From contig NZ_PEFL01000001.1 of the NCBI RefSeq assembly GCF_002754475.1, positions 682,001-746,000 of the forward strand: a stretch of DNA of 64,000 nt, in the 5' to 3' direction. Below, in pieces: positions 1-64,000 of this stretch; position 1 is the stretch's first letter, and each line of letters starts with the position of its first letter. The DNA is from Comamonas sp. 26. GTDB taxonomy: Bacteria; Pseudomonadota; Gammaproteobacteria; Burkholderiales; Burkholderiaceae_C. Under the pieces are notes generated by a model. That model saw nothing but the letters and a program-made list of their open reading frames with translations. It ran no database searches and was not told where the DNA came from. Both the position numbers and the translations under genes were made by a program.

Positions 1-174
1 TCAGCCGCTATTAGTGGCGATGCCCTTGAGCGCCTGATCGGAAGCAAGGATCTTGCTGGCCTGGCACAAAACTTGGCGGCATATCAGGCTCATTGGAAAG
101 CTATCCATGGCCTAGCGGCGAGAAAGCATGATCAAGGACACGAGCCGGTCGTCATTCGTGTTGGCGACATTTAG
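1..174 (+). CDS. C-terminal end of an unrecognised phage protein (partial)
   Basis: An open frame enters from the left edge and stops at 172-174, giving 57 residues that end in VVIRVGDI. The start lies outside the window. I do not recognise the family; the only clue is the adjacent prophage content. The residues are mostly polar and helix-forming, with no membrane segment. Its last codons overlap, on the opposite strand, the methyltransferase remnant at 171-281. Confidence 0.45.
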   Translation, partial: SAAISGDALERLIGSKDLAGLAQNLAAYQAHWKAIHGLAARKHDQGHEPVVIRVGDI

Positions 175-281
175 GATTTATAGATCGGCCAGAGGTTGTC
201 AACCCAGACGACTTGGGCTCCGGCCATGGCTAAGTCGATGCAGAATCCTCCAGCGCAGGCAAAGAGATCGTTTGCTCGCAT
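171..281 (-). pseudogene. N-terminal remnant of a C5-cytosine DNA methyltransferase
   Basis: The minus strand starts with ATG at 281 and encodes 36 residues before a stop at 171-173. The start contains DLFACAGGF followed by AGAQVVWVDN. This resembles motif I of C5-cytosine DNA methyltransferases (DLFxGxGGF, then AGxxVVWAxN), which binds S-adenosylmethionine. The motif glycine is replaced by cysteine, and everything after the first 36 residues is missing, so the piece cannot be active. Family enzymes are usually 300 residues or more. It is probably the stump of a prophage methylase that was deleted. Confidence 0.5.
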
Positions 282-296
282 AGGGCTCCAGAAAGC

Positions 297-319
297 AAAA
301 AGCCCGCTCAGTGGCGGGC
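297..319 (-). terminator. Rho-independent terminator, minus strand
   Basis: GCCCGC (302-307) pairs with GCGGGC (314-319), and read leftwards the hairpin is followed by a run of T. No intact minus-strand gene now ends at it, which fits loss of a gene from this interval. Confidence 0.5.
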
Positions 320-355
320 CGGTGAAACGGTAGGATTGCGCCCCAGGAGGAGCGC

Positions 356-1039
356 ATGAGCACAGAATTTTCCGAGCTGCTTATAAGTGCAGCATCAGCA
401 ATTGGAACCTTGGGTGCAGTAGGGGCTGCATTTCATTTGTCTAGGAAAACAGATGACATCCGAAATAGAGATGAAGAGCGGCTTCAGCGGATTCATTCTT
501 TAAACCTGTTACCTGTTCTAGAAGCAATCCACTCGGATTTGAGGGCATCGTTCGCGTATGTGATCTTTTCTGATGAGGCTCCACGTTCGATGGATGACGT
601 CTCGGAGAGACTAAACAGAGCCATAAAATGGTCGCAGGATTTCGAAGAACTTTCAGCCATAGAGTCGCTGACAGCAGCTTCTTTGCTCAAGCTTCCGGAA
701 ATCCCATCGCTACGTATTTCCTATGCGCTTGGTCTGCTCCGAGCGCTGCGACTAGATATTTCTAGGTTCAGTGCCGAACATTGGGCCGATCCGGTCCCCG
801 CGTCTGCTCACAAGGCCCGTGAGTGGGCATTGGCGCAGAGCACAGCCAGCGACTACATTGGCGTTGCACTTTATTCTTTAAGTCAGGTGGCAATGCAGGA
901 GTCAATAGTTCCAAGTGGCGCAGAAATCACTGGGTTTTCTGACGATATTCATCCGGAAGCCTCGACGCGGCGACTCAGCTTAGCGAGTATTGTTGCGCGT
1001 TGTTTTCGTGGCAAACGTGCTGGCGCTGGCAGCCAGTGA
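356..1039 (+). CDS. Hypothetical membrane-anchored protein, prophage cargo
   Basis: A 227-residue protein starts at ATG 356, with AGGAGG at 345-350 giving a strong ribosome site 5 nt upstream. Residues about 9 to 28 form one hydrophobic segment (ISAASAIGTLGAVGAAFHL). A charged, mostly helical cytoplasmic part follows, with no motif I recognise. The coding strand is more AT-rich than rdgC next door. Its 3' end overlaps the 3' end of rdgC by 60 bp on the opposite strand. The layout (single gene, own strong start, opposite orientation, different composition) suggests late-acquired cargo. Function unknown. Confidence 0.6.
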   Translation: MSTEFSELLISAASAIGTLGAVGAAFHLSRKTDDIRNRDEERLQRIHSLNLLPVLEAIHSDLRASFAYVIFSDEAPRSMDDVSERLNRAIKWSQDFEELSAIESLTAASLLKLPEIPSLRISYALGLLRALRLDISRFSAEHWADPVPASAHKAREWALAQSTASDYIGVALYSLSQVAMQESIVPSGAEITGFSDDIHPEASTRRLSLASIVARCFRGKRAGAGSQ

Positions 1040-1924
1040 GGCGGGGAGGCCGCCCAGCGCATCGATCAAGTCAGGAATTAGCCGCGAGAGCTCGCCCGTG
1101 GCAATCGTCACATCGGTATCAAAGCCGCCATCGTCCTTGCTGTTGCCGTCCATGACTGCATCCAGCAACGCGATGTTCTTGATCTGCAGACCTTCGGTCA
1201 GCACAAAGCTCACGCGGTCGTCCCAGGTCATGGCCAGCTTGGTGGGCATCTTTCCGTGCTCGATGTGCTCGCGCACCTCATCAATGTCCAGTGGGTGACG
1301 GGCGTAGCGCACCACGGCCTTGGATTCGTCGGAGGCTTTCAGCTCCGTCTCGCGGTCAGCGGTGAAGCCAGCCGGCGGCTCCTGCGTCATTAGCCAGTGG
1401 GCCATGGCAGCCTGTGGGCTGGTCTGGGTGTCCAACAGGGCCAGCGCAAAACCGGGCAGACCTTCGACCAGCAGCGTGACAACTTCGTCGGCGCGGCCTT
1501 GGGCGCTGGTATCCAGCACCAGGGTGCGCGCCTGCGGATCGATCCAGACCCACATGCTGCCTTGCTTGGTGAAAGCCATGGGCAGCAGATCCAGCTTGGC
1601 TTCGTCCTTGAGATCGCGCTTTTCCTTCTTGCCGGGCTTGCGGCCTTCGGTCTTCTCAATGTGCTCAGCCTTTTCGTTAACCCTGCGGTTGAGCACGCTG
1701 GCCGGCAGCATCTTCGACTCGCTCATGAAACGCATCACCCACTGACCGGCCACGGACTCGACCAGAGGGCCATGCTGCTCGCCTCGCGGCGGCACCCAGC
1801 CTACGGAGCGCTCTTGCGTCGCGCCACACTCGACAAACACCGTCTTTTGCAAGGCATCGGCCAGCATCTGCAGATCGCCTTGCCAGCTCTCGGCTATGCG
1901 ATAAATGATCATGTTCTTGAACAT
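980..1924 (-). CDS. rdgC: Recombination-associated protein RdgC
   Basis: This 314-residue protein matches RdgC along its length: an N-terminal MFKNMIIYRI start, a central LPMAFTKQGSMWVWIDP block, and the later MTWDDRVSFVLTEGLQIKNIALLD block. RdgC is a ring-shaped dimer that binds double-stranded DNA without sequence preference and limits RecA-driven recombination at forks. The length is close to the E. coli protein (about 303). Homologues are common in prophages of Comamonadaceae, and this copy lies among phage genes, so it is probably phage-borne rather than the host's only copy. A terminator separates it from the small gene upstream. Confidence 0.9.
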   Translation of the reverse strand: MFKNMIIYRIAESWQGDLQMLADALQKTVFVECGATQERSVGWVPPRGEQHGPLVESVAGQWVMRFMSESKMLPASVLNRRVNEKAEHIEKTEGRKPGKKEKRDLKDEAKLDLLPMAFTKQGSMWVWIDPQARTLVLDTSAQGRADEVVTLLVEGLPGFALALLDTQTSPQAAMAHWLMTQEPPAGFTADRETELKASDESKAVVRYARHPLDIDEVREHIEHGKMPTKLAMTWDDRVSFVLTEGLQIKNIALLDAVMDGNSKDDGGFDTDVTIATGELSRLIPDLIDALGGLPASLAASASTFATKTTRNNTR

Positions 1925-1939
1925 GGAGTCTCCAGAAAC

Positions 1940-1965
1940 AAAAAAGCCACCTCAGTGGGTGGCTT
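1940..1965 (-). terminator. Rho-independent terminator between the small gene at 1986 and rdgC
   Basis: AAGCCACC (1944-1951) and GGTGGCTT (1958-1965) form an 8-bp stem. Reading leftwards it is followed by a T run. It ends the transcript of the small minus-strand gene at 1986-2135, so rdgC may need its own promoter. Confidence 0.7.
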
Positions 1966-1985
1966 GGTGATGGTGGCGTGTTTGC

Positions 1986-2135
1986 TTAGAAAGCGTCGAC
2001 GCTGTATTCGCCTTCAGGGGGTGGGTTCTGCGACAGCATGCGCAGGACTTCCTCTGGGGAGCGTGGATCTGGTAGCTGAGACATGACCTCCTGCGTCGCT
2101 TTGAGTTCTTGATATGCGGCGTACGGGTAAGTCAT
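1986..2135 (-). CDS. Small phage protein (49 residues)
   Basis: A 49-residue frame begins with ATG at 2133-2135 and ends at 1986. The minus-strand sequence AAGGAG lies 6 nt upstream of the start, a near-ideal ribosome site, and a terminator follows. The product is acidic and proline-rich (LPDPRSPEEVLRMLSQNPPP) with no membrane segment. It is a small cytoplasmic protein of unknown role. The well-formed start and terminator support a real gene despite its size. Confidence 0.6.
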   Translation of the reverse strand: MTYPYAAYQELKATQEVMSQLPDPRSPEEVLRMLSQNPPPEGEYSVDAF

Positions 2136-2228
2136 GACTACTCCTTGATGAGGTGGCTAAAACTGGTGTGTCTTGTTTTAACGCGCGAGCATGTCAGTTG
2201 GTTGACAGGAATGTAAGAGGCAACTGTT

Positions 2229-2447
2229 TTAGGGATGCTCGCGCAGACATTGCACTGTTTTGTCGTCCAGCCACTCGGCATGCATGCCGGGGCAGGCAAA
2301 GGCATCGCGGGCTGCCATACGAACAGTGCCGGGCGGGGATGGTGGTTCGCTGGGTTCTTCCTCTGCCTGGACTGGTTCGGTGACCCACAGAAGCGCAAGC
2401 ACCACGGAGAAGATCGCCAGAGCGATCGCGTAAAAGGCTTTAGTCAT
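2229..2447 (-). CDS. Small exported or membrane-anchored phage protein (72 residues)
   Basis: The preferred start is ATG at 2447, whose ATGACTAA overlaps the stop of the preceding gene (ends 2440) by 8 bp, so the two are probably translationally coupled. Residues 4 to 22 are hydrophobic (AFYAIALAIFSVVLALLWV), then a polar, proline-rich stretch with AEEEPSEPPSPP. Two cysteines lie near the end (FACPGM and VQCLRE). It may be an anchored periplasmic protein. A longer frame reaching back to 2609 runs through the upstream gene and lacks support. Confidence 0.55.
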   Translation of the reverse strand: MTKAFYAIALAIFSVVLALLWVTEPVQAEEEPSEPPSPPGTVRMAARDAFACPGMHAEWLDDKTVQCLREHP

Positions 2448-2769
2448 CGTTGTCGTCCTCATCGTCTTGGCCTTGCACGCCAGACTGGTGAATGAGCAGG
2501 GAGCGATAGCCGGGGCTGTCTCCTGCCTTGGATAAATCAATGCGGTGAGTGGTACCGCCGCGCCATGCATGGCTATCGGTGAAGTTGGGCAGGCCTGGCA
2601 GGTGCTCAATCCCTGCGATGGGCTCTATCGTGGTGCGCAGGGTGATGCCGCTCTCAGTCGCCAGGCGGGCCAAGGTGCGGGCAGAGATGCCAGTGGCTTT
2701 GCTCAGGGTGCGTGCGGTGGCGCGCGGCCCGAAGACTCTCACCAATTCATAAGCGTCTTGAAAATGCAT
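2440..2769 (-). CDS. Putative small DNA-binding phage regulator
   Basis: This 109-residue protein opens with YELVRVFGPRATARTLSKATGISARTLARLATESG. That is the pattern of a helix-turn-helix in which ATARTLSKATGIS and ARTLARLA would be the two helices. The C terminus is a very acidic tail (GQDDEDDNDD). It lies upstream of, and overlaps, the small membrane gene ending at 2229. DNA binding is inferred from the helical pattern only. No operator or partner is evident. Confidence 0.55.
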   Translation of the reverse strand: MHFQDAYELVRVFGPRATARTLSKATGISARTLARLATESGITLRTTIEPIAGIEHLPGLPNFTDSHAWRGGTTHRIDLSKAGDSPGYRSLLIHQSGVQGQDDEDDNDD

Positions 2770-2779
2770 AAATTTGCCT

Positions 2780-2823
2780 CTAACGCTTATGAATAAAGCG
2801 CGAGTAGCTATAAAAGTTGATTG
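2780..2823. repeat. Short interspersed repeat, copy 1
   Basis: The segment CTAACGCTTATGAATAAAGC followed by GCGAGTAGCTAT matches the dispersed element also found at 13751, 50791, 53289 and 55991. Its core is GCGCTT, a short spacer, AAGCGC, then AGTAGCTAT. It lies between two minus-strand phage genes. Confidence 0.5.
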
Positions 2824-2827
2824 ATGG

Positions 2828-2986
2828 TCAGAGTGGCCAGGCGCTTGGGGTGGAGGCCATGAGCAGCGCAGCCGCGCCTGTCAGGCCGAAGATGCCGATA
2901 GCAGCCAGTGCCCACTGCAGGGCGATCAGCAGTTTTGTTCCTGAGGTGGTGCTATCCGTTGAAGTGCGAGGCGGATGAGCGGCCAT
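2828..2986 (-). CDS. Small single-pass membrane phage protein (52 residues)
   Basis: The frame from ATG 2986 follows the exonuclease stop (2988-2990) with one base between, so it probably belongs to the same message. After a short Thr/Ser-rich head, about residues 20 to 44 are hydrophobic (LLIALQWALAAIGIFGLTG and on), so one membrane span is expected. A longer in-frame start at 3067 would overlap the exonuclease and looks less likely. Function unknown. Confidence 0.5.
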   Translation of the reverse strand: MAAHPPRTSTDSTTSGTKLLIALQWALAAIGIFGLTGAAALLMASTPSAWPL

Positions 2987-2987
2987 G

Positions 2988-3557
2988 TCACAAAGCTCCC
3001 TTGGCCGATAGGCTTTGATGCAGCGAGAGAGCCTTGACCAACTGCTTAGCCTCGTGGCGCGCGTCATCGATGGCGATGTGCTTCACGCCCACAAAGTCAC
3101 CCACATCCTTTGCCGTGGGGTGCAGGTCCAGGATGGTTCGCATGTCGCGGTCAAAGCGCCATTCCCATGGGGGCTGCTGGTCAAACGTGTCATAGAGGCT
3201 GCGCAAGATCACGTTGTCGAAGACGGATCCATTGCCCCAGACCTTCACCTTTTCTGGGTCTGCAACGCTGGCTACCCAGGCTGCGAAGTCGCGCAGCGCT
3301 TGGCTTGGCAGCACCGTCTGAGCTGCCATGATGGACGCATAGCGCGCTTCTGTGGACTGCTCTGCCCACCAGCGCATGGTGTCTGGGTCTTCGTGGCGTG
3401 GGAATTGCAGGTTTTGGGCCAGCGGGATGTGGAATTCGTTGGTCAGCAGCTGCAGGTCTGGGCTGATGGCAACCGCGCCGATAGACGCGACGATGGCATT
3501 CGGCTTAGTGCTGCGGGTTTCGAGGTCCAGCACGATATGCGAGGCTTTGATAATCAA
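2988..3557 (-). CDS. DEDDh-family 3'-5' exonuclease (DnaQ fold)
   Basis: The 189-residue protein carries the four acidic metal ligands of the DEDDh exonuclease fold: D11 and E13 in VLDLET, D114 in GNGSVFDN, and D165 with H160 in the HIAIDDA block. These bind two metal ions and cut nucleotides from the 3' end. The WGNGSVFDN block resembles the phage exodeoxyribonuclease VIII-like / Rv2179c-like subgroup. In a phage it may process DNA ends or act on RNA; the substrate cannot be told from sequence. The start at 3557 precedes MIIKASHIVLDLET and fits the family. Confidence 0.8.
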   Translation of the reverse strand: MIIKASHIVLDLETRSTKPNAIVASIGAVAISPDLQLLTNEFHIPLAQNLQFPRHEDPDTMRWWAEQSTEARYASIMAAQTVLPSQALRDFAAWVASVADPEKVKVWGNGSVFDNVILRSLYDTFDQQPPWEWRFDRDMRTILDLHPTAKDVGDFVGVKHIAIDDARHEAKQLVKALSLHQSLSAKGAL

Positions 3558-3576
3558 GTTTGTCTCCTGTGGGCAA

Positions 3577-3609
3577 AGAAAAAAGCCCGCGGACGGTTGC
3601 TGCGGGCTT
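3577..3609 (-). terminator. Rho-independent terminator upstream of the exonuclease gene
   Basis: AAGCCCGC (3583-3590) pairs with GCGGGCTT (3602-3609), and the minus strand continues into a T run. It would stop transcription entering from the right, before the exonuclease gene, whose promoter would then lie inside 3558-3577 or be read through. Confidence 0.65.
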
Positions 3610-3640
3610 GAATAAAGAGCCGGTTCCCTTTCGGGGCGCG

Positions 3641-3889
3641 CCTGGGGAAGTAATAGAGAGGGAGGAGATTTCCCAGGCCCGGCTAAAAAAGGTAGATGGC
3701 GCAGCTTTCTTCTGCCCGATGAGGGTCAGGCAGAAAAAATGCGCACTTAGGTTAATAAAAGGTGCTGCGCCATCTGGCGTGACCACTGTTCGCCAACGGA
3801 GCGGAGGCCGCGCCGAAGATCCTGATCACCGCTTGCTCTGGCTAATTCCAGAGATCAAACGTACTCGCTAGAGTGGTCACGCCGGATGG
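3641..3889. other. Non-coding segment with chained inverted repeats
   Basis: I see no credible gene from 3610 to 3930, but the DNA is strongly structured. CCTGGGGAA (3641-3649) opposes TTTCCCAGG (3669-3677). AGATGGCGCAGC (3694-3705) pairs perfectly with GCTGCGCCATCT (3764-3775), enclosing TTCTGCC/GGCAGAA (3710-3716, 3729-3735). An 18-nt arm at 3770-3787 pairs with 3872-3889 with one mismatch, enclosing CTCTGG/CCAGAG (3836-3841, 3848-3853). The two large hairpins share bases 3770-3775, so they exclude each other. It could be a regulatory RNA, an attenuator or a phage control or replication site. Confidence 0.5.
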
Positions 3890-3931
3890 CTGCCGCTTAC
3901 GCCGGCAAGTCGTGATGGTGGCCGGCTGTTG

Positions 3932-4441
3932 CTATTCTTCTTCGGGCTTCCAGCCTTTCACCTCATAGGCGAAGGCTGTCCACTTCGCTTTTTGCTCCTC
4001 CGACATCTCGCGCCATGGCTGAGCCTCATCCGCCTCAATCACCTCGCCGTTCTTCAGCTTGAACATGCCGCAGTTGCTGCCTATGTCCTCGTCTGCGTAA
4101 GTAATGGTGATCACTTCCTGTGGAAACTGCTTGGAGAGCGCCACAAAGATAGGCTTTGGACAAGCCCAGGCTGTATCGAATTGAGCAGTTCCGTTCTGCG
4201 AATCAACCACCCCTTCGCAAGCATTCCACTTGGTGCCCCATTCTTTGCGAGCGAAATCCATGTCGTGCAGGTAGCCGCAGGCTCGATGGTTGCGCAGCAT
4301 TCCGATGAACTGCTCAAAGCTCTCGTCATCCAGCTGTTTGATGTCTGCTGCCTCGCGGCTTTGGGCTTCCAGTGCTCGAAGCAAGGGGTGATCCGAAAGC
4401 GCCCGTCCAACTACAGTCTCTGCCATGGTTTCGGCGCTCAT
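3932..4441 (-). CDS. Api92-like (DUF1281-type) phage/plasmid protein
   Basis: From ATG 4441 (MSAETMAETVV) the protein has 169 residues; an in-frame ATG at 4621 would add 60 residues that do not look conserved. The core (CGYLHDMDFARKEWGTKWNA, then YADEDIGSNCGMFKLKNGE) matches the ferredoxin-fold Api92/YubB-like family found on phages and plasmids, where the WGTKW block and the ED.G..G block are typical. Family members usually start with a short MPNWCxN-type segment that is absent here, so the 5' end may have been replaced. The function of the family is not settled. Confidence 0.65.
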   Translation of the reverse strand: MSAETMAETVVGRALSDHPLLRALEAQSREAADIKQLDDESFEQFIGMLRNHRACGYLHDMDFARKEWGTKWNACEGVVDSQNGTAQFDTAWACPKPIFVALSKQFPQEVITITYADEDIGSNCGMFKLKNGEVIEADEAQPWREMSEEQKAKWTAFAYEVKGWKPEEE

Positions 4442-4724
4442 GCTGATCCCATTCCAGTCCGATCCCACGATGCACGGCGATGGCATAGCCCCCAGCGCGC
4501 TGCAAAACAGTACGACCCCACTAGAGTTAGAAGGGCGCGGAAAAGCGCTTGATACTTCATCCCATCGCAGCGAGAAATCAAAGCGAAACAGCCCACTCGT
4601 GATGAGTCGGCCCATTCCCACCGCTGGAGAGTGTGAAGGTCAGGGCTTCAGCCCTGGCCTGAACCTCGAATCGGTGTGCCCCTCTCAATAGGCCCAGCCG
4701 GATAGCTGGGAACGGAGCACAAGA

Positions 4725-5711
4725 GTGAATCAAGCTCAACAACTGTTGGCTGCAGCCTTTGCGGGCGAACTGGACTTGGATGCGGACGCTTCCGAGTCTT
4801 CTGTCGTTCCAGCTACTGCACCCGCCCCGGCAGCCGCCGAAACCACCACCCAGACCCCAGCACCAGCCGCCCCTGCTCAGGATGAGCCCGAAGGCGCGCC
4901 GATTGCCAGCAAGTCGGGTAGCTACACCATTCCCTTTGAAAAGCTGACAGAAGCACGCACAGCGCGCGATACGGCCATGGCCGAAGCCGCTCAGTTGCGT
5001 GCCCAGCTGGAGCAGTTGACGGCCGCACAGGCTGCCAATCTGCAGCAAGCCCAGGTCGAGGCCCAAGCCCGTGCGGATGCCGGGAAGGCGCCGACCCAGG
5101 CCGACCAGAATCTGGAAGCCGCTCAAGCCCTGGTGGCCGGTGGTGCCGACGCATCTCTGTTCGGGGACTTCTCCGAAGAGGGAATGGCTGCAGGCATTGC
5201 CAAGATGGTGAGTCAGCAGGTTCAAGCCGCTCTGGCTCCCCAGCGCGAGGCAGAGCGCGAAGCCCAGGCCCGCGCGCAAGCTGCACAGGAGCAGACGGCA
5301 GAGCAGTCGCACTTTCAAGCCATCCTGGGCGCGCACAAGGATGCTTTTGAAATCGCTGAGTCCAAGGAGTTCGCCGCCTGGAAGGCTGGCCAGCCCGGAT
5401 TCATGCAAGCAGCCATTGAGCGCACCCTGCAATCAGGCACCAGCAAGGATGTGATTGATCTGCTGGGCCAGTTCAAGGAAGTCCATGCGGGCGCGGCAGC
5501 TGCTGACCCCACTGCCAGTGCGGTAGCCAAGGCTTTGGCCGATGCCAAGAGCGCGCCACCCGTGAGTCTGTCGAGTTTGCCCGGAGCGGCACCCGCAGGC
5601 AGCGAGGCGGATCGCGCTGTAGAGCTGGCCAACGACCCGGCTGCATTGCTGGAGTACATGTCCAGCCTGAGTCCCGAGCGCCAGACGCGCTTGATGAATA
5701 GCGTGGTGTAA
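4725..5711 (+). CDS. Putative capsid scaffolding protein
   Basis: A 328-residue protein starts at GTG 4725 with GGAG about 8 nt upstream. It has a low-complexity Ala/Pro N terminus, then a long Ala/Gln/Glu-rich helical region (about residues 75-200, likely coiled coil) and a Ser/Ala-rich tail. It lies directly upstream of the major capsid gene. This composition and position are typical of scaffolding proteins of N4-gp56-type podoviruses, which guide procapsid assembly. In such phages the portal and terminase genes normally lie upstream, but here the upstream neighbour is an opposite-strand gene, so that part has been lost. Confidence 0.65.
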   Translation: MNQAQQLLAAAFAGELDLDADASESSVVPATAPAPAAAETTTQTPAPAAPAQDEPEGAPIASKSGSYTIPFEKLTEARTARDTAMAEAAQLRAQLEQLTAAQAANLQQAQVEAQARADAGKAPTQADQNLEAAQALVAGGADASLFGDFSEEGMAAGIAKMVSQQVQAALAPQREAEREAQARAQAAQEQTAEQSHFQAILGAHKDAFEIAESKEFAAWKAGQPGFMQAAIERTLQSGTSKDVIDLLGQFKEVHAGAAAADPTASAVAKALADAKSAPPVSLSSLPGAAPAGSEADRAVELANDPAALLEYMSSLSPERQTRLMNSVV

Positions 5712-5787
5712 GCCGCAAGGCCCACCGCAAACCCTTTGGGCCATCTCGTGATGAGAGAGCCCTTGTCCCATAGCAGGAGGACTCGTT

Positions 5788-6836
5788 ATGTCCAAAACCA
5801 GTGTAGGCGCAGGCTCGGCCAACGCGCAATTCGTACAAGCTGCTGGACTGTTTGCTCAGTCGATGCAGCGCAATTCCAAGCTCAACCAGATGGTGGGCAC
5901 CATGCCCAAGGGCGAGGGCTCTGCCGCTGCGACCCTGCGCAAGCAGACCGCTACCGACATGCCCATCGTTCGCACGGTGGATCTGTCGCGCGGCAAGGGC
6001 GACGAGGTGGAGTTCCACTTTGTGCAGCCCGTGGGCGCATACCCCATCATGGGTGCCCGTATGACCACGCCGACTTTGACGCGATTACCGTCAATACCGT
6101 GCTGGCCCCCACCAAGAACCGCCATTACGTGGCAGACGGTGATGGCATCAAGGGCTTTACCGCCAATGCCGGTGAAATGGACATTGCTTCCACCGACATG
6201 CTGGGCATGAGCGTGGTGGACGCCTGCCGCACGCTGGTGGAGTCGATTGCTCTGCCACCTCCCGCGATTCGCCTGCCCGGTGACTCGGCGGCTGACGACT
6301 CCCCGCTGCGCATGCTGCTGGTGAGCCCCGCTCAGTACCACGCTTTCTCGCAGGACAAGGAATTCCGCCAGTTTCAGGCCAACGCGCTGACCCGCGCCAG
6401 CCAGGCCGAGCGCCATCCGCTGTTCCTGGGTGATGTGGGTCTGTGGAACGGCATTCTGATTGCCAAGCAGCCGCGCCCCATCCGCTTCTACGCGGGTGAT
6501 TCGCTGAACTACTGCGCCAGCAATACCAGCGATGCGGAAAGCACTTGCGTGGTGCCTGCCAGCTTTGGCGTGACCCATGCCGTGGACCGCGCGCTGCTGC
6601 TGGGTGGACAGGCTCTGGCCCAGGCCTTTGCTTCCAGCCGTCACGGTGGCATGCCCTTCTTCTGGAAGGAGAAGGAGTTCGACCACGACGACAAGATGGA
6701 GCTGCTGATTGGCGCCATTCAGGGCACGTCCAAGGTGCGCTGGGCCGTGGACCAGGGCAATAACACCAAGCACTTCACGGATCACGGTGTGATCGCCATC
6801 GACACCGCTGTGCCCATCATCGGCGCACGCCAGTAA
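5788..6836 (+). pseudogene. Major capsid protein, N4-gp56 family, frameshifted
   Basis: The gene starts at ATG 5788 behind AGGAGG, in the frame MSKTSVGAGSANAQFVQAAG. That frame runs to about PVGAYPIMGAR near 6060 and then goes astray, stopping at 6210. The rest continues in another frame from about 6062 (ADFDAITVNTV) to 6836, including NRHYVADGDGIKGFTANAGE and LGDVGLWNGILIAKQPRPIR, which fit the C-terminal part of N4-gp56/DUF4043 capsid proteins. The loop usually found after PxMG appears to be missing, so a small deletion with a frame change is more likely than a single-base error. The capsid protein cannot be made intact. Confidence 0.7.
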
Positions 6837-6843
6837 TCCAGAC

Positions 6844-6875
6844 CACCGGGCGCGGCCTTGGCGCGGCGCTCGGTG
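6844..6875 (+). terminator. Hairpin after the capsid gene
   Basis: CACCGGGCGC (6844-6853) and GCGCTCGGTG (6866-6875) can form a stem directly downstream of the capsid stop. There is no clear T run, so it may reduce rather than end transcription into the next structural gene. Confidence 0.4.
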
Positions 6876-6919
6876 ATTCTGGGTGTGCGAACCCTCTTGT
6901 TTCGATTTAGGAGCCAACC

Positions 6920-7396
6920 ATGGCAATCGTGACCAACCTCTCCAAGCACCGCAACCAGCTCGGTGCCACTCCCTGGGGCAATCTCAATGTCCTGCTTTTT
7001 TCGCTGATCACCAACGCTCTCGGCGGCGCGACGGAGGCAGATTCTGCCGCTCCTCTCGCTGTGGGCGACAAGGTGCGTCTGGGCGTGATTCCTGCGGGCT
7101 CCACTTTGGTGGACTCTCTGACCATCGTATCCACCGGCCTGACCGCTACCGTCAAGGGTGATCTGGGCTTTGAGTACGTGGACGGTGTGAACAGCACCAA
7201 GGTGCCCCAGGATGCCTCCTACTTTGGCGCGGCTCTGGACCTGGCCACGGCGGCGCGACTGCGCAATGCCGCAACCAAGGCGCCGGTGACGCTGCCCAAG
7301 GATGCGTTTCTGGTGCTGACCACTTCGGGCGCGGCCAATGCCAAGGCAGGCCGCGTTGATGTGGCGGTGCAGGCTATCTCCACCGGCGCACTGTAA
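6920..7396 (+). CDS. Phage head/structural protein downstream of the capsid gene
   Basis: This 158-residue protein begins MAIVTNLSKHRNQLGATPWG after an AGGAG box 8 nt upstream. It is beta-rich with many Gly, Ala and Thr residues (VGDKVRLGVIPAGSTLVDSL) and has no membrane segment. In phages with N4-gp56 capsids a protein of this size and position is often a structural or decoration protein. I infer that role from position. The reading frame is intact. Confidence 0.55.
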   Translation: MAIVTNLSKHRNQLGATPWGNLNVLLFSLITNALGGATEADSAAPLAVGDKVRLGVIPAGSTLVDSLTIVSTGLTATVKGDLGFEYVDGVNSTKVPQDASYFGAALDLATAARLRNAATKAPVTLPKDAFLVLTTSGAANAKAGRVDVAVQAISTGAL

Positions 7397-7410
7397 AGCG
7401 CGCTCCCAGG

Positions 7411-7442
7411 ATGCGGGCCTGCCCTTGGGGTAGCGCCCGCAT
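7411..7442. terminator. Hairpin between two head genes
   Basis: ATGCGGGC (7411-7418) pairs perfectly with GCCCGCAT (7435-7442). No T run follows, so it may stabilise or process the late transcript rather than terminate it. Confidence 0.35.
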
Positions 7443-7472
7443 TCGTCCATCTGAACACTCCCCAGCATCATC

Positions 7473-7946
7473 ATGAACTTTGTACGCATCACCTATACCG
7501 GCAAAAAGCTCTACCGCGACCGCGCTACCGGCCATGTCTGGACTCCTGACGAAGAAAAGCTGGTGAGCGAGGCCATCGCCAAGCCGCTGCTGAAGTTTGT
7601 CGAGTTCAAGCGCACCGCGGATCTGCCCAAGGCCGAGCCCGCAGAAACTACAGAGCAGGGCGCGGCGGGCTCGGAGCTGAACGCGGCCACACCTGTCACC
7701 ACGCCCACCACCACTCCCGAGCTGACAGAGCAGGAAATAGCGGCCCTGGAGCAGAAGGTGCTGGACGACAAGGCCAAGGAAGTGGACGACCAGCGCGAGG
7801 CCATGCTGATCACCGTGCAGGGCATGAACAAGGCCGCTTTGACAGAGTACGCCCAGAAGTTTGACCACAGCTTTGACAGCAAAGCCAAGGTGGACGACAT
7901 GCGCATCACCGTCAACGGCCTGATTCACCAATTCGGAGTGCGCTGA
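7473..7946 (+). CDS. Unrecognised phage morphogenesis protein
   Basis: A 157-residue, mostly acidic protein. The N terminus (RITYTGKKLYRDRATGHVWTPDEEKLV) looks like a small compact domain. It is followed by a Thr/Pro linker (VTTPTTTPELTEQE) and a helical C-terminal region. It ends one base before the start of the next gene at 7948, so the two are probably coupled. Position suggests a head-associated or neck protein, but no family is recognised. Confidence 0.5.
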   Translation: MNFVRITYTGKKLYRDRATGHVWTPDEEKLVSEAIAKPLLKFVEFKRTADLPKAEPAETTEQGAAGSELNAATPVTTPTTTPELTEQEIAALEQKVLDDKAKEVDDQREAMLITVQGMNKAALTEYAQKFDHSFDSKAKVDDMRITVNGLIHQFGVR

Positions 7947-7947
7947 C

Positions 7948-8622
7948 ATGAACCTTGAGGAACTGATTGCCTCCTTTCGGGAGGATGCAATGGACAAGAC
8001 CGAGCCCTACTTGTGGGGCGATGAGTCTGTGACGCGCTGGCTCAATGAAGCCCAGGACGAGGCGGCCATTCGCGGCCGTCTTCTGCTGGATGACAGCACG
8101 CCAGCCGTGACCACCATTGCGGTAGAGGCTGGCAAGGCCTCCTATCAGCTCCATTCCAAGGTTTATGAAATCGTCCATCTGCAGTGGACACCGAGCGCGG
8201 CCGCGCATCGAGCCCAGCCGGTGATTTTGGTGACGCGCGAGTGGCTGGACCGCAATCACCCGGACTGGCGCGTGCGCTTTGAGTGGGATGCGCTGTATGC
8301 CATCCAGACCGAGGGCGCGCTGCGGATGGTCCCCACGCCCCGTGAAGATGGGGTGCTGACGCTGGAGGCCTATCGCCTGCCCATGAAGGCCATGGCCAAT
8401 GACACGGACAAGCCCGAGATTCATGCGGCCAGCCATGCCTACTTGGTGTACTGGGCCTTGCACAAGGCATTCAGCCAGCCCGATAGCGATGGCTTTGACC
8501 CGCAGCGCGGCAAGACTGCCGAGGCGGCATTTACAGGCTACTTCGGGTTGCGGCCTGATTCCGACCTGCGCCGCGCGACTCGGCAGGATGTGCCCCAGGT
8601 CAACGTGAACTATATTTTCTGA
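7948..8622 (+). CDS. Putative head-tail adaptor protein
   Basis: The 224-residue protein has an N-terminal helical segment (LIASFREDAMDKTEPYLWGDESVTRWLNEAQDEAAIRG) typical of phage adaptor or head-completion proteins that sit under the portal ring. A beta-rich part follows, and then helices with KPEIHAASHAYLVYWALHKAF. The YLWGDESVTRWLNEAQDE pattern is shared with neck genes of podoviruses. The start is one base after the preceding stop, and the next gene begins 8 bp downstream, so it lies in a tight late operon. Confidence 0.6.
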   Translation: MNLEELIASFREDAMDKTEPYLWGDESVTRWLNEAQDEAAIRGRLLLDDSTPAVTTIAVEAGKASYQLHSKVYEIVHLQWTPSAAAHRAQPVILVTREWLDRNHPDWRVRFEWDALYAIQTEGALRMVPTPREDGVLTLEAYRLPMKAMANDTDKPEIHAASHAYLVYWALHKAFSQPDSDGFDPQRGKTAEAAFTGYFGLRPDSDLRRATRQDVPQVNVNYIF

Positions 8623-8630
8623 GGTGCCGC

Positions 8631-10268
8631 ATGTTCGGACTGTCCAAACCCCAACCTAAAGCCAAGGGCGCGGCCCTGGCCCAGGCGCAAAACCAGGCAC
8701 CTGACTCCATCCCCGGCATGTTCAAGCCGGGCGAGTTTGTTTTGCCGCCAGACACAGTGCACGCCATGGGCGGTAAGCAGGCACTTCAAGGTGTGGTGGA
8801 TGCCACTCACTCTCAAGTGCCTGTGCAAGTCGATGGCCAGGCGCAAGGCCTGGGGCTCAAGCCCGAGGTTTTCTTTGCCAATGGCGGCGCGCCAGAGGAC
8901 CAGCTCAAAGCGCCCATCAGCCCTTCCAATATTTATCCACAGGGCAGCCCAAGTGCTGGCGCTGGCATGAATCGCGGCCCTGGGATGCAGTTCGGCAGTA
9001 GCGGCCAGTTTGCCAAAGTGCCAAGCGGCATTGGTGGCAATCCAGCAGCGCCAGCGCGTCCCACGGCACAAGCGCCAGCCGCATCACCAGCGATAGCAGC
9101 CGCGCCAGCCATGGCACCCCCAGCCGCATCAGCACCGGTGGCTGCGCAAGCCCGCACAAGTCCCGGCATCTTCCCCGGCAACCGCCTGCAGGGGGATAGT
9201 GGCTTTTCTGGGGCACCTATCGCCCGGCCAGCTGCAGTAGCAGCGACCCAAGAACCAGGCGCTCAGCTCAAAGCGATTGCTGACAAGAATTCGCGTGGCG
9301 AGAGCTATGGCAACGACGCGCCCAATATGGCCAACCTGGGGCTGCAGTCTCCCAAGCCTGCCCAGGCGAGCGCGCCAGCCGCGCCCCCGGCTACTGGTGG
9401 CTTGTCTTACTCAGACAATATGCGCTCCATTGGTGACGACATTAAGCGCAGCTGGGGTGCTGGCAACTACGGTGAAGCCATTGGCAAGACCGTGGCAGGA
9501 ACTGTTGGCGGCATCACCACCCCCGTGATTGATGGCGTGGTCAATGGTGCCAGCGGTGTGTCGGGCTTTGCGCGCGGCTTGTTTGGCATGGAAAGCGACA
9601 GCAGCGCGGCTGCCGGCGTACCAGCGGCGGCATCATCGGCATCGCCCGCAGCCAATCGCGCAGCACCAGCGGGCTACACCCAGGCCAGCCAAGGTGTGAT
9701 GGGACCGCCCAGCCGTGCGGATCTGGCCGCTCAAGGCAAACAGGTAGATGCCAACCTGCAAACCATGGGCTTCAATACTGCGCTTGCCCGTGAGCGCATG
9801 GGCCAGCAAGGTGCCAACCAGCGCGCGGCCTTGGCCGAGTCCGGAGCAAGTGCCCGTGCCAATGGCCAGCTGGGTCTTGGATTGGGACGCCTGGCACTGG
9901 ATCAGAGTCGCGCCGGCAGCGAGGACCGACTGCGCGAGCCGCAGATTCGCGCGGCAGAGCGCATAGGGCAGATGCAGGAGGCGTACATCAATGCCGAGAC
10001 GCCAGAGCAAAAGGCCGCGATTGCAAGCCAGATGCGCGCCTATGGCGGTAAGGATGACGCTGATTGGAAGGTGCAGGTCACGCCTGCAACCAAAAACGTG
10101 GATGGGTCTACGTCAGCAGGGTCCATCATTCGCTGGAACACCCGAGATGGGGATGTTCAAGAGGTATCTGGTTCTCAGAGCAAACAGGAGTTTGTGAAGG
10201 GAACTGTGTACCAAGATGCCAAGGGCAATAAGCAGCGATGGAATGGAACCTCTTTTGAGTCCGTGTAA
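8631..10268 (+). CDS. Large Ala/Pro-rich phage structural protein
   Basis: This 545-residue protein has a conserved-looking N terminus (PDSIPGMFKPGEFVLPPDTV, then HAMGGKQALQGVVDATH). A long low-complexity Ala/Pro/Gly middle (about residues 130-350) follows, then a helical region (about 370-460) and a C-terminal block (KVQVTPATKNVDGSTSAGSI). The head block recurs in phage proteins related to tail or ejection apparatus. I infer a virion-internal or tail-associated role from position between neck genes and the giant polyvalent gene. The stop at 10268 directly abuts the opposite-strand gene at 10270, the left edge of a cargo island. Confidence 0.55.
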   Translation: MFGLSKPQPKAKGAALAQAQNQAPDSIPGMFKPGEFVLPPDTVHAMGGKQALQGVVDATHSQVPVQVDGQAQGLGLKPEVFFANGGAPEDQLKAPISPSNIYPQGSPSAGAGMNRGPGMQFGSSGQFAKVPSGIGGNPAAPARPTAQAPAASPAIAAAPAMAPPAASAPVAAQARTSPGIFPGNRLQGDSGFSGAPIARPAAVAATQEPGAQLKAIADKNSRGESYGNDAPNMANLGLQSPKPAQASAPAAPPATGGLSYSDNMRSIGDDIKRSWGAGNYGEAIGKTVAGTVGGITTPVIDGVVNGASGVSGFARGLFGMESDSSAAAGVPAAASSASPAANRAAPAGYTQASQGVMGPPSRADLAAQGKQVDANLQTMGFNTALARERMGQQGANQRAALAESGASARANGQLGLGLGRLALDQSRAGSEDRLREPQIRAAERIGQMQEAYINAETPEQKAAIASQMRAYGGKDDADWKVQVTPATKNVDGSTSAGSIIRWNTRDGDVQEVSGSQSKQEFVKGTVYQDAKGNKQRWNGTSFESV

Positions 10269-10269
10269 T

Positions 10270-10752
10270 TCAATTACTTACTGGGCGCGCGGTTGATGGA
10301 TCAAACTGATTTGGGGAAGAAGTCGGTTCATCAACGGGGCGCGCGGTTGTGGGGTCAAAGGCACTGCTTGCGGGTGAATCAAGTTTCCCATTGAATGGGA
10401 TCGACCCATTGTTTTGAGGTGGTTTGGGCGCTTGAGCTGCTGTTTTTTGAGTCCGGTTGCCGTTGAACTCAGCCCATTGTCCAAGCATGAATAGCCCGAG
10501 GCAGACCCATACAAGTATGAAAAAGCTCTTTGGCCAGGCGCGCTTGGCACGTTCTGTCAGGAACACCGCATAGAGTCCATAAGCTACAAGCCCCAGCACT
10601 ATGGGCCCGACCCAAGTGACGAGCCACATGCCGATTGCTTGTGAGTCGTAGTAAATCAGCGGATTGGCCAGAGCCACGATCCCCATGCCGATCAGGTGAC
10701 GGGCATATAAGAGTGGCGTTGGTGTCGCAGTTGAGGCTGTAGTTGCTTGCAT
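10270..10752 (-). CDS. Multi-pass membrane protein with FDPxTARPV C-terminal repeats
   Basis: The start at ATG 10752 has GGAGG 4 nt upstream, better than the in-frame ATG at 10833. The 160-residue product has about three membrane spans (near residues 20-40, 45-70, 80-100). Its polar tail carries FDPTTARPV and FDPSTARPV. The same motif (FDPKTAKPV) opens the giant phage protein at 13038. It is transcribed against the late operon. Possible roles include superinfection exclusion or membrane targeting of a phage component, but nothing in the sequence settles this. Confidence 0.55.
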   Translation of the reverse strand: MQATTASTATPTPLLYARHLIGMGIVALANPLIYYDSQAIGMWLVTWVGPIVLGLVAYGLYAVFLTERAKRAWPKSFFILVWVCLGLFMLGQWAEFNGNRTQKTAAQAPKPPQNNGSIPFNGKLDSPASSAFDPTTARPVDEPTSSPNQFDPSTARPVSN

Positions 10753-10819
10753 GTTCCCTCCTGCTGGGAACTGTAGCAGAGGGGTCAACATGTCGAGGCA
10801 TCGGAGGTTCGTGATTTTA

Positions 10820-10854
10820 TTGTACTTTTGCAAAAATACTGTATAAAATTACAG
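10820..10854 (+). promoter_or_regulatory. Promoter with LexA (SOS) box for the DprA/PRTase pair
   Basis: CTGTATAAAATTACAG at 10839-10854 is a perfect CTGT-N8-ACAG LexA box, with a further T before it and AGT around it in the E. coli-like pattern TACTG-N10-CAGT. It overlaps a plausible -10 (TATAAA, 10842-10847), with a weak -35 TTGTAC (10820-10825) at 16 bp. LexA bound here would block RNA polymerase, so the pair should be induced by DNA damage. It lies 60 nt upstream of the DprA-like start. Confidence 0.75.
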
Positions 10855-10914
10855 TCTTCTGTGTGGTACTTTTGAACTAAGCTGTACTCAAATTTAGTAA
10901 GAAATGGGAAGAAA

Positions 10915-11799
10915 ATGGGCTGGGCAATTTCAGAATTCCTAGCGGAAAAGCCAATTGATATACGCGTCGAGCTAGGGGCGTATGAATTTCTTTGGCAACA
11001 AAAGGACGCCACCACAAAACGGTTGGCGGAGCTGTTTGATGCACATCCGGGGAAGCTACCCTCGGAACTTGTTGATGAAGACGACGCCTTGAAGGCCTCG
11101 GAAGAAGTGCTGAGCTTCTTCAGCAAAGGCGGGGTCTCGAATTTTGGTATTCGTATTAACGGCAGCCCAGACTATCCCGAGCGCTTGCGCGATGCTCCCT
11201 ATCCGGTGGAATTGCTGTATTTTTTGGGAACCTGGGAGCTGGCGGAGGCACCGCGTAGGGTTGCAGTAGTTGGAACTAGAGAGGTTAGTACGGAGGGGGC
11301 AAGTCGTACACGCAAGCTAGTTCGTCAGTTGGTCGAGAATGATTTCACAATCGTTTCCGGCCTCGCCAAGGGTGTTGATACCATCGCCCACGAGACTGCG
11401 ATCGCAGCTGGGGGGAGAACCGTGGCCGTAATTGGTACGCCAATTTCTGAGGTTTACCCCAAGGAGAATGCGTATCTCCAGCACAAGATTGCCCATGATT
11501 TTTTGTTAGTCAGCCAAGTTCCGGTCTTGCGTTACAAGGCGCAAGGGGCGCATATCAATCGTTTCTTTTTTCCTGAAAGAAACAAAACCATGTCTGCTTT
11601 GTCAGAGGCGACAATTATCGTTGAGGCGAGTGAAACATCGGGCACCTTAATTCAAGCGCGTGCTGCCCTAGAGCAAGGTCGAAAGCTGTTTATTTTGGAA
11701 AGCAATTTCCATAATCCTGCGATTTCTTGGCCTGCTAAGTACGAGGCCAAAGGAGCTATTCGAGTGAAGAGTGTTGAGGATATATTGAAAGAATTTTAA
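10915..11799 (+). CDS. DprA/Smf-like Rossmann protein of a DprA-PRTase two-gene system
   Basis: The 294-residue protein carries the DprA core: SPDYPERLRDAPYPVELLYF (84-103), RRVAVVGTREVSTEGASRT (114-132), TIVSGLAKGVDTIAHETAI (145-163), VAVIGTPISEVYPKEN (170-185), then FPERNKTMSALSEA and EASETSGTLIQARAALEQGR. DprA proteins bind single-stranded DNA and load RecA during transformation. This copy lacks the C-terminal winged-helix domain of housekeeping DprA. It is AT-rich, lies in a prophage behind an SOS box, and is followed after 5 bp by a phosphoribosyltransferase gene. That pairing matches the anti-phage toxin-antitoxin-like system I recall as ShosTA, in which the DprA-like protein is the antitoxin. 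Confidence 0.75.
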   Translation: MGWAISEFLAEKPIDIRVELGAYEFLWQQKDATTKRLAELFDAHPGKLPSELVDEDDALKASEEVLSFFSKGGVSNFGIRINGSPDYPERLRDAPYPVELLYFLGTWELAEAPRRVAVVGTREVSTEGASRTRKLVRQLVENDFTIVSGLAKGVDTIAHETAIAAGGRTVAVIGTPISEVYPKENAYLQHKIAHDFLLVSQVPVLRYKAQGAHINRFFFPERNKTMSALSEATIIVEASETSGTLIQARAALEQGRKLFILESNFHNPAISWPAKYEAKGAIRVKSVEDILKEF

Positions 11800-11804
11800 T
11801 AAGA

Positions 11805-12476
11805 ATGAATCTTCCGACTCGACTTACCAAAATTACCGATATTCAGATTGGTGATCATTCTTTTTTGAATGAATCTCATCAGTGTTTCTATTGGGGGGAG
11901 TACACCCCTTATAAAGGAGCTACATACTCTTCAACAAATCAGCTTATTATGAATTTGAAGAAGAAGATGGAGCGACGTGGTAAGCCTGATTGGCATTACA
12001 AAGCTGAGGCAATTGAGAACGTTGCACGTCAATTTTCCAGGCTTTGGAATTGGGGGGATGTGAACTCTAAATTTTCCTTGGTGGTGGTTCCAATGCCTTC
12101 GTCAAAGGCTAAAGCTGATCCTGAATATGACGATAGGATGATGCAGGTGCTCTGCCGTATTGGCACGCTTGTAAACGTGCCTTTAGATATACGGGACTGC
12201 TTATCGTTTGATGGATCTTGTCCTCCTAGTCATGGAGCCACTGAAAGGCCCAGTGTAGATAGGCTTTATGGGTCTATGTCTTTTAATAAGTATGCGACTG
12301 TTGAGCAAGGCCCTCCAAACATGATATTTTTGTTCGATGATGTTTTGACTTCGGGCGCACATTTTGTCGCCGCGTCGCGCGCTTTGAATGAAAATTATCC
12401 AGGCGCTCAAATCATTGGAAACTTTGTCGCGCGCCGTGCCTTGATTAATCCCTTTGAAAATACTGACGATTCTTAA
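11805..12476 (+). CDS. ComF-like phosphoribosyltransferase of the DprA-PRTase system
   Basis: The 223-residue protein has a type I phosphoribosyltransferase core: SLVVVPMPSSKAKADPEYDDR (about 91-111) and the PRPP-binding loop FLFDDVLTSGAHFVAAS (175-191), with the paired aspartates at 178-179. Such enzymes move a phosphoribosyl group, but ComF-like members lack a defined substrate. The start lies 5 bp after the DprA-like stop with no intervening terminator, and a strong terminator follows at 12523. In ShosTA-type pairs the PRTase is the toxic partner. That assignment is from memory and gene layout, not from any activity seen here. Confidence 0.7.
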   Translation: MNLPTRLTKITDIQIGDHSFLNESHQCFYWGEYTPYKGATYSSTNQLIMNLKKKMERRGKPDWHYKAEAIENVARQFSRLWNWGDVNSKFSLVVVPMPSSKAKADPEYDDRMMQVLCRIGTLVNVPLDIRDCLSFDGSCPPSHGATERPSVDRLYGSMSFNKYATVEQGPPNMIFLFDDVLTSGAHFVAASRALNENYPGAQIIGNFVARRALINPFENTDDS

Positions 12477-12522
12477 AAATCCTGTGAAGTCAAAGTATCT
12501 CAATTTTTTTGAGATGCAAACC

Positions 12523-12547
12523 AAGCCCGCCTAGTGCGGGCTTTTTT
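12523..12547 (+). terminator. Rho-independent terminator of the DprA/PRTase operon
   Basis: AAGCCCGC (12523-12530) pairs with GCGGGCTT (12536-12543), followed on the plus strand by TTTT. It isolates the two-gene cargo operon from the following genes. Confidence 0.85.
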
Positions 12548-12581
12548 GTCGCCTGCTGCGATCGAAATCGCGCTCGATGAG

Positions 12582-12917
12582 TCAGGAGTGGAGGGTGCAG
12601 CGTCCCCCTTGATTCTCTGCCCACTCTTTGGGCGTCTCAACCGTGCTGAGGCCTGGCACTGTAGCTTTGCAGCGTGCGCCTTTTTGAGTGAAGCCAGAGC
12701 AGTAGACACGGTATTCGTCCTGATGCCACCCAAGGTAGTCTGACTTGCTTACCCCATAGTGCTTTGCAAGAAATCCAACGGGGTCCGCTGCGTACGCGAT
12801 TACTTCTTGCGCGCCGAGCAGGACTGTGCGCTGTCCTCCCGGCGCAGCATGGGAAACATAAAAGCCGACGTCCTTCTCAGCCAGTTCCTTGATCGCGCTT
12901 GCGAGGTGGTTGCTCAT
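12582..12917 (-). CDS. Small Cys-rich phage protein
   Basis: A 111-residue protein starts at ATG 12917. The first half (LASAIKELAEKDVGFYVSH, then VLLGAQEVIAYAADPVGFLAKHYGVS) is helical. The second half contains cysteines and a histidine in YCSGFTQKGARCKATVPG and GRCTLHS, spaced in a way that could bind a zinc ion. It is transcribed opposite to the late genes and forms the right edge of the cargo island holding the DprA/PRTase pair. No family is recognised. Confidence 0.5.
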   Translation of the reverse strand: MSNHLASAIKELAEKDVGFYVSHAAPGGQRTVLLGAQEVIAYAADPVGFLAKHYGVSKSDYLGWHQDEYRVYCSGFTQKGARCKATVPGLSTVETPKEWAENQGGRCTLHS

Positions 12918-12990
12918 GCATAAGCCTTTCTGTGGTGACTTGGATACTTGAATGGTATTGCAGCCGCGCTAGTGGATGGTTGCGCATGCC

Positions 12991-13007
12991 CCCCTCTAGG
13001 GTTCGAC
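12991..13007. repeat. 17-bp direct repeat, copy 1
   Basis: CCCCTCTAGGGTTCGAC occurs here, 31 bp before the giant phage gene, and again at 19876-19892, 32 bp before the next tail gene. Exact 17-mers upstream of two late genes suggest a phage promoter element or regulator site, or a recombination remnant. Confidence 0.55.
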
Positions 13008-13750
13008 CTGCAGTCAGGGGTGAGGTGTCATTGGGGGATGAGCAATGCATTCGACCCCAAAACGGCCAAGCCGGTTACATGCAGCAGCAGGGCAAGGCCC
13101 AGGGCTGGAGCAAAGACATGGTGGCCCAGCGCAATGCGCTGCAAAGCCAGCTGACCAAGCTGGAGGTGCAGTCGGCTGCAGGGCAGACACAAGGTGCATC
13201 GACCACTGGCACGCCAGCCCCCGCCCAGTTGAGCGGCATCACACAGATTCTGGCCAAGCAGATTCCCGCCATGAGCGAGCAGGAGCTGCAGCAGGCCATT
13301 GCCCATTACGGCCCCAATCACAAGCGCACGCAAAAACTGGAAAAAGCACTTCAGGCGCTTGCGCAGCAAACGCTAACAGCTATTGAAACAGGAGCTAATG
13401 CCAATGTCTCTCAAGCCTCTCAAGCCCAGCAAGGTAGCGCGCAACCTGCGCAAGCAACTCGAGCGCAAGCAACAGCGTCTGGCCCGTCTGCCGTAGGTGA
13501 AGCGGCGCGGATTGCCAAGGAAGGCAATGCCCAGCGCGAGCAAGACCGCCAGCGCCAGCTGGATGCCAGCGAACGCTGGATGCGCATGACCACGGTGGAG
13601 CGCCAGGCGATTACCCAGGCCAGCAAAGGTTTGAATGCCCCGCAGCGTGCAAATGTGCACAAAGCTGCCTGGGGCGACCTGTCGGAGAAGGTGCGCGCCA
13701 AGCTGGCCGATGCCATGGGCAATCAAACAGCCGTGGCCGGTAAAGATGCA

Positions 13751-13800
13751 GGAAATCAACCGCTAGCGCTTGTCAATAAAGCGCAAGTAGCTACTGAATC
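13751..13800. repeat. Short interspersed repeat, copy 2 (inside a gene)
   Basis: The segment reads AAATCAACCGCTAGCGCTTG then TCAATAAAGCGCAAGTAGCT, close to the copies in intergenic DNA at 2780 and 55991. Here it is translated in frame within the giant phage protein (about NQPLALVNKAQVATESV). A shorter related piece lies at 13368-13392. Confidence 0.5.
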
Positions 13801-14670
13801 TGTAGCAAATCCGTCAACCGGTCAAACACCCGTCAAACAGGCCGCGCAGCCGGTGGGCGATGAAAAACCGTTCGCGCCGGAGACCGGCACGCTGGGCATC
13901 CCTCGCGCTGACATGCCCCAGGTGCCCACGGCCAACCATGGCGGCATGGTCAAGCACCTGAATGCCCAAGGCATCGCTCACGAGACCACCATGGTGGACG
14001 CGGCAGCGCTCAAGCCCACGCAGGCTGAGTATTCGCCCGCCAAGGTCGAGGCTGCCAAGAGCGCGACTGGCGACCGTGCGGTGATTGTGTCCAGCGATGG
14101 CCACATCATTGACGGCCACCACCAGGCAGTCGCTGCAGCCGAGGAAGGCAAGCAGGTCAAGGCCATCGTGCTGGATGCACCGGTGGAGCAGGCGTTGGCA
14201 GCGGTGAAGGCTTCGCCCAGTGCGAATGCCGCGCCGGCATCAGCACCGGCAACCGAGCCCACGCCTGCACCTGCACCAAAGTCGGTACCGCAGCGCATGA
14301 AGGAGGCCAAGGCTGCGAAGGATGAAGCTGCGGCGTCCAAGCGCGTGGCAAAGCCCAAGAGCATTCCAGCCAAGATGCGCGAAGCCATGGCCGCGCGCGC
14401 CGACTATTTCACGCCTGGCAATATCGTGAAGGGTTACAGCGGTCATGACCGTGTGATTGCCTATACCACTCGGGATTCTCACGGCGGCTGGAGTGTGACG
14501 GTGCAGGCTGTTCGCAAGCAGGGTGATGGCTGGGTGAATGAAGCGAATGAGGGGCCGCGCACCCATACCACTCAACCCACGGCACGCGACCTCAAGGCGG
14601 GGCCGGTGGAGCGAGGCATTGATGTGCTGGGCAGAGAGGACGAGCTGCCATTCAGCCGCAGCACATTAGA

Positions 14671-15262
14671 GGCGCCACAAACCGATCAGGAAAAGGCTCT
14701 GGTTTTGCAGGGTGCGCCGGTTGCCGAAGTGGACACTGCCATTGCGCCGATGGGGGCACCTGCGATTCGCAGTTGGGCGACAGACTTGTTTGAGCAGCAG
14801 GGCGGAAAGGCGCACAACCCAGCGTTGGGCGATGTGATGCTAGACGGGCGATCAGTGCGCAGTTCGCTTGCTCATGGTCGTCCTAACGCTCACAAGGTAG
14901 CGGCTTTTGCTGCGGTCAAGGATGTGCTGGAGAAGGGTGCTGTGGTGCTCTCGGCTAGGCATGGCCGCGATGGTGACAGCTTCTATGTGAGCGCGCCAGT
15001 CAAAGTCGGCGGGGCTATCAATATAGTGACCGTGTTGGTCAAGCGAGACCCCAATGACCAGCGGATGTACTTGCATAGCGTGGCCACAAAAGAATATCTC
15101 CTGAACCGCCGAGTTTCCAGGACTGACACCACTAGTGGTGTGGAGCGATCTGGCTCAAACGATTCAGGAGACGCCTCTACTTTAGCAAAGCAAAGAGATG
15201 TGGGCAAGGCCTCGACCGAGGAAGTGGCAGATGAGCTGCATCGCCTGTTGACCTTGAATGCG
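14671..15262 (+). repeat. Duplicated LPD3-like domain, unit 1
   Basis: The unit runs from EAPQTDQEKALVLQGAPVAE through LFEQQGGKA, SFYVSAPVKV, VTVLVKRDPNDQRMYLHSV and RLLTLN. Unit 2 at 16086 repeats the same order of blocks. The fold is probably related to the polyvalent-protein domains of the BECR RNase superfamily; this is from memory of the family. Confidence 0.55.
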
Positions 15263-16085
15263 GGAGAACGGGCAGATAACGCATCGACAACGGCGCGCTT
15301 CCGCCGCGAAGCCGCAGACACCGCGACGGGCGCGGACTTTGATGTAGCCAGCTTCCTGCAAATCATGAACGAGGGGCAGCCAGCCAGCGCCGCAGCTGCT
15401 GCAGCCCCGGCGATGAACGTGCGCCCCAGCTACTCATCTGCAGCTCGTGCGGAGGCTGTGCGCGCCGTGACGGGCACGGCTGATGCCATTCGTCAGGCCT
15501 GGGCCAACGGTCCCGAGGTGATCGTTGCCTTTGACATGCAAGACCCTGTGGTGCCCGAGAGCGCGCGCCGTGCGGACTTGAAGCAACGCAGCGGCGGTGC
15601 CCGTGGCGCGCCGGAAGGCTTCTATTACCAGGGCAAGGTGTATCTGATGGCGTCCAAGCTCAAGACGCCCAATGACGCTGCCCGCGTGCTGTTTCATGAG
15701 GCGCTGGGCCACCATGGTCTGCGCGGCCTGTTTGGTAAGGAGCTGGACCAGATCCTGAACCAGGTGGCCAACATGCGTGAAAAGGAGGTGGACGCCAAGA
15801 TCAGTGAATACGGACTGCGCGGCGTCAGCAAGCTTGATCGCCGCACGGCCGCTGAAGAAGTCTTGGCCGAGATGGCGCAGAGCACGCCCCAGATTGGCTT
15901 TGTGCGCCGTGCCGTGGCCGCCATTCGTACCTGGCTGCGCACCCATGTGCCGGGTTTCAAATCTCTGGCCCTGACTGATGCCGAGCTGATCCGCAACTAC
16001 ATCCTGCCGGCGCGCGCCTGGGTGGAGAACGGCGGTGCTGCTGGCAATCTGAATGGGGTTGCTTCGTTCAGTCGTGACTCGCGTG

Positions 16086-16674
16086 AAGCACCTCAGACCG
16101 ATCTGGAAAAGGCGCTTGTGCTGCAGGGTGCGCCGGTGGCGGTCCTGGATTTGAAGAACGCGCCATCAGGGGGATATGCCGCAGTGGAGCGATGGGCGGC
16201 GGACCTCTTTGCCCAGCAGGGAGGTAAAGCCATCAGCCCGGAATTTGGTGAGGTGCTTCTGGATGCGCGCTCTGCAAAAAGCTCGGTAGCGCATGGCGGT
16301 GCCAACGATGCCAAGAAGGTGGCATTTGCAGCGGTCAAGGATGTGATTGAGCGTGGTGCGCTGGTGTATCGGACCACAGCGGGTAATACCGATAGCTTTT
16401 ACTCTTCCGCGCCGGTGAGTATTTCAGGCAAGGACAACATCGTGACGGTTCTGGTTCGCCGCGACCACAACACGCAGCGGATGTACCTGCATAGTGTTTC
16501 GCTCAAAGAAAATCTCCTGAAGCCGAGAGTATCCAGTGTTGATGCCAATAAGGCATCCGAACGGTCTGGCTCAACGAGTTCAGGAGAAGTCTCTACTTTA
16601 GCAAATGGTGTGCAGCAGGGCAAGGTGGCCACTGAAGATGTTGCGCGCGAACTCAACCGCCTGCTGACTCTGGA
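16086..16674 (+). repeat. Duplicated LPD3-like domain, unit 2
   Basis: This second unit begins EAPQTDLEKALVLQGAPVAV and shares LFAQQGGKA, SFYSSAPVSI, VTVLVRRDHNTQRMYLHSV and RLLTLD with unit 1. Many differences have accumulated, so the duplication is old or the units came from different phages. Confidence 0.55.
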
Positions 16675-17970
16675 TACCAGTTCAACGCAGGATGGTGCAG
16701 GCGAGCCCATGTTCAGCCGCTCCCGCTTCATGGACCTCAAGGATAGTGCCCTGGATCAGCTGAGCCAGACTTTCACCCACGAGGGCAAGGTATCGCTTTG
16801 GGATAAATCCGTGGGCACCATGCGCCATCTGGGCGAGCGCGCGCCAGCCTTCAAGCCGGTTTACGAGGCAGCAAGCCAGAACATTGAAGATGTTTCCATG
16901 CTGGCCAACGATGCGGCCGATGCCGCACCGCGCCTGATCCCCCGTGTGGAAAGCCTGCGCGACATGCTGGGCAAGGATCGCAAAAAGCCGGTTTCTGCGG
17001 CCGACAACAAGGCCGTGGGCAAACCGCTGTTCGAGGGCACGCTGATCTGGGGGCGCGACGAGAACGGTAAGGCGACCTTGGTGGAGGATCTGCAAAAGCG
17101 CCATGCCAACCTCTCGGTGCACAACAAGGCGGCCATGCTGCTCAAGCAGGGAAAGATTGATTCGGGTGTGCTGGCCATGTGGCAGGGCAAGCCTTTGGAG
17201 CAATTTGAGAAGCTGATTGACTCTCGTTTTGAGAGCGTGTTTCTCAAGCCCGGTATTGTCTGGAGTGATACCGAGCTGCAATCTCTGTTTGGCGCCAACG
17301 CCAACCAGATCAGCCTGTACCGCGAAGCGCGCGCGGCCATTGATCGCTCCATCGACATGACGGCACGCACTGACATGCTGCGCGTGGTGGGCGAGAAGTA
17401 CGAGGCCATGCGCGATGCCGTGCTGGGCCAGCCATCCGTCGAAGCTGCTGCCCAGCTGCTGCTCGATACCCTGGAGCAGGACGCCAAGGCCGACCCGGAC
17501 TCACGCGACCGCCTGGGCGAGTACATGCAGCAGATCAAGCGCCGCATGGAAACGGCCACGGATCTGCAAAAGGCGGGCTATGCCCCTCTGTCGCGCTTTG
17601 GGCGCTACACGGTGGATGTGGTGGATGCCAATGGCGAGCGCCAGTATTTTGGGATGTACGAAACCGCGCGCGATTCCAACTTGGCCAAGATGCAGCTGGC
17701 GCAGGAATTCAAGGGCGCGACCATCACCACCGGCACCATGAGTGCCCAGACGCGCTGTTCCGCAAGGACGAGGCTGCGGTGAAGCGGGTGCGCGAGCGCC
17801 TGGCGGACTGGAACCGCGATAACCCAGAGCAGCCTATCGTGGTGAAGATGCCGGATGTGTGGAAGAAGGTGCGTGAGATGGGCAAGGACCGCACCCAGCG
17901 GATCGCGGATACGGCGCCCAAGGCGCTTAGGGCGCAAATGAGGGAGGAAGCGGCTGCGTTGCGGAGCTGA

Positions 17971-18315
17971 GAGTGGCCGGCCGTGGGGCCGGTTGCGACC
18001 CTTTGGAGTCCTTAAACCTCATCGTGTGGATGTGTTTTTTCTAGTTAAAATTCTTGCGATGGCTGCTCTTGCTCACTTCACGCAACAACCGGTTGATTAC
18101 CGGGGCGCAGCCCTGCCTCGCGGACGCTTCCGCTCCGTCACTCCGCCCTAATCTGGGCACCAGCGCAGCAAGAACGCTTTACTTCTTGCCCCACCTGTTC
18201 GTCTTGCCTGTAGCTAGAGCTATAGGCTTGCTCGCGTTTTCATTGCGCCTACTCCTGCCCTTCATGCAGGTTGCTTTGGTGCGTTCTGCCCCTCTATGCT
18301 GAGGGTGGTATACCT
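17971..18315. other. Non-coding junction between phage and SulP cargo
   Basis: No credible gene is seen here. CCGGCC (17978-17983) and GGCCGG (17987-17992) form a hairpin just after the giant gene. Another imperfect hairpin lies at 18208-18229 (GCCTGTAGCT and AGCTATAGGC). Composition changes from the GC-rich phage toward the SulP gene at about 18000-18050, so the left boundary of the inserted cargo is probably there. I found no clear terminal inverted repeats, target duplication or attC-like core. Confidence 0.4.
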
Positions 18316-19797
18316 ATGTCTATTGAAAAAATCAGAACCGTATGGTTCTCTAATGTCCGTGGCGATTTGCTGGCGGGCGTCGTTGTTGCCTTGGCACTTA
18401 TTCCGGAGGCCATTGCTTTTTCCATCATTGCTGGCGTTGACCCCAAGGTGGGTCTGTATGCCTCCTTTGCGATTGCCACACTTATTGCTTTTGTTGGCGG
18501 GCGGCCTGGCATGATTTCAGCCGCTACCGGCGCTATGGCCTTAGTGATGGTGACGCTGGTAAAAGAGCATGGACTGGACTATTTGCTAGCTGCCACCATT
18601 CTTGCTGGTGTGCTCCAAATGCTGGCAGGCTTCTTACGCTTGGGCCAGCTCATGCAGTTTGTCTCTCGTTCCGTGGTGACGGGCTTTGTGAATGCATTGG
18701 CCATATTGATTTTTATGGCTCAACTGCCGGAGCTGACCAATGTCACTTGGCATGTCTATGCGATGACGGCTGCAGGGCTTGCCATCATTTATGGCTTGCC
18801 CTACATCACCAAAGCCGTTCCTTCGCCTTTGGTTGCCATCATTGTTTTAAGCATCGCTTATGTGGTTCTCGGTCTAGACATTCGCACGGTTGGCGATATG
18901 GGCGCACTCCCTGATAGCCTGCCGAGCTTCTTCATTCCCAATGTCCCCTTCACTTGGGAGACGCTCCAAATCATCCTGCCGTATTCCGCCACCCTGTGTG
19001 TCGTGGGCCTGCTGGAATCGCTCATGACGGCCACCATCGTGGATGACATGACAGACACTACGAGTAACAAAGACCGTGAATGCGTCGGCCAAGGTATCGC
19101 CAACGTTGCTACAGGTTTTGTGGGTGGTATGGCCGGATGCGCCATGATTGGTCAGTCGGTCATTAACGTGAAGTCTGGGGGGCGTGGGCGTTTGTCTACG
19201 CTGACCGCAGGTGTAGTGTTGCTGATACTGGTTGTGTTTCTTGGCGATTTGGTGAAGCAGATTCCCATGGCCGCCTTGGTCGCCGTGATGATCATGGTGT
19301 CGATTGGCACCTTCAACTGGCGCTCTATCAAGGACTTGGTTGCCCACCCCAAAACATCCAGCGTTGTGATGCTCGCTACCGTCGTTGTGACTGTTGCAAC
19401 CCATGACTTGGCCAAGGGAGTGCTGACTGGCGTTCTTCTGTCTGGTGTGTTCTTTGCACACAAGGTGCGCCGTATTTTGGATGTCACCTCAAGCCTCAGC
19501 CCAGACGGTAAACAACGTACCTATTTTGTTTCTGGGCAAGTATTTTTTGCCTCTTCTGAAAGCTTCATTGCTAGGTTTGACTACCTTGAACCGGTGGAGT
19601 ACATCTGTATTGATGTGAGCCAGACTCAGTTTTGGGATTTGACCTCAGTTGAGGCACTTGACCGGGTAGTGTTCAAACTACGACGCGGCGGAACAAAGGT
19701 CGAAGTGCGAGGGCTAGATGCAAGAAGTGCCAAGTTGGTCGAACAGTTCGCCGTTTATCCAAAAAGTGAAAGCACTAGCTACGTAAAACTTCATTAA
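18316..19797 (+). CDS. SulP-family inorganic anion transporter with STAS domain
   Basis: From ATG 18316 the protein has 493 residues. It opens with [20 protein letters not shown], then [16 protein letters not shown] and GAMALVM, the typical SulP start. About 10 to 12 membrane spans follow up to residue 385, and a cytoplasmic STAS domain occupies the C terminus ([20 protein letters not shown]). SulP proteins carry sulfate, bicarbonate or related anions, and the STAS domain is regulatory. The substrate is not evident, though sulfur metabolism nearby is notable. Codon use is lower in GC than the phage genes on both sides. The gene interrupts the late operon, so it is an acquired cargo gene. Confidence 0.85.
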
Positions 19798-19875
19798 GGT
19801 AAGAGCCTAGAGCGGACTACTTAAGTTGTGGCTCAAGGTCAGCTTCTGGCCGCTAACAGCCGTTCAACATTAGCA

Positions 19876-19892
19876 CCCCTCTAGGGTTCGAC
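19876..19892. repeat. 17-bp direct repeat, copy 2
   Basis: CCCCTCTAGGGTTCGAC is identical to 12991-13007 and precedes the phage gene at 19924 by about the same distance as copy 1 precedes its gene. It also marks where phage sequence resumes after the SulP cargo. Confidence 0.55.
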
Positions 19893-19899
19893 TCCAATC

Positions 19900-19926
19900 C
19901 ATGGCCGCGTAAAACTCGCGGCCATG
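19900..19926 (+). promoter_or_regulatory. Hairpin covering the start codon of the 19924 gene
   Basis: CATGGCCGCG (19900-19909) pairs perfectly with CGCGGCCATG (19917-19926), whose last three bases are the ATG start codon. No Shine-Dalgarno sequence is seen. The stem could block translation or act as a terminator, since TCTCTTTT follows. Confidence 0.45.
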
Positions 19927-20994
19927 TCTCTTTTCACGGCCATTGTTCTATCTGCCAAGCCTGTCACGCTGGTGCTGCCCGGTGTGCAGGTGCTGGGCTG
20001 CACCCAGGTGCTGCGCTCTGCCGCTGACCTGCATTCCGCGCGCCTGGATGCGCTGGCCAAGGTGCAGACGCCTTACTGCTTTTACCTCGATGACGACGAT
20101 GAGTTGCCCGACGACTATCTGAGCGTGCTGGCGGAATGCGAGGCCAAGATGCGCGCCCGTGGCGTGCCCATGGCTTACACCGAGGAGATTCTGCGCGAGC
20201 CCGGTAAAAGCGATGTGCGGCGCAGCTGGTACGAGTACGACAACGACCGCCACGCTGTCGGCCCCATGGCATTGCATCACCTGGTGGTGATGGAGACGGT
20301 GCCGGCGCAGGAGGTGGCGCGCGGCTTGCCCTTGGTGCCCCCAGGCATGGAGCTGCGCTGCTACATGACGGGCCCCAATGGCTCCATGTTCCACCGCGCC
20401 GAGATGGCCGAGTTTGGTGGCGCGGCGCTGATCACCACGCAGGCCGATACCGGCGCGCTGGCAGAAACCATGGGCCTGATGCCTCTGCCTGCCGGCCAGA
20501 TCCTGCGCGCCCACAAGAGCCGCATGCTGTGCGCGCGGGGCCACGTGCTGTTTTACAGCCAGGCTTTTGCGCCGCTGCTGGCCGACCCTGTCGCGGGCTA
20601 TGTGGCCTTTGATGCGCCCATCACCATGGTGCGCCCCTGTGGTCAGGGCGTGTATGTGGCCGCTGGCCGGACCTACTGGTTTGCGGGTGACCTCTCCATT
20701 GCGGACATGCAGGAGGTCTTGCCTTACGACGCACTGCCGGGCTCTGACAGCTGCCACCCCAAGAACCCAGAAACCGTGTTCTGGATGAGTGAGCACGGCC
20801 TGGTGCGCGCCAACAGTGCGGGCCAGCTGATGAATGTGCAGGAAGAGAACCTGGCCATCGAGGGCGGCCAGCGTGCCGCCACCTATTTGCGTGAGCGCGG
20901 CGGTCAGCGCCATGTGATCGCTGCAACCCAGTCCCCCGGCATTGCCCGTGGGGCTGTCCACGCATCCATGGATGCAGAAATCGTGAGGTACTGA
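19924..20994 (+). CDS. Phage protein with glycosyltransferase-like N terminus, probably a deletion fusion
   Basis: The first 120 residues look like part of a nucleotide-sugar glycosyltransferase: LDALAKVQTPYCFYLDDDDE contains a DxD-type acidic cluster. The rest (from about residue 140: MELRCYMTGPNGSMFHRAEM, then SRMLCARGHVLFYSQAFAPL and DAPITMVRPCGQGVYVAAGR) resembles a different phage structural protein. The switch occurs near GLPLVPPGMELR (about residue 134). Neither half looks complete, so two genes have probably been joined in frame by a deletion. The start codon lies in a hairpin. Confidence 0.5.
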   Translation: MSLFTAIVLSAKPVTLVLPGVQVLGCTQVLRSAADLHSARLDALAKVQTPYCFYLDDDDELPDDYLSVLAECEAKMRARGVPMAYTEEILREPGKSDVRRSWYEYDNDRHAVGPMALHHLVVMETVPAQEVARGLPLVPPGMELRCYMTGPNGSMFHRAEMAEFGGAALITTQADTGALAETMGLMPLPAGQILRAHKSRMLCARGHVLFYSQAFAPLLADPVAGYVAFDAPITMVRPCGQGVYVAAGRTYWFAGDLSIADMQEVLPYDALPGSDSCHPKNPETVFWMSEHGLVRANSAGQLMNVQEENLAIEGGQRAATYLRERGGQRHVIAATQSPGIARGAVHASMDAEIVRY

Positions 20995-20995
20995 G

Positions 20996-21520
20996 ATGAA
21001 TACCCAAACTATTGGCCTGGGCTCGCGCGCCCATACCGGCGTGACCTATTTGATTGAGCACCTGCGCGGCGGTCAGGTGCTGAGCGCCGAAGTGGTCGAG
21101 AACCTGATGCCGGCTGAAGGCCGCAACCACATGCTGGGGGTGACGTTCAAGGGCGTTGCGCCTTCGGCCAACTGGTATCTGGGCGTGTTTGAGAACAACA
21201 GCTACCCCGCCGATGACCTCAAGGCTTCCACCGTGGTGGCCACGCTGGGGGAGTCGGTGGCATATACGCCCAACACCCGCCCCGCCTTCACGCCGGGTGT
21301 GGTGGCCGCTGGTGCCGTGGACAACACCGCGGCCCGCGCTGAATTCACCTTTACCGAATCCAAGCGCATCTATGGCGGCTTCATGGCATCGAGCCCCACG
21401 CGCGGCAGCGGCACCGGTGTGCTGATTTCTGCGGCGCGCTTTGCGGCGGCCAAGGATGTGACTGCGGGCGACACGCTGCGTGTGACGGCAGCGTTTGAGC
21501 TGGTTTCTGCGTCGGAATAA
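20996..21520 (+). CDS. Phage tail-associated structural protein
   Basis: The 174-residue protein starts one base after the previous stop. It is beta-rich with no membrane segment (NHMLGVTFKGVAPSANWYLG, then ARAEFTFTESKRIYGGFM and GVLISAARFAAAKDVTAGDTLRVT). The pattern is that of small structural proteins in the late operon of this phage type. Its frame is intact. A role in the tail or virion surface is inferred from position only. Confidence 0.55.
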   Translation: MNTQTIGLGSRAHTGVTYLIEHLRGGQVLSAEVVENLMPAEGRNHMLGVTFKGVAPSANWYLGVFENNSYPADDLKASTVVATLGESVAYTPNTRPAFTPGVVAAGAVDNTAARAEFTFTESKRIYGGFMASSPTRGSGTGVLISAARFAAAKDVTAGDTLRVTAAFELVSASE

Positions 21521-21530
21521 GGAGAGAGCG

Positions 21531-21902
21531 ATGAACAAGATTTCTACAGGCGCGGCGATTGCCATGCTGTCCAGCCCCGGTCTGGCGGCTGCCCTGATGG
21601 CCGATGGCAACCTGGAGCTGCGCATCTTTGCGGGCGCGGTACCGGCCAGCGCCGATGCCGCGACGGGCTCGGCCACGATGCTGGTGGCCATTAAAACCGG
21701 CGGCTCGGCGGGCCTGAGCCTGCAGATGTCGGGTGCCGTGCTGTCCAAGCCAAGTGCCGACACCTGGCTGGGCAGTGTGGTGGCGGCGGGCCGCGCCACG
21801 TTTTACCGGCTGATGTTTCTGTTCTTCGCCTTCATCGCCTGCCTGATGGGCGCGCCGCTTTGGGGCGCCTTCTGGATCTTCCTTCACGCAATTACCCGGT
21901 AG
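21531..21902 (+). CDS. Fusion of a truncated tail protein and a holin-like membrane segment
   Basis: The start at ATG 21531 has AAGGAG upstream. The first 93 residues (AAALMADGNLELRIFAGAVP, then TWLGSVVAAGRATFYRL) look like the N-terminal part of a tail-associated protein. The last 30 (MFLFFAFIACLMGAPLWGAF and WIFLHAITR) form one strong membrane span of the kind found next to lysis genes. The abrupt join at FYRL-MFLFF suggests an in-frame deletion between two genes. It sits directly before Rz, so the membrane part may once have been a holin or similar. Confidence 0.5.
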   Translation: MNKISTGAAIAMLSSPGLAAALMADGNLELRIFAGAVPASADAATGSATMLVAIKTGGSAGLSLQMSGAVLSKPSADTWLGSVVAAGRATFYRLMFLFFAFIACLMGAPLWGAFWIFLHAITR

Positions 21903-21909
21903 GCCATCC

Positions 21910-22401
21910 ATGAACTTGCGCCTCATCACCCATTTAGCCGCGGCTCTTATTGCTGGCGCTGGCGTCTGGTACTTCCAGGCAGCCCGCCTTGGCGCGGATC
22001 TGGCCGACGAGCGCCTGCAGGCCAGCCAGTACCGCGAGCAGATCGCAGATGAACGCACCGCCGCCGCTCGGCGCGTGTTGGCCGTGGAACGCAAGGTCAA
22101 TGACAAATACCAAGGAGCCCTCAACGATGCCATCAAGAAACAAGCCGCTATGCAGGCTGCTGCTGATCGCGCTCGCAGTGAGCGTGACGGCCTGCGCAAG
22201 CAACTGTCCGATGCCGAGCAGCGATTGGCCGACGCTTCCCCCACCGCCTGCATCGAGTACGCCTCAACCCTCAGTCGCGTATTCGGACAGTGCAGCCAGC
22301 GATACACAGAGCTGGCAATCCGAGCTGATGGACACGCAGCTGATGCAGCAACCTGCCGCGCCGCGTGGCCAGTAATTCAAATCAAGGAGAACCCTCAATG
22401 A
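21910..22401 (+). CDS. Rz-like i-spanin (lysis)
   Basis: This 163-residue protein has one N-terminal membrane anchor (LITHLAAALIAGAGVWYFQA, residues 5-24) and then a long Ala/Glu/Arg-rich coiled coil (about residues 30-110). This is the layout of Rz i-spanins, which join Rz1 in the outer membrane to fuse the two membranes at lysis. A gene for an Rz1-type lipoprotein lies inside it in the +1 frame (22127-22375), a classic nested arrangement. Its stop overlaps the ATG of the next gene (ATGA at 22398-22401). Confidence 0.75.
   Translation: MNLRLITHLAAALIAGAGVWYFQAARLGADLADERLQASQYREQIADERTAAARRVLAVERKVNDKYQGALNDAIKKQAAMQAAADRARSERDGLRKQLSDAEQRLADASPTACIEYASTLSRVFGQCSQRYTELAIRADGHAADAATCRAAWPVIQIKENPQ
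22127..22375 (+). CDS. Rz1-like o-spanin lipoprotein nested in Rz
   Basis: The frame starts at ATG 22127, with AAGGAG 9 nt upstream inside the Rz gene. It encodes 82 residues: MPSRNKPLCRLLLIALAVSV then TAC, a good lipobox (V-T-A-C) for lipid attachment, followed by a Pro-rich stretch (DWPTLPPPPASSTPQP). That is the signature of Rz1 outer-membrane spanins. The overlap in another frame with Rz is typical of phage lysis cassettes. Confidence 0.8.
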   Translation: MPSRNKPLCRLLLIALAVSVTACASNCPMPSSDWPTLPPPPASSTPQPSVAYSDSAASDTQSWQSELMDTQLMQQPAAPRGQ

Positions 22402-22859
22402 ACTTCGGTGACGCACTCAAGGAGCTGAAAGCAGGCAAGCGCGTGCAGCGTGCTGGCTGGAACGGCAAAGGCATGTTCGCCTATCTGGTGCCTGCGGCCA
22501 AGTACCCGGTGCAGACCGGGGCAGCCAAGACTCACTTCGGCGAAGGCGCCATGGTTCCCTACAACCCTTATCTCGCCATCAAGAACGTGGACGAGACAGT
22601 GAGCACCTGGGTTCCTAGCATCAATGACTGCTTGGCCGATGACTGGCAGGTTATCGGCTGCACGGTACCGCCCCACCAGCAGCGCGTGCTGGATGAAAAG
22701 CAGGAAAACGACGTTCGCATCACCAAGCTGGACGAGTTCATTGATCGCAATGCCTTGTTCCGCCAGTTGAGCTTGGACGAGCAGGCCCGCATGCGCCGCC
22801 AGCTCGATGTGATGCGCGAGCTGTCTGTGATCCTGGGCGAGCGCATCTCTGCTTTCTAA
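22398..22859 (+). CDS. Tad2-like (DUF2829) anti-Thoeris protein with C-terminal extension
   Basis: The start at ATG 22398 follows AAGGAG and overlaps the Rz stop. Residues 1 to about 85 (MNFGDALKELKAGKRVQRAG, then WNGKGMFAYLV and the later TVSTWVPSINDCLADDW) match the DUF2829 family, which includes Tad2. Tad2 proteins are small phage proteins that bind the signal molecule made by Thoeris ThsB and so block that defence. About 65 further residues (RITKLDEFIDRNALFRQLSL and on) form a helical C-terminal extension. No Thoeris genes are in the window. The match is by memory of the family. Confidence 0.75.
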   Translation: MNFGDALKELKAGKRVQRAGWNGKGMFAYLVPAAKYPVQTGAAKTHFGEGAMVPYNPYLAIKNVDETVSTWVPSINDCLADDWQVIGCTVPPHQQRVLDEKQENDVRITKLDEFIDRNALFRQLSLDEQARMRRQLDVMRELSVILGERISAF

Positions 22860-22904
22860 GCCTTCCGGCCCGCACCGGCCGGCTGCCGGATTTTGGAGAT
22901 CCCT

Positions 22905-23735
22905 GTGAACCTGTCTTTCAACACATCCCCCAAGATGCTCCTTTGCATCGCCGCCGTGATTCTGGCGGTCCTGCTGTTCTGCGCCTTCAAGGTGAACACC
23001 AACCCCAGCGGAATTGCGCTGACCGGCTTCATTGCCTCCTGTGTGGCCCTGGCCGTGCTGGCGCTGTACACCAAGATCGATGTGGTGATCCAAGTTTTGC
23101 GCGACGATCTGGAGCCCAAGACGGGCGGCACACTAGGGTCGAACGTGGTCGGGGTGCAGCGCGATCACCGCAACGACCTGGAGTATTCCCTTGTGCATGC
23201 GCTGGCGCCTCATTTGGTGAACACCAAGAACGCGGCCGAGCTGGGGGCATTTATCCGGGATGTGGCCAACTCAATTCAGGGCCGCAGCTCTCAGACGCTT
23301 GCAGCGACCTGCACCTGCACCTGCACCTGCACCTGCAGCACCAGCATGGCGTGCAGCAACTGTCCGAAGCCCATTGTTTCTGCCGTAGCTGGAGCGGCTG
23401 GCACGCATTGGGACGATCTTCGCCAGAGGCAAGCTGAGAGTGTGGCGATGGCCGCAAGCCTGACCGCGCCTAGCGTGACCGCCGAGCAGATCCAGGTGCT
23501 GATGGACAAATTGATCTGGGTGTATGACCAGCCTGAGGGCACAACCACCACCTTCGCCCATGCTTACCTTGGCCGCTTCTATGTGGCCACCGGCTACAGC
23601 GGATGCGTGAGCCCTGAGAACTTCGACGCTGCCAAGGGTATTAAGTACGCCCGGGAGCAAGCGGAAGGCAAGGTGCGCGACGAGCTCTGGAAGCTGGAGG
23701 GCTACAAACTGCACTCGGCCATCGCTGGCCAATGA
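22905..23735 (+). CDS. Membrane protein with Thr-Cys repeat and C-terminal Gp49/Sf6-Gp66-like domain
   Basis: The start is GTG 22905 with GGAG 6 nt upstream. The 276-residue product has two N-terminal membrane segments (about residues 10-28 and 35-55), then a linker containing ATCTCTCTCTCSTSMACSNC, coded by five copies of ACCTGC. It ends in a domain (EQIQVLMDKLIWVYDQPEG, then YLGRFYVATGYSGCVSPENF and EQAEGKVRDELWKLEGY) of the N4 Gp49/Sf6 Gp66 family, whose function is not settled. The membrane part and the Gp49 domain are normally separate proteins in phages, as far as I recall, so this may be a fusion. Confidence 0.6.
   Translation: MNLSFNTSPKMLLCIAAVILAVLLFCAFKVNTNPSGIALTGFIASCVALAVLALYTKIDVVIQVLRDDLEPKTGGTLGSNVVGVQRDHRNDLEYSLVHALAPHLVNTKNAAELGAFIRDVANSIQGRSSQTLAATCTCTCTCTCSTSMACSNCPKPIVSAVAGAAGTHWDDLRQRQAESVAMAASLTAPSVTAEQIQVLMDKLIWVYDQPEGTTTTFAHAYLGRFYVATGYSGCVSPENFDAAKGIKYAREQAEGKVRDELWKLEGYKLHSAIAGQ
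23307..23336 (+). repeat. Five tandem ACCTGC hexamers
   Basis: Units lie at 23307, 23313, 23319, 23325 and 23331 and encode Thr-Cys five times. Slippage would add or remove Thr-Cys pairs without changing the frame. The stretch is probably a flexible Cys-rich spacer. Confidence 0.8.
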
Positions 23736-23751
23736 GCAAGTTGCTTTTTCA

Positions 23752-23826
23752 ATAGCCTTCGACCAAAGGCATTTCCGTCCCATCGACCGCAATCATCACT
23801 CCCGTGGTGTTGTGGTCGATTTCAAT
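23752..23826 (-). pseudogene. 3' fragment of the 25052 gene (left direct repeat)
   Basis: On the minus strand this segment encodes the last residues of the gene at 25052-25306 (IEIDHNTTGVMIAVDGTEMP, then LVEGY) and a stop. The match to 25055-25129 is about 75 bp with a few, mostly silent, differences. The 5' part of the gene is missing. It and the intact copy flank the FUSC gene. Confidence 0.75.
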
Positions 23827-23889
23827 GTGTCTTCGTTGGTTCTTATAAAAGAGGTATCGGTGTCGCTACACTAATAGCTAATTGATATC

Positions 23890-23904
23890 TTTGCGTTTCG
23901 CAAA
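23890..23904. promoter_or_regulatory. Small palindrome in the FUSC leader
   Basis: TTTGCG (23890-23895) and CGCAAA (23899-23904) form a short inverted repeat with 3 nt between, 13 nt before the FUSC start. It could be an operator; no regulator is encoded next to it. Confidence 0.3.
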
Positions 23905-23916
23905 TAAGGCGCTCTC

Positions 23917-24984
23917 GTGTTCAGAATTGCTCGGTCAACTTTAAATAATCGCGTTGCTCAAGCTTGGCGAGATGCGGCGGTTTCCGCTATCGCAGCAGGA
24001 ATCGCGTGGGTGCTGGCGATTTGGTTATTCGGTCACCCGCACCCTGTGTTCGCAGCCGTAACAGCCATTGTTTGTTTGTCTCCTGGCTTGCCCAGCCATG
24101 GCAAGCAAGCAGTGGGGCTGATGCTTGGTGTTGCTACAGGTATCGTTATTGGTGAAGCCGCATTTTTCTTGCTTCCTGAAGGCCTGCTGGTCCCAGATGG
24201 CTTGTCACTGCTGCGTTTGACTGTTGCGACGTTCTTCTCGATCCTTATTGCTGCGGCCTTTGGCCAAGCAGCTGTTGTAGCGATCCAGGCCGGATGCTCA
24301 GCTGTTCTCGTTCTTGCTCTTGGGCCACACAGTGCCGGTCTGGTCAGGTTGGAAGATGTGGTCGTCGGTGTGACAGTCGGCCTCTTTTTTAGCCAAGTGT
24401 TATTGACGCCCAATCCCGTGAGACAAATTGATGTGGCCGCCAGTGACTTGTTTCGAGGCCTGAGCCGCTCATTTGAGGATTGCGTTGATGCTTTGAAGCA
24501 TCAAAACACCCACAAAGCGATATCTGCGTTAAATCGCTTCTCTGCAGCGCATGCCAGTCTCATTGCACTCAGTGCGGGCATCGACTCCGCGAGGTATGAG
24601 GCTCGTTGGTCCCTCCGAGGTCGACTCGCCAAGCGTTCAGTCGTTGAGACGGCCGCACGTTATGACCGAGCAGCAATTCGCCTCTATGCATCCTCTTTGC
24701 TGTTTGGAGAGGCGTTCTCGGATGTGATGCGCAAGAATATGGAGTCTGCACCAGAAGGATTGGCCGATTGCCTTGTTGGTGTAGCTTCACGATGCGCCTG
24801 TCTTGCTGGTGAACAGCCTTCTGCACCGTCTCACACGCTTGCTTTGGAAGTCCTAAGCGTGCCACTTGAGTGGCAGTCGGCTGTCGATCACTTGAGAGCC
24901 GCCTCAAGGATCCTGGAAGGCCTGGAGGTGCTCCATCTGAGGTCTACTGGGACTGTTGCCACCAAGACCCAAGTGCGTATTTAG
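23917..24984 (+). CDS. FUSC-family inner-membrane transporter
   Basis: The start is GTG 23917. The 355-residue protein has about six membrane spans in its first 175 residues (IAWVLAIWLFGHPHPVFAAV, then AFGQAAVVAIQAGCSAVLVL and GVTVGLFFSQVLLTPNPVRQ) and a soluble helical C-terminal half. This layout fits the FUSC/aromatic-acid exporter (YccS/AaeB-related) superfamily; those exporters often act with membrane fusion proteins, none of which is nearby. Composition is lower in GC than the phage genes. The gene lies between two copies of a phage gene end, so it is a cargo insertion. The substrate is unknown. Confidence 0.75.
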   Translation: MFRIARSTLNNRVAQAWRDAAVSAIAAGIAWVLAIWLFGHPHPVFAAVTAIVCLSPGLPSHGKQAVGLMLGVATGIVIGEAAFFLLPEGLLVPDGLSLLRLTVATFFSILIAAAFGQAAVVAIQAGCSAVLVLALGPHSAGLVRLEDVVVGVTVGLFFSQVLLTPNPVRQIDVAASDLFRGLSRSFEDCVDALKHQNTHKAISALNRFSAAHASLIALSAGIDSARYEARWSLRGRLAKRSVVETAARYDRAAIRLYASSLLFGEAFSDVMRKNMESAPEGLADCLVGVASRCACLAGEQPSAPSHTLALEVLSVPLEWQSAVDHLRAASRILEGLEVLHLRSTGTVATKTQVRI

Positions 24985-25051
24985 GTTTCGCGACTTTGAG
25001 CAGAAGGCATCGTCTGCTGTGTGAGTTGTTGGCCTTAGCTCTAGGCTTCCT

Positions 25052-25306
25052 TCAGTAGCCCTCAACCAAGGGCATTTCCGTCCCATCGACCGCAATCATC
25101 ACGCCCGTGGTGTTGTGGTCGATTTCAATTGGGACGCCCCACATTTCATCGGGCTTGGCAAAGGCGTTGACGATGTTGAACTGCCGCAGCTCTTCCGGCG
25201 TCATCTTGATCAGCTTGGGATAGGCGTTGTTGTGGGCCTTCCAGTGCCTCAGAAAGGTATGGCAAACGCGCTTGTGGACTGTGTGGATCGGGGATTCATC
25301 GGTCAT
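25052..25306 (-). CDS. Conserved small phage protein
   Basis: The 84-residue protein (SPIHTVHKRVCHTFLRHWKA, then AYPKLIKMTPEELRQFNIVN and EIDHNTTGVMIAVDGTEMP) is soluble, with no membrane segment. I recognise the MTPEE and TTGVMIAVDGTE blocks as recurring in phage hypothetical proteins but do not know the function. It is the intact member of the pair whose broken copy lies at 23752. It is transcribed toward the FUSC gene and away from the prophage end. Confidence 0.6.
   Translation of the reverse strand: MTDESPIHTVHKRVCHTFLRHWKAHNNAYPKLIKMTPEELRQFNIVNAFAKPDEMWGVPIEIDHNTTGVMIAVDGTEMPLVEGY
25055..25129 (-). repeat. Right direct repeat flanking the FUSC cargo
   Basis: This is the 3' end of the intact gene at 25052-25306 and repeats 23752-23826 with few mismatches. 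The differences are mostly at third codon positions, so the copies came from related but diverged phages rather than from a recent duplication. Confidence 0.75.
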
Positions 25307-25607
25307 GGTGCGATTGTGTCAAAGCGGGAGTGTTGGAGGTCAACATTAAGTTTTCCCCATATTGCCCACAAAATGGGCTAGCTCGCTTTAGAGGATGTCA
25401 GGATGCCTGCATGGGGCTGTCTGCTATGCTCAATCGCGGCGCTTAGGGTCGGGAGGCGCGCGGAATGAAGATTTCCCGCTCTTTCTTTTTATGCGGCTCA
25501 AATCGCATACAATAGCGTCATACCGCAGCAATGCGGAAGGCCTACAGGATGGCCTACAAGTCGAAAATAACCTTCTAAGTCACTGATTTTTAAGGCGTCT
25601 TGTAGGA
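25307..25607. other. Non-coding DNA at the right end of the prophage
   Basis: I see no gene here. At 25502-25515 the string AAATCGCATACAAT repeats the sequence just upstream of the third tRNA-Arg gene (42176-42189), with a -10-like TACAAT. CCGCA (25532-25536) and TGCGG (25541-25545 area) form a small hairpin. No integrase gene is present on this side, so it must lie to the left of the window or be lost. Confidence 0.35.
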
Positions 25608-25621
25608 CACCCTCTCCGCCA
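25608..25621 (+). other. Candidate prophage attachment site (tRNA-Ser 3' end)
   Basis: ACACCCTCTCCGCC followed by A is like the acceptor stem and CCA end of a bacterial tRNA-Ser, but no tRNA body lies upstream. It is 3 nt before tRNA-Arg. This is the pattern left when a phage integrates in the 3' end of a tRNA gene: one end keeps the whole tRNA and the other keeps only the core. The matching full tRNA-Ser should lie left of the window. Confidence 0.5.
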
Positions 25622-25624
25622 AAT

Positions 25625-25701
25625 GCGGCTGTAGCTCAGCTGGATAGAGTACTTGGCTACGAACCAAGGGGTCGTGGGTTCGATTCCTGCCAGCCGCACC
25701 A
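25625..25701 (+). tRNA. tRNA-Arg (anticodon ACG), copy 1
   Basis: A 77-nt cloverleaf: acceptor GCGGCTG pairs with CAGCCGC, D arm GCTC/GAGT, anticodon stem CTTGG/CCAAG around CTACGAA (anticodon ACG, read as ICG), T arm GTGGG/CCTGC around TTCGATT, and encoded CCA at 25699-25701. It reads CGN arginine codons. It is identical to the copies at 41970 and 42199. A terminator follows. Confidence 0.97.
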
Positions 25702-25706
25702 GATAC

Positions 25707-25738
25707 AAGCCTTAGAGTAGAAATACTCTAAGGCTTTT
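25707..25738 (+). terminator. Terminator after tRNA-Arg copy 1
   Basis: AAGCCTTAGAGTA (25707-25719) pairs with TACTCTAAGGCTT (25724-25736), followed by TT. The 13-bp stem ends the tRNA transcript. Confidence 0.85.
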
Positions 25739-25945
25739 GTCTTTTCTGGCCTATGTACAAATGGTCGGGCTTGGTTTTGGCGACCTGGTTCATAAAAATA
25801 GCTCGCGTCGAGGAGCTGTGCATACAGGGTGAGGCCGATAGGTATCAACAAATTTCGGGGCTAGCAAGAGCCCCAAATGCGTGGAGCACGCGGTGCTTGC
25901 TCCATCTAGACCAGTGGGGTGCGAATGAGTCGTTGGCTGGACCTG
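25739..25945. other. Spacer between tRNA-Arg and pta
   Basis: About 200 bp without a convincing gene. It separates the phage/tRNA region from the end of the taurine operon. I see no clear terminator for pta here. Confidence 0.3.
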
Positions 25946-26923
25946 TCACGACTCCTTGCCAGCTCGGGTTGCGGAACTCGCAAGCACCGCCAGCGCGCAG
26001 GAGGCGATGCGACTTGCCACGGAGTCCGAGCGGCTGGTTAGCACAATGGGTACGCGCATGCCCAGCACCAGGCCCGCGCATTCGGCATTGGCCATGTAGA
26101 CCAGCTGCTTGTAAATCATGTTGCCGGCTTCCAAGCTAGGAACCAGCAGCACGTCGGGCCGTCCTGCCACGTCGGAGACTATGCCCTTGGTATGGGCCGA
26201 ATGCAGCGAGATGGCATTGTCATAGGCCAGCGGACCGTCAAAAATGCCGCCCGTGATCTGGCTGCGATCTGCCATCTTGCACAAGGCGGCGGCGTCAATG
26301 GTGCCGGGAATGGCGGGGTTGACGGTTTCCACTGCCGAGAGCACCGCCACGCGGGGCCGCGCAATGCCTATGGCATGGGCCAGGTTCACTGCGTTTTGCG
26401 CAATGTCCCGCTTGTCCATCAGCGTGGGGAAAATGTTGACCACGCAGTCCGTCATCAACAAAGGGCGATCGTAGCCGGGGATGTCCATGACGAAAACATG
26501 ACTGGCACGGCAGTTGCCACGCAGGCCAGCCTCACGCGCCACGGCAGCGCCCAGCAGGTCGTCACTGTGCAAGCTGCCTTTCATTAGAGCGCTGGCCACA
26601 CCGTCGCGGCACAGGGCGGCTGCCTGGGCTGCGGCGGCTCTGGCATCGTCGGCAGTGGCATGAATTTCTGCACCGGACAAATCCAGTCTGGCGGCTTTGG
26701 CTGAGGCTTCAATGCGCTCTGGCGGGCCTACCAGCAGGGGCTTGATCAGGCCGGTGTCTGCTGCCTGCATGGCCGCTTGCAGAGAGCCTGCATCGCAGGG
26801 ATAGGCCACGGCCACGGTGATAGGGCCTTTGGCGAGTGCGCGTTCCTGCAGCTGCTGAAGGTGGGGGCGGGGCGTGGCCGTGGTCTCGGCGGCTGCCACG
26901 GCGAGGGAGGTGATGGAGGCCAT
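25946..26923 (-). CDS. pta: Phosphate acetyltransferase of the taurine pathway
   Basis: This 325-residue protein is of the phosphate acetyl/butyryltransferase family (GLIKPLLVGPPERIEASAKA, then DGVASALMKGSLHSDDLLGA and RPDVLLVPSLEAGNMIYKQL). It converts acetyl phosphate and CoA to acetyl-CoA in the cytoplasm. It lies 62 bp downstream of xsc, whose product releases acetyl phosphate, so it closes the taurine/sulfoacetaldehyde route. Its length equals the single catalytic domain, without the DRTGG part of long Pta enzymes. Confidence 0.88.
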   Translation of the reverse strand: MASITSLAVAAAETTATPRPHLQQLQERALAKGPITVAVAYPCDAGSLQAAMQAADTGLIKPLLVGPPERIEASAKAARLDLSGAEIHATADDARAAAAQAAALCRDGVASALMKGSLHSDDLLGAAVAREAGLRGNCRASHVFVMDIPGYDRPLLMTDCVVNIFPTLMDKRDIAQNAVNLAHAIGIARPRVAVLSAVETVNPAIPGTIDAAALCKMADRSQITGGIFDGPLAYDNAISLHSAHTKGIVSDVAGRPDVLLVPSLEAGNMIYKQLVYMANAECAGLVLGMRVPIVLTSRSDSVASRIASCALAVLASSATRAGKES

Positions 26924-26985
26924 TGAGGTTCCTGTCGAAAGTCAGAAAAAACCCCGCGCCATGGGACTGCGTGGGGTTGCCTGGT

Positions 26986-28797
26986 TTAGACGTAGTCTTT
27001 GTACTTTTCCAGCAAGCGCACGGGCTTGGCCAAAGCGTCACGGCGGAAGGGGTCGCCCAGTTCGCGGGTGCACATGATTTCAATCACGCAGGTCTTGCCT
27101 TCATTCATCTGCATGTCTATGGCTTTTTGCAGTGCTGGACCCACGTCCTCGATGTTGTCCACCACGATGCCTTCGGCACCCATGGCCTTGGCGATGTCGG
27201 AGAAGCTCTCGCTTTCCAGCTCGCCGGCCACAAAGCGGCGGTTGTAGAAGTCCACCTGGTTCTTCTTTTCCGCACCCCATTGGCGGTTGTGGAAAACCAC
27301 GGCGGTGACGGGAATGTCATGGCGCACGGCAGTCATGATTTCCATCATGCTCATGCCCCAGGCACCGTCACCGGCGTAGGCAATGGCAGGGCGCTCGGGG
27401 GCTGCGCACTTGGCACCGATGATGGTGGGCAGGGCGTAGCCGCAGTTGCCGAAGCTCATGGGGGCGAAGAAGCTGCGTGGCTCGTCAAAACGCAGATAGC
27501 TGTTGGCCACCGAGTTGATGTTGCCGATGTCGGTAGACACCATGGCGCGCGCCGGCATGGCTTTTTCCAGCTCACGCAGGACTTGGCGGGGATGCAGATA
27601 GGTGCCGCCAGTGGCCGTGCGCTCGTTCTTGGCCTCTTCAATCATGTCCAAGCTGTAGGGATCGCGCTCATGGGTCCACTCGTCGAGCTCTTTTTCCCAG
27701 GCATGCTTTTCGGTGGCCACGGTGTCGGCACGGGCAGTCTTGGTGGCATCGCAGGCCAGCGTCACGTTCGCCAGGCGCTTGACCAGTTCTGCGGCTACGG
27801 CCTTGGCATCGCCATTGATGCCCACGGAGATCTTCTTGACCAGGCCCAGATTGGTGTGGTCTGCTTCGACCTGGATGATCTTGGCGGTCTTGGGCCAGTA
27901 GTCCATGCCGTGCTGGGGCAGGGTGCCGAAGGGACCCATGCGCGAACCCAGTGCAATCACCACGTCGGCCTGGGCGATCAGCTTCATGGCGGCCTTGGAG
28001 CCTTGATAGCCCAGAGGGCCGGCCCACAGCGGGTGCTTGGCGGGGAAGGCGTCGTTGCGCAGATAGCCGGTGGCTACAGGCGCACCCAGGCGTTCGGCCA
28101 GTTGCTGGGCCTCTTGCACGGCATCGCCCATCACCACGCCGCCGCCGGCCAGGATCACGGGGAACTTGGCGGTCTTGAGCAACTCCACTGCGGCCTGCAG
28201 GCTTTTCTCGCCGCCATGGCCGCGGTCCACGCGCATGGGCTTGGGAATCTCGCACTCGATTTCACCGTAGAAATAGTCGCGGGGAATGTTGAGCTGGGTG
28301 GGGCCCATTTCAGACATGGCGCGGTCAAACACGCGGCCGGTGAACTCGGCCATGCGCTTGGGGTTGCAGACATGGCCTTGATACTTGGTGAACTCCTGGA
28401 ACATGGGCAGCTGATTGGCTTCCTGGAAGCCGCCCAGGCCCATGCCCATGGTGCCGGTTTCGGGCGTCACGATCACGACCGGGCTGTGCGCCCAGAACGC
28501 TGCAGCAATACCGGTGACGCAGTTGCTGATGCCGGGGCCGTTCTGGCCGATCACCACGCCGTGGCGACCGGAGACACGGGCATAACCGTCAGCCATGTGG
28601 GCTGCACCTTGCTCGTGCACCACGGGGATCAGGCGAATGCCGGCCGGAGCAAAGATGTCCATGGCATCCATGAAGGCCGAGCCCATGATGCCGAACATTT
28701 CGCTGACGCCGTTGGCAACACAGGTCTCGACGAATGCTTCCGAAGAGGTCATCTTTTGAACGCCTTCAACCACCTTACGATTGTCAGTAGCAGCCAT
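26986..28797 (-). CDS. xsc: Sulfoacetaldehyde acetyltransferase
   Basis: The 603-residue thiamine-diphosphate enzyme starts at ATG 28797 behind AAGGAG. It has the ThDP-activating E62 (VVHEQGAAHMADGYAR), the Xsc-like block FWAHSPVVIVTPETGTMGMG, and the ThDP-binding motif GDGAWGMSMMEI near residue 474 with FHNRQWG about 28 residues on. Xsc converts sulfoacetaldehyde and phosphate to acetyl phosphate and sulfite. It is transcribed with pta and diverges from an IclR regulator. An inverted repeat in the shared promoter region is the likely regulator site. Confidence 0.95.
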   Translation of the reverse strand: MAATDNRKVVEGVQKMTSSEAFVETCVANGVSEMFGIMGSAFMDAMDIFAPAGIRLIPVVHEQGAAHMADGYARVSGRHGVVIGQNGPGISNCVTGIAAAFWAHSPVVIVTPETGTMGMGLGGFQEANQLPMFQEFTKYQGHVCNPKRMAEFTGRVFDRAMSEMGPTQLNIPRDYFYGEIECEIPKPMRVDRGHGGEKSLQAAVELLKTAKFPVILAGGGVVMGDAVQEAQQLAERLGAPVATGYLRNDAFPAKHPLWAGPLGYQGSKAAMKLIAQADVVIALGSRMGPFGTLPQHGMDYWPKTAKIIQVEADHTNLGLVKKISVGINGDAKAVAAELVKRLANVTLACDATKTARADTVATEKHAWEKELDEWTHERDPYSLDMIEEAKNERTATGGTYLHPRQVLRELEKAMPARAMVSTDIGNINSVANSYLRFDEPRSFFAPMSFGNCGYALPTIIGAKCAAPERPAIAYAGDGAWGMSMMEIMTAVRHDIPVTAVVFHNRQWGAEKKNQVDFYNRRFVAGELESESFSDIAKAMGAEGIVVDNIEDVGPALQKAIDMQMNEGKTCVIEIMCTRELGDPFRRDALAKPVRLLEKYKDYV

Positions 28798-28829
28798 CTT
28801 TGTCTCCTTTGAAAATTTGGAACTTATAG

Positions 28830-28904
28830 TTTCGAAAAAAGAAATTGCGATGCCAGTTTATGGCATTTTCTTGTTTCATTGCAAATAAATTTCTTTTTTC
28901 GGAA
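28830..28904. promoter_or_regulatory. Inverted repeat pair between xsc and the IclR gene
   Basis: TTTCGAAAAAAGAAAT (28830-28845) and ATTTCTTTTTTCGGAA (28889-28904) are inverted copies with one mismatch, flanking ATGCCA/TGGCAT (28850-28866). The spacing and symmetry suggest binding of an IclR-type dimer or tetramer controlling both xsc and its own gene. Confidence 0.6.
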
Positions 28905-28920
28905 TAAATTGACTCAAAAA

Positions 28921-29757
28921 ATGGAAATTACTATGATCGACGAAGATATGAAGAACAGCGAAGAAACCAACCCGGCTCGCCTTGACGGAGACACGCCCAA
29001 TCTGCGTTTGTTTGCGTTGCTGGAAGCCGTGGCCCAGAAAAGCGTGCCCTTCACCTTGCAAACCATGGTGGAAGAGACGGGGCTGCCCAAGCCGACCATG
29101 CATCGCATGCTTTCGCAGCTGGAAAGCGCGGGCATCCTGCAAAGAGATGGCAACGGACGCCACTACGGCACCGGCCAGCGCCTGATGCGTCTGGCTGAGA
29201 ACGTGTTGCTTAACAACACCACGCACGGCGCGCGGCATGCGGTGCTGACCCAGCTGGTGCACGAGCTGGGCGAGAGCTGCAACATCACCGCTTTCTCGGG
29301 CAGCGAAGTCCTATATCTGGACCGTGTGGAGACGCCGGCACCGCTGCGCTTTTATCTGCACCCCGGCTCGCGTGTGCCGGCACACTGCTCGGCCACGGGC
29401 AAGCTGTTTCTGAGTCAGATGGCACCGGCGCAGCGGCGCAAGCTGCTGGCCAACGTGCCCCTGGAGGCATTCACGGGCAACACCTTGACGACTTTCGAAG
29501 CTCTTGAACAGGAGTTGGAGCAGGTGCGCGAGCAGGGCTATGCGTTCGATAACGAGGAATTCCTGCCAGGACTGCTGTGCCTGGGTGTGCTGGTGCCGGC
29601 ACCCAACGGCAGCTCCAATATGGGGTTGGCCGTGCAGGCACCCATCATGCGTTTTTCCAAGGAGAAGGCTCTGTCCTTTCTTCCCAAGCTGCAGGCGGCC
29701 GTCGCGGCGATCGCTCGCATCAATGATGACGTTCTACCGGAAACCGACGATGACTGA
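28921..29757 (+). CDS. IclR-family regulator of the xsc region
   Basis: From ATG 28921 the protein has 278 residues; ATG 28933 and TTG 28879 are alternatives. It has an N-terminal winged helix (LRLFALLEAVAQKSVPFTLQ, then MVEETGLPKPTMHRMLSQLE, about residues 26-70) and a C-terminal IclR effector domain (SCNITAFSGSEVLYLDRVET, then VPAHCSATGKLFLSQMAP). IclR proteins bind small metabolites and control divergent catabolic genes. Its divergent placement points to control of xsc-pta. The stop overlaps the next gene by 8 bp, so the regulator and the CobS-like gene are coupled. Confidence 0.85.
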   Translation: MEITMIDEDMKNSEETNPARLDGDTPNLRLFALLEAVAQKSVPFTLQTMVEETGLPKPTMHRMLSQLESAGILQRDGNGRHYGTGQRLMRLAENVLLNNTTHGARHAVLTQLVHELGESCNITAFSGSEVLYLDRVETPAPLRFYLHPGSRVPAHCSATGKLFLSQMAPAQRRKLLANVPLEAFTGNTLTTFEALEQELEQVREQGYAFDNEEFLPGLLCLGVLVPAPNGSSNMGLAVQAPIMRFSKEKALSFLPKLQAAVAAIARINDDVLPETDDD

Positions 29758-30739
29758 TCTGAGCTTGCTGCAGCCCACCCGAACGGTGAGCGTGCGTGAT
29801 GTTTTTGGCATTGATACGGATATGACCGTGCCTGCTTTCGCTGAGCGAGGCGAGCATGTTCCGGCCATTGACAAGGCCTACCGCCTGAATCCGCAGGTGA
29901 CGCAAGCCATTCTGGCTGGCTTCGCGCACAACCGGCGCGTAGTCATACAGGGCCTGCACGGCACGGGAAAATCCACGCACATAGAGCAGGTGGCCGCCAG
30001 GCTGAACTGGCCTTGCATACGGGTGAATCTGGACGGCCATATCAGCCGCCTGGATCTGGTGGGCAAGGACACTATCGTGCTGCAGGAGGGCAAGCAGGTG
30101 ACGCAGTTCCAGGAGGGCATTCTTCCCTGGTCCTTACAGCGGCCCGTGGCGCTCGTGTTTGATGAGTACGATGCCGGCCGACCGGACGTGATGTTTGTCA
30201 TTCAGCGTGTGCTGGAGCGTGAAGGCAGCTTCACCATGCTCGATCAAAAGCGGGTGATCCAGCCCCATCCGTATTTCCGTTTGTTTGCCACCATGAACAC
30301 CCTGGGTCAGGGCAATCTCAGCGGGCTCTATCACGGCACGCAACTGCTCAACCACGCGCAGCTGGACCGCTGGAATCTGGTGACCAGCCTGAACTACCTG
30401 CCTCCTGCAGAGGAAGTCGCCATTGTGCTGGCTCGTGTACCGGAGATGGATACGCCGCAGGGGCGCAAGAACGTGGATGCCATGGTGGCGCTGGCCGGGC
30501 TGACGCGCAAGGGCTTTGCCGTCGGAGATCTGTCCTTGTTGATGTCGCCGCGCTCGGTCATCACCTGGGCCGAAAATATTTCCATCTTCCATGATTTGAA
30601 GCTGGCTTTCGAGCTGTCTTTCCTCAACAAATGCGAGCCTGCAGAGCGCGCCATCGTCACTGAGTATTTTCAGCGCTGCTTTGGCCAGGAACTGGCACAG
30701 CCCGAAGAGCCAGTGCTGGCGTTTGTGCATGCGCACTGA
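29750..30739 (+). CDS. CobS-like MoxR-type AAA+ ATPase
   Basis: ATG 29750 lies inside the end of the IclR gene. The 329-residue protein has Walker A (GLHGTGKST, residues 68-76), Walker B (VALVFDEYDAG, with D138 and E139) and the MNTLGQGN sensor region. It is closest in pattern to CobS, the ATPase of the aerobic cobaltochelatase, and to MoxR chaperone ATPases that work with VWA proteins to insert metals or activate enzymes. The partner gene follows with an 11-bp overlap. No other cobalamin genes are nearby, so a dedicated chaperone role for an enzyme of this locus is more likely than cobalt insertion into corrin. Confidence 0.7.
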   Translation: MTDLSLLQPTRTVSVRDVFGIDTDMTVPAFAERGEHVPAIDKAYRLNPQVTQAILAGFAHNRRVVIQGLHGTGKSTHIEQVAARLNWPCIRVNLDGHISRLDLVGKDTIVLQEGKQVTQFQEGILPWSLQRPVALVFDEYDAGRPDVMFVIQRVLEREGSFTMLDQKRVIQPHPYFRLFATMNTLGQGNLSGLYHGTQLLNHAQLDRWNLVTSLNYLPPAEEVAIVLARVPEMDTPQGRKNVDAMVALAGLTRKGFAVGDLSLLMSPRSVITWAENISIFHDLKLAFELSFLNKCEPAERAIVTEYFQRCFGQELAQPEEPVLAFVHAH

Positions 30740-32429
30740 GACCTCAATGCCTCCCTCTCTGTCCCAGATGGAAGCCTGGGGTGGAGCCATGCTGCGCGCC
30801 ATGACGGGCGATGGCTCTTTGCAATGGAGCGGTCAGACGCTGTACCGAGGCACCAACCCCTTGCCTTCGCTTGCTGCGCACCATACCGATGTGCCCGTGC
30901 TACAGACGGACCAGCGTGGTCTGCTCGACAGCATGGGCTTGCGCCTGCATTGGAGCGACGAGGTTCTGCATCAGCGGCATTTGCCCAAGGATCCGGTTGA
31001 GCGCATGGTGTTCGAGCTGCTGGAGCAGTTGCGTGTGGAAAGCCTGGTGCCCGAGGCCTGGCCTGGCGCTAGAGAGAATATGCGCCAGCGCTTTTTGCAC
31101 TGGTGCCAGGCCTTTGTGGATTCAGGACTAACGGAAAGCAGTCTGGGCATCCTGCTGTTCACGGTGGCCGTGACGGCGTGGAGTCGCCTGACGGGCCATG
31201 AGATGCCGGAGAGCATGAGTGACTTGGTGGAGTCCACCCGTCTGTCCATGGCTGCGCCTTTGGGGTCGCAATGGGTTCAGTTGCGGCGCAGCAGAGGGCT
31301 GCAGCTCCAGTTTATCGAGCCTGCCATGGCGGTCAGCCGCTGGGTGGGACAGGCCGTGCGTGCAGCACAGGAAGATGCACCCCGGGGTGCGGGCGGGCCC
31401 AAGCGGCGCGGCAATTTTGCCTTGCCGCTGCATTTTGAATCTCAGAGTCTGGATGAGTTGCCTGTGGCACAAAGTGGCGACAGCCGGGCCTGGGCCAGCA
31501 CGTCGCAAAGCTACCGGGTTTTTACGCGTGAGTTCGATAGAGAAGTGAATGCCAGTGAATTGATACGCGCGGTGCAGCTGGCGCAATTTCGCGAGCAGAT
31601 GGATGAGGAACTGGCCCGCTCCGGCTTGCAGCATGCGGGGCGACTGGCGCGTTATCTGCAGCAGCGCCTGGCCACTTCGCAGCGCGATGGCTGGAATTTT
31701 GGGCAAGAGGAAGGCTATCTGGATGGCAACCGCCTGTCCCAGCTGGTGACTGATCCCCAGCAGCGGGCCATTTTCAAGGATGAGATGCAGCGGCCGCTCA
31801 ACGAAACGGCCGTCACCATTCTCATGGACTGCTCGGGCTCCATGAAGGCCTATGCCAAGCCACTGTCCCTGTTGCTGGACCTGCTGGGGCGGGCCCTGGA
31901 GATGGCCGGCGTCACGGTGGAAATACTGGGCTTTTCCTCGCAGGCCTGGAATGGTGGCAGAGCGCGCCGGCAGTGGCAGCGTGCTGGACGGCCAGAATTT
32001 CCGGGACGTCTCAATGAGCGCCTGCATATTGTCTTCAAGGACGGTGCCAAGCCCTGGCGTCAAGGTCGGCATGGTATTGCGGCACTGCGCAAGCCCGATA
32101 TCTTTCGCGAAGGGATTGACGGTGAAGCGGTGGAATGGGCCTGCCAGCGACTGATGGCGCGGCCCGCAAGGCGGCGCATTCTGCTGGTGATCTCGGATGG
32201 CTGCCCCATGGACACGGCAACGCATCAGTGTAATGACGAGCACTATCTGGATCAGCACCTGCGCCAAGTGCTTGCGGCACGAGAGCGTGCGGGCGACGTG
32301 AAGGTTTGCGCCTTGGGTGTCGGTTTGGATCTGGGGATTTTCTACCATCAACGACTGGCCATCGATCTGCAGCACGATATCGATGAGGCCTTGCTGCTCT
32401 CGGTTGCAGAACTGTTGTGCAAACGATGA
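30729..32429 (+). CDS. CobT-like VWA-domain protein, partner of the CobS-like ATPase
   Basis: The frame from ATG 30729 gives 566 residues. The N-terminal half is helical. The C-terminal third holds a von Willebrand A domain with the MIDAS motif MDCSGSM (DxSxS, aspartate near residue 367) and VISDGCPMD. This is the layout of CobT, which with CobS forms the ATPase part of aerobic cobaltochelatase, and of VWA partners of MoxR ATPases. The acidic linker typical of CobT is reduced. It ends at a strong terminator. What it activates here is unknown. Confidence 0.68.
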   Translation: MRTETSMPPSLSQMEAWGGAMLRAMTGDGSLQWSGQTLYRGTNPLPSLAAHHTDVPVLQTDQRGLLDSMGLRLHWSDEVLHQRHLPKDPVERMVFELLEQLRVESLVPEAWPGARENMRQRFLHWCQAFVDSGLTESSLGILLFTVAVTAWSRLTGHEMPESMSDLVESTRLSMAAPLGSQWVQLRRSRGLQLQFIEPAMAVSRWVGQAVRAAQEDAPRGAGGPKRRGNFALPLHFESQSLDELPVAQSGDSRAWASTSQSYRVFTREFDREVNASELIRAVQLAQFREQMDEELARSGLQHAGRLARYLQQRLATSQRDGWNFGQEEGYLDGNRLSQLVTDPQQRAIFKDEMQRPLNETAVTILMDCSGSMKAYAKPLSLLLDLLGRALEMAGVTVEILGFSSQAWNGGRARRQWQRAGRPEFPGRLNERLHIVFKDGAKPWRQGRHGIAALRKPDIFREGIDGEAVEWACQRLMARPARRRILLVISDGCPMDTATHQCNDEHYLDQHLRQVLAARERAGDVKVCALGVGLDLGIFYHQRLAIDLQHDIDEALLLSVAELLCKR

Positions 32430-32458
32430 AAGGGATGGATCGCTTGATCCATCCCTTT
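32429..32458 (+). terminator. Terminator after the CobT-like gene
   Basis: AAAGGGATGGATC (32429-32441) and GATCCATCCCTTT (32446-32458) form a 13-bp stem with a 4-nt loop, overlapping the stop codon. Confidence 0.75.
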
Positions 32459-32546
32459 CGATAAGTCCGCGAATGGCTGCCTAGCCAAGCGAAACAAGTC
32501 ATCAAAGCCAACGAGCGCCAGGTCTGCGCAATGACCTGAATGTCAG

Positions 32547-32581
32547 ACGGCCTTCCATCAGTGGCTCTAATGGAAGGCCGT
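32547..32581 (-). terminator. Hairpin downstream of tauC
   Basis: ACGGCCTTCCAT (32547-32558) and ATGGAAGGCCGT (32570-32581) form a perfect 12-bp stem, 25 bp after the tauC stop. No T run follows on the minus strand, but the position fits the end of the tauABC message. Confidence 0.55.
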
Positions 32582-32605
32582 GATTGCAACGCAGGGAATC
32601 AGGGT

Positions 32606-33487
32606 TTACATGCAGCCCTTCCATGGAGCCAGACGCTTCTCGACCCAGCGCATGAACAGATCGAAAACATAGGCAATCACGCCGATGACGATGATGCCCA
32701 TGATCACGATGTCGGTGCGCAGGAAGTTCGACGCGTTCAGCACCATCTGACCCAGGCCTACGTTCGCCGCCACCATTTCAGCGGCAACCAGCGTTGTCCA
32801 GCCAAAGCCGATGGCGATGCGCATGCCCACCAGAATGTCCGGCAGGGCGGCTGGCAGGATCACGTGGCGGATCACCTGCAAATAGCTGGCACCCATCGAG
32901 TACGCGGCATTGATCTGCTCCTGTGCCGCGCTGCGCATGCCCGAGCGAGCCGCCAAAGCCAGGGGGGCAAAGCAGCTCAGAAAGATCAGCAGAATCTTGG
33001 GCGTTTCATCAATGCCGAACCAGATGATGATCAGTGGCAGATAGGCCAGCGGCGGCAGCGGACGGTAGAACTCGATAGGCGGATCGAAGATGCCGCGTGC
33101 GACGCGTGACATTCCCATGGCAATGCCCAACGGAACGGCAATGATGAAGGCCAGCCAGAACGCCACGGTCACGCGCAGCAAGCTGGCGGAAAAATGCTGC
33201 CACAGCGGCTTGTCGTTGGCTTGCCCGGTCAGGTATTCATAGAACTGCTGAAAAACCGCTTGCGGACTGGGCAGAAACAAGGGTTTGACCCAGCCGAGAT
33301 TGGTGGCGGCAAACCACAGTGCCAGCAGCGTGATCACGGTGGCAATGCTGATGCCAAGGCTGGAGCCTTCGCCCGGGGTCTTGAAGCGACTTGTTTTTAC
33401 CGCTCCCGATGCTTGCGTGGCAGGAGTCTTGGGCTGCACGCGCGTTGTTGCGGTTGGCAAATGGTTGATTTGGACTGCTTCAGACAT
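32606..33487 (-). CDS. tauC: Taurine ABC transporter, permease
   Basis: The start at ATG 33487 has GGGAG at a suitable distance; ATG 33493 is an alternative. The 293-residue protein has about six membrane spans and the permease EAA-like loop ([20 protein letters not shown], then [14 protein letters not shown]) that contacts the ATPase. It belongs to the SsuC/TauC nitrate-sulfonate-taurine permease group. It overlaps tauB by 8 bp, so the two are coupled. With tauA and tauB it forms the uptake system. Confidence 0.85.
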
Positions 33488-34268
33488 TGGCATGCTCCCG
33501 GTGGTGAATCAGATTGAGAACCTCTTCGCGCATCTTGATGAAGTCTGGGCGCGATTTGACGGCGCGGGCATCGCCGGTGCGAAGAAATTCATGGCAAAAA
33601 GGCATGTCGTCGTAGACATGGGAGATGCGCCCAGGACTGGGGCTCATGACGATCAGCCGACTTGCCAGGAACAAAGCTTCCTCTACCGAGTGAGTGATAA
33701 AGAACACCATCTTGTTGGTGGCCTTCCAGACGCGTAGCAGGATCTCCTGGACTTGCTCACGCGTGAATGCATCCAGCGCACCCATGGGCTCATCCATCAG
33801 CAAAAGAGCGGGATCGTTGGCAAGCGCGCGGGCAATGCCCACGCGTTGCTGCATGCCGCCAGACAGCTCATAGACGGCGCGTTTGGCGTAGTTCTGCAAA
33901 CCGACGAGGCCCAGCTTTTCTTCGGCGATCAGCGTGCGTTGTTTCAGGTCCATGCCGCGCATACGCAGTCCCAGTGCGACGTTGTCGATCACATTGAGCC
34001 ATGGCATCAGCGCATGTTTTTGAAATACCACGCCTTGATTTGCTCCGGGGCCCTGAATGGGTTTGCCATCCAGCAGGATCTGCCCGTTCGAAGGCGGCAG
34101 AAATCCTGCCATGCAATTGAGCAAGGTTGTTTTGCCGCAGCCCGATGCGCCGAGCGCGACCACAAAGTCGCCTTCATTCATGGTCAGGTTCACAGGAGCC
34201 AGGGCTTGCAGATGCCCATCCTTGACCTCGTAATTGACCGTCAGGTCGCGTATATCCAGAGTCGGCAT
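33480..34268 (-). CDS. tauB: Taurine ABC transporter, ATP-binding protein
   Basis: ATG 34268 ([15 protein letters not shown]) has GGAAGG upstream; a TTG start at 34283 is less likely. The 262-residue protein has Walker A GASGCGKT (40-47), signature LSGGMQQR (135-142) and Walker [14 protein letters not shown] (154-166). It powers uptake through TauC. The sequence is of the TauB/SsuB group. The gene lies 95 bp after tauA on the same strand and overlaps tauC. Confidence 0.88.
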
Positions 34269-34363
34269 GAGATTGCCTTCCAAAGAGAAATGAAGCAGGA
34301 ATTCACGGCGGTGCGATTAGCGGTAGCGGTGCTTGAAGCAACGTCGTGAGCGGGTTCAAGCAA

Positions 34364-35371
34364 TTACTGGCCGATGGCTTTTTTGACATAGCTGTTGGTA
34401 ACGAACACAGCGTAGTCAGGCTTTATTTCCTGAATGCGACCTTGGGACTTCAGAAACGTTGCGGTGTTGGTCATGGCCTTGGCGGCACCGCCTTCCAGCC
34501 ATTGCGCGCTCAGCTGCTCTTCTGCGCTGGGAAAACGATAAAGCGCCATAGCTGCGGGCACATCCTTAGGGTCGGCCTTGCTCCATTTGGCAATGGCCTT
34601 GATTTCTGGCGACTCCGGCGTCCACTTGGCCAGGTTGTCACGTACCTGGGCGCTGGCGCGATTCAAAGCCTTGGCGAAGGCCACCATGAATTGGGGATTT
34701 TCCTGAGCGAACTTGCTGCTTACTGCAATGCCTTCAAAGGTGGGGTAGCCCATCTGAGCAATGCTGCCGGAGGTGGCAATCACCTTGCCTTTTTGCTTGA
34801 CCTTGGCGAGCACCGGATCCCAGACGAAAGTGCCGTCGATATCGCCGCGCTCCCAAGCGGCGGCGATCTCTGGCGGGCGCATGTTCATGATGTTGACCTT
34901 GCGCGAGTCAACGCCTTCTTTTCCAAGGGCTGCAACCAACTGGTAATGCGCGGTGGAGACGAATGGAACGCCTATGCGCTTGCCCTCCATGCTTTTGAGG
35001 CTGGTGATGCCAGCGCCATCGCGTGCCACCAGGGCTTCTGCATTCGCGATATCCGCAGAGATCCATAACAGCTTGATGTCCTGTCCCTGACTGGCCGCTG
35101 CAGTAAGAGGGCTGGATCCAATCTCTCCCATCTGCACATCGCCCGAGGCCATGGCCCGGATCACATCGCCGCCGCCCGAGAACATGCGCCAGTTGATCTT
35201 GTAGCCGGTTTCCTTCTCCACTTCACCAGATTCCATGACCAGGCGCAGAGGTACCAGCATGTCCTGGTTGGCAAAGGTCACGGTCTTCTGCTGTGCAAGG
35301 ACGGGAGCTGCCAAAGCCACTGCTGTCAAGGCGATACCCGTTTTCAGTGCCAATCGTTTCTGCATTCTCAT
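34364..35371 (-). CDS. tauA: Taurine ABC transporter, periplasmic binding protein
   Basis: ATG 35371 follows GGAGAAG and gives 335 residues; upstream in-frame codons have no support. The first 26 residues are a signal peptide (KRLALKTGIALTAVALAAPV then LA|QQ). The rest is a NMT1/TauA-like periplasmic binding protein (VTFANQDMLVPLRLVMESGE, then GDVQMGEIGSSPLTAAASQG, the typical switch region). It delivers taurine or a related sulfonate to TauBC. The promoter region carries a repeat site shared with tauX. Confidence 0.88.
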   Translation of the reverse strand: MRMQKRLALKTGIALTAVALAAPVLAQQKTVTFANQDMLVPLRLVMESGEVEKETGYKINWRMFSGGGDVIRAMASGDVQMGEIGSSPLTAAASQGQDIKLLWISADIANAEALVARDGAGITSLKSMEGKRIGVPFVSTAHYQLVAALGKEGVDSRKVNIMNMRPPEIAAAWERGDIDGTFVWDPVLAKVKQKGKVIATSGSIAQMGYPTFEGIAVSSKFAQENPQFMVAFAKALNRASAQVRDNLAKWTPESPEIKAIAKWSKADPKDVPAAMALYRFPSAEEQLSAQWLEGGAAKAMTNTATFLKSQGRIQEIKPDYAVFVTNSYVKKAIGQ

Positions 35372-35552
35372 TGTTGACTTCTCCATTTTTAGAGCGAAAT
35401 CCGTTGAATATCTCGACCAGAAGTCCCGTGTTGCTACCACTCGTGCTGACTTGTTCTCGAGTTTCTTTTTTGGGACTTGATCCGCCTGAAAAGCTTTGGT
35501 GATGTGCACAGAGCCTTCTGAGCGGATCGTAGTGAGCAACGTCGTTCACTCA

Positions 35553-35585
35553 GTAGGGCCAGTTGATGTCAATCGTTAGGTCCAG
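35553..35585 (-). promoter_or_regulatory. Candidate TauR operator upstream of tauA
   Basis: Read on the minus strand the site holds CTGGACCTAA (35585-35576) and CTGGCCCTAC (35562-35553), start to start 23 bp. The same architecture and many of the same bases occur at 37919-37951 before tauX. From memory, the MocR regulator TauR of Rhodobacter binds direct repeats of the type CTGGACYTAA. Confidence 0.75.
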
Positions 35586-35889
35586 CAAAAACCGGGGCCG
35601 GATTATGTCGAAAACACCTGTGTCGAATGTGCTTGGATGCACTGCATCGGTGCATCGCAAAGCCTTGTCTGATGCGGCTTTGTGCTGAAATCAACGCATT
35701 TTCTAAGGACGTTTATTTGTGCTTTTCCAGGGCGTTAGGTGTATTCACTGATCGAGCGCCAAGCCCCGATAAACGTCGCTTTTTCTGTGGTTTCAGATAC
35801 CCCCAAAAAAGAGGCGCTGAACGCTTTTGCAAGATGCATTTCTTAGAAAAAACCAGTGTTGAACTGAGCGTGAGATGCATGCAACAGCA
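35586..35889. other. Spacer upstream of the tauA operator
   Basis: I find no gene here. It holds GATGCACTGCATCGGTGCATC, a short palindromic patch near 35636-35656, and otherwise nothing clear. Confidence 0.3.
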
Positions 35890-35927
35890 TTAAAAAAAGA
35901 GCAGCTTTCTTGCGAAAGCTGCTCTTT
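35890..35927 (-). terminator. Terminator of the tauY-like gene
   Basis: AAAGAGCAGCTTTC (35896-35909) and GAAAGCTGCTCTTT (35914-35927) form a 14-bp stem followed by T on the minus strand. Confidence 0.85.
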
Positions 35928-35959
35928 ATGTTTCGGTGACTTTAAAGAGGCTGCCTGGG

Positions 35960-37381
35960 TCAGTTCTTTTCGTCGTGCATGTGATACCAGTGATAGAGGA
36001 AGCGTTGGCCCATGCGACGAAATGGTGCAAACGCCTCGGAACGCACCATATTGAACACATTCGGATATTCAAGTGGTGAGTTGTAAATTGGCAACTCAAA
36101 GGCCTTGATATTTTGACCTGCAATGCGCTGCGCCATGCGACGGCCTGCATGGGCGGAGAAGGACACGCCGTTGCCGCCGTAGCCTACCGCATAGAAAATG
36201 CTTTCTTTCGGGTCGGGCTGGGTGATGCGCGGCATCATGTCGTGGCTTACATCCACCCAACCCCACCAGGAGTAGTCCACCTGAATGCCCTTGAGTGCCG
36301 GGAACTTGTGGTGCAGACCCTCGACCAGCTTGGCCATGTGAATTGGATTCGGTGCATCGGCACCGGTGATGGCACTGCGGCTGCCAATCTGCACGCGGTT
36401 GTCGGGCAGCTTGCGGTAGTAAAACCGCAGAGTGCGAGTGTCGGTGATGACTTGCGTGGTCTTGAAGTTGGTTGCTGCCAACTCATCTTCCGTCAGAGGC
36501 CGGGTGACCAGCGAGTTCGAGAGAATCGGCATGATCTTCGAGTTCAGTTGGCGGTGCAGGCCGTTGCTGGTATAGCCACCGGTGGCAAAGCCTACGGCGC
36601 GTGCTTTGACCGTGCCACCCGGTGTTTTGAGGCAATGCACGCCATTGCGGGTTTCCATGCCGATGACCGGGCTGGCTGTGTGCACTTTTACCCCCAATTC
36701 ACGGGCCTTGCGCAGATAGCCGAAGGCCAGTTTGAGCGGATGAACGCCGATGCCGTCGGGTTCATGCATGGCACCATGGCAATCCGCATCATCGACATAA
36801 TCGCGGCGGACTTCGTCAATGCTGAGCATGCGGGCGTCATAGCCAAAGACTTCGCGCATGACGCGGGTCTCGTTGCGCAGAAAATCCATCTTTCTATCGC
36901 GGTGGGCGATATACAAATGCCCGCCCGGTTGTGGCTCGCATTCGGGAAATTCCGCCACCAGCTTCTTGAAGGTATCAAAGCCTTCACGGATCTCCGCATC
37001 CAGCTTCAGCGCAACGTCTTTACCCCAGCGCTCAACCCACTGCGAGCGATAAAGACGACCGCTGGCATTCTGACCCTGGCCTCCGTTACGGCTGGTGCAG
37101 CCCCAGGCTGTCTGATTGGCATCGAGAACCACGGCGCGAATGCCATGTTCACGAGCCAAAAAAAGTGCGGTGGACAGGCCAGTGAAGCCAGAACCCACGA
37201 TGACCACATCTGCATCCATGTCGCCACAAACAGGACCATCGTCGTCAGGCGGTCTACCTGCGTTACCTACCCAGTAGGTCGGCGCATAGCCGGTTCCATG
37301 GCCCGGATTGGCTGCCACCAGTGGGTCGTATTGCGGGTCATAAGGGCGCAGATGGCTGGGGCGAATGTCCTCGGCTTTCAT
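35960..37381 (-). CDS. tauY: FAD-dependent oxidoreductase, candidate taurine dehydrogenase large subunit
   Basis: The start at ATG 37381 has AAGGAG upstream. The 473-residue protein has an N-terminal dinucleotide-binding motif (DADVVIVGSGFTGLSTALFL, residues about 56-75) and a C-terminal FAD motif (YAVGYGGNGVSFSAHAGRRM). It is of the DadA/GlyDH-like oxidase family that includes TauY. TauXY oxidises taurine to sulfoacetaldehyde with cytochrome c as acceptor. The SnoaL-like partner is divergently encoded at 38066. The tau ABC system, xsc and TauR next to it support this, but other amine substrates remain possible. Confidence 0.72.
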   Translation of the reverse strand: MKAEDIRPSHLRPYDPQYDPLVAANPGHGTGYAPTYWVGNAGRPPDDDGPVCGDMDADVVIVGSGFTGLSTALFLAREHGIRAVVLDANQTAWGCTSRNGGQGQNASGRLYRSQWVERWGKDVALKLDAEIREGFDTFKKLVAEFPECEPQPGGHLYIAHRDRKMDFLRNETRVMREVFGYDARMLSIDEVRRDYVDDADCHGAMHEPDGIGVHPLKLAFGYLRKARELGVKVHTASPVIGMETRNGVHCLKTPGGTVKARAVGFATGGYTSNGLHRQLNSKIMPILSNSLVTRPLTEDELAATNFKTTQVITDTRTLRFYYRKLPDNRVQIGSRSAITGADAPNPIHMAKLVEGLHHKFPALKGIQVDYSWWGWVDVSHDMMPRITQPDPKESIFYAVGYGGNGVSFSAHAGRRMAQRIAGQNIKAFELPIYNSPLEYPNVFNMVRSEAFAPFRRMGQRFLYHWYHMHDEKN

Positions 37382-37520
37382 GGTGCTTGTCTCCTTGTCT
37401 GCTGCGCTCGAAGCGTCGCTCTGTTGCTATGGAATGAATGGACGAAAAACCAATGCAGATGCCACTGTTAGTCATGGCATAGGTGTGATGAACGCAGCAT
37501 AGCCAGCCCCTTGCGCTCTT

Positions 37521-37533
37521 CGTTAGGGCCACG
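37521..37533 (-). promoter_or_regulatory. Possible weak TauR half-site before tauY
   Basis: On the minus strand GTGGCCCTAACGA matches the tauA/tauX sites (TGGACYTAACGA) with one change. CTGGCTATGC follows at 26 bp rather than 23, so spacing is not conserved. It lies 140 bp upstream of tauY. Confidence 0.4.
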
Positions 37534-37918
37534 GCATGGGTTTTGATGGAGCCAGATTGCGGGATTTGTGGGCGGCATCCAAAGATTGCTTGCAGATATC
37601 GTGGCTGCACGCTCAAGTGCACATCAGCTGCGCCGACAGTGCACCCGACTCATCAAGAAATGAACGCAGTGATCCAAGCATTGCTGCTGGTTCCCTTGAG
37701 ATTGCGATTGCCGAACCGGGTTGAACAAGCCGCCTGCTTTCTATCTATCGTTTTCACCTAAACGGCGATAGAGAAAAGGTCGTTGCAGGGTGTTCGTTCT
37801 CGGCGTTAGAAAGAGGTACGAAATAGGGGCTTCAGAGGCGGAGACAGTCTTTTCTCAAGACGTTCTCATCAGTTTTTCTCATTTCACCAGCATGTCAACG
37901 CTGCATCAAGGCATGGCA
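37534..37918. other. Spacer between tauY and tauX promoter regions
   Basis: No gene is supported. Some open frames exist but have no ribosome sites and odd composition. This is the shared upstream region of the divergent tauY and tauX genes. Confidence 0.3.
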
Positions 37919-37951
37919 TTGGACTTAACGATTGCCGTGAACTGGTTCTAC
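37919..37951 (+). promoter_or_regulatory. Candidate TauR operator upstream of tauX
   Basis: TTGGACTTAACGATTG (37919-37934) and ACTGGTTCTAC (37941-37951) match the tauA site: both have TGGACYTAACGATTG, then AACTGG and CTAC, with the same 23-bp repeat spacing and the same direction relative to the gene. It ends 114 nt before tauX. Confidence 0.75.
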
Positions 37952-38065
37952 GAAATGGAGCCAGTGCTACCTACCATGACTTATCGGAATTTCTGACATT
38001 TTCGATCAAGCGGTACCGAAGTTCAGAAGCAGGTACCTACGACATCACAGCAATCTGGAGAGTAC

Positions 38066-38464
38066 ATGAGCACTAAAGAATTCCAACCCGATGCCCAGTT
38101 TCTGGCACGCTTCTCTGATGCATGGAATCGGCACGACATTGACGCATTAATGGACTTCATGGCCGACGAATGCGAGTTTCACGCCGTTGCCGGTCCAGAC
38201 TTGATGGGGCGCAGTTTCGTGGGACGTGAGGCCGTGCGCGATGGCTTTCAACTGGCCTGGCAAGCCTTCCCTGATGCATCTTGGGTAGATGGCGAACATT
38301 TTGTGCAAGGTGAACGCGGGGTCTCCGAGAGCACCTTCAAAGGTACCAAGGCCGATGGTCTGCGTGTCGAAGCGCGCATGGTCGATGTCTTCACCTTCCG
38401 TGACGGCAAGATCGCTGTCAAGAACGCTTACCGCAAGGATCGTCCGCCAGTCTCGGAAGTTTGA
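38066..38464 (+). CDS. tauX: SnoaL-like protein, candidate taurine dehydrogenase small subunit
   Basis: The 132-residue protein starts at ATG 38066 after GGAGAG. It is a single SnoaL/NTF2-like cone fold: helix FLARFSDAWNRHDIDALMDF, then MADECEFHAVAGP, FVGREAVRDGFQLAWQAF, and strands VEARMVDVFTFRDGKIAVKN. TauX, as I recall, belongs to this SnoaL-like group and pairs with TauY. The gene is divergent from the TauY-like gene and shares the operator type of tauA. Outside this context SnoaL proteins have many functions. Confidence 0.6.
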   Translation: MSTKEFQPDAQFLARFSDAWNRHDIDALMDFMADECEFHAVAGPDLMGRSFVGREAVRDGFQLAWQAFPDASWVDGEHFVQGERGVSESTFKGTKADGLRVEARMVDVFTFRDGKIAVKNAYRKDRPPVSEV

Positions 38465-38654
38465 CTCTAGGCTCAAGCTCGATGTCGGGCATTGCTGCTC
38501 ATCAGCAGATTGTCCGGCACACAGATTTCAAAAGAAATTTTCAAGCACCCAACTGAACGACCACTGCAACAGCTTGCGTGAACTGCAGGGCTGAACTACA
38601 CACATAAAGCCGTGGCGTCTGACATGCCAATGTCAGTAAGACAGGAGACAAAAA

Positions 38655-40091
38655 ATGATTGGAAATCCGCACTCATCGTCGGATGGGCTGTCGCATGGAC
38701 TCAAGCAGCGCCACATGACCATGATTGCCCTGGGGGGCGTCATCGGTGCCGGACTTTTTGTTGGCAGCGGCGTGGTTATCAAGTCTGCGGGGCCTGCGGC
38801 CGTCATCTCGTTCCTGATCACCGGCCTGCTGGTGGTTCTGGTCATGCGCATGCTCGGCGAGATGGCTTGCTCCATGACGGGGGGCTCATTTTATGAATAC
38901 GCCCGCGAGGCTTGGATTGACAGACCTGGCGTGGGGCAACTGGCAGGTTTTCTGACGGGTTGGATGTACTGGTACTTCTGGGTCATCGTGGTGGCGCTGG
39001 AGGCGGTCGCAGGCGCGGAGCTGGTGCGCTACTGGTTGCCTGATGTGCCTGCATGGAGCATCAGTCTGGTCTTGTTGATCCTGATGACGCTGACCAATCT
39101 GGTTTCGGTCAAATCCTTTGGTGAATGCGAGTTCTGGCTGGCTTCCATCAAGGTGGCCGCCATTGTGGTGTTTCTGTTCATTGCTGGCGTCTATGTGCTG
39201 GGTTTAACGCCTGGAACCGGCGGAATGCATATCGCCAACCTGACTCAGAATGGCGGCTTCATGCCCAACGGCATTGTTCCGGTGCTCACCGGGGCGGTGG
39301 CCGCCACAGGCTTTTACTTTGGCGCTGAAATCGTGACAATCGCCGCCGCAGAAACTGCGGAGCCCCAGAAGGCCGTGGCGAAAGCGACGAGCTCGGTCAT
39401 CCTGCGTGTGCTGGTGTTCTATGTCGGATCGGTATTGCTGGTGGCTTGCCTGGTGCCATGGAGCTCAGCAGGTATGTCCACGCCTTACGTCAGTGCGCTG
39501 GAAGCAATGGGTGTACCGGCCGCTGCACAGATCATGAACGCCGTGGTACTGACTGCGGTTTTGTCGGCGCTCAACTCGGGTCTCTATGCTTCCTCGCGCA
39601 TGCTGTTTGCTCTGACTCGCCGCGGTGATGCCCCCAAGGTGCTGGCCCGGGTCAGCCGCAATGGCGTGCCGGTCTATGCCATTTTGGTGGCTACCCTGTT
39701 TGGGTATGGTGCCATCGTCATGTCCTATCTTTCCCCCGACAAAGTATTCGCCTTTCTGGTGAATTCTTACGGAACGGTCGCCATTTTTGTTTATATCCTG
39801 ATTGCCATTTCGCAGTTGCGCCTGCGTTATCGATTAGAGAACGAGGCACCACATCTGCTCAAGGTGCGTATGTGGTGCTTCCCGTACCTGACCTGGTTGG
39901 CGATTGCCGGGATGGTGTCCATCGTGGTCGCCATGGGCTTTATCCCCGAGCAGCGCACGCCACTGGCCCTGGGTGTCGCCAGTCTATGTATCTTGTTGAT
40001 TGCTTATTTCGTACGTCAGTTTCTGAGGCGAGGCGTGATGCCGGACGGGTTGCTGGATGAGCTAGCACCGCCCAAGTTACGCAAGAATTGA
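38655..40091 (+). CDS. APC-family amino-acid permease (GABA-permease-like)
   Basis: The 478-residue protein has twelve predicted spans and the amino-acid permease start (LKQRHMTMIALGGVIGAGLF, then VGSGVVIKSAGPAAVISFLI), AGAELVRYW and a long loop with GFYFGAEIVTIAAAETAEPQ. This is the AAT subgroup that contains GABA, lysine and proline permeases. It follows the SnoaL-like gene in the same direction after 190 bp, so it may take up a related amino compound. A strong terminator follows. The substrate is unknown. Confidence 0.82.
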   Translation: MIGNPHSSSDGLSHGLKQRHMTMIALGGVIGAGLFVGSGVVIKSAGPAAVISFLITGLLVVLVMRMLGEMACSMTGGSFYEYAREAWIDRPGVGQLAGFLTGWMYWYFWVIVVALEAVAGAELVRYWLPDVPAWSISLVLLILMTLTNLVSVKSFGECEFWLASIKVAAIVVFLFIAGVYVLGLTPGTGGMHIANLTQNGGFMPNGIVPVLTGAVAATGFYFGAEIVTIAAAETAEPQKAVAKATSSVILRVLVFYVGSVLLVACLVPWSSAGMSTPYVSALEAMGVPAAAQIMNAVVLTAVLSALNSGLYASSRMLFALTRRGDAPKVLARVSRNGVPVYAILVATLFGYGAIVMSYLSPDKVFAFLVNSYGTVAIFVYILIAISQLRLRYRLENEAPHLLKVRMWCFPYLTWLAIAGMVSIVVAMGFIPEQRTPLALGVASLCILLIAYFVRQFLRRGVMPDGLLDELAPPKLRKN

Positions 40092-40102
40092 CGGATTTAA
40101 CG

Positions 40103-40135
40103 AAGGCCCCGGACCCAGCGTCCGGGGCCTTTTTT
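40103..40135 (+). terminator. Terminator after the permease gene
   Basis: AAGGCCCCGGAC (40103-40114) pairs with GTCCGGGGCCTT (40120-40131), followed by TTTT. Confidence 0.9.
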
Positions 40136-40141
40136 ACATCT

Positions 40142-41671
40142 TTATATGCTTTGCATGGCTTCGGCCAGTAACTTGATCCCTTGGTCGATCTGGTTGGCAG
40201 GAATGGACTGATAGCCCAGACGTATGAAGTTTCCCGTGTTGCGGGTCGCAGTGAAGAACACGTCGCCGGGTTCGATCAGCACTCCATGCTCGGCAGCCTG
40301 TTGTGCGAGAGCCTTCGCTGGCACGTGATCCGGTAGCTGAACCCAGCAAGAACCGCCGCCGCGTACCGGGGTGATGCGGCATTCGGGCAGGTATCTGGTC
40401 ATGGCCGCTGTTAGCTCGGCATGGCGCTCTTTCTGTGCCTGCCCGAGACGGCGTAACTGGGCTTCGTAATGGCCCAAAGAAATGAACATGGCCAGCGTTC
40501 GCTGGATGAAGGTGGAAGGGTGACGAATCATGAGGCGGCGCAGGGCGCGCAGCTCCTTGATCAGCTCGGGTGGTGCGACGATATAACCTACGCGCAAGCC
40601 CGGAGCCAGGCTTTTGGAGAGGCTGCCGATATAGATCACGCGGTTGCTGCGATCCAGACTTTTGAGTGCAGGTATGGGCTGTTCATCAAAGCTGCTCTCG
40701 CTTTCGTAGTCGTCCTCGATGATGATGAGGTCATGCTTTTGTGCTGTCTCCAGCAGGGCTTCACGTCGCTCCAGAGGCATGGTGACACCCGTTGGGCATT
40801 GATGACTGGGCGTGACGTAGAGATACTCCAGCTTGCGCATGGCGTTGACGATGGGCAAGCCATCGCCGTCCACAGCGATGGGGATGACTTGCGAGGTGCG
40901 ACTGCTGAAGATATTGCGTGCATCGGGGTAGCAGGGGTCTTCAATGCCGATGGAAGATCCTTCGCGCATCAGCAAATCGGCCACCATATATAGCGCATGC
41001 TGGGCACCGACGGTGATGATGATTTCATCGGGCGAAGCCCAGACGCCGCGGCGCGGCAGGATCTTGGTCTGCACCTGCTGAATGAGGCTGTCGTCATCGC
41101 GGGTGATGTGATCGGGCGCCCACAAGCGGATGTCCACCACGCCCAAGGCCTTGAGGCAACATTCACGCCAGGCGGCCGTAGGGAACAAGTCCTTGTCGAA
41201 CTGGCCGTAAAGAAAGGGATAGGGGAAGCGCTGCCAGTCGTCTTCCTTCACGATGCTGCGCTGCTGACTGGGGCGTAGCCAAAGGCGTCGCGACCAGTCC
41301 GTGTTCTCCTTGATGTCCGCACGCTTGCCGTGGGATGGTTTGCGTTCGGCTCCAGAGGCGCGTCCTTGTAGCACATCGGGATGTATGAAATGGCCTTTTC
41401 TCTCGCGGCTTAGCAAAAAAGCCTCTTCGCTCAACTGCTGATAAGCCATGACCACGGTGATGCGGCCAACGCCCAGGTGCTTGGCGAGTTCACGGCTGGA
41501 GGGAACGGGTTCACCAGGTGCCAGAACCCCGGTGAGAATAGCATCCACCAGCATTTCGCGAATCTGGCCTTGCAGGCTGAGTGCAGGCCTTGCGCTGCGG
41601 CGAAACAGCTGCTCCCACATCGCCACGGAGGGAGGGATTCGGGATGGGGCTTGTTGGGTGTCTGTCGTCAT
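40142..41671 (-). CDS. tauR: MocR-type GntR/PLP regulator, candidate TauR
   Basis: The 509-residue protein has an N-terminal GntR winged helix (ALSLQGQIREMLVDAILTGV, then EPVPSSRELAKHLGVGRITV) and a C-terminal aminotransferase-like domain. The PLP lysine lies near residue 353 in GSLSKSLAPGLRVGYI, and YPDARNIF and LIIIEDDYESES are family blocks. MocR regulators sense amines through the PLP domain. TauR of Rhodobacter activates taurine genes and binds a direct repeat like the one before tauA and tauX here. Function is inferred from neighbours and the sites. Confidence 0.75.
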   Translation of the reverse strand: MTTDTQQAPSRIPPSVAMWEQLFRRSARPALSLQGQIREMLVDAILTGVLAPGEPVPSSRELAKHLGVGRITVVMAYQQLSEEAFLLSRERKGHFIHPDVLQGRASGAERKPSHGKRADIKENTDWSRRLWLRPSQQRSIVKEDDWQRFPYPFLYGQFDKDLFPTAAWRECCLKALGVVDIRLWAPDHITRDDDSLIQQVQTKILPRRGVWASPDEIIITVGAQHALYMVADLLMREGSSIGIEDPCYPDARNIFSSRTSQVIPIAVDGDGLPIVNAMRKLEYLYVTPSHQCPTGVTMPLERREALLETAQKHDLIIIEDDYESESSFDEQPIPALKSLDRSNRVIYIGSLSKSLAPGLRVGYIVAPPELIKELRALRRLMIRHPSTFIQRTLAMFISLGHYEAQLRRLGQAQKERHAELTAAMTRYLPECRITPVRGGGSCWVQLPDHVPAKALAQQAAEHGVLIEPGDVFFTATRNTGNFIRLGYQSIPANQIDQGIKLLAEAMQSI

Positions 41672-41930
41672 TTATTGTTGTGAAATCGTTGCCTCAACCC
41701 ATGAAAAGCCGGGTTTGAGTTGTCTCATGAAACATTGCCTGGTGAGCATGAGTCAGGCTTAATCTCATACAGCTGCCTTCTCATCCATTTTTGCGTAACA
41801 GCTGCGAGATGCTCAGTTTTGCCAATATAGGGCAGAGCACATGCGTGTTCAGTCAATGCGGCTTTTTGGCATCGTCAGATGCCGTCGAGGTACTTAAAAA
41901 TGCTGAGCATTTCTGCCTTGTTTGATTTTT
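41672..41930. other. Spacer upstream of tauR
   Basis: About 260 bp without a gene. It holds the tauR promoter (minus strand) and leads into the tRNA-Arg promoter. No TauR-like repeat is found here. Confidence 0.3.
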
Positions 41931-41959
41931 TTGGGAAGTCTCAGTTATTGATGTATAAT
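41931..41959 (+). promoter_or_regulatory. Promoter of tRNA-Arg copy 2
   Basis: TTGGGA (41931-41936) and TATAAT (41954-41959) lie 17 bp apart, 10 bp before the tRNA. The -10 is a perfect sigma-70 match. For copy 3, TACAAT (42184-42189) is at the same place but without a clear -35. Confidence 0.75.
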
Positions 41960-41969
41960 TCGAGGCTTA

Positions 41970-42046
41970 GCGGCTGTAGCTCAGCTGGATAGAGTACTTG
42001 GCTACGAACCAAGGGGTCGTGGGTTCGATTCCTGCCAGCCGCACCA
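41970..42046 (+). tRNA. tRNA-Arg (anticodon ACG), copy 2
   Basis: Identical over 77 nt to the copy at 25625, with encoded CCA at 42044-42046 and its own promoter and terminator. This and copy 3 make a close tandem pair about 16 kb from copy 1. Confidence 0.97.
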
Positions 42047-42052
42047 AACGAC

Positions 42053-42085
42053 AAGCCTCAGAACTGAAAAGTTCTGAGGCTTTTT
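42053..42085 (+). terminator. Terminator after tRNA-Arg copy 2
   Basis: AAGCCTCAGAAC (42053-42064) pairs with GTTCTGAGGCTT (42071-42082), followed by TTT. Confidence 0.9.
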
Positions 42086-42198
42086 CGTTTGTTCACTACG
42101 TTGAAGGTGCTGGCCTGTTTGCCAAGCTGGACCACGAATCTGAAAAAAATGCGGGTTTTCACTGATGGGTCTGAAAAATCGCATACAATCGTGGCTTA

Positions 42199-42275
42199 GC
42201 GGCTGTAGCTCAGCTGGATAGAGTACTTGGCTACGAACCAAGGGGTCGTGGGTTCGATTCCTGCCAGCCGCACCA
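42199..42275 (+). tRNA. tRNA-Arg (anticodon ACG), copy 3
   Basis: Identical over 77 nt to copies 1 and 2; CCA at 42273-42275. The flanks differ upstream but share the terminator with copy 2, so a duplication of tRNA plus terminator is likely. Confidence 0.97.
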
Positions 42276-42281
42276 TACGAC

Positions 42282-42315
42282 AAGCCTCAGAACTGAAAAG
42301 TTCTGAGGCTTTTTC
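42282..42315 (+). terminator. Terminator after tRNA-Arg copy 3
   Basis: AAGCCTCAGAAC (42282-42293) and GTTCTGAGGCTT (42300-42311) form the same hairpin as after copy 2, followed by TTT. Confidence 0.9.
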
Positions 42316-42376
42316 GTTTCTGAATGGATGGAGCACTGGATTACGCTGCACCTGATCTGTGTGAAGATTGCTGCCT

Positions 42377-42943
42377 ATGAGCAAGGCTTTCACAAAAGAA
42401 TCAGATGGCGACGACGATGATGACGTCGGTGGTCTGCCGCCATTGCCCGCTGGCGGCAAAAATTACATCACTCCCCAAGGCTATCAGCGTCTCAAGACGG
42501 AACTGCTTGATCTGATCGACAGCGAGCGGCCCAAGATCGTGGAAATCGTGCACTGGGCGGCCAGCAACGGAGATCGCTCTGAAAACGGCGACTACCTTTA
42601 TGGCAAAAAACGCCTGCGCGAGATTGATCGCCGTATTCGCTTTCTGACCAAGCGCCTGGAAATTGCCGAGGTGGTGGACCCTGCCGTGCATGCGGGCAGC
42701 GATCAGGTCTTTTTTGGCGCGACGGTGACCTATGTGGATGACGAGGGGATCGAGCGCACGATCACCATCCTGGGCATTGATGAGGCGGAGAGTGCCAAGA
42801 ATCAGGTCAGCTGGATTGCGCCAGTCTCCCGTGCATTGCTCAAGTCACGTGTGGGCGATGAGGTCGCTTTGCCCACGCCAGCAGGTGTGCGAATGCTGGA
42901 AGTGCTGGAGGTGAGCTACCCGGAGCCTGTCGACAAGTCCTGA
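42377..42943 (+). CDS. greB: Transcription elongation factor GreB
   Basis: From ATG 42377 the 188-residue protein has the Gre layout: an acidic head (DGDDDDDVGG), a coiled-coil finger with KNYITPQGYQRLKTELLDLI and AASNGDRSENGDYLYGKKRL (the tip acidic residues D and E), and a C-terminal FKBP-like domain (VFFGATVTYVDDEGIERTIT). GreB helps stalled RNA polymerase cleave backtracked RNA. The GDRSENGDYLYGKK block is typical for GreB rather than GreA. An acidic N-terminal extension is longer than in E. coli. Confidence 0.92.
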   Translation: MSKAFTKESDGDDDDDVGGLPPLPAGGKNYITPQGYQRLKTELLDLIDSERPKIVEIVHWAASNGDRSENGDYLYGKKRLREIDRRIRFLTKRLEIAEVVDPAVHAGSDQVFFGATVTYVDDEGIERTITILGIDEAESAKNQVSWIAPVSRALLKSRVGDEVALPTPAGVRMLEVLEVSYPEPVDKS

Positions 42944-42956
42944 GTGAACATGCAGC

Positions 42957-42995
42957 AAAAAGCGCCGCTTCTGGACGAAGCGGCGCTTTTATTTT
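42957..42995 (+). terminator. Terminator after greB
   Basis: AAAAGCGCCGCTTC (near 42957-42971) pairs with GAAGCGGCGCTTTT (42977-42990), followed by ATTTT. Confidence 0.85.
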
Positions 42996-43011
42996 GTGAG
43001 CTGCTTGCGCT

Positions 43012-43061
43012 TGATATTCATAGACTTCAGGTATTTTTATTCTTGAACTCTATGAATATCA
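43012..43061. repeat. Long imperfect hairpin between greB and the transglycosylase
   Basis: TGATATTCATAGACTTCA (43012-43029) and TGAACTCTATGAATATCA (43044-43061) are inverted 18-mers with one mismatch and a 14-nt loop. GCTGCTTGCGCTT before and GTAGTAGCTAT after it resemble the ends of the dispersed repeat, so it may be a variant copy. Confidence 0.5.
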
Positions 43062-43087
43062 GGTGGTAGTAGCTATCTTTTTAAAAT

Positions 43088-44422
43088 CTAGTTGTTCGCC
43101 TGCAAGCGTTGCAGCAGTTCAAGCGTTGGGTAGCCATCAGCCACCAGACCTTGGCTTTGCTGGTACTGGCGAAGACCTGCTCTTGTAGCGGGCCCCATCA
43201 CTCCATCCGCCGAGCCGGTGGCAAAGCCGCGCTGGGTGAGGGCCGTTTGCATGGCTTTGGTTTGCTCGCGCGTCAGTGCGCTCAGGTCGCGGGGCCACTC
43301 GGCAACAACGCCGCCATTGCCAGCCAGTTGTGATGACAGCAGGCTGATGCCCAGCGCATAGTTGGTGGAGTTGTTGTAGCGCAGGATGGCGCGGAAGTTG
43401 CTGCCGACCATGAAGGCCGGGCCGCGAGCGCCCGCGGGGGCGATGATGCTGGCACCTGCCATGGCTGGCAGGGGCTGACCGTTCATGCCTTGCACGCCCT
43501 CGGCAGACCAGGCGCTGCTGTTCTGGCGAATGGAAAGCTCGGTTCGTGCGTAATCAAAATGGGCGGGCAGGCGCACTTCTGCGCCCCAGGGCTCGTTCGC
43601 GGTCCAGCCTGAGCTGGCCAAGTAGTTGGCGGTGGAGGCGGCTACGTCTGCCATGGAGCCCCAGATATCGCGGCGGCCATCGCCATCAGCATCGACGGCG
43701 TATTGTAGAAATACCGAGGGCAGAAACTGCGTGTTGCCCATGGCACCAGCCCACGACCCGATCATGTGGGCGGCATCAATATCGCCGTTGTCGATGATGC
43801 GCAGCGCGGCAATCAGCTCTTTTTGCGCCCACTCGGCGCGGCGGCCATCAAAGGCGAGGGTGGCGAGTGCATCCACCGCCGAGAAGCTGCCAAAGTTGCT
43901 GCCGTAATTGCTTTCCATGCCCCAGATGGCGGTGATGACCTGAGCCGGCACGCCGTAGCGCTGGCTTGCTGCTTGCAGCGCAGATGCATATTCCTGCATC
44001 TTGAGCTTGCCGGTCTTGATGCGCTGTGCGGACACGGCGCTATCCAGGTATTGCCAGGGCGTGCGCGTGAATTCAGGCTGCGACCGATCCAGCTTGATGA
44101 TGCTGGGTTGCAACTTGGCGCTGGCCAGAGCGCTGCGCAGCGTGCGCTCTGAGATGCCAGCGGCGCTTGCGCGCGGAGCAAACTCTTGCTTCCAGTGCGC
44201 GAAACTGCTGGCTTGGATGGGGCTTTCTGCCTGCGTTTCGTTTTCGATCGTGGTGTTGCTACTGCTGTTGTTGTTACCGCTGCTTTGCGCTGCTGCAGGA
44301 GCAGGCTTGGGCGTGGCTTGGGGCTCAGGCCGGGTAGCACAGCCTGAAAGCATGGCTGCGGCGACAGTGGCTGCCAGCAGGTGTGGACGAGCGCGGAAGA
44401 GCGAGTAGGCAGTGTGGGGCAT
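43088..44422 (-). CDS. Lytic murein transglycosylase (MltB family) with peptidoglycan-binding domain
   Basis: The start at ATG 44422 gives 444 residues with a lipoprotein signal (LAATVAAAMLSGC, cysteine at 28). The SLT/MltB domain carries the catalytic Glu at about 170 in IWGMESNYGSNFGSF, with later blocks SWAGAMGNTQFLPSVFLQYA and DGDGRRDIWGSMADVAASTA. The C terminus is a peptidoglycan-binding type 1 domain (TGSADGVMGPATRAGLRQYQ). It cuts murein glycan chains at the inner face of the outer membrane. Upstream in-frame codons to 44524 are not needed. Confidence 0.9.
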   Translation of the reverse strand: MPHTAYSLFRARPHLLAATVAAAMLSGCATRPEPQATPKPAPAAAQSSGNNNSSSNTTIENETQAESPIQASSFAHWKQEFAPRASAAGISERTLRSALASAKLQPSIIKLDRSQPEFTRTPWQYLDSAVSAQRIKTGKLKMQEYASALQAASQRYGVPAQVITAIWGMESNYGSNFGSFSAVDALATLAFDGRRAEWAQKELIAALRIIDNGDIDAAHMIGSWAGAMGNTQFLPSVFLQYAVDADGDGRRDIWGSMADVAASTANYLASSGWTANEPWGAEVRLPAHFDYARTELSIRQNSSAWSAEGVQGMNGQPLPAMAGASIIAPAGARGPAFMVGSNFRAILRYNNSTNYALGISLLSSQLAGNGGVVAEWPRDLSALTREQTKAMQTALTQRGFATGSADGVMGPATRAGLRQYQQSQGLVADGYPTLELLQRLQANN

Positions 44423-44510
44423 GAAGGTGATTGTCACCTGCTGCCGGGCTTGAGAGTCGCTTGGCAGCAGTGATCGAGGTCGCAGAATGCAACAAAATCT
44501 TTCACCCATG

Positions 44511-44534
44511 AAAAAGGCCGCCAACGGCGGCCTG
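44511..44534 (-). terminator. Terminator after spoT
   Basis: AGGCCGCC (44516-44523) pairs with GGCGGCCT (44527-44534) and is followed by T on the minus strand. Confidence 0.85.
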
Positions 44535-44557
44535 GTGCTGGATTTATGCTATCCGTA

Positions 44558-46813
44558 TCAGGCGATGATGCGGCTGGCGCGAATCACCGAATGCAGGCGG
44601 CGCAGATTGCGCAGCGCATTTTCAAGCTGCACATTGTTTTGTACCGAGATGATGAAGCGCAGATCGGTGGTGCCCACAGCGACCTCATCCGTCATTTCAA
44701 CGCGCACGATATCGGCTTCGGCATTGGCCAGCTCGGCCGCAACGCGGGCCAGAACGCCCTTGTTGTTTTGAACGGTGACAACAATGCCTGCTTCAAATGC
44801 GCGGGTGATGTCTTCCGCCCAGTCCACAGAGATGAAGCGGTCAACATCTTTTTCGCGCAGCTTGATGGCGTTATGGCAGTGGGCATGGTGCACAACCAGA
44901 CCTTGGCCGCCGAGATAGCCCAGAATAGGGTCGCCGGGCACGGGGCGGCAGCAGTGCGAGTAGTGAACTGAGCTGCTCTCGTCGCCATTGAGGGTGACGG
45001 CACCCTGGAAGGGGCGGTTGTCGGTGTTGAAGCGCTCTTGCGTGATCAGCAATGCATCGGGGCGCACGCCCTGCTTGGTCATGAAGGAGGTCATGCGCGC
45101 AGCAACCAGAGAGGCGATGCGTCGACCCATGCCGATATCGACCAGCAACTCTGCTGGCGTGCGGTTGCCGGTGATGCGCAAAATCTCGTCCCAGACGCCT
45201 TTGTTGGCTTCATCTTGGGCGGGAACGCTGTCAATACCTTCGGAGCGCAGAGCCTGGGCCAGCAAGGTATCGCCCAGCTGCCCGGCTTCGGATTGCGCGG
45301 AGTTCTTGAGGAAAGAGCGAATTTTGGAGCGCGCACGCCCAGTCTTCACAAAGCTCAGCCATGCCGGGTTGGGCGTCGCCGTTTCAGAAGTGATGATCTG
45401 CACCACGTCGCCGCTCTTGAGTTCGGTGCGCAGCGGCACTTCTTCGTCATTGATTTTTGCGGCAATGGTGCGGTTGCCAATCTTGCTGTGAATGGCATAG
45501 GCAAAGTCCACCACAGTTGCACCGCGCGGCATGGCCATGATCTCGCTCTTGGGCGTGAACACGTAAACGGCGTCGGGGAAGAGGTCAACCTTGACGTGAT
45601 CCCAGAATTCGGTGGCGTCACGGGTGTCGTTCTGAATATCGAGCAGCGATTGCAGCCACTGCGTGGACAGGTGTTCGGAGTCGTGGCCTTTCTGGGCTTT
45701 GTAAAGCCAGTGAGCGGCAACGCCAGCCTCGGCCACTATGTTCATCTCTTCCGTACGCAGCTGAAACTCGATATTGACGCTGGAAGGGCCGACCAGCGTG
45801 GTGTGTAGCGACTGGTAGCCATTGCTCTTGGCGATGGCGATGTAGTCCTTGAAGCGGCCCGGCATGGGCTTGTACTTCTGATGCAGCACTCCAAGGGCGG
45901 TGTAGCAGTCCAGCGTTTTGGGGACGATGACGCGAAAGCCGTAAATGTCGGTGACCTTGGCAAAGCTCAGCTGGTTTTTGAGCATGCGCAGGTACAGCGA
46001 GTACAGCGTGCTTTCACGGCCCAGTAAACGGACTGGCAGGCCTTGCGCGCCAAAGGCGGTGTTGACTTCGTCCTGCACGCGCTGGACCAGATCACGGCGG
46101 CGCGTGCGTGAGCGGGCGATGGCTTTTTCCAGCGTCGCATAGCGCCAGGGGTGCAGATGCTTGAAAGACAAGTCTTGTAGCTCGCGATAGGTCTGGTTCA
46201 GACCCAGGCGATGCGCGATGGGCGCGTAGATTTCCAGCGTCTCGGAAGAAATGCGGCCCCACTTGCTGCGCGGCATGTCGCTCATGGTGCGCATATTGTG
46301 GGTGCGGTCTGCCAGCTTGATGAGGATGACACGCACGTCGCGGGCCATGGCCAGCAGCATCTTGCGGAAGGACTCGGCCTGGTTTTCTTCGCGGGTGTTG
46401 AACTGCAGCTTGTCCAGCTTGGTCAGCCCATCGACCAGTTCGGCCACATCTTCGCCAAAGCGCTCATTCAGATCGTCTTTGGTAATGCCGCAGTCTTCCA
46501 TGGAGTCATGGAGCAGTGCCGCCATCAGGGCGGGGGCATCGAGTTTCCAGTTGGCGCAGATACCCGTGACCGCGATGGGGTGGGTGATGTAAGGGTCTCC
46601 ACTGCTGCGCCATTGGTCAGTATGTGCCTTGTCGGCAAAGATGTAGGCCTGACGTACCCGCTCTGCGCTGTCGGCATCCAGATAGCCTAGATGCTCCATC
46701 AAACCTTCAAAAGCAGCAGCAGACACGCGCGCAGCTTGCTCGGCAGACATGCGCAAAGGCTTGGCTGGTGCCGTAGAGGAGGGAGCTATCGTCGAATTCT
46801 GGGCCGCTGTCAT
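44558..46813 (-). CDS. spoT: Bifunctional (p)ppGpp synthetase/hydrolase (SpoT/Rel)
   Basis: From ATG 46813 the protein has 751 residues. The order is an HD hydrolase domain (H64 in DKAHTDQWR, H102-D103 in ALLHDSMED, and LADRTHNMRT), a synthetase domain (ITDIYGFRVIVP-like TDIYGFRVIVPKTLDCYTAL, then SNGYQSLHTT), a TGS domain (VYVFTPKSEIMAMPRGATVV) and a C-terminal ACT domain (IVVTVQNNKGVLARVAAELA). It makes and destroys (p)ppGpp in the stringent response. Both active sites look complete. It follows rpoZ with a terminator between, so it may have its own promoter. Confidence 0.95.
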   Translation of the reverse strand: MTAAQNSTIAPSSTAPAKPLRMSAEQAARVSAAAFEGLMEHLGYLDADSAERVRQAYIFADKAHTDQWRSSGDPYITHPIAVTGICANWKLDAPALMAALLHDSMEDCGITKDDLNERFGEDVAELVDGLTKLDKLQFNTREENQAESFRKMLLAMARDVRVILIKLADRTHNMRTMSDMPRSKWGRISSETLEIYAPIAHRLGLNQTYRELQDLSFKHLHPWRYATLEKAIARSRTRRRDLVQRVQDEVNTAFGAQGLPVRLLGRESTLYSLYLRMLKNQLSFAKVTDIYGFRVIVPKTLDCYTALGVLHQKYKPMPGRFKDYIAIAKSNGYQSLHTTLVGPSSVNIEFQLRTEEMNIVAEAGVAAHWLYKAQKGHDSEHLSTQWLQSLLDIQNDTRDATEFWDHVKVDLFPDAVYVFTPKSEIMAMPRGATVVDFAYAIHSKIGNRTIAAKINDEEVPLRTELKSGDVVQIITSETATPNPAWLSFVKTGRARSKIRSFLKNSAQSEAGQLGDTLLAQALRSEGIDSVPAQDEANKGVWDEILRITGNRTPAELLVDIGMGRRIASLVAARMTSFMTKQGVRPDALLITQERFNTDNRPFQGAVTLNGDESSSVHYSHCCRPVPGDPILGYLGGQGLVVHHAHCHNAIKLREKDVDRFISVDWAEDITRAFEAGIVVTVQNNKGVLARVAAELANAEADIVRVEMTDEVAVGTTDLRFIISVQNNVQLENALRNLRRLHSVIRASRIIA

Positions 46814-46859
46814 ATTGCTTAAATGTAGCTTGCAAGTGCAGCACTCAATCTTATAGACA

Positions 46860-46885
46860 CAAAAAAGCACCGACGAGCGGTGCTT
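46860..46885 (-). terminator. Terminator after rpoZ
   Basis: AAGCACCG (46865-46872) pairs with CGGTGCTT (46878-46885), followed by T on the minus strand. It divides rpoZ from spoT. Confidence 0.85.
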
Positions 46886-46917
46886 AATTGTGAATTGTGG
46901 TGCTGCATTGCAACAGC

Positions 46918-47121
46918 TTAGCTTGGCACCTTCTTCAGCATTTCCAGGCCAACCTTACCTTCTGCGATTTCGCGCAGAGCAGTAACGCCAGCTTTGTTCT
47001 TGGCTTCAACTTTGGGCGTGTGGCCTTGGTTGAGCATGCGGGCGCGGTAAGTAGCGGCCAAAACGAGCTGGAAGCGGTTGGGGATTTGCTCCAGGCTATC
47101 TTCAACAGTAATGCGTGCCAT
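46918..47121 (-). CDS. rpoZ: RNA polymerase omega subunit
   Basis: The 67-residue protein ([20 protein letters not shown], then [14 protein letters not shown]) is the omega subunit, which helps assemble the beta' subunit and takes part in (p)ppGpp binding. It follows gmk by 18 bp in the same direction. The short length equals that of other betaproteobacterial omega subunits. Confidence 0.96.
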
Positions 47122-47139
47122 CAGGTACTCCGGGAACGG

Positions 47140-47769
47140 TCAGTTAGATTCAGGGATGTTGAGCGACTCGAAGGTCTCGGCGCGAAGGCGCCGCTGGGCC
47201 GCATATTTGAGGCGTTGCGCGTGGATGATCGCTTTCAGATCAAAGAGCGCACTCTCAAACAGTTCGTTGATTATAACGAAGTCAAATTTGGCAACTTGCG
47301 CCATTTCCTCTTCGGCATTTCTCAGGCGCAGTTCGATCACTTCGGGAGCGTCTTCACCACGGTTTTCAAGGCGTGCGCGCAACTCATCCCAGCTGGGGGG
47401 CAAGATGAAGATCAAAACGGCATTGGGAAATGCGTTCTTGACCTGTAGTGCGCCCTGGTAGTCGATTTCGAGCAGCACATCGGTGCCGACCTGAATGCGT
47501 TCTTCCAGAGACTTCTTGGCCGTGCCATAGCGGCGGCTGTGCACATTGGCCCATTCGACGAAGCCGTTGTTGGCGGCCATGGCGTCAAATTCAGCGTCAG
47601 AGACGAAGTAGTACTCGCGACCGTGCTTTTCCTGGCCACGCGGAGCACGCGTGGTGTGGGAGACGGAAGGGTAGACGCGCGCATCGAATTCACGCAGCGC
47701 GCGTACCAGAGAGGATTTGCCAGCGCCGCTGGGGGCCGACACGACAAATAGATTTCCGGGATGTTCCAT
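47140..47769 (-). CDS. gmk: Guanylate kinase
   Basis: Chosen start MEHPGN at 47769 (209 residues); an in-frame ATG at 47793 is also possible. The P-loop is [11 protein letters not shown], followed by the GMP-binding block [20 protein letters not shown] and [15 protein letters not shown]. It converts GMP to GDP with ATP. It lies between yicC and rpoZ, the common order in proteobacteria. Confidence 0.95.
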
Positions 47770-47831
47770 GGTTTGGGGCATGACTTGGGGCATGAATTTC
47801 GGCGTATAGGGTGGATACGCTCAGGGATTGC

Positions 47832-48740
47832 TTACTCGATGTTCTGCACTTGTTCGCGCATTTGCTCGATCAGCACCTTCATGTCCACGCTGATGCGGGT
47901 CAGCTCCAGCGTGGCAGATTTGGAGCCCAGCGTATTGGCTTCGCGGTGGAGTTCCTGAATCAGGAAGTCCAGACGCTTGCCAATCTCGCCACCTTTTTTC
48001 AGCAGACGTTCTATCTCATCCAGGTGCGAACCCAGGCGCGTCACTTCTTCGGCTACGTCGATGCGGATGGCAAAGGCAGTGGCTTCAGATAGGGCGCGGT
48101 CCTGAGCGGCTTCAGGTGCGACAGCACCATCGCCCAGAGCCATGGCATCTTTCCAGCGCTCCAGAAACTTCTGGCGCTGTTGCTCAACCAGCAGGGGCAC
48201 CAGCGGCACGGCTGTTTTGGCCAGTTCGCTCAATTGCTTGATATGCCCGAGCAGCATGCTTGCAAGACGCTCACCTTCGCGGGCACGGGCGGCCAGCAGA
48301 TCGGTGATGGCTTGTTCTGCCAGTGGAGGGACGATTTCGTTCCAGTCCGTGGAAGCCGTGCTGGTGCCGCTGCAAAGGCGCAGCACATCGGCAACGGAGA
48401 GATCTCGCGCCTTGGGCAGCCAGGCCTGAATGGAGTCCTGCAGGGTTACCAGTCGCTGCAACTGAGCTGCAGCAGGGATGGACAGGGATTGGTTGTTGGA
48501 GACGTCGATGGCGGCGCGCACTTCCACCTTGCCGCGCTTGAGCCGCGCGGTAAGCAAGGTGCGCAGGGCCGGTTCAAGGGCGCGCAGTTCGTCGGGAAGG
48601 CGGAAGGACAAATCCAGAAAGCGACTGTTGACCGCTCGGATCTCAAGGCCCAGGCGACTATTGGACTGGGACTCTTGACCACCCTCAACGGATGCGCTGT
48701 GCTGTGCACTAGCGTATCCGGTCATGCTGTAAACTGGCAT
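47832..48740 (-). CDS. yicC: YicC-family endoribonuclease-like protein
   Basis: MPVYSMTGYA at 48740 gives 302 residues. The start SMTGYAS, the block EIRAVNSRFLDLSFRLPDEL and the C terminus DFLIQELHREANTLGSKSAT are the family signatures (YicC-N and DUF1732). In E. coli YicC helps degrade small RNAs. The C-terminal HREANT-like block holds conserved His and Glu that may be catalytic. It is upstream of gmk. Confidence 0.92.
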   Translation of the reverse strand: MPVYSMTGYASAQHSASVEGGQESQSNSRLGLEIRAVNSRFLDLSFRLPDELRALEPALRTLLTARLKRGKVEVRAAIDVSNNQSLSIPAAAQLQRLVTLQDSIQAWLPKARDLSVADVLRLCSGTSTASTDWNEIVPPLAEQAITDLLAARAREGERLASMLLGHIKQLSELAKTAVPLVPLLVEQQRQKFLERWKDAMALGDGAVAPEAAQDRALSEATAFAIRIDVAEEVTRLGSHLDEIERLLKKGGEIGKRLDFLIQELHREANTLGSKSATLELTRISVDMKVLIEQMREQVQNIE

Positions 48741-48814
48741 TGGACTTTTGATGGATGCTTGCAATTACCCGATTATCCGGGTTTCGAATCATCCTTGAGG
48801 TTTACCGGTAAAAA

Positions 48815-49849
48815 ATGTCTACAAAAACCAAGCCAGCCTCTTTACCGTCAGGCAGCACAATAGGCGGTTATCGGGTGGTGCGCAGGATTTCTTCGGGGGG
48901 GTTCGGGATTGTTTACTTGGCTCTGGATGCAGATGGCCAGCAAGTTGCAATCAAGGAATACCTGCCGGCCTCGCTCGCCACGCGTGCAGTCAATGAGCTT
49001 CAGCCGGTTGTTGCGCCAGAAAAGTTGTCCCTGTATCGCCTCGGGCTCAAGAGCTTTTTTGAGGAAGGGCGTTCGCTGGCCCAGATTTCGCACGCCTCCG
49101 TGGTGAGCGTGTTGAATTTTTTCCGCGAAAACGAAACCGTCTATATGGTGATGAATTATCTGGAAGGTGCCACCCTTCAGGAATTCATTGTCACGGCGCG
49201 CGAGCTCAAAGCCGACAAGGTGTTCAGAGAGTCGACCATTCGCTCTTTGTTTGATGAAGTGCTGCGCGGCTTGCGCATCGTGCACCAGCACAAGATGCTG
49301 CACCTGGACATCAAGCCTGCGAATATCTTCATCACCAATGACGACAAGGCCGTGATGATCGACTTTGGCGCAGCGCGTGAAGTGCTATCCAAGGAAGGCA
49401 ACTTTATTCGCCCCATGTACACGCCCGGCTTTGCAGCACCCGAGATGTATCGCCGCGATTCACAACTGGGCCCGTGGACAGACATCTACGCCATTGGTGC
49501 CTGTATTTACGCGTGCATGCAGGGCATTCCCCCGAATGAAGCACCGCAGCGCCAGGACAAGGACCGTCTGGCTCTGGCCCTGAACAAGCTGCGTGGCGTG
49601 TACTCGGACAATCTGATTGAGGTGGTGGAGTGGTGTATGGCCATGGACCCGCTCTCGCGTCCGCAGTCGGTGTTTGCGCTGCAAAAAGAGCTGAGCCGCG
49701 AGGGCGAGCGCCGCTACACCAAGCTCAGCGTGCAAGAGCGCATGCGCATGCAGTTTGACAACATGGTGCACGACGCCAAGAAGAATTTGCAGAAGATTGG
49801 GAGCTCCGATCGCGGAGCGGGGGCAGACAACAGCAATCGCAAACCATGA
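48815..49849 (+). CDS. Serine/threonine protein kinase
   Basis: The 344-residue protein has a complete kinase domain: Gly loop ISSGGFGIVY, Lys47 (VAIKEY), catalytic loop HLDIKPANIF (D165, K167, N170; HLD instead of HRD), DFG at 183-185, and TPGFAAPEMY. There is no membrane segment or sensor domain. It overlaps a PP2C phosphatase gene by 4 bp, so kinase and phosphatase are co-expressed. Such pairs accompany type VI secretion in other bacteria, but no T6SS gene is here. Targets are unknown. Confidence 0.9.
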   Translation: MSTKTKPASLPSGSTIGGYRVVRRISSGGFGIVYLALDADGQQVAIKEYLPASLATRAVNELQPVVAPEKLSLYRLGLKSFFEEGRSLAQISHASVVSVLNFFRENETVYMVMNYLEGATLQEFIVTARELKADKVFRESTIRSLFDEVLRGLRIVHQHKMLHLDIKPANIFITNDDKAVMIDFGAAREVLSKEGNFIRPMYTPGFAAPEMYRRDSQLGPWTDIYAIGACIYACMQGIPPNEAPQRQDKDRLALALNKLRGVYSDNLIEVVEWCMAMDPLSRPQSVFALQKELSREGERRYTKLSVQERMRMQFDNMVHDAKKNLQKIGSSDRGAGADNSNRKP

Positions 49850-50751
49850 AATTTTCCGTATTTCAGCTCAGTCGCCGCGGGGGCCGTGCGCTCAATGAAG
49901 ATCGCATGGGCTACTGCTATACGAGAGAAGCGGCTTTGTTTGTGCTGGCTGACGGCATGGGTGGGCATCCGGATGGCGAGATCGCTGCGCAGATTGCACT
50001 GCAGGTGGTTTCGCTGCACTTTCAGCAAAAAGCCAAGCCTTTGCTGGTTGACCCCAGGCTTTTTCTGGAGGAGGCTTTGCTGCTGGCCCATCGGCAGATT
50101 CTGCGTTATGCCGGTGCCAAGGGCATGATGGATACACCGCGCACCACGCTGGTCGCGGCCGTGTTGCAAGAAGGCAGGATCACTTGGATTCACTGCGGTG
50201 ATTCGCGCCTGTACTGGGCGCGCGATGGGCAATTGGTCGAGCGCACGCGCGACCATTCCTACAGCGAGATGCGCAAGGTCTCGGGTGTGCTCACGCCGGC
50301 CAATCGCAATGTGTTGTTCACCTGTCTGGGCTCGCCCTCCAAGCCTATTTTTGATGTGAGCGAGACCAAACGACTCGAAGAGGGTGATCAGGTCATGCTG
50401 TGCTCTGACGGGCTCTGGAGCAGTCTTTCCAATTCGGAAATTCTCCAGCTTATGCATGGCAAGGCCGTGGCACATTTTGTGCCCATGCTGGTCGATACAG
50501 CGCTCAAGCGCGCTGGCGACAGTAGTGACAATGTCACCGTGCTGGCACTGGTATGGGAAACGCCCAATAATTTCGAGCCGTCCTCTATCTCCACGCTGGA
50601 AATGGAGGATCAGGGCTTCGAGTCCACGATACAGGCCGGGCCGATCGATGAGAGCGAGGATGAGCTGGACGACGAGGCCATCGAGCGATCGATTGCCGAA
50701 ATCAACGAAGCCATACGCCGCTCGGCAGAGCGCCAAAAAGCCAAGACCTGA
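49846..50751 (+). CDS. PP2C-type protein phosphatase
   Basis: The 301-residue protein opens with NEDRMGY (D19) and LADGMGGHPDGEIAA (D36), both metal ligands, then HCGDSRLYW, CSDGLWSSL and DNVTVLALVW, which together are the PP2C active site. The C-terminal 70 residues are acidic. ATGA overlaps the kinase stop, so translation is coupled. It should reverse the action of the kinase. Confidence 0.9.
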   Translation: MKFSVFQLSRRGGRALNEDRMGYCYTREAALFVLADGMGGHPDGEIAAQIALQVVSLHFQQKAKPLLVDPRLFLEEALLLAHRQILRYAGAKGMMDTPRTTLVAAVLQEGRITWIHCGDSRLYWARDGQLVERTRDHSYSEMRKVSGVLTPANRNVLFTCLGSPSKPIFDVSETKRLEEGDQVMLCSDGLWSSLSNSEILQLMHGKAVAHFVPMLVDTALKRAGDSSDNVTVLALVWETPNNFEPSSISTLEMEDQGFESTIQAGPIDESEDELDDEAIERSIAEINEAIRRSAERQKAKT

Positions 50752-50759
50752 ATGGGAAT

Positions 50760-50777
50760 GCCCGCAGTGTCGGGCTT
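50760..50777 (+). terminator. Terminator after the PP2C gene
   Basis: GCCCG (50760-50764) and CGGGC (50771-50775) form a short hairpin followed by TTT, close after the stop. Weak. Confidence 0.45.
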
Positions 50778-50790
50778 TGGCTTACTACTG

Positions 50791-50827
50791 AATCAATAGC
50801 TGATTGCACAAGCGCTACAAGCGTTTG
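50791..50827. repeat. Short interspersed repeat, copy 3
   Basis: AATCAATAGCTGATTGCACA then AGCGCTACAAGCGTTTG resembles the dispersed element (TAGCT, spacer, AAGCGCT and GCGTTT). It ends 14 bp before rdgB. Confidence 0.45.
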
Positions 50828-50841
50828 TCTGGATTTTTATC

Positions 50842-51441
50842 ATGAAAATTGTGCTGGCATCCAACAACCGCGGCAAGCTCGTCGAGTTGCAGGCCATGTT
50901 CGCTCCGCTGGGTGTAGAGCTGATTAGCCAAGGTGATCTGTTCGAGGGAGAAGCCCCTGAGCCCTATGGTACGTTTGTTGAAAACGCGCTGTCCAAGGCC
51001 CGCTTTGCGGCCGAAAAGACCGGTCTGCCTGCCATTGCTGATGATGCGGGCATGTGCGTTGATCATTTCGGCGGCCTGCCCGGTGTGGATACGGCGTATT
51101 ACTGCACCCAGTTCGGCTACGAAAAAAGCGATGACAACAATGTGCGCGCGCTGCTGGAGCAGATGCAGGGCGTGGACAACCGGCGTGCGGCCATGGTCAG
51201 CACCTTGGTGGGCGTCCGTAATCCCAAGGACCCTGAACCCCTGATCGCTGTGGGCCGTGTGCAAGCGCTGCTCACCACCGAGCGTCGAGGCAGCAACGGT
51301 TTTGGCTTTGACCCGGTGCTGCTCATTCCCGAACTTGGCATGACCTTTGCCGAGATGACCCCAGAGGTCAAGCACGCGCACAGCCACCGTGGACGTTCTT
51401 CTCAGAAGATGCTGGCGATGGTCAGGGAATGCTGGTTGTGA
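50842..51441 (+). CDS. rdgB: XTP/dITP diphosphatase (RdgB/HAM1)
   Basis: The 199-residue protein starts KIVLASNNRGKLVELQAMF, the phosphate-binding SNNxGK motif, then FVENALSKARFAAEKTGLPA, IADDAGMCVDHFGGLPGVD and GSNGFGFDPVL. These are signature residues of the family. It hydrolyses XTP, ITP and dITP to stop their use in nucleic acids. It is followed by hemW, an order common in proteobacteria. Confidence 0.95.
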   Translation: MKIVLASNNRGKLVELQAMFAPLGVELISQGDLFEGEAPEPYGTFVENALSKARFAAEKTGLPAIADDAGMCVDHFGGLPGVDTAYYCTQFGYEKSDDNNVRALLEQMQGVDNRRAAMVSTLVGVRNPKDPEPLIAVGRVQALLTTERRGSNGFGFDPVLLIPELGMTFAEMTPEVKHAHSHRGRSSQKMLAMVRECWL

Positions 51442-51448
51442 CCAATGC

Positions 51449-51545
51449 CTCCCCCTGAGGCGCTTTGCGCCTTCCCCCTCTCTCGCTGCGCGGGAGGGGA
51501 GACGATGCCCTCGCTGCGGGGCGGCCCTTGCTTGGCATCTCTGGC
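51449..51545. repeat. GC-rich intergenic repeat element
   Basis: The spacer holds CCCCCTGAGGCGCTTTGCGC then CTTCCCCCTCTCTCGCTGCG and CGGGAGGGGAGACG, with internal palindromic arms (GGCGC/GCGCC and CCCCTCTC/GGGAGGGG). I associate this sequence type with many copies in Comamonadaceae genomes. It carries no gene; a short open frame through it is not credible. Confidence 0.45.
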
Positions 51546-51606
51546 TGGGGGCTGTGCTAGTTTTAGCGGTATCGGTTTTTTGCTGAGCTAGAAAAAGTAC
51601 TTTCCC

Positions 51607-52839
51607 ATGATCCCCATCCAGCCTCAATCGCCCGAGACGGCCGAAGCTGCGGTCCAGCGCGATATTCAGCATTACATGCGTCCGGGCACGCTGCAGCTGG
51701 GCAGCTTGCCGCCGCTGTCGCTGTATGTGCACCTGCCCTGGTGCCTGAAAAAATGCCCTTACTGCGACTTCAACTCGCATGGCTGGGCCAAAAGCGATGC
51801 GCTGCCAGAGGATCGCTATATCGATGCCCTGATGGCCGACCTGGAAAGCGCGCTGCCGCTGATCTGGGGGCGCACGGTACACAGTGTCTTCATGGGCGGT
51901 GGCACGCCCAGCCTGTTTTCGCCAGAGTCCATCGATAAGCTGATCGCCGGTCTGCGTGCTCGTCTGCGCATGGAGCCGGACTGTGAAATCACCATGGAAG
52001 CCAACCCCGGCACGTTTGAGAAAGACCGCTTCAAGGCTTTCCGTGCGGCGGGTGTGAACCGCTTGTCGATTGGCGTACAGAGCTTTGATGACCGCTTTTT
52101 GCAGGCGGTGGGCCGTGTGCATGATGCCGCGCAGGCGAAGGCGGCTGTGCGCGAGGCGGCGGACAATTTCGAGACCTTCAATATCGACCTGATGTATGCG
52201 CTGCCCGGCCAGTCCAAGGCGGATCTGCAGCGCGATGTGGATATGGCGCTCTCGTTCGCGCCGCCGCATCTGTCGATTTATCACCTGACCATTGAGCCCA
52301 ATACCTATTTCGCCAAGTACCCGCCGGTGATTCCTGAGGACGATACGGCTTACGAAATGCTGGACCTGATCACGGCCAGCACCAATACGGCGGGTATGAG
52401 TCGCTATGAAGTCTCGGCCTATGCAAAGCCTGGCCATCAGTGCTTTCACAACAGCAACTACTGGCATTTTGGCGACTATCTGGGGATTGGTGCGGGTGCG
52501 CACAGCAAGCTGAGTTTTGCGCACCGCATCGTGCGGCAGGTGCGATTGCGTGATCCGAATCGCTATATGGATATGGCACTGGCCGGCACGCCGCTGGCGC
52601 AGGACCACGAGGTCAAGCGTGCCGATCTGCCGTTTGAGTACATGCTCAATGCGCTGCGTTTGCGCGGTGGCTTTGCGCTGCAGGAGTTCATGGAGCGCAC
52701 CGGCCTGCCCATGTCATCCATTGCCAAGGGGCTGGACGCGGCGCAGGCCAAGGGTTTGATTACACGCGACATGGGGCGCGTGGTGCCCACCGAGCGCGGG
52801 TTTGATTTTCTGAACGACTTACAGGAAATGTTCCTGTAA
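51607..52839 (+). CDS. hemW: Heme chaperone HemW (radical SAM)
   Basis: The 410-residue protein has the radical SAM cluster CLKKCPYCDFNSH (C46, C50, C53), SVFMGGGTPSLFS, and MEANPGTFEKDRFKAFRAAG, NRLSIGVQSFDDRFLQAVGR. These are HemW/HemN-family blocks. The CxxxCxxCxF pattern and the 410-residue length fit HemW, which binds heme and is not the coproporphyrinogen dehydrogenase HemN. It follows rdgB. Confidence 0.92.
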   Translation: MIPIQPQSPETAEAAVQRDIQHYMRPGTLQLGSLPPLSLYVHLPWCLKKCPYCDFNSHGWAKSDALPEDRYIDALMADLESALPLIWGRTVHSVFMGGGTPSLFSPESIDKLIAGLRARLRMEPDCEITMEANPGTFEKDRFKAFRAAGVNRLSIGVQSFDDRFLQAVGRVHDAAQAKAAVREAADNFETFNIDLMYALPGQSKADLQRDVDMALSFAPPHLSIYHLTIEPNTYFAKYPPVIPEDDTAYEMLDLITASTNTAGMSRYEVSAYAKPGHQCFHNSNYWHFGDYLGIGAGAHSKLSFAHRIVRQVRLRDPNRYMDMALAGTPLAQDHEVKRADLPFEYMLNALRLRGGFALQEFMERTGLPMSSIAKGLDAAQAKGLITRDMGRVVPTERGFDFLNDLQEMFL

Positions 52840-52856
52840 AAGTCCAGTTGCCATAT

Positions 52857-53180
52857 TTAGCCGCAGCGCAGGGCGATGATCTTGCCCGCGTCGTTGGTGA
52901 TCACGTTGAGGCGCTCCTCGTTGTATTCCATGGTGGCGGGCTGGTTCTCGCGCAGCACGCGCAGCTGATAAGAGCCGGACTTCTGGCGAATGTTCTCCAG
53001 CGTCGATGCTACGGTGTTGTGACCGATAAACATCTGCACCGGCTGCGCATTGCAGACCTGCAACTGGCGCGCGGGTTGGGCCGGTGCGGAAGCCACCGTG
53101 CCGTTGCTGGCGCACCCTGTGATCAGCAAAGCAAGAGTGCCGGTGGCCAGACCGATAAGGGTGCGATGGGATACGTGCAT
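52857..53180 (-). CDS. Lipoprotein with I78-like peptidase-inhibitor fold
   Basis: MHVSHRTLIGLATGTLALLI then TGC gives a lipobox (L-I-T-G-C, cysteine at 23); starts at 53201 and 53219 are possible. The mature part contains LENIRQKSGSYQLRVLRENQ and TMEYNEERLNVITNDAGKII, followed by LRCG. That is the layout of inhibitor I78 family proteins, which resemble the potato-inhibitor I fold and inhibit serine proteases. It is convergent with hemW. Confidence 0.75.
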   Translation of the reverse strand: MHVSHRTLIGLATGTLALLITGCASNGTVASAPAQPARQLQVCNAQPVQMFIGHNTVASTLENIRQKSGSYQLRVLRENQPATMEYNEERLNVITNDAGKIIALRCG

Positions 53181-53288
53181 GGTGAATGTGTGACGAGTCA
53201 TGACCACACCATAGCGCACTAGCTGGTGAATTCAGCATCCGACGCTTTGTGAATATGCAAGCGGGTGAAACCAAGTAATGTGCAAAAT

Positions 53289-53331
53289 TCATAGCTGCAT
53301 GCACTTTTTTATCAAGCACTAGAGGCTGATT
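53289..53331. repeat. Short interspersed repeat, copy 4
   Basis: CATAGCTGCATGCACTTTTT then TATCAAGCACTAGAGGC matches the general pattern (TAGCT, GCRCTT, spacer, AAGCRC, AGnGGC) of the dispersed element. It lies between two minus-strand genes. Confidence 0.45.
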
Positions 53332-53357
53332 GGGCTCTATGTCGTTGCCGGTGTTGA

Positions 53358-54545
53358 TCAGGGCTTGGCGGTCTTGTCTGCGGGCTGAAAAATCGTAGCG
53401 TCGATATTGGCGGCCTGCAACTTGCGGACGGCTCTTTCAGCGCGCTTGCGGCTTTCAAACGGGCCGCTGCGCAGGCGGGTGACTTCGCCCTTGTTACTGC
53501 TCATTTTTTGTGACAGCGCGGGCAGTTTGGATTTTTTAAGCTGGGCCAGCACTTTGTCGGCATTGGCGGCTTCTGAATACACGCCCACATTCAGATAGAA
53601 CTTGCCGGGAATTAAATCGGTTGCGGTTGTGTTTGCTGGCGTCGCAGCTTCAACCGGCGCAGCGATTGTGGCGGGCACAGGGGCGGTGACGGGTTCGGGG
53701 GCTGATTCAGCCGCCGGAGCTGGCGCACCGGGCTCAATCACTGGCGCAGCGACCGAAGCAACTACAGCAGGTGCAGCAGATACAGCAGGCGCAGCAACAG
53801 GCTGAACCACAGGTCTTTCAGCAATTGCAGGTGGCGCGCTGCGAGATGGCAGCAAAGCCAGGCCGGCCCCAGTAATGGCCGCAACGGGCAGGGCCAGCAC
53901 CAGCAGGGCGGCGACCTTGTTCTGGGCCGGGCTGGCCTGTGCTTGCAGAGCGGCATGGGCTTGTGCCATGTTCGGTGCGGCCGTAATGGCCTGCAGCGTT
54001 TCGGCCTTGATTTTGCGCCAGTACCAGCCGTTGGCCAGCAGTCCTGGCACGGCCATGGCCACCAGCCAGAGCGCAGCGCCCACGCCAAGCGCCATGGCAT
54101 GGGGCAGCGCAGGGCGCAGGCCCATCCACCAGATCAGCGCGACGACGGTGACGGCTGCAAGGTACTTGGCCGCTTCCAACCACAGGCCGCGCAGGCAGCA
54201 CCAGGCCAGGGTGAAGAAGGCGGCCGCCATATTCCAGCTGGGCAGGCTGCGGTCCAGCGCATCAAAGCGCTTGAACTGGGCGAGGTAATAGGCCTGTGCG
54301 CGCGGGCCTATGCGGCTGGCGTAGAGCTGAGGCAGCAGCCCAGCATCTTCCTCGGACGGCTCTTTGCTTTGCAGGCTGTTTTGCATGGAGTAGGCGGCTG
54401 CCGCAAATGCACTGGCGATGGATGCAGGAAGTGGGCTTGCAGGGCCTGCGTCAGAGTGAGGCATTTGTCTGAGCACAGGCTCTTGCCGCTGAGGTTTGGC
54501 AGCAGGGGCGAGCGCGGGCGTTTGGGTGTCCGAAGCGGAAGGCAT
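53358..54545 (-). CDS. Membrane protein with C-terminal SPOR domain
   Basis: The 395-residue protein has an N-terminal polar region, about four membrane spans (near residues 105-185 and 212-235), a long Ala/Pro/Val linker, and a C-terminal SPOR domain (YLNVGVYSEAANADKVLAQL, then VTRLRSGPFESRKRAERAVR). SPOR domains bind septal peptidoglycan stripped of stems. Multi-span membrane proteins with SPOR are unusual. The start at 54545 was chosen as the first in-frame Met. Role in division is inferred from the domain only. Confidence 0.7.
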   Translation of the reverse strand: MPSASDTQTPALAPAAKPQRQEPVLRQMPHSDAGPASPLPASIASAFAAAAYSMQNSLQSKEPSEEDAGLLPQLYASRIGPRAQAYYLAQFKRFDALDRSLPSWNMAAAFFTLAWCCLRGLWLEAAKYLAAVTVVALIWWMGLRPALPHAMALGVGAALWLVAMAVPGLLANGWYWRKIKAETLQAITAAPNMAQAHAALQAQASPAQNKVAALLVLALPVAAITGAGLALLPSRSAPPAIAERPVVQPVAAPAVSAAPAVVASVAAPVIEPGAPAPAAESAPEPVTAPVPATIAAPVEAATPANTTATDLIPGKFYLNVGVYSEAANADKVLAQLKKSKLPALSQKMSSNKGEVTRLRSGPFESRKRAERAVRKLQAANIDATIFQPADKTAKP

Positions 54546-54595
54546 GACCCTGATTGTGTCATGACGTTACGAATAGCTTTGTTGCGCATTCCCAG

Positions 54596-54618
54596 CAAAA
54601 AACCGGCACAAGGCCGGC
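54596..54618 (-). terminator. Terminator after the fumarylacetoacetase gene
   Basis: CCGGC (54603-54607) pairs with GCCGG (54613-54617), followed by a T run on the minus strand. Confidence 0.7.
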
Positions 54619-54644
54619 TCTTTGGGAGATGGCTTGATGCTCGA

Positions 54645-55961
54645 TCAGGCCTTGTGCGCAGGCAGCACGGTGGCGCGTACTTCGCCAAAGCCAATGCGGG
54701 CCGTACCGGGCTTTTCGCACCAGCCGGTGAAGACCACGGCATCGCCGTCCAGCAAGAAGGTGCGGGTTTCACCGTTGCTCAAGCTCAGCGGGTTCTTGCC
54801 GCCTTCGGTGATTTCCAACAATGCCCCGGCTTGGTCCATGGTGGGACCAGACAGCGTGCCCGTGCCCAGCAGGTCGCCGGGTTGCAGATCGCAGCCGTTG
54901 ACGGTGTGGTGAGCAACCAGCTGCGCCATGGTCCAGTAGGCGTGGCGGTAGCTGGTCTGGGTGATTTGCTCGGCTTGCTTGCCTTCGGCACGCATCTTCT
55001 CGGTCTGGATGGCGACGGTGAGCTGCACATCCAGCGCACCGTGCTGAGAGTTGGCTTCAGAGCTGAGGTAGGGCAGAGGCTGTGGATCTTCGGCTGGACG
55101 GGTGAAGGCCGTGCGGTACGGCACCAGCGCTTCCAGGGTCACGATCCAGGGCGAGATGCTGGTGGCGAAATTCTTGGACAGAAAGGGTCCCAGCGGCTGG
55201 TATTCCCAGGCCTGCACATCGCGGGCCGACCAGTCGTTGAGCAGGCACAGGCCGAAGATGTGGTCTTCTGCATTGTCCATGCCGATAGCATTGCCCCAGG
55301 CGTTGGCGGAACCTGCGTAAATGCCCATCTCCAGCTCGTAGTCCAGACGGTTGCAGGGCTTGAGCACGGGGTTCACATCAGGGGCCTTGATCTGGCCATT
55401 GGGGCGCTTGAAGTCAACGCCCGAGACGCGGATGCTGGAGGCACGACCGTGGTAGCCAATGGGCACCCACTTGTAGTTTTCCATCAACGGGTTGGTGGGG
55501 CGAAACAGCTTGCCCACATTGGTTGCGTGATGGACGGAGGTGTAGAAGTCGGTGTAATCGCCGATCTGCGCGGGAACGGCATATTCCACATCGGCCTGTG
55601 CCACGAGGCAGCCTTTGAGCGTTGCTTCTTCGGCGGCACCGGCACGCAGCGCGCGCGATAGCGCCAGACGCAGGGCCGACCATTGCGTATGGGTCATGCC
55701 CATCAACGTGTTGAGCTGGCTTTGCGCTGCTGCTTCGATCTGGGTCTGCACATCGCTGCTCAGAATCTTGGCGTTGCGTACTGCAGCCATATCCAGCACC
55801 TGATCGCCAATGGCGACACCGCCGCGGAAGCCTTCGCTGCTGCCCTTGCGGCGAAAGACTGCAAAGGGCAGGTTCTGAATGGGAAAGTCGCTCTGGCCGG
55901 TGTTGGCGCTGGCCACCCAGCTTTGCAGGCCTGCGTCGTGTGTTTCGTTCAAAGTCATCAT
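54645..55961 (-). CDS. fahA: Fumarylacetoacetase
   Basis: The 438-residue protein starts at ATG 55961 (or the ATG three bases on) after AAGGAG. It has the two-domain layout: an N-terminal SH3-like domain (NTGQSDFPIQNLPFAVFRR) and a catalytic FAH domain (VEYAVPAQIGDYTDFYTSVH, with metal ligands D, and later YELEMGIYAGSANAWGNAIG). It hydrolyses fumarylacetoacetate to fumarate and acetoacetate in tyrosine/homogentisate breakdown. A 3-hydroxybutyrate-type SDR lies upstream, but homogentisate dioxygenase is not in the window. Confidence 0.92.
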   Translation of the reverse strand: MMTLNETHDAGLQSWVASANTGQSDFPIQNLPFAVFRRKGSSEGFRGGVAIGDQVLDMAAVRNAKILSSDVQTQIEAAAQSQLNTLMGMTHTQWSALRLALSRALRAGAAEEATLKGCLVAQADVEYAVPAQIGDYTDFYTSVHHATNVGKLFRPTNPLMENYKWVPIGYHGRASSIRVSGVDFKRPNGQIKAPDVNPVLKPCNRLDYELEMGIYAGSANAWGNAIGMDNAEDHIFGLCLLNDWSARDVQAWEYQPLGPFLSKNFATSISPWIVTLEALVPYRTAFTRPAEDPQPLPYLSSEANSQHGALDVQLTVAIQTEKMRAEGKQAEQITQTSYRHAYWTMAQLVAHHTVNGCDLQPGDLLGTGTLSGPTMDQAGALLEITEGGKNPLSLSNGETRTFLLDGDAVVFTGWCEKPGTARIGFGEVRATVLPAHKA

Positions 55962-55990
55962 GTCTCCTTGATTGTTTTAATGAAATTGGC

Positions 55991-56035
55991 TTGCAGCGCT
56001 TATCTGATAAGCGCTGGTAGCTATTGATTTGATAG
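55991..56035. repeat. Short interspersed repeat, copy 5
   Basis: TTGCAGCGCTTATCTGATAA then GCGCTGGTAGCTATTG has a palindromic core (CAGCGCTTATC/GATAAGCGCTG) and the AGTAGCTAT-like tail seen in other copies. It lies between fahA and the SDR gene. Confidence 0.55.
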
Positions 56036-56043
56036 TTTGCTGC

Positions 56044-56847
56044 TCAGGCAGCGGTAAAGCCCCCGTCCATATTCCACTGCGCGCCGCGCACTTGGGCTGC
56101 GTTGTCGCTGGCCAGAAAACTGGTCAGCGCGGCGATTTGCTCGACGGTCACAAAGGCTTGCGATGGTTGCTTGGCTCCCAGCAATCGGGCGCGGGCAGCG
56201 GGCTCGTCCAGCCCCTCGCGAAGCACCAGTGCATCGATCTGCTTCTGCACCAGCGGCGTCAGCACCCAGCCGGGGCAGATGGCGTTGCAGGTCACAGGTG
56301 TGGTGGCCAGCTCCAGTGCCACGGATTTGGTCAGACCCAGCAGTCCATGCTTGCTGGCCACATAGGCTGGCTTGTTGGCCACGCCGACCAGCGCGCTCAC
56401 GGACGCCATATTGATGATGCGTCCCCAGCCACGTGCCAGCATGGCGGGCGCGCAGGCCTGAATGGTGTGGAAGGGGGCGGACAGGTTCACAGCCAGCATG
56501 GCATTCCACTTCTCTGCCGGAAATTGCAGCACCGATTGCACATGTTGCATACCGGCGTTGTTGACCAGAATGTCTATTTCGCCCAGCTCGGCCGCAATGC
56601 GACGGGCCAGCGGGGCAATAGCCTCGCCATCAGCCAGATCCAGCGCGTAGTAACGCGCGGCCACGCCCATGGCGTGCAACTCGGCAAGCTGTGCATCGGT
56701 GGTGGCGGATGCGGCTTTGCTGCCGTGCAGGGCAATGGCTGCGCCTTCGCCGGCCAGTAGCCTGGCAGTGGCCCAGCCAATGCCGCTGGTGGAACCGGTG
56801 ATCCATGCCACGCGGCCGCAGTGGGGTTGGCGCGAGGCGGCGATCAT
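56044..56847 (-). CDS. SDR dehydrogenase, 3-hydroxybutyrate-dehydrogenase-like
   Basis: The 267-residue protein has the SDR motifs: G18STSGIG24, NNAG (96-99), S149, and YxxxK at Y162-K166. The blocks AWITGSTSGIGWATARLLA, ASVSALVGVANKPAYVASKH and GWVLTPLVQKQIDALVLREG match 3-hydroxybutyrate dehydrogenases, which oxidise D-3-hydroxybutyrate to acetoacetate with NAD. Acetoacetate is also a fumarylacetoacetase product. It overlaps the GntR gene by 4 bp. Confidence 0.82.
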   Translation of the reverse strand: MIAASRQPHCGRVAWITGSTSGIGWATARLLAGEGAAIALHGSKAASATTDAQLAELHAMGVAARYYALDLADGEAIAPLARRIAAELGEIDILVNNAGMQHVQSVLQFPAEKWNAMLAVNLSAPFHTIQACAPAMLARGWGRIINMASVSALVGVANKPAYVASKHGLLGLTKSVALELATTPVTCNAICPGWVLTPLVQKQIDALVLREGLDEPAARARLLGAKQPSQAFVTVEQIAALTSFLASDNAAQVRGAQWNMDGGFTAA

Positions 56848-57584
56848 TTGAGCAAGTCCATTTCCATGTGCACGTACTGGCTAATAAAGCGCACCTTGGC
56901 CCAGTAGACGATCAGTCCCTGTGGGTTGCAGGCCCAGCGCAGCGCCTGCATTAGCGGCGTCCCCAGCGGTACGCCAAGATGCTCGGCAATCAGCTCGTCG
57001 GCAGGGACCACGCTCAGGTACTGGCGGGCCGTGGCGATCTGGCCGGAGTCATTGCCCAGCGCCTGTGCCAGCGTGGCGCGTTCCAGCTGCTCCTGCAATT
57101 TTGGGTAAAGCTCTTGCTCCAGATACAGCTCTGACAGGCAAAACCGGGCATCGCCATGGCTGTGCACGCGCAAAAAGTGCACATACGCTGGAGCCAGGGT
57201 GCCGGGCAGTGGGAAACCGGAGGGAATCGGTGGCACGCAGTCATTGGCAGTGTGCAGCGTGATTTGTTGAATCTGTTCGCCAAAGGCCACCAGTTCTTGC
57301 CAGCTGGTGGGTAGCAAGAAAGAGGGCGGTTTGTAGGGCTGGCCCATCACCCTAGTTCCGCCGCGCTTGCGGGTCTCCAGCAAGCCTTCGTCGACCAGTG
57401 CATGCACAGCCATGCGCACCGTGGTGCGCGAGACGCGGTGCAGGGCTTCGAGTTCTTCGACGGTGGGAATGCTTTGCCCTACCGGCCATTCGCCCGTCGC
57501 GATCTTGTTGCGAAATAGCCGGGCCAGCTGCAAATGCAGCTTGTCGCGGGTCTGAGAGGCGGTGGGCACGGGAGTCATGGGCAG
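56844..57584 (-). CDS. GntR-family regulator (HutC/FadR-type UTRA)
   Basis: ATG 57584 gives 246 residues; an upstream in-frame Met at 57689 adds a non-conserved stretch. The N-terminal winged helix (LHLQLARLFRNKIATGEWPV, then PTVEELEALHRVSRTTVRMA) is typical, and the C-terminal UTRA domain contains YVHFLRVHSHGDARFCLSEL. It overlaps the SDR gene. A perfect 10-bp palindrome lies 25 bp upstream of its start and is the likely operator, so it probably regulates its own operon. Confidence 0.85.
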   Translation of the reverse strand: MPMTPVPTASQTRDKLHLQLARLFRNKIATGEWPVGQSIPTVEELEALHRVSRTTVRMAVHALVDEGLLETRKRGGTRVMGQPYKPPSFLLPTSWQELVAFGEQIQQITLHTANDCVPPIPSGFPLPGTLAPAYVHFLRVHSHGDARFCLSELYLEQELYPKLQEQLERATLAQALGNDSGQIATARQYLSVVPADELIAEHLGVPLGTPLMQALRWACNPQGLIVYWAKVRFISQYVHMEMDLLK

Positions 57585-57608
57585 GGCTCTATCGGAATCA
57601 GTGTAGCA

Positions 57609-57636
57609 AATAAAGTATCTGAACAAATACTTTATT
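57609..57636 (-). promoter_or_regulatory. Palindromic operator upstream of the GntR gene
   Basis: AATAAAGTAT (57609-57618) and ATACTTTATT (57627-57636) are perfect inverted 10-mers with 8 bp between. AT-rich palindromes of this type are the usual GntR sites, and it overlaps the expected promoter of the GntR-SDR operon. Confidence 0.7.
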
Positions 57637-57828
57637 ATTGAAAAGGACGAAGGCGAGAACGACCCGCTTATTAGGCCGTCACTAAACACGCCAAGAGTTC
57701 ACAAATGTCACCATTTTTGTCACTCAAATGACTTTTAAACTCACGGTTTTGATAGCGGACAGTGCCTGTGGCGATTGGTTGCCCGGCACTCTGACAAGGG
57801 CAAACCTTGCCCGGGAGTTGATGGTTTC
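57637..57828. other. Divergent spacer before the EF-hand-like protein
   Basis: About 190 bp with no gene. It is the common upstream region of the GntR operon and the 57829 gene. TGTCACC and TGTCACT (about 57706-57724) repeat once. Confidence 0.3.
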
Positions 57829-60039
57829 ATGCAGCAGCAGTACGAGTGGCAGTTTTTCCGCGCCGGCGATGTGGACCAGGTGGTCATACGCACCGGCCAG
57901 GACATTGCCCACATTGGTGAGTTAGACAAAAAGCTGTGGGTGGCGCTGGCCTGCCCTACACGCGGAATTGAATTTGACAGCGCAACGCTGGATTTGATTG
58001 ATGAAAGCAAGGATGGGCGCATTCGCCCGCCCGAGCTGGTCGCCGCCTGCGAATGGGCTGTGGCGCGTGTGCGAGACCCGCAGGTGCTGGCCGATGGCGG
58101 TGATGTGCTGCAACTGGCCAGCATCAACGACGCCACTGAAGACGGCGCGCCTCTGCTGGCCGAAGCCCGGCGCGTGCTGGAGCTGGCGGGCGAGCCACAG
58201 GCCAAAGCCATCACGCTGGCGCAGGTGCAAGAGCGCCTGGCTTCTTTGCAAGCGCTGCGCTTTAACGGCGATGGCGTGGTCAGCGCGGCAACGGCTGAGG
58301 GCGATGAAGCGCTGGCCGCTCTGATTGCACGTATTCAGGAGCTGTATGGCGCGGTAGATGGTCACGACGGTGTGCCCGGCATTGACCGCCCTAAGGCAGA
58401 AGCCTTCTGGGTTGATGTGCAAAGCCTGCAAGACTGGTTTGGCAAGGCTGCCGAACTGGGCTGCCACTTGCAGCCCCGTGCGCTGGCGCTGGCTGCAGCC
58501 GAGGCAGTGAATGCCGTGCAGGCCAAGGTCGATGATTTTTTTGCCCGAACCCGATTGGTCGAGTTTGATGCGAACGCCAAGGCGCCGCTGAACCCGACGG
58601 AAGAGGGCTATGCGGCTTTAGGTGCGCAGGTGCTGAGCAACGCCTCTGAAGCGCTGGCCGCACTGCCGTTGGCAGCGGTCACCGGCGAGCGCAACTTGCC
58701 GCTGGTGCATGGCGTCAATCCCGCATGGGCGGCGGCGCTGCAAACTCTGCGCGAGCAAGCGATTCAGTCGGTCTTTGGCGATGCCTTGATGGTGCTAACC
58801 GAAGAGCAATGGGATCAGCTCAAAACCATGCTGGCGCATTGCCAGCACTGGCTGGCTCAGTGCCCTGCCACACCGCTGGGAGCCTTGAGCGAAGCAGAGG
58901 TTCAAGCATTGCTGGGCAGCGGCCTGCAAGATGCGCTGACGCAGTTGCTCGACCAAGATGACGCTGAAAAAGAGCACAGCCTGCAAGCCAGAGCACTGGA
59001 AAAGCTGATTCGCCTGCAACGCGATTTGCTGCCGCTGCTCAATAACTTTGTCTCCTTCTCCAGCTTCTATCGGCGCGAAGGCGCGGCGTTTCAGGCTGGA
59101 ACACTGTTTCTGGATGGCCGCAGCTGCGATTTGACCGTGGAAGTGGGCGATGCCGCAGCTCATTCGGTGCTGGCGGCCATGGCCAAAACCTATCTGGCTT
59201 ATTGCGAGTGCAGGCGCGAAGGCCAGAAGAAAATCATCGTCGCGGCCTTTACTGCCGGTGATGTGGACTTTCTGTTCGTGGGCCGCAACGGCGTGTTCTA
59301 TGACCGCGCGGGCAATGACTGGGATGCCACCATCATCAAGCTCATCGACAACCCCACCAGCATTGGTCAGGCCTTCTCATCGCCGTACAAGAAGTTTGTA
59401 CGCATGATCGAGGAGCAGGTCGCAAAGCATGCTGCGGCCAAGAACGATGTGGTGAATGCCAGCCTCAGCGACAACGCGACCAAGCTGGTGACAGCCCCCA
59501 AGGACCTGGCCCCCGCACCGGCCGCAGCCAGCGCCCCGCGCAAGACGGATGTGGGCACCGTGGCCGCCATTGGCGTGGCTTTGGGCTCATTGAGTGCGGT
59601 GATGGTCGGTATCTTTGGCAAGTTCATCGAGCTGGGTCCGTGGATTCCAGTCGCCATTCTGGGCATTGTGCTGGCCATCTCCGGCCCCAGCATGTTGATT
59701 GCCTGGCTCAAGCTGCGTCAGCGCAGCCTGGGCCCGATTCTGGATGCCAGCGGCTGGGCCATCAATGGCCGCATGAATATCAACCTGGGCCTTGGCCGCA
59801 GCCTGTCGCAAACAGCCAAGGTGCCCACCAACGCCAAGCGCAGCTACGCGGACCCGTATGCGGATAAGCATGGCCTGCGCAACACCCTTTGCGTGCTGGG
59901 TCTGGTCGTGGTAGCCGTGTTGCTGGCCTGGCGCATGCACTGGCTGGACGCCGTGCTGCCCGCCAGCTGGCAGCCTCCACAGCAGCAGGTGCTTGAGCCA
60001 GCGGCGCCAGCTCAAGCTTCAGGCCAAGAGAAGCGCTAG
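57829..60039 (+). CDS. Unrecognised large protein with EF-hand-like loops and C-terminal membrane spans
   Basis: ATG 57829 has GGGAG 11 nt upstream; a start at 57775 is less likely. The 736-residue protein begins with an EF-hand-like loop (DLIDESKDGRIRPPEL, near residue 60) and a second partial one (RFNGDGVVSAA, near 145). A long helical region follows, then a conserved block (AGDVDFLFVGRNGVFYDRAG) and three C-terminal hydrophobic stretches (VAAIGVALGSLSAVMVGIFG, IPVAILGIVLAISGPSMLIA and LCVLGLVVVAVLLAW). I do not know the family. It may be a calcium-sensitive membrane-associated protein, but that is a guess from the loops. Confidence 0.55.
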   Translation: MQQQYEWQFFRAGDVDQVVIRTGQDIAHIGELDKKLWVALACPTRGIEFDSATLDLIDESKDGRIRPPELVAACEWAVARVRDPQVLADGGDVLQLASINDATEDGAPLLAEARRVLELAGEPQAKAITLAQVQERLASLQALRFNGDGVVSAATAEGDEALAALIARIQELYGAVDGHDGVPGIDRPKAEAFWVDVQSLQDWFGKAAELGCHLQPRALALAAAEAVNAVQAKVDDFFARTRLVEFDANAKAPLNPTEEGYAALGAQVLSNASEALAALPLAAVTGERNLPLVHGVNPAWAAALQTLREQAIQSVFGDALMVLTEEQWDQLKTMLAHCQHWLAQCPATPLGALSEAEVQALLGSGLQDALTQLLDQDDAEKEHSLQARALEKLIRLQRDLLPLLNNFVSFSSFYRREGAAFQAGTLFLDGRSCDLTVEVGDAAAHSVLAAMAKTYLAYCECRREGQKKIIVAAFTAGDVDFLFVGRNGVFYDRAGNDWDATIIKLIDNPTSIGQAFSSPYKKFVRMIEEQVAKHAAAKNDVVNASLSDNATKLVTAPKDLAPAPAAASAPRKTDVGTVAAIGVALGSLSAVMVGIFGKFIELGPWIPVAILGIVLAISGPSMLIAWLKLRQRSLGPILDASGWAINGRMNINLGLGRSLSQTAKVPTNAKRSYADPYADKHGLRNTLCVLGLVVVAVLLAWRMHWLDAVLPASWQPPQQQVLEPAAPAQASGQEKR

Positions 60040-60047
60040 CACCCTGC

Positions 60048-60077
60048 ACGGAGTCGGCGGCTTGCCGCCTGCTCCGT
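60048..60077. terminator. Bidirectional hairpin between convergent genes
   Basis: CGGAG-TC-GGCGGC (60049-60061) and GCCGCC-TG-CTCCG (60064-60076) form an interrupted stem of 11 pairs with a 2-nt loop between the gene at 57829 and the FAD-oxidase gene. It lacks a T run. Confidence 0.5.
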
Positions 60078-60095
60078 TCGGTCCAGCCTGCAGCG

Positions 60096-61550
60096 TTATA
60101 AAGCAGCGCTTGGCGCGGGCAGCACCTTGTTGGGGTTGAGCAGGTTTCTAGGATCCAGTGCCTGCTTGATCTGCCACATCAACTCCAGCTCCACGGGTGT
60201 CTTGCACAGCAGCAGGTCGTCGCGCTTGGCCACGCCTATGCCATGCTCGGCCGAGATAGAACCATTTTGCTGGTGGGCAAGCCCGTCGACTGCGCGAGAG
60301 ACCGATGCATAGTGCTCGGACAGGAACTGCGCAGCAGGCGCATGCTTGGGGCGCAAGGGATTGAAGTGCACATTGCCATCGCCCATATGTCCGTAGATCA
60401 CCATGCGTGCATCGGGTGCCATCTCCAGCACCTGTGCCGATGCTTGTTGGATGAAGTCCGCCACCTTGGATAGGGGAATGGAGATATCGCATTTGATGCT
60501 GCCGCCTTCGCGGGTCTGGGCATCCGAGATTTCCTCGCGCAGCTGCCAGAAGGCCCGGGCATCGGCGAGGCTAGCAGCGATAGCGGCATCGGTAATCAGG
60601 CCGCCAGCCATGCCTTCCTCGAGGATGCGCATCAGTGTGGCGTCCAGGGTCTGGGCATCGCCACCCGAGCTCAGCTCAATCAACACCATCCAGTCGTGGG
60701 CGTCGGGCAGAGGTGCGCTCCACTGCGGCATGGATTCCAGCACCAGGGTCAGTGCGGGGCCCGAAATCAGCTCAAAGGCCGTCACGGCCTGGCCCGCGAT
60801 GCGCTTGGCCTCGGTCAGCAACTGTACGGCCGCATGCGGGTCTTTCACCGCTACCCATGCCACAGCCGTTGCGCTGGGCAGGGGCATCAGCTTGAGCACG
60901 GCGGCAGTGATGATGCCCAGCGTGCCTTCGGAGCCTATGAACAGCTGCTTGAGGTCGTAGCCCGTGTTGTCCTTGCGCAGACCGCGCAGCGAGGAGTAGA
61001 TGCGCCCATCGGGCAGCACGGCCTCGATGCCCAAGGTCAGATCGCGCATATTGCCGTAGCGCAGGACGGCGGTGCCGCCGGCATTGGTCGAGAGATTGCC
61101 GCCGATCTGGCAGGAACCTTCGGAGCCTATGCGCAGCGGGAACAGGCGACCGGCGTCTTCGGCAGCAGCACGTGCGGCCTGCAGCGTGACACCGGCCTGC
61201 AGCGTCATGGTGTCATTGATGCTGTCGATTTCCTGCACCTGGTTCATGCGGCGCAGATTGAGTACCACGGCATCGCCCGCATCGTCGGGCACGGCTCCGC
61301 CCATGAGCGAGGTGTTGCCACCCTGAGGTACCACGGGAATCTGGTGGCTTGAGCACAGAGCCAGAACTTCGCTGACCTGCTGCGTCGTGGCCGGCAGCAC
61401 CACGGCTATAGCCTTGCCGTGATAGAGCTTGCGATAGTCGGTGGTGAAGGGCTGCATGTCGGCCGAGGCATCGAGGCAGGCCTTGTTGCCGACGATGGCG
61501 CGCAGGCCATCGAGGAGTTGAGTGGGGGAAATTTTGGAAGCTTCAGTCAT
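60096..61550 (-). CDS. FAD-linked oxidase (D-2-hydroxyacid / glycolate-type dehydrogenase)
   Basis: The 484-residue protein has the FAD-binding type 4 domain (IPVVPQGGNTSLMGGAVPDD, then GSCQIGGNLSTNAGGTAVLR) and the C-terminal FAD-linked oxidase domain with MVIYGHMGDGNVHFNPLRPK and NGSISAEHGIGVAKRD. These blocks define the GlcD/D-lactate/D-2-hydroxyglutarate dehydrogenase family. It overlaps the operon of an aldolase and a hydroxyacid dehydrogenase, so it probably oxidises a 2-hydroxyacid. The substrate is not clear. Confidence 0.85.
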   Translation of the reverse strand: MTEASKISPTQLLDGLRAIVGNKACLDASADMQPFTTDYRKLYHGKAIAVVLPATTQQVSEVLALCSSHQIPVVPQGGNTSLMGGAVPDDAGDAVVLNLRRMNQVQEIDSINDTMTLQAGVTLQAARAAAEDAGRLFPLRIGSEGSCQIGGNLSTNAGGTAVLRYGNMRDLTLGIEAVLPDGRIYSSLRGLRKDNTGYDLKQLFIGSEGTLGIITAAVLKLMPLPSATAVAWVAVKDPHAAVQLLTEAKRIAGQAVTAFELISGPALTLVLESMPQWSAPLPDAHDWMVLIELSSGGDAQTLDATLMRILEEGMAGGLITDAAIAASLADARAFWQLREEISDAQTREGGSIKCDISIPLSKVADFIQQASAQVLEMAPDARMVIYGHMGDGNVHFNPLRPKHAPAAQFLSEHYASVSRAVDGLAHQQNGSISAEHGIGVAKRDDLLLCKTPVELELMWQIKQALDPRNLLNPNKVLPAPSAAL

Positions 61551-61552
61551 GT

Positions 61553-62362
61553 TTAGTAGGCTCCGCGTGCCTCGGCAGAAACGGCTGGGGCGGTCGGTGT
61601 GCCCAGAAAATCGGCAGCCAGTCGGCGCGCGGCATTGGCGTAGAGCAGCACATCGACGCCGACGGCGACAAAGGTGCAGCCGAGTTCGAGATAGCGTCTG
61701 GCCAGCGTGGGGTCCGAGGTCAGCGTGCCGGCCGCTTTGCCGGAGGCCTTGATGGTGCGCATTGCGGCTTCGATGGCGGCCTGCACCTCGGGGTGACCCG
61801 GCCTACCGCGATAGCCCATGGAGGCGGCCAGGTCGGCCGGACCAATGAAGACGCCGTCCACACCGTCGACCGCGCAGATCGCTTCCAGATTGGCCAGTGC
61901 CGTCACCGTCTCTACCTGTACCAACAGGCAGACTTCCTCATCGGCAATATCGAGATAGTCGCTGCGCGCACTCCATTGGGAGGCGCGCCCGACCGCGCTG
62001 CCCACGCCGCGAATGCCCAGCGGCGGATAGCGGGTTGCCGATACCAGGCGCTGTGCCTGCTCTGCGGTATCGACCATGGGCACCAGCAAGGTCTTGGCAC
62101 CGATATCCAGCAACTGCTTGATCAGCGCCGTGTCGCCGTGGAGCAGACGCACCACGGGCTGGGTCTTGTGAGCCGCCACGGAATGCAGTGCGGCCAGGGT
62201 GGAGTGAAAGTCATTGGGTGCATGTTCGCCGTCAATCAGCAGCCAATCGAAACCCGTGCTGGCGCTGACTTCGGCCATATAGGGGTCGGCCATGGAAAGC
62301 CAGAGGCCGATTTGCGGCTGTTGCGCGGCCAGTGCGGCTTTGAAGGGATTGTTTGCGGGCAT
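61553..62362 (-). CDS. HpcH/HpaI-type class II aldolase
   Basis: The 269-residue protein begins [20 protein letters not shown], then [20 protein letters not shown] (catalytic His in DGEHAP), and [20 protein letters not shown] with the metal-binding Glu and Asp. It matches 2-keto-3-deoxy acid / 4-hydroxy-2-oxoheptanedioate aldolases that split 2-oxo-4-hydroxy acids to pyruvate and an aldehyde. It stops 2 bp before the FAD-oxidase start. A carboxylic acid uptake protein lies further upstream. Confidence 0.88.
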
Positions 62363-62404
62363 GTGATCGGTTCGTGGGAGGTGAAGGTCGGGCGCAAAAG
62401 CGCC

Positions 62405-63361
62405 TCAGGCGACCCGGTGGAGGGTGGGGAGTGCGGTGTGGGCCAGATGGTCCACGATGTTTTGCGCAGTCATGGATGCGACCTGCAAGCCTGCATCGCG
62501 CGTCACGCCCGCCACATGGGGGGTGAGCAGCACCTGGGCTAGTGCTGCCAGCGGGTGGCTGGTGGGCAGGGGCTCGGTATCGAAGGTGTCCAGGCCGGCG
62601 CCGCCGAGCTGGCCGCTGCGCAATGCATCAATGAGTGCGGCCTCGTCCACGACGGGGCCGCGCGCGGTGTTGATGAGCAGGCTGCCGCGCGGCAACAAGG
62701 CCAGCTCGCGTGCGCCGATCAGGCCCCGGCTGCGCTCGGTCAGCGGGCAGTGTAGGCTCAGTATGTCGATTTGGGGCAGCAGGCGGTGCAGCTCGGCCTC
62801 GGTGGCGAAGCCATCGGCCTGGCCCTGGGGCCGCAGCACCAGCACCTTGGCGCCCAGGGCGCTGGCCAGTTGCGCGGTTGCACGGCCAATGCTGCCGTAG
62901 CCGACTATGCCCACCGTGGCGCCGCGGAAGTCACGGCCCTGCCAGGTGCTGCCGGCCCATTCGCCGGCGCGCACCATGCGGTCCAGCTGCGGTAACTGTC
63001 GCGTGAGCGCCAGCATCAGGGCCACGGCATGTTCGGCCACTGCACCAGCATTGGCTCCGGGGGCCACGGCCACGGCAATGCCGCGTGCGCGCGCCGCCTC
63101 CAGGTCCACACTGTCCACGCCGGCACCGTTCTTGGCCACGATGCGCAGCGCCGGCGACGCGGTCAGCACATGGTCGGTGATGGGGGCGGAGCCGCGCAGC
63201 ACGATGGCCTGCGCGCCGGTCTCTGCCAGGCGTGCGACCAATGCGTCTTCAGTAAGGCTGCCGGGCAGAAAATGCAACTGGCCGCCGGCCTGCTGGATGA
63301 TGCGCTGCGCGGGTTCGGCCCAGTGCGACGCGGTGACTAGAACGTGGAAATGTGAGGACAT
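62405..63361 (-). CDS. D-2-hydroxyacid dehydrogenase
   Basis: MSSHFHVLVTASHWAEP at 63361 gives 318 residues. NAD motif GIVGYGSIGRATAQLASALG lies at about 147-166. Catalytic Arg, Glu and His appear in SLLINTARGPVVDEAALIDA, LDTFDTEPLPTSHPLAALAQ and LLTPHVAGVTRDAG. This is the family of phosphoglycerate and 2-hydroxyacid dehydrogenases. It lies between the aldolase and the Bug protein in one minus-strand operon and may reduce an oxo acid from it. Confidence 0.88.
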   Translation of the reverse strand: MSSHFHVLVTASHWAEPAQRIIQQAGGQLHFLPGSLTEDALVARLAETGAQAIVLRGSAPITDHVLTASPALRIVAKNGAGVDSVDLEAARARGIAVAVAPGANAGAVAEHAVALMLALTRQLPQLDRMVRAGEWAGSTWQGRDFRGATVGIVGYGSIGRATAQLASALGAKVLVLRPQGQADGFATEAELHRLLPQIDILSLHCPLTERSRGLIGARELALLPRGSLLINTARGPVVDEAALIDALRSGQLGGAGLDTFDTEPLPTSHPLAALAQVLLTPHVAGVTRDAGLQVASMTAQNIVDHLAHTALPTLHRVA

Positions 63362-63372
63362 GGTTGCGAAAC

Positions 63373-64000
63373 TCAGTCGATGCGGATGCCCGCTGATTGG
63401 ATGACCTTGCCGTAGCGGCTCCACTCGTCGGTTGTGAATTTGGCCAGCTCCTGAGATGAGCCGGGCCGGGTGCGCACGCCTAGCAGGGCGAATTTCTCCT
63501 GTACCTCGGATTGTTTGAGTACCTGAGTGAGTGAGGTATTCAGGCGCGCCAGCACCTCCTTGCCGGTCTTGGCGGGGGCGTACAGCGCATACCAGGCGTT
63601 TACCTCGAATCCCGGGTAGCCGGCCTCGGCGAAGGTAGGCACGTTCTGCAGCTCGGGCAGACGCGATGCCGAGGCTACCGCCAGCGCGCGCACCTTGCCG
63701 CTCTTGAGCAGCGGCGAGGCGCTGGTCAAGGTGTCCAGAATCATGTCCAGCCGTCCGCCCATCAGGTCCATGGTGTGGGCGTTGCCGCCCTTGTAGGGCA
63801 CGTGGTTGATCTGCAGCTGGGCGCGCTGCTTGAATAGTTCGGCGGCCAGGTGCAAGGGCGAGCCATTACCGGAAGAGCCGTAGTTGAGCTGGCCCGGTTG
63901 CTTGCGTGCAGCTTCCACAAGCGACTTCAGGTTGGCGTAGGGCGAGTCCTGGGCCACGACCAGAACCATGGGCACCACGCCGATCATGCCGATGGGCGCG
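63373..64000 (-). CDS. Tripartite tricarboxylate transporter binding protein (Bug/TctC), partial
   Basis: The frame reaches the window end, so only the C-terminal part (about 208 residues) is seen. It contains VPMVLVVAQDSPYANLKSLV, then KQPGQLNYGSSGNGSPLHLA and HVPYKGGNAHTMDLMGGRLD, the typical Bug family blocks. These periplasmic proteins bind organic acids and are very numerous in Comamonadaceae. It begins the operon of hydroxyacid dehydrogenase, aldolase and FAD-oxidase, so the four probably act on one imported acid. The signal peptide lies outside the window. Confidence 0.88.
   Translation of the reverse strand, partial: APIGMIGVVPMVLVVAQDSPYANLKSLVEAARKQPGQLNYGSSGNGSPLHLAAELFKQRAQLQINHVPYKGGNAHTMDLMGGRLDMILDTLTSASPLLKSGKVRALAVASASRLPELQNVPTFAEAGYPGFEVNAWYALYAPAKTGKEVLARLNTSLTQVLKQSEVQEKFALLGVRTRPGSSQELAKFTTDEWSRYGKVIQSAGIRID

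Follow-up and report, generated by a model that had tools for sequence, protein, structure and literature searches.

The locus described here raises the question of whether a defence gene pair carried in a prophage is placed under the SOS response of its host, and what such control would achieve. In the 64-kb stretch of DNA analysed (the window), shosA (10915-11799, + strand) encodes a DprA-like antitoxin or sensor of 294 amino acids and shosT (11805-12476, + strand) a phosphoribosyltransferase (PRTase) toxin of 223 amino acids; the antitoxin gene comes first and the gap between the two is 5 bp. A preliminary description of this DNA had pointed out both reading frames as a DprA-like and a PRTase gene, and had named ShosTA as the matching system. 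Both frames were found, and profile searches place the first in ShosA (PADLOC PDLC03961, 343.8 bits, E 2.1e-103) and the second in ShosT (PADLOC PDLC03962, 155.1 bits, E 6.8e-46). By this profile placement of both proteins, the prophage pair is a member of the ShosTA family. Among the 118 clusters of ShosA relatives described below, a ShosT homologue lies directly behind ShosA in 103.

Pfam analysis of ShosA displays the DprA domain (PF02481, 197.8 bits) together with a weak SLOG match, and TIGR00732 (dprA) scores 179.5, under its cut-off of 191.15. The PF02481 core is shared with housekeeping DprA/Smf. However, the winged helix PF17782, which is present in the housekeeping DprA encoded on a separate contig of the host, is absent from the prophage ShosA in the Pfam search, in agreement with the preliminary description. 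For the 223 amino acids of ShosT, Pfam displays no domain match and thus no helicase match. An AlphaFold model of ShosT, computed from a 29-row alignment (pLDDT 89.5), finds 8zvd (ShosT with phosphate) as best match in Foldseek (E 4.2e-5, TMq 0.52), and its closest solved folds are 8zvd ShosT and 7p0h ComF. The PRPP loop reads LFDDVLTSGAH, with D178, D179, T182 and G184 invariant in the 29 rows. The pair looks like a separate, short sub-type of ShosTA, since the ShosT entries of the PDB are 393-424 amino acids long, the solved ShosA 9vzo matches the prophage ShosA with just 75.3 bits, and the second PADLOC model of ShosA reaches 75.5 bits.

Comparison with described systems displays likenesses at several levels. 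The DprA and PRTase pair of a P2-like phage is reported to protect E. coli from T7 and lambda (PMC9122126); both proteins match those of the prophage, as does the order of ShosA and then ShosT, and a mobile-element setting is common. The E. coli plasmid copies of ShosTA (L135, L136) are without a LexA box, whereas the prophage pair has one. In RqlHI and PsyrTA a DprA-like partner likewise restrains a PRTase domain, and RqlH is reported to induce SOS through this domain unless restrained by the DprA-like RqlI (PMC4670107). However, the PRTase of RqlH is fused to a RecQ-like helicase, which the prophage ShosT lacks, and the PsyrA profile matches the prophage ShosA with just 97.4 bits. A toxin gene is tied to SOS in the same manner in tisB/istR-1 (PMC12626290) and in the higBA genes of IncC (PMC8265657), as far as these papers describe them, but the proteins are unrelated and not ShosTA. 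AbpAB is described as activated by DNA damage or phage SSB with RecA and LexA not needed (PMC10732053), whereas the link of the prophage pair is a LexA box in the promoter; the same paper names ShosTA among the systems tied to phage SSB. ShosTA as such is already known, and SOS-boxed ShosTA is new: no account of SOS control of ShosTA was found in the open-access literature searched, and the literature examined states nothing on how ShosTA is switched on.

The prophage setting claimed earlier is real. The host genome comprises 4.7 Mb on 3 contigs. A tyrosine integrase gene (L273:11826-13016) lies behind a tRNA-Ser (cga) at L273:11566, and the window holds phage genes, which encode a large polyvalent protein, a major head protein (5736-6836) and an adaptor of the SU10 type (7948-8622). 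The pair also has the lower GC content ascribed to it, with 0.50 for shosA and 0.43 for shosT versus 0.61-0.62 in the phage genes at 7948-8622, 8631-10268 and 12899-17782. At the sulfate permease gene found by Pfam at 18271, the DNA looks like that of the host again. No direct repeat of at least 12 nucleotides that could mark att sites was found between L273:11401-12000 and window positions 17501-18400, and the window holds no second tRNA-Ser end. A PHROGs scan of 16 frames of the window, those of ShosA and ShosT included, displayed no terminase or portal. The LPD3 polyvalent protein (12899-17782) partially matches a PHROG of 3431 positions, and its frame is lost near 17.78 kb (~17760-17970). 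As no terminase or portal was seen and the frame of the polyvalent protein is lost, the prophage may be defective. Within the genus, ShosA occurs in 1 of 53 genomes, namely this host; in 51 others the match does not exceed 119.3 bits, a score in line with housekeeping DprA, and one displays no match. A third gene shared by ShosA loci was considered and rejected, as the flanking frames of 158 and 111 amino acids recur in just 1 and 3 other loci, respectively. The prophage further carries an rdgC gene (983-1924, - strand; PF04381, 351.9 bits), and the host has two more full-length rdgC genes and fragments. The RdgC family antagonizes RecA filaments.

The LexA box reported earlier is confirmed by motif scan. 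It reads CTGTATAAAATTACAG (10839-10854, no strand assigned), lies 60 bp upstream of shosA and is the sole CTGT-N8-ACAG of the window. Chance alone would yield about one match of this form in 64 kb (mean 0.83), so the presence of the box alone is no proof; its weight comes from its position, from the host's own sites and from its recurrence in relatives. As to position, the best promoter candidate on the + strand (10820-10847) consists of a weak -35 element TTGTAC (10820-10825, 3/6 matches), a 16-bp spacer and a -10 element TATAAA (10842-10847, 5/6 matches), the latter inside the box, as had been proposed. No + strand promoter site scores 9/12. The terminator that had also been ascribed to the operon corresponds to a terminator-like hairpin with a T run (12523-12543, + strand); such structures are overall no commoner in the scanned region than chance predicts (4 found, 3.5 expected), but this one has 8 pairs, 6 of them G-C. 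A divergent promoter across the box was rejected, being at chance level. A divergent gene for a membrane-protein-like product of 158 amino acids (10270-10746, - strand) adjoins the box and could share the operator; a 39% relative is found at the box-positive locus L252.

The host genome itself displays 17 strand matches to CTGTAT-N6-ACAG at 14 places, and none to the reversed pattern. These places include one 27 bp before lexA, one before the gene of an S24 protease (UmuD-like) and one between AlkZ-like and DUF6882 genes. Eight of the 14 fall within some long frame, the S24 place among them if the longest frame is taken, and hence not all host matches are operators. The box before shosTA is of the same type as the one at the host lexA. 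Host LexA-type boxes also lie just upstream of frames without Pfam match at L122, L126 and L119, which are candidate SOS genes on this sequence evidence.

Recurrence was analysed in 160 ShosA loci gathered from genomes, viral contigs, and phage and plasmid records. Of these, 153 are usable (at least 150 bp upstream and at least 220 amino acids) and form 118 clusters at 90% protein identity. Before this count, loci in which no ShosA hit reached 150 bits and E 1e-20 had been left out (L041, L047, L050, L051, L053, L064, L067, L146, L192), as had housekeeping loci, copies of the window's locus, and L018, in which ShosA lies at the end of the contig. Each of two motifs, CTGT-N8-ACAG and GTTC-N7-GTTC (the latter on either strand), is present within 150 bp upstream in 13 of the 118 cluster representatives; when any cluster member is counted, the numbers are 14 and 13. 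For both motifs, other spacings from 4 to 12 are found in 0 or 1 of the 118. Dinucleotide shuffling (300 rounds) yields means of 0.14 for CTGT and 0.40 for GTTC, with maxima of 2 and 3. Other genes with free upstream DNA at the same loci display the motifs in 4 and 7 of 748 cases (Fisher 4.5e-9 and 1.0e-7), or in 4 and 10 of 1165 if the free-upstream condition is dropped. Upstream of housekeeping dprA an exact box of either type is found in 0 of 56, whereas the prophage shosA has one. A chance origin of the boxes was rejected on these controls of spacing, shuffling, other genes and housekeeping dprA. Palindromes of the form GAAC-N4-GTTC, a Gram-positive-type box, were rejected as a further class (2 of 118). 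Such palindromes stand before shosA at L010 (-42) and L063 (-46), loci that lack a LexA box, and are possibly another operator.

An alignment of the upstream regions of 14 relatively near loci supports the same view. Ten share an island close to TRCTGTATATNNNNACAGT, the remainder of the regions having diverged, and in these ten no island other than the LexA box is clearly conserved. The island is missing in L006, L010 and L012 of this alignment, and L007 (near copy L190) displays a seemingly decayed box at its position. In L008, L011, L003, L034 and L004 the promoter-like arrangement ATGACA/CTGACA-17-TATATT places the -10 element TATATT inside the box, at the same place as in the window, and LexA would thus cover the -10 there. 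A -35 element with at least 4 matches accompanies 6 of 25 box-bearing rows (0.24 vs 0.11 at other positions); the window, with its 3/6, is not among them. Among complete pairs, with ShosT directly behind ShosA, 13 carry the CTGT and 12 the GTTC box, in total 25 of 103 with an exact box in 150 bp. The expectation that the box be conserved in homologues is therefore borne out far beyond chance, but for about a quarter only: SOS wiring of ShosTA is not universal.

The type of box follows the class of the host. CTGT-N8-ACAG is found in 8 of 17 betaproteobacterial clusters (10 with one mismatch) and GTTC-N7-GTTC in none of them, versus 0 and 5, respectively, of 12 alphaproteobacterial clusters (Fisher 0.0008 for the 8 against the 5), the class of part of the genomes being the search group of origin. 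In one of the 8 betaproteobacterial box clusters (L061 and L254), the viral L254 carries the box and L061 does not; in the other 7 it stands in a member with a named host or named phage, or in the window. The 30 remaining named-host clusters hold no CTGT box and one GTTC box: gammaproteobacterial clusters, E. coli and Enterobacter copies included, have CTGT in 0 and GTTC in 1 of 9, and other classes have neither type in 21. The 59 clusters without assigned class, nearly all viral (L065 and L066 included), hold 6 CTGT and 7 GTTC boxes. The one gammaproteobacterial match, at the Enterobacter plasmids L137 and L138 and the viral L219, is included in the 13 given above. Gammaproteobacterial LexA is not known to read GTTC-N7-GTTC, and hence this match is probably due to chance or another regulator.

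Alphaproteobacterial LexA is described as reading GTTC/GAAC repeats (PMC6473078). Of 22 genomes searched for lexA, 6 gave no hit. Where alphaproteobacterial genomes gave one, GTTC-N7-GTTC stood no more than ~110 bp from the lexA domain in 7 of 8, and CTGT-N8-ACAG lay within this distance in 4 of 4 betaproteobacterial ones. Five hosts carry the same type before ShosTA and lexA (the window's, G815/L009, G354/L062, G1144/L181 and G817/L015), while in eight others lexA has a box but ShosTA lacks an exact one (G1868, G1687, G725, G816, G814, G985, G1089, G1133). From these operator sequences, control by SOS appears to be a trait of ShosTA that recurs and is matched to the host. A quick tree was built from the 108 ShosA rows with at least 48% identity to the window. 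On it the box labels require at least 16 changes, and no fewer than 8 changes of the CTGT label and 4 of the GTTC label are forced by branches with good support. Rows with CTGT lie in clades with mostly betaproteobacterial named members, with L229 as exception; rows with GTTC lie in clades with alphaproteobacterial members or with viral rows alone, the exception being L137 among enterobacterial ones. From this distribution and the forced changes, repeated gains and losses of the wiring are likely, in keeping with the host.

The pair, its gene order, its box, the same box type at the host lexA and host-matched recurrence in part of the Beta- and Alphaproteobacteria are directly established. On this basis we consider it probable, though far from assured, that LexA represses the prophage ShosTA, and that DNA damage or phage single-stranded DNA raises the pair, arming an abortive response to phages. 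LexA at the -10 would block RNA polymerase, RecA filaments on single-stranded DNA would cleave LexA, and antitoxin and toxin would rise together upon DNA damage or phage replication, arming those cells where ShosA may encounter DNA structures of the phage. Because they rise together, SOS alone would arm the system rather than fire it. The preliminary description had linked SOS control to release of the toxin, which does not follow from a shared operon. According to a review of Pu et al. 2025 (PMC12593503), ShosT interferes with purine metabolism and the outcome is filamentation, DNA duplications and death, ShosA is said to bind DNA, to oppose ShosT and likely to promote homologous recombination, and T7 Gp0.7 is a named trigger of ShosTA. 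Gp0.7 is not a DNA-damage signal, and hence SOS need not belong to sensing. A phage-specific signal acting on the DNA-binding ShosA might free ShosT, which would then disturb purine nucleotides and halt the cell. Since DNA damage is reported for PRTases of the ShosT type and SOS induction for the related RqlH, released ShosT might also induce SOS and so drive the promoter from which it is expressed. The switch would then amplify itself, and ShosA would act as its brake. We put forward as a tentative hypothesis, more doubtful than the arming model, that SOS-wired ShosTA acts as a suicide switch: damage by infection would lower LexA, the pair would rise, and freed ShosT would damage DNA and keep LexA down, committing the cell irreversibly unless ShosA repairs in time; the wiring would have re-evolved with whichever LexA operator the host reads.

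Other explanations of the box have to be weighed against the arming model. SOS might raise the pair in cells undergoing induction of their resident prophages, so that ShosT slows the cell and dampens the induction of a rival or its own prophage, sparing the lysogen. The SOS-controlled toxin TisB is reported to lower prophage induction in Salmonella (PMC12626290), the pair studied here resides in a prophage, and ShosA relatives are encoded at 80 loci on viral contigs. However, exact boxes precede complete pairs in 15 of 51 phage or viral clusters versus 10 of the 52 that have no viral listing (chromosomal loci among the latter may include prophages), and four rhizobial and Sphingobium plasmids carry the box before ShosTA, copies that a brake by itself leaves unexplained. 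The trait does not simply track the prophage life cycle, given boxes at non-viral-listed loci and plasmids. SOS control as a prophage-only trait was accordingly rejected; of the claim of an SOS-controlled defence in a prophage, the box is real, but the control is not peculiar to prophages. An induction brake appears unlikely on this evidence.

Another reading would put repair in the first place, with ShosA as recombination mediator for damaged DNA, ShosT held in check and defence secondary. It accords with the DNA binding and recombination ascribed to ShosA (PMC12593503) and with an in silico LexA site reported for the chromosomal dprA of Dinoroseobacter (PMC6473078). The lack of any exact box among the 56 housekeeping dprA genes, of which 3 display CTGT-N8-ACAG with one mismatch, speaks against it, as does ShosT, which has likely been kept active as an enzyme because its PRPP loop is invariant; we regard this reading as quite improbable. 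Least of all do we expect the box to be incidental and the pair constitutive or driven by another signal. The chance frequency of the motif in 64 kb and the three quarters of complete pairs without an exact box would allow for it, but the specific spacing, the controls, the host matching and the upstream footprint argue to the contrary. With the arming model, a host-matched LexA box before one defence family, at viral, plasmid and other loci of two classes, would make the promoter the point at which abortive defence is coupled to the DNA-damage response. This raises the questions of whether SOS arms cells for immunity to phages whose single-stranded DNA is exposed, and whether a DNA-damaging toxin under LexA forms a positive loop.

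Further observations were made on other ShosTA loci. In E. coli, the ShosTA query is matched in 687 of 5426 genomes, with over 80% of the query covered in just 41; among 30 records listed, 20 match only the 3' part of shosT, beside an annotated IS30 transposase. A second ShosT-profile match beside the first is strong at G028:C38:4603-6292 (160 bits) and weak at G354:C22:48485-49707 (56 bits) and G389:C9:41330-42561 (45 bits). Two rhizobial plasmids (L140:5514-8669 and L142:5514-8670) carry genes for a second DprA-like protein, a second PRTase and a serine protease, convergent to ShosTA.
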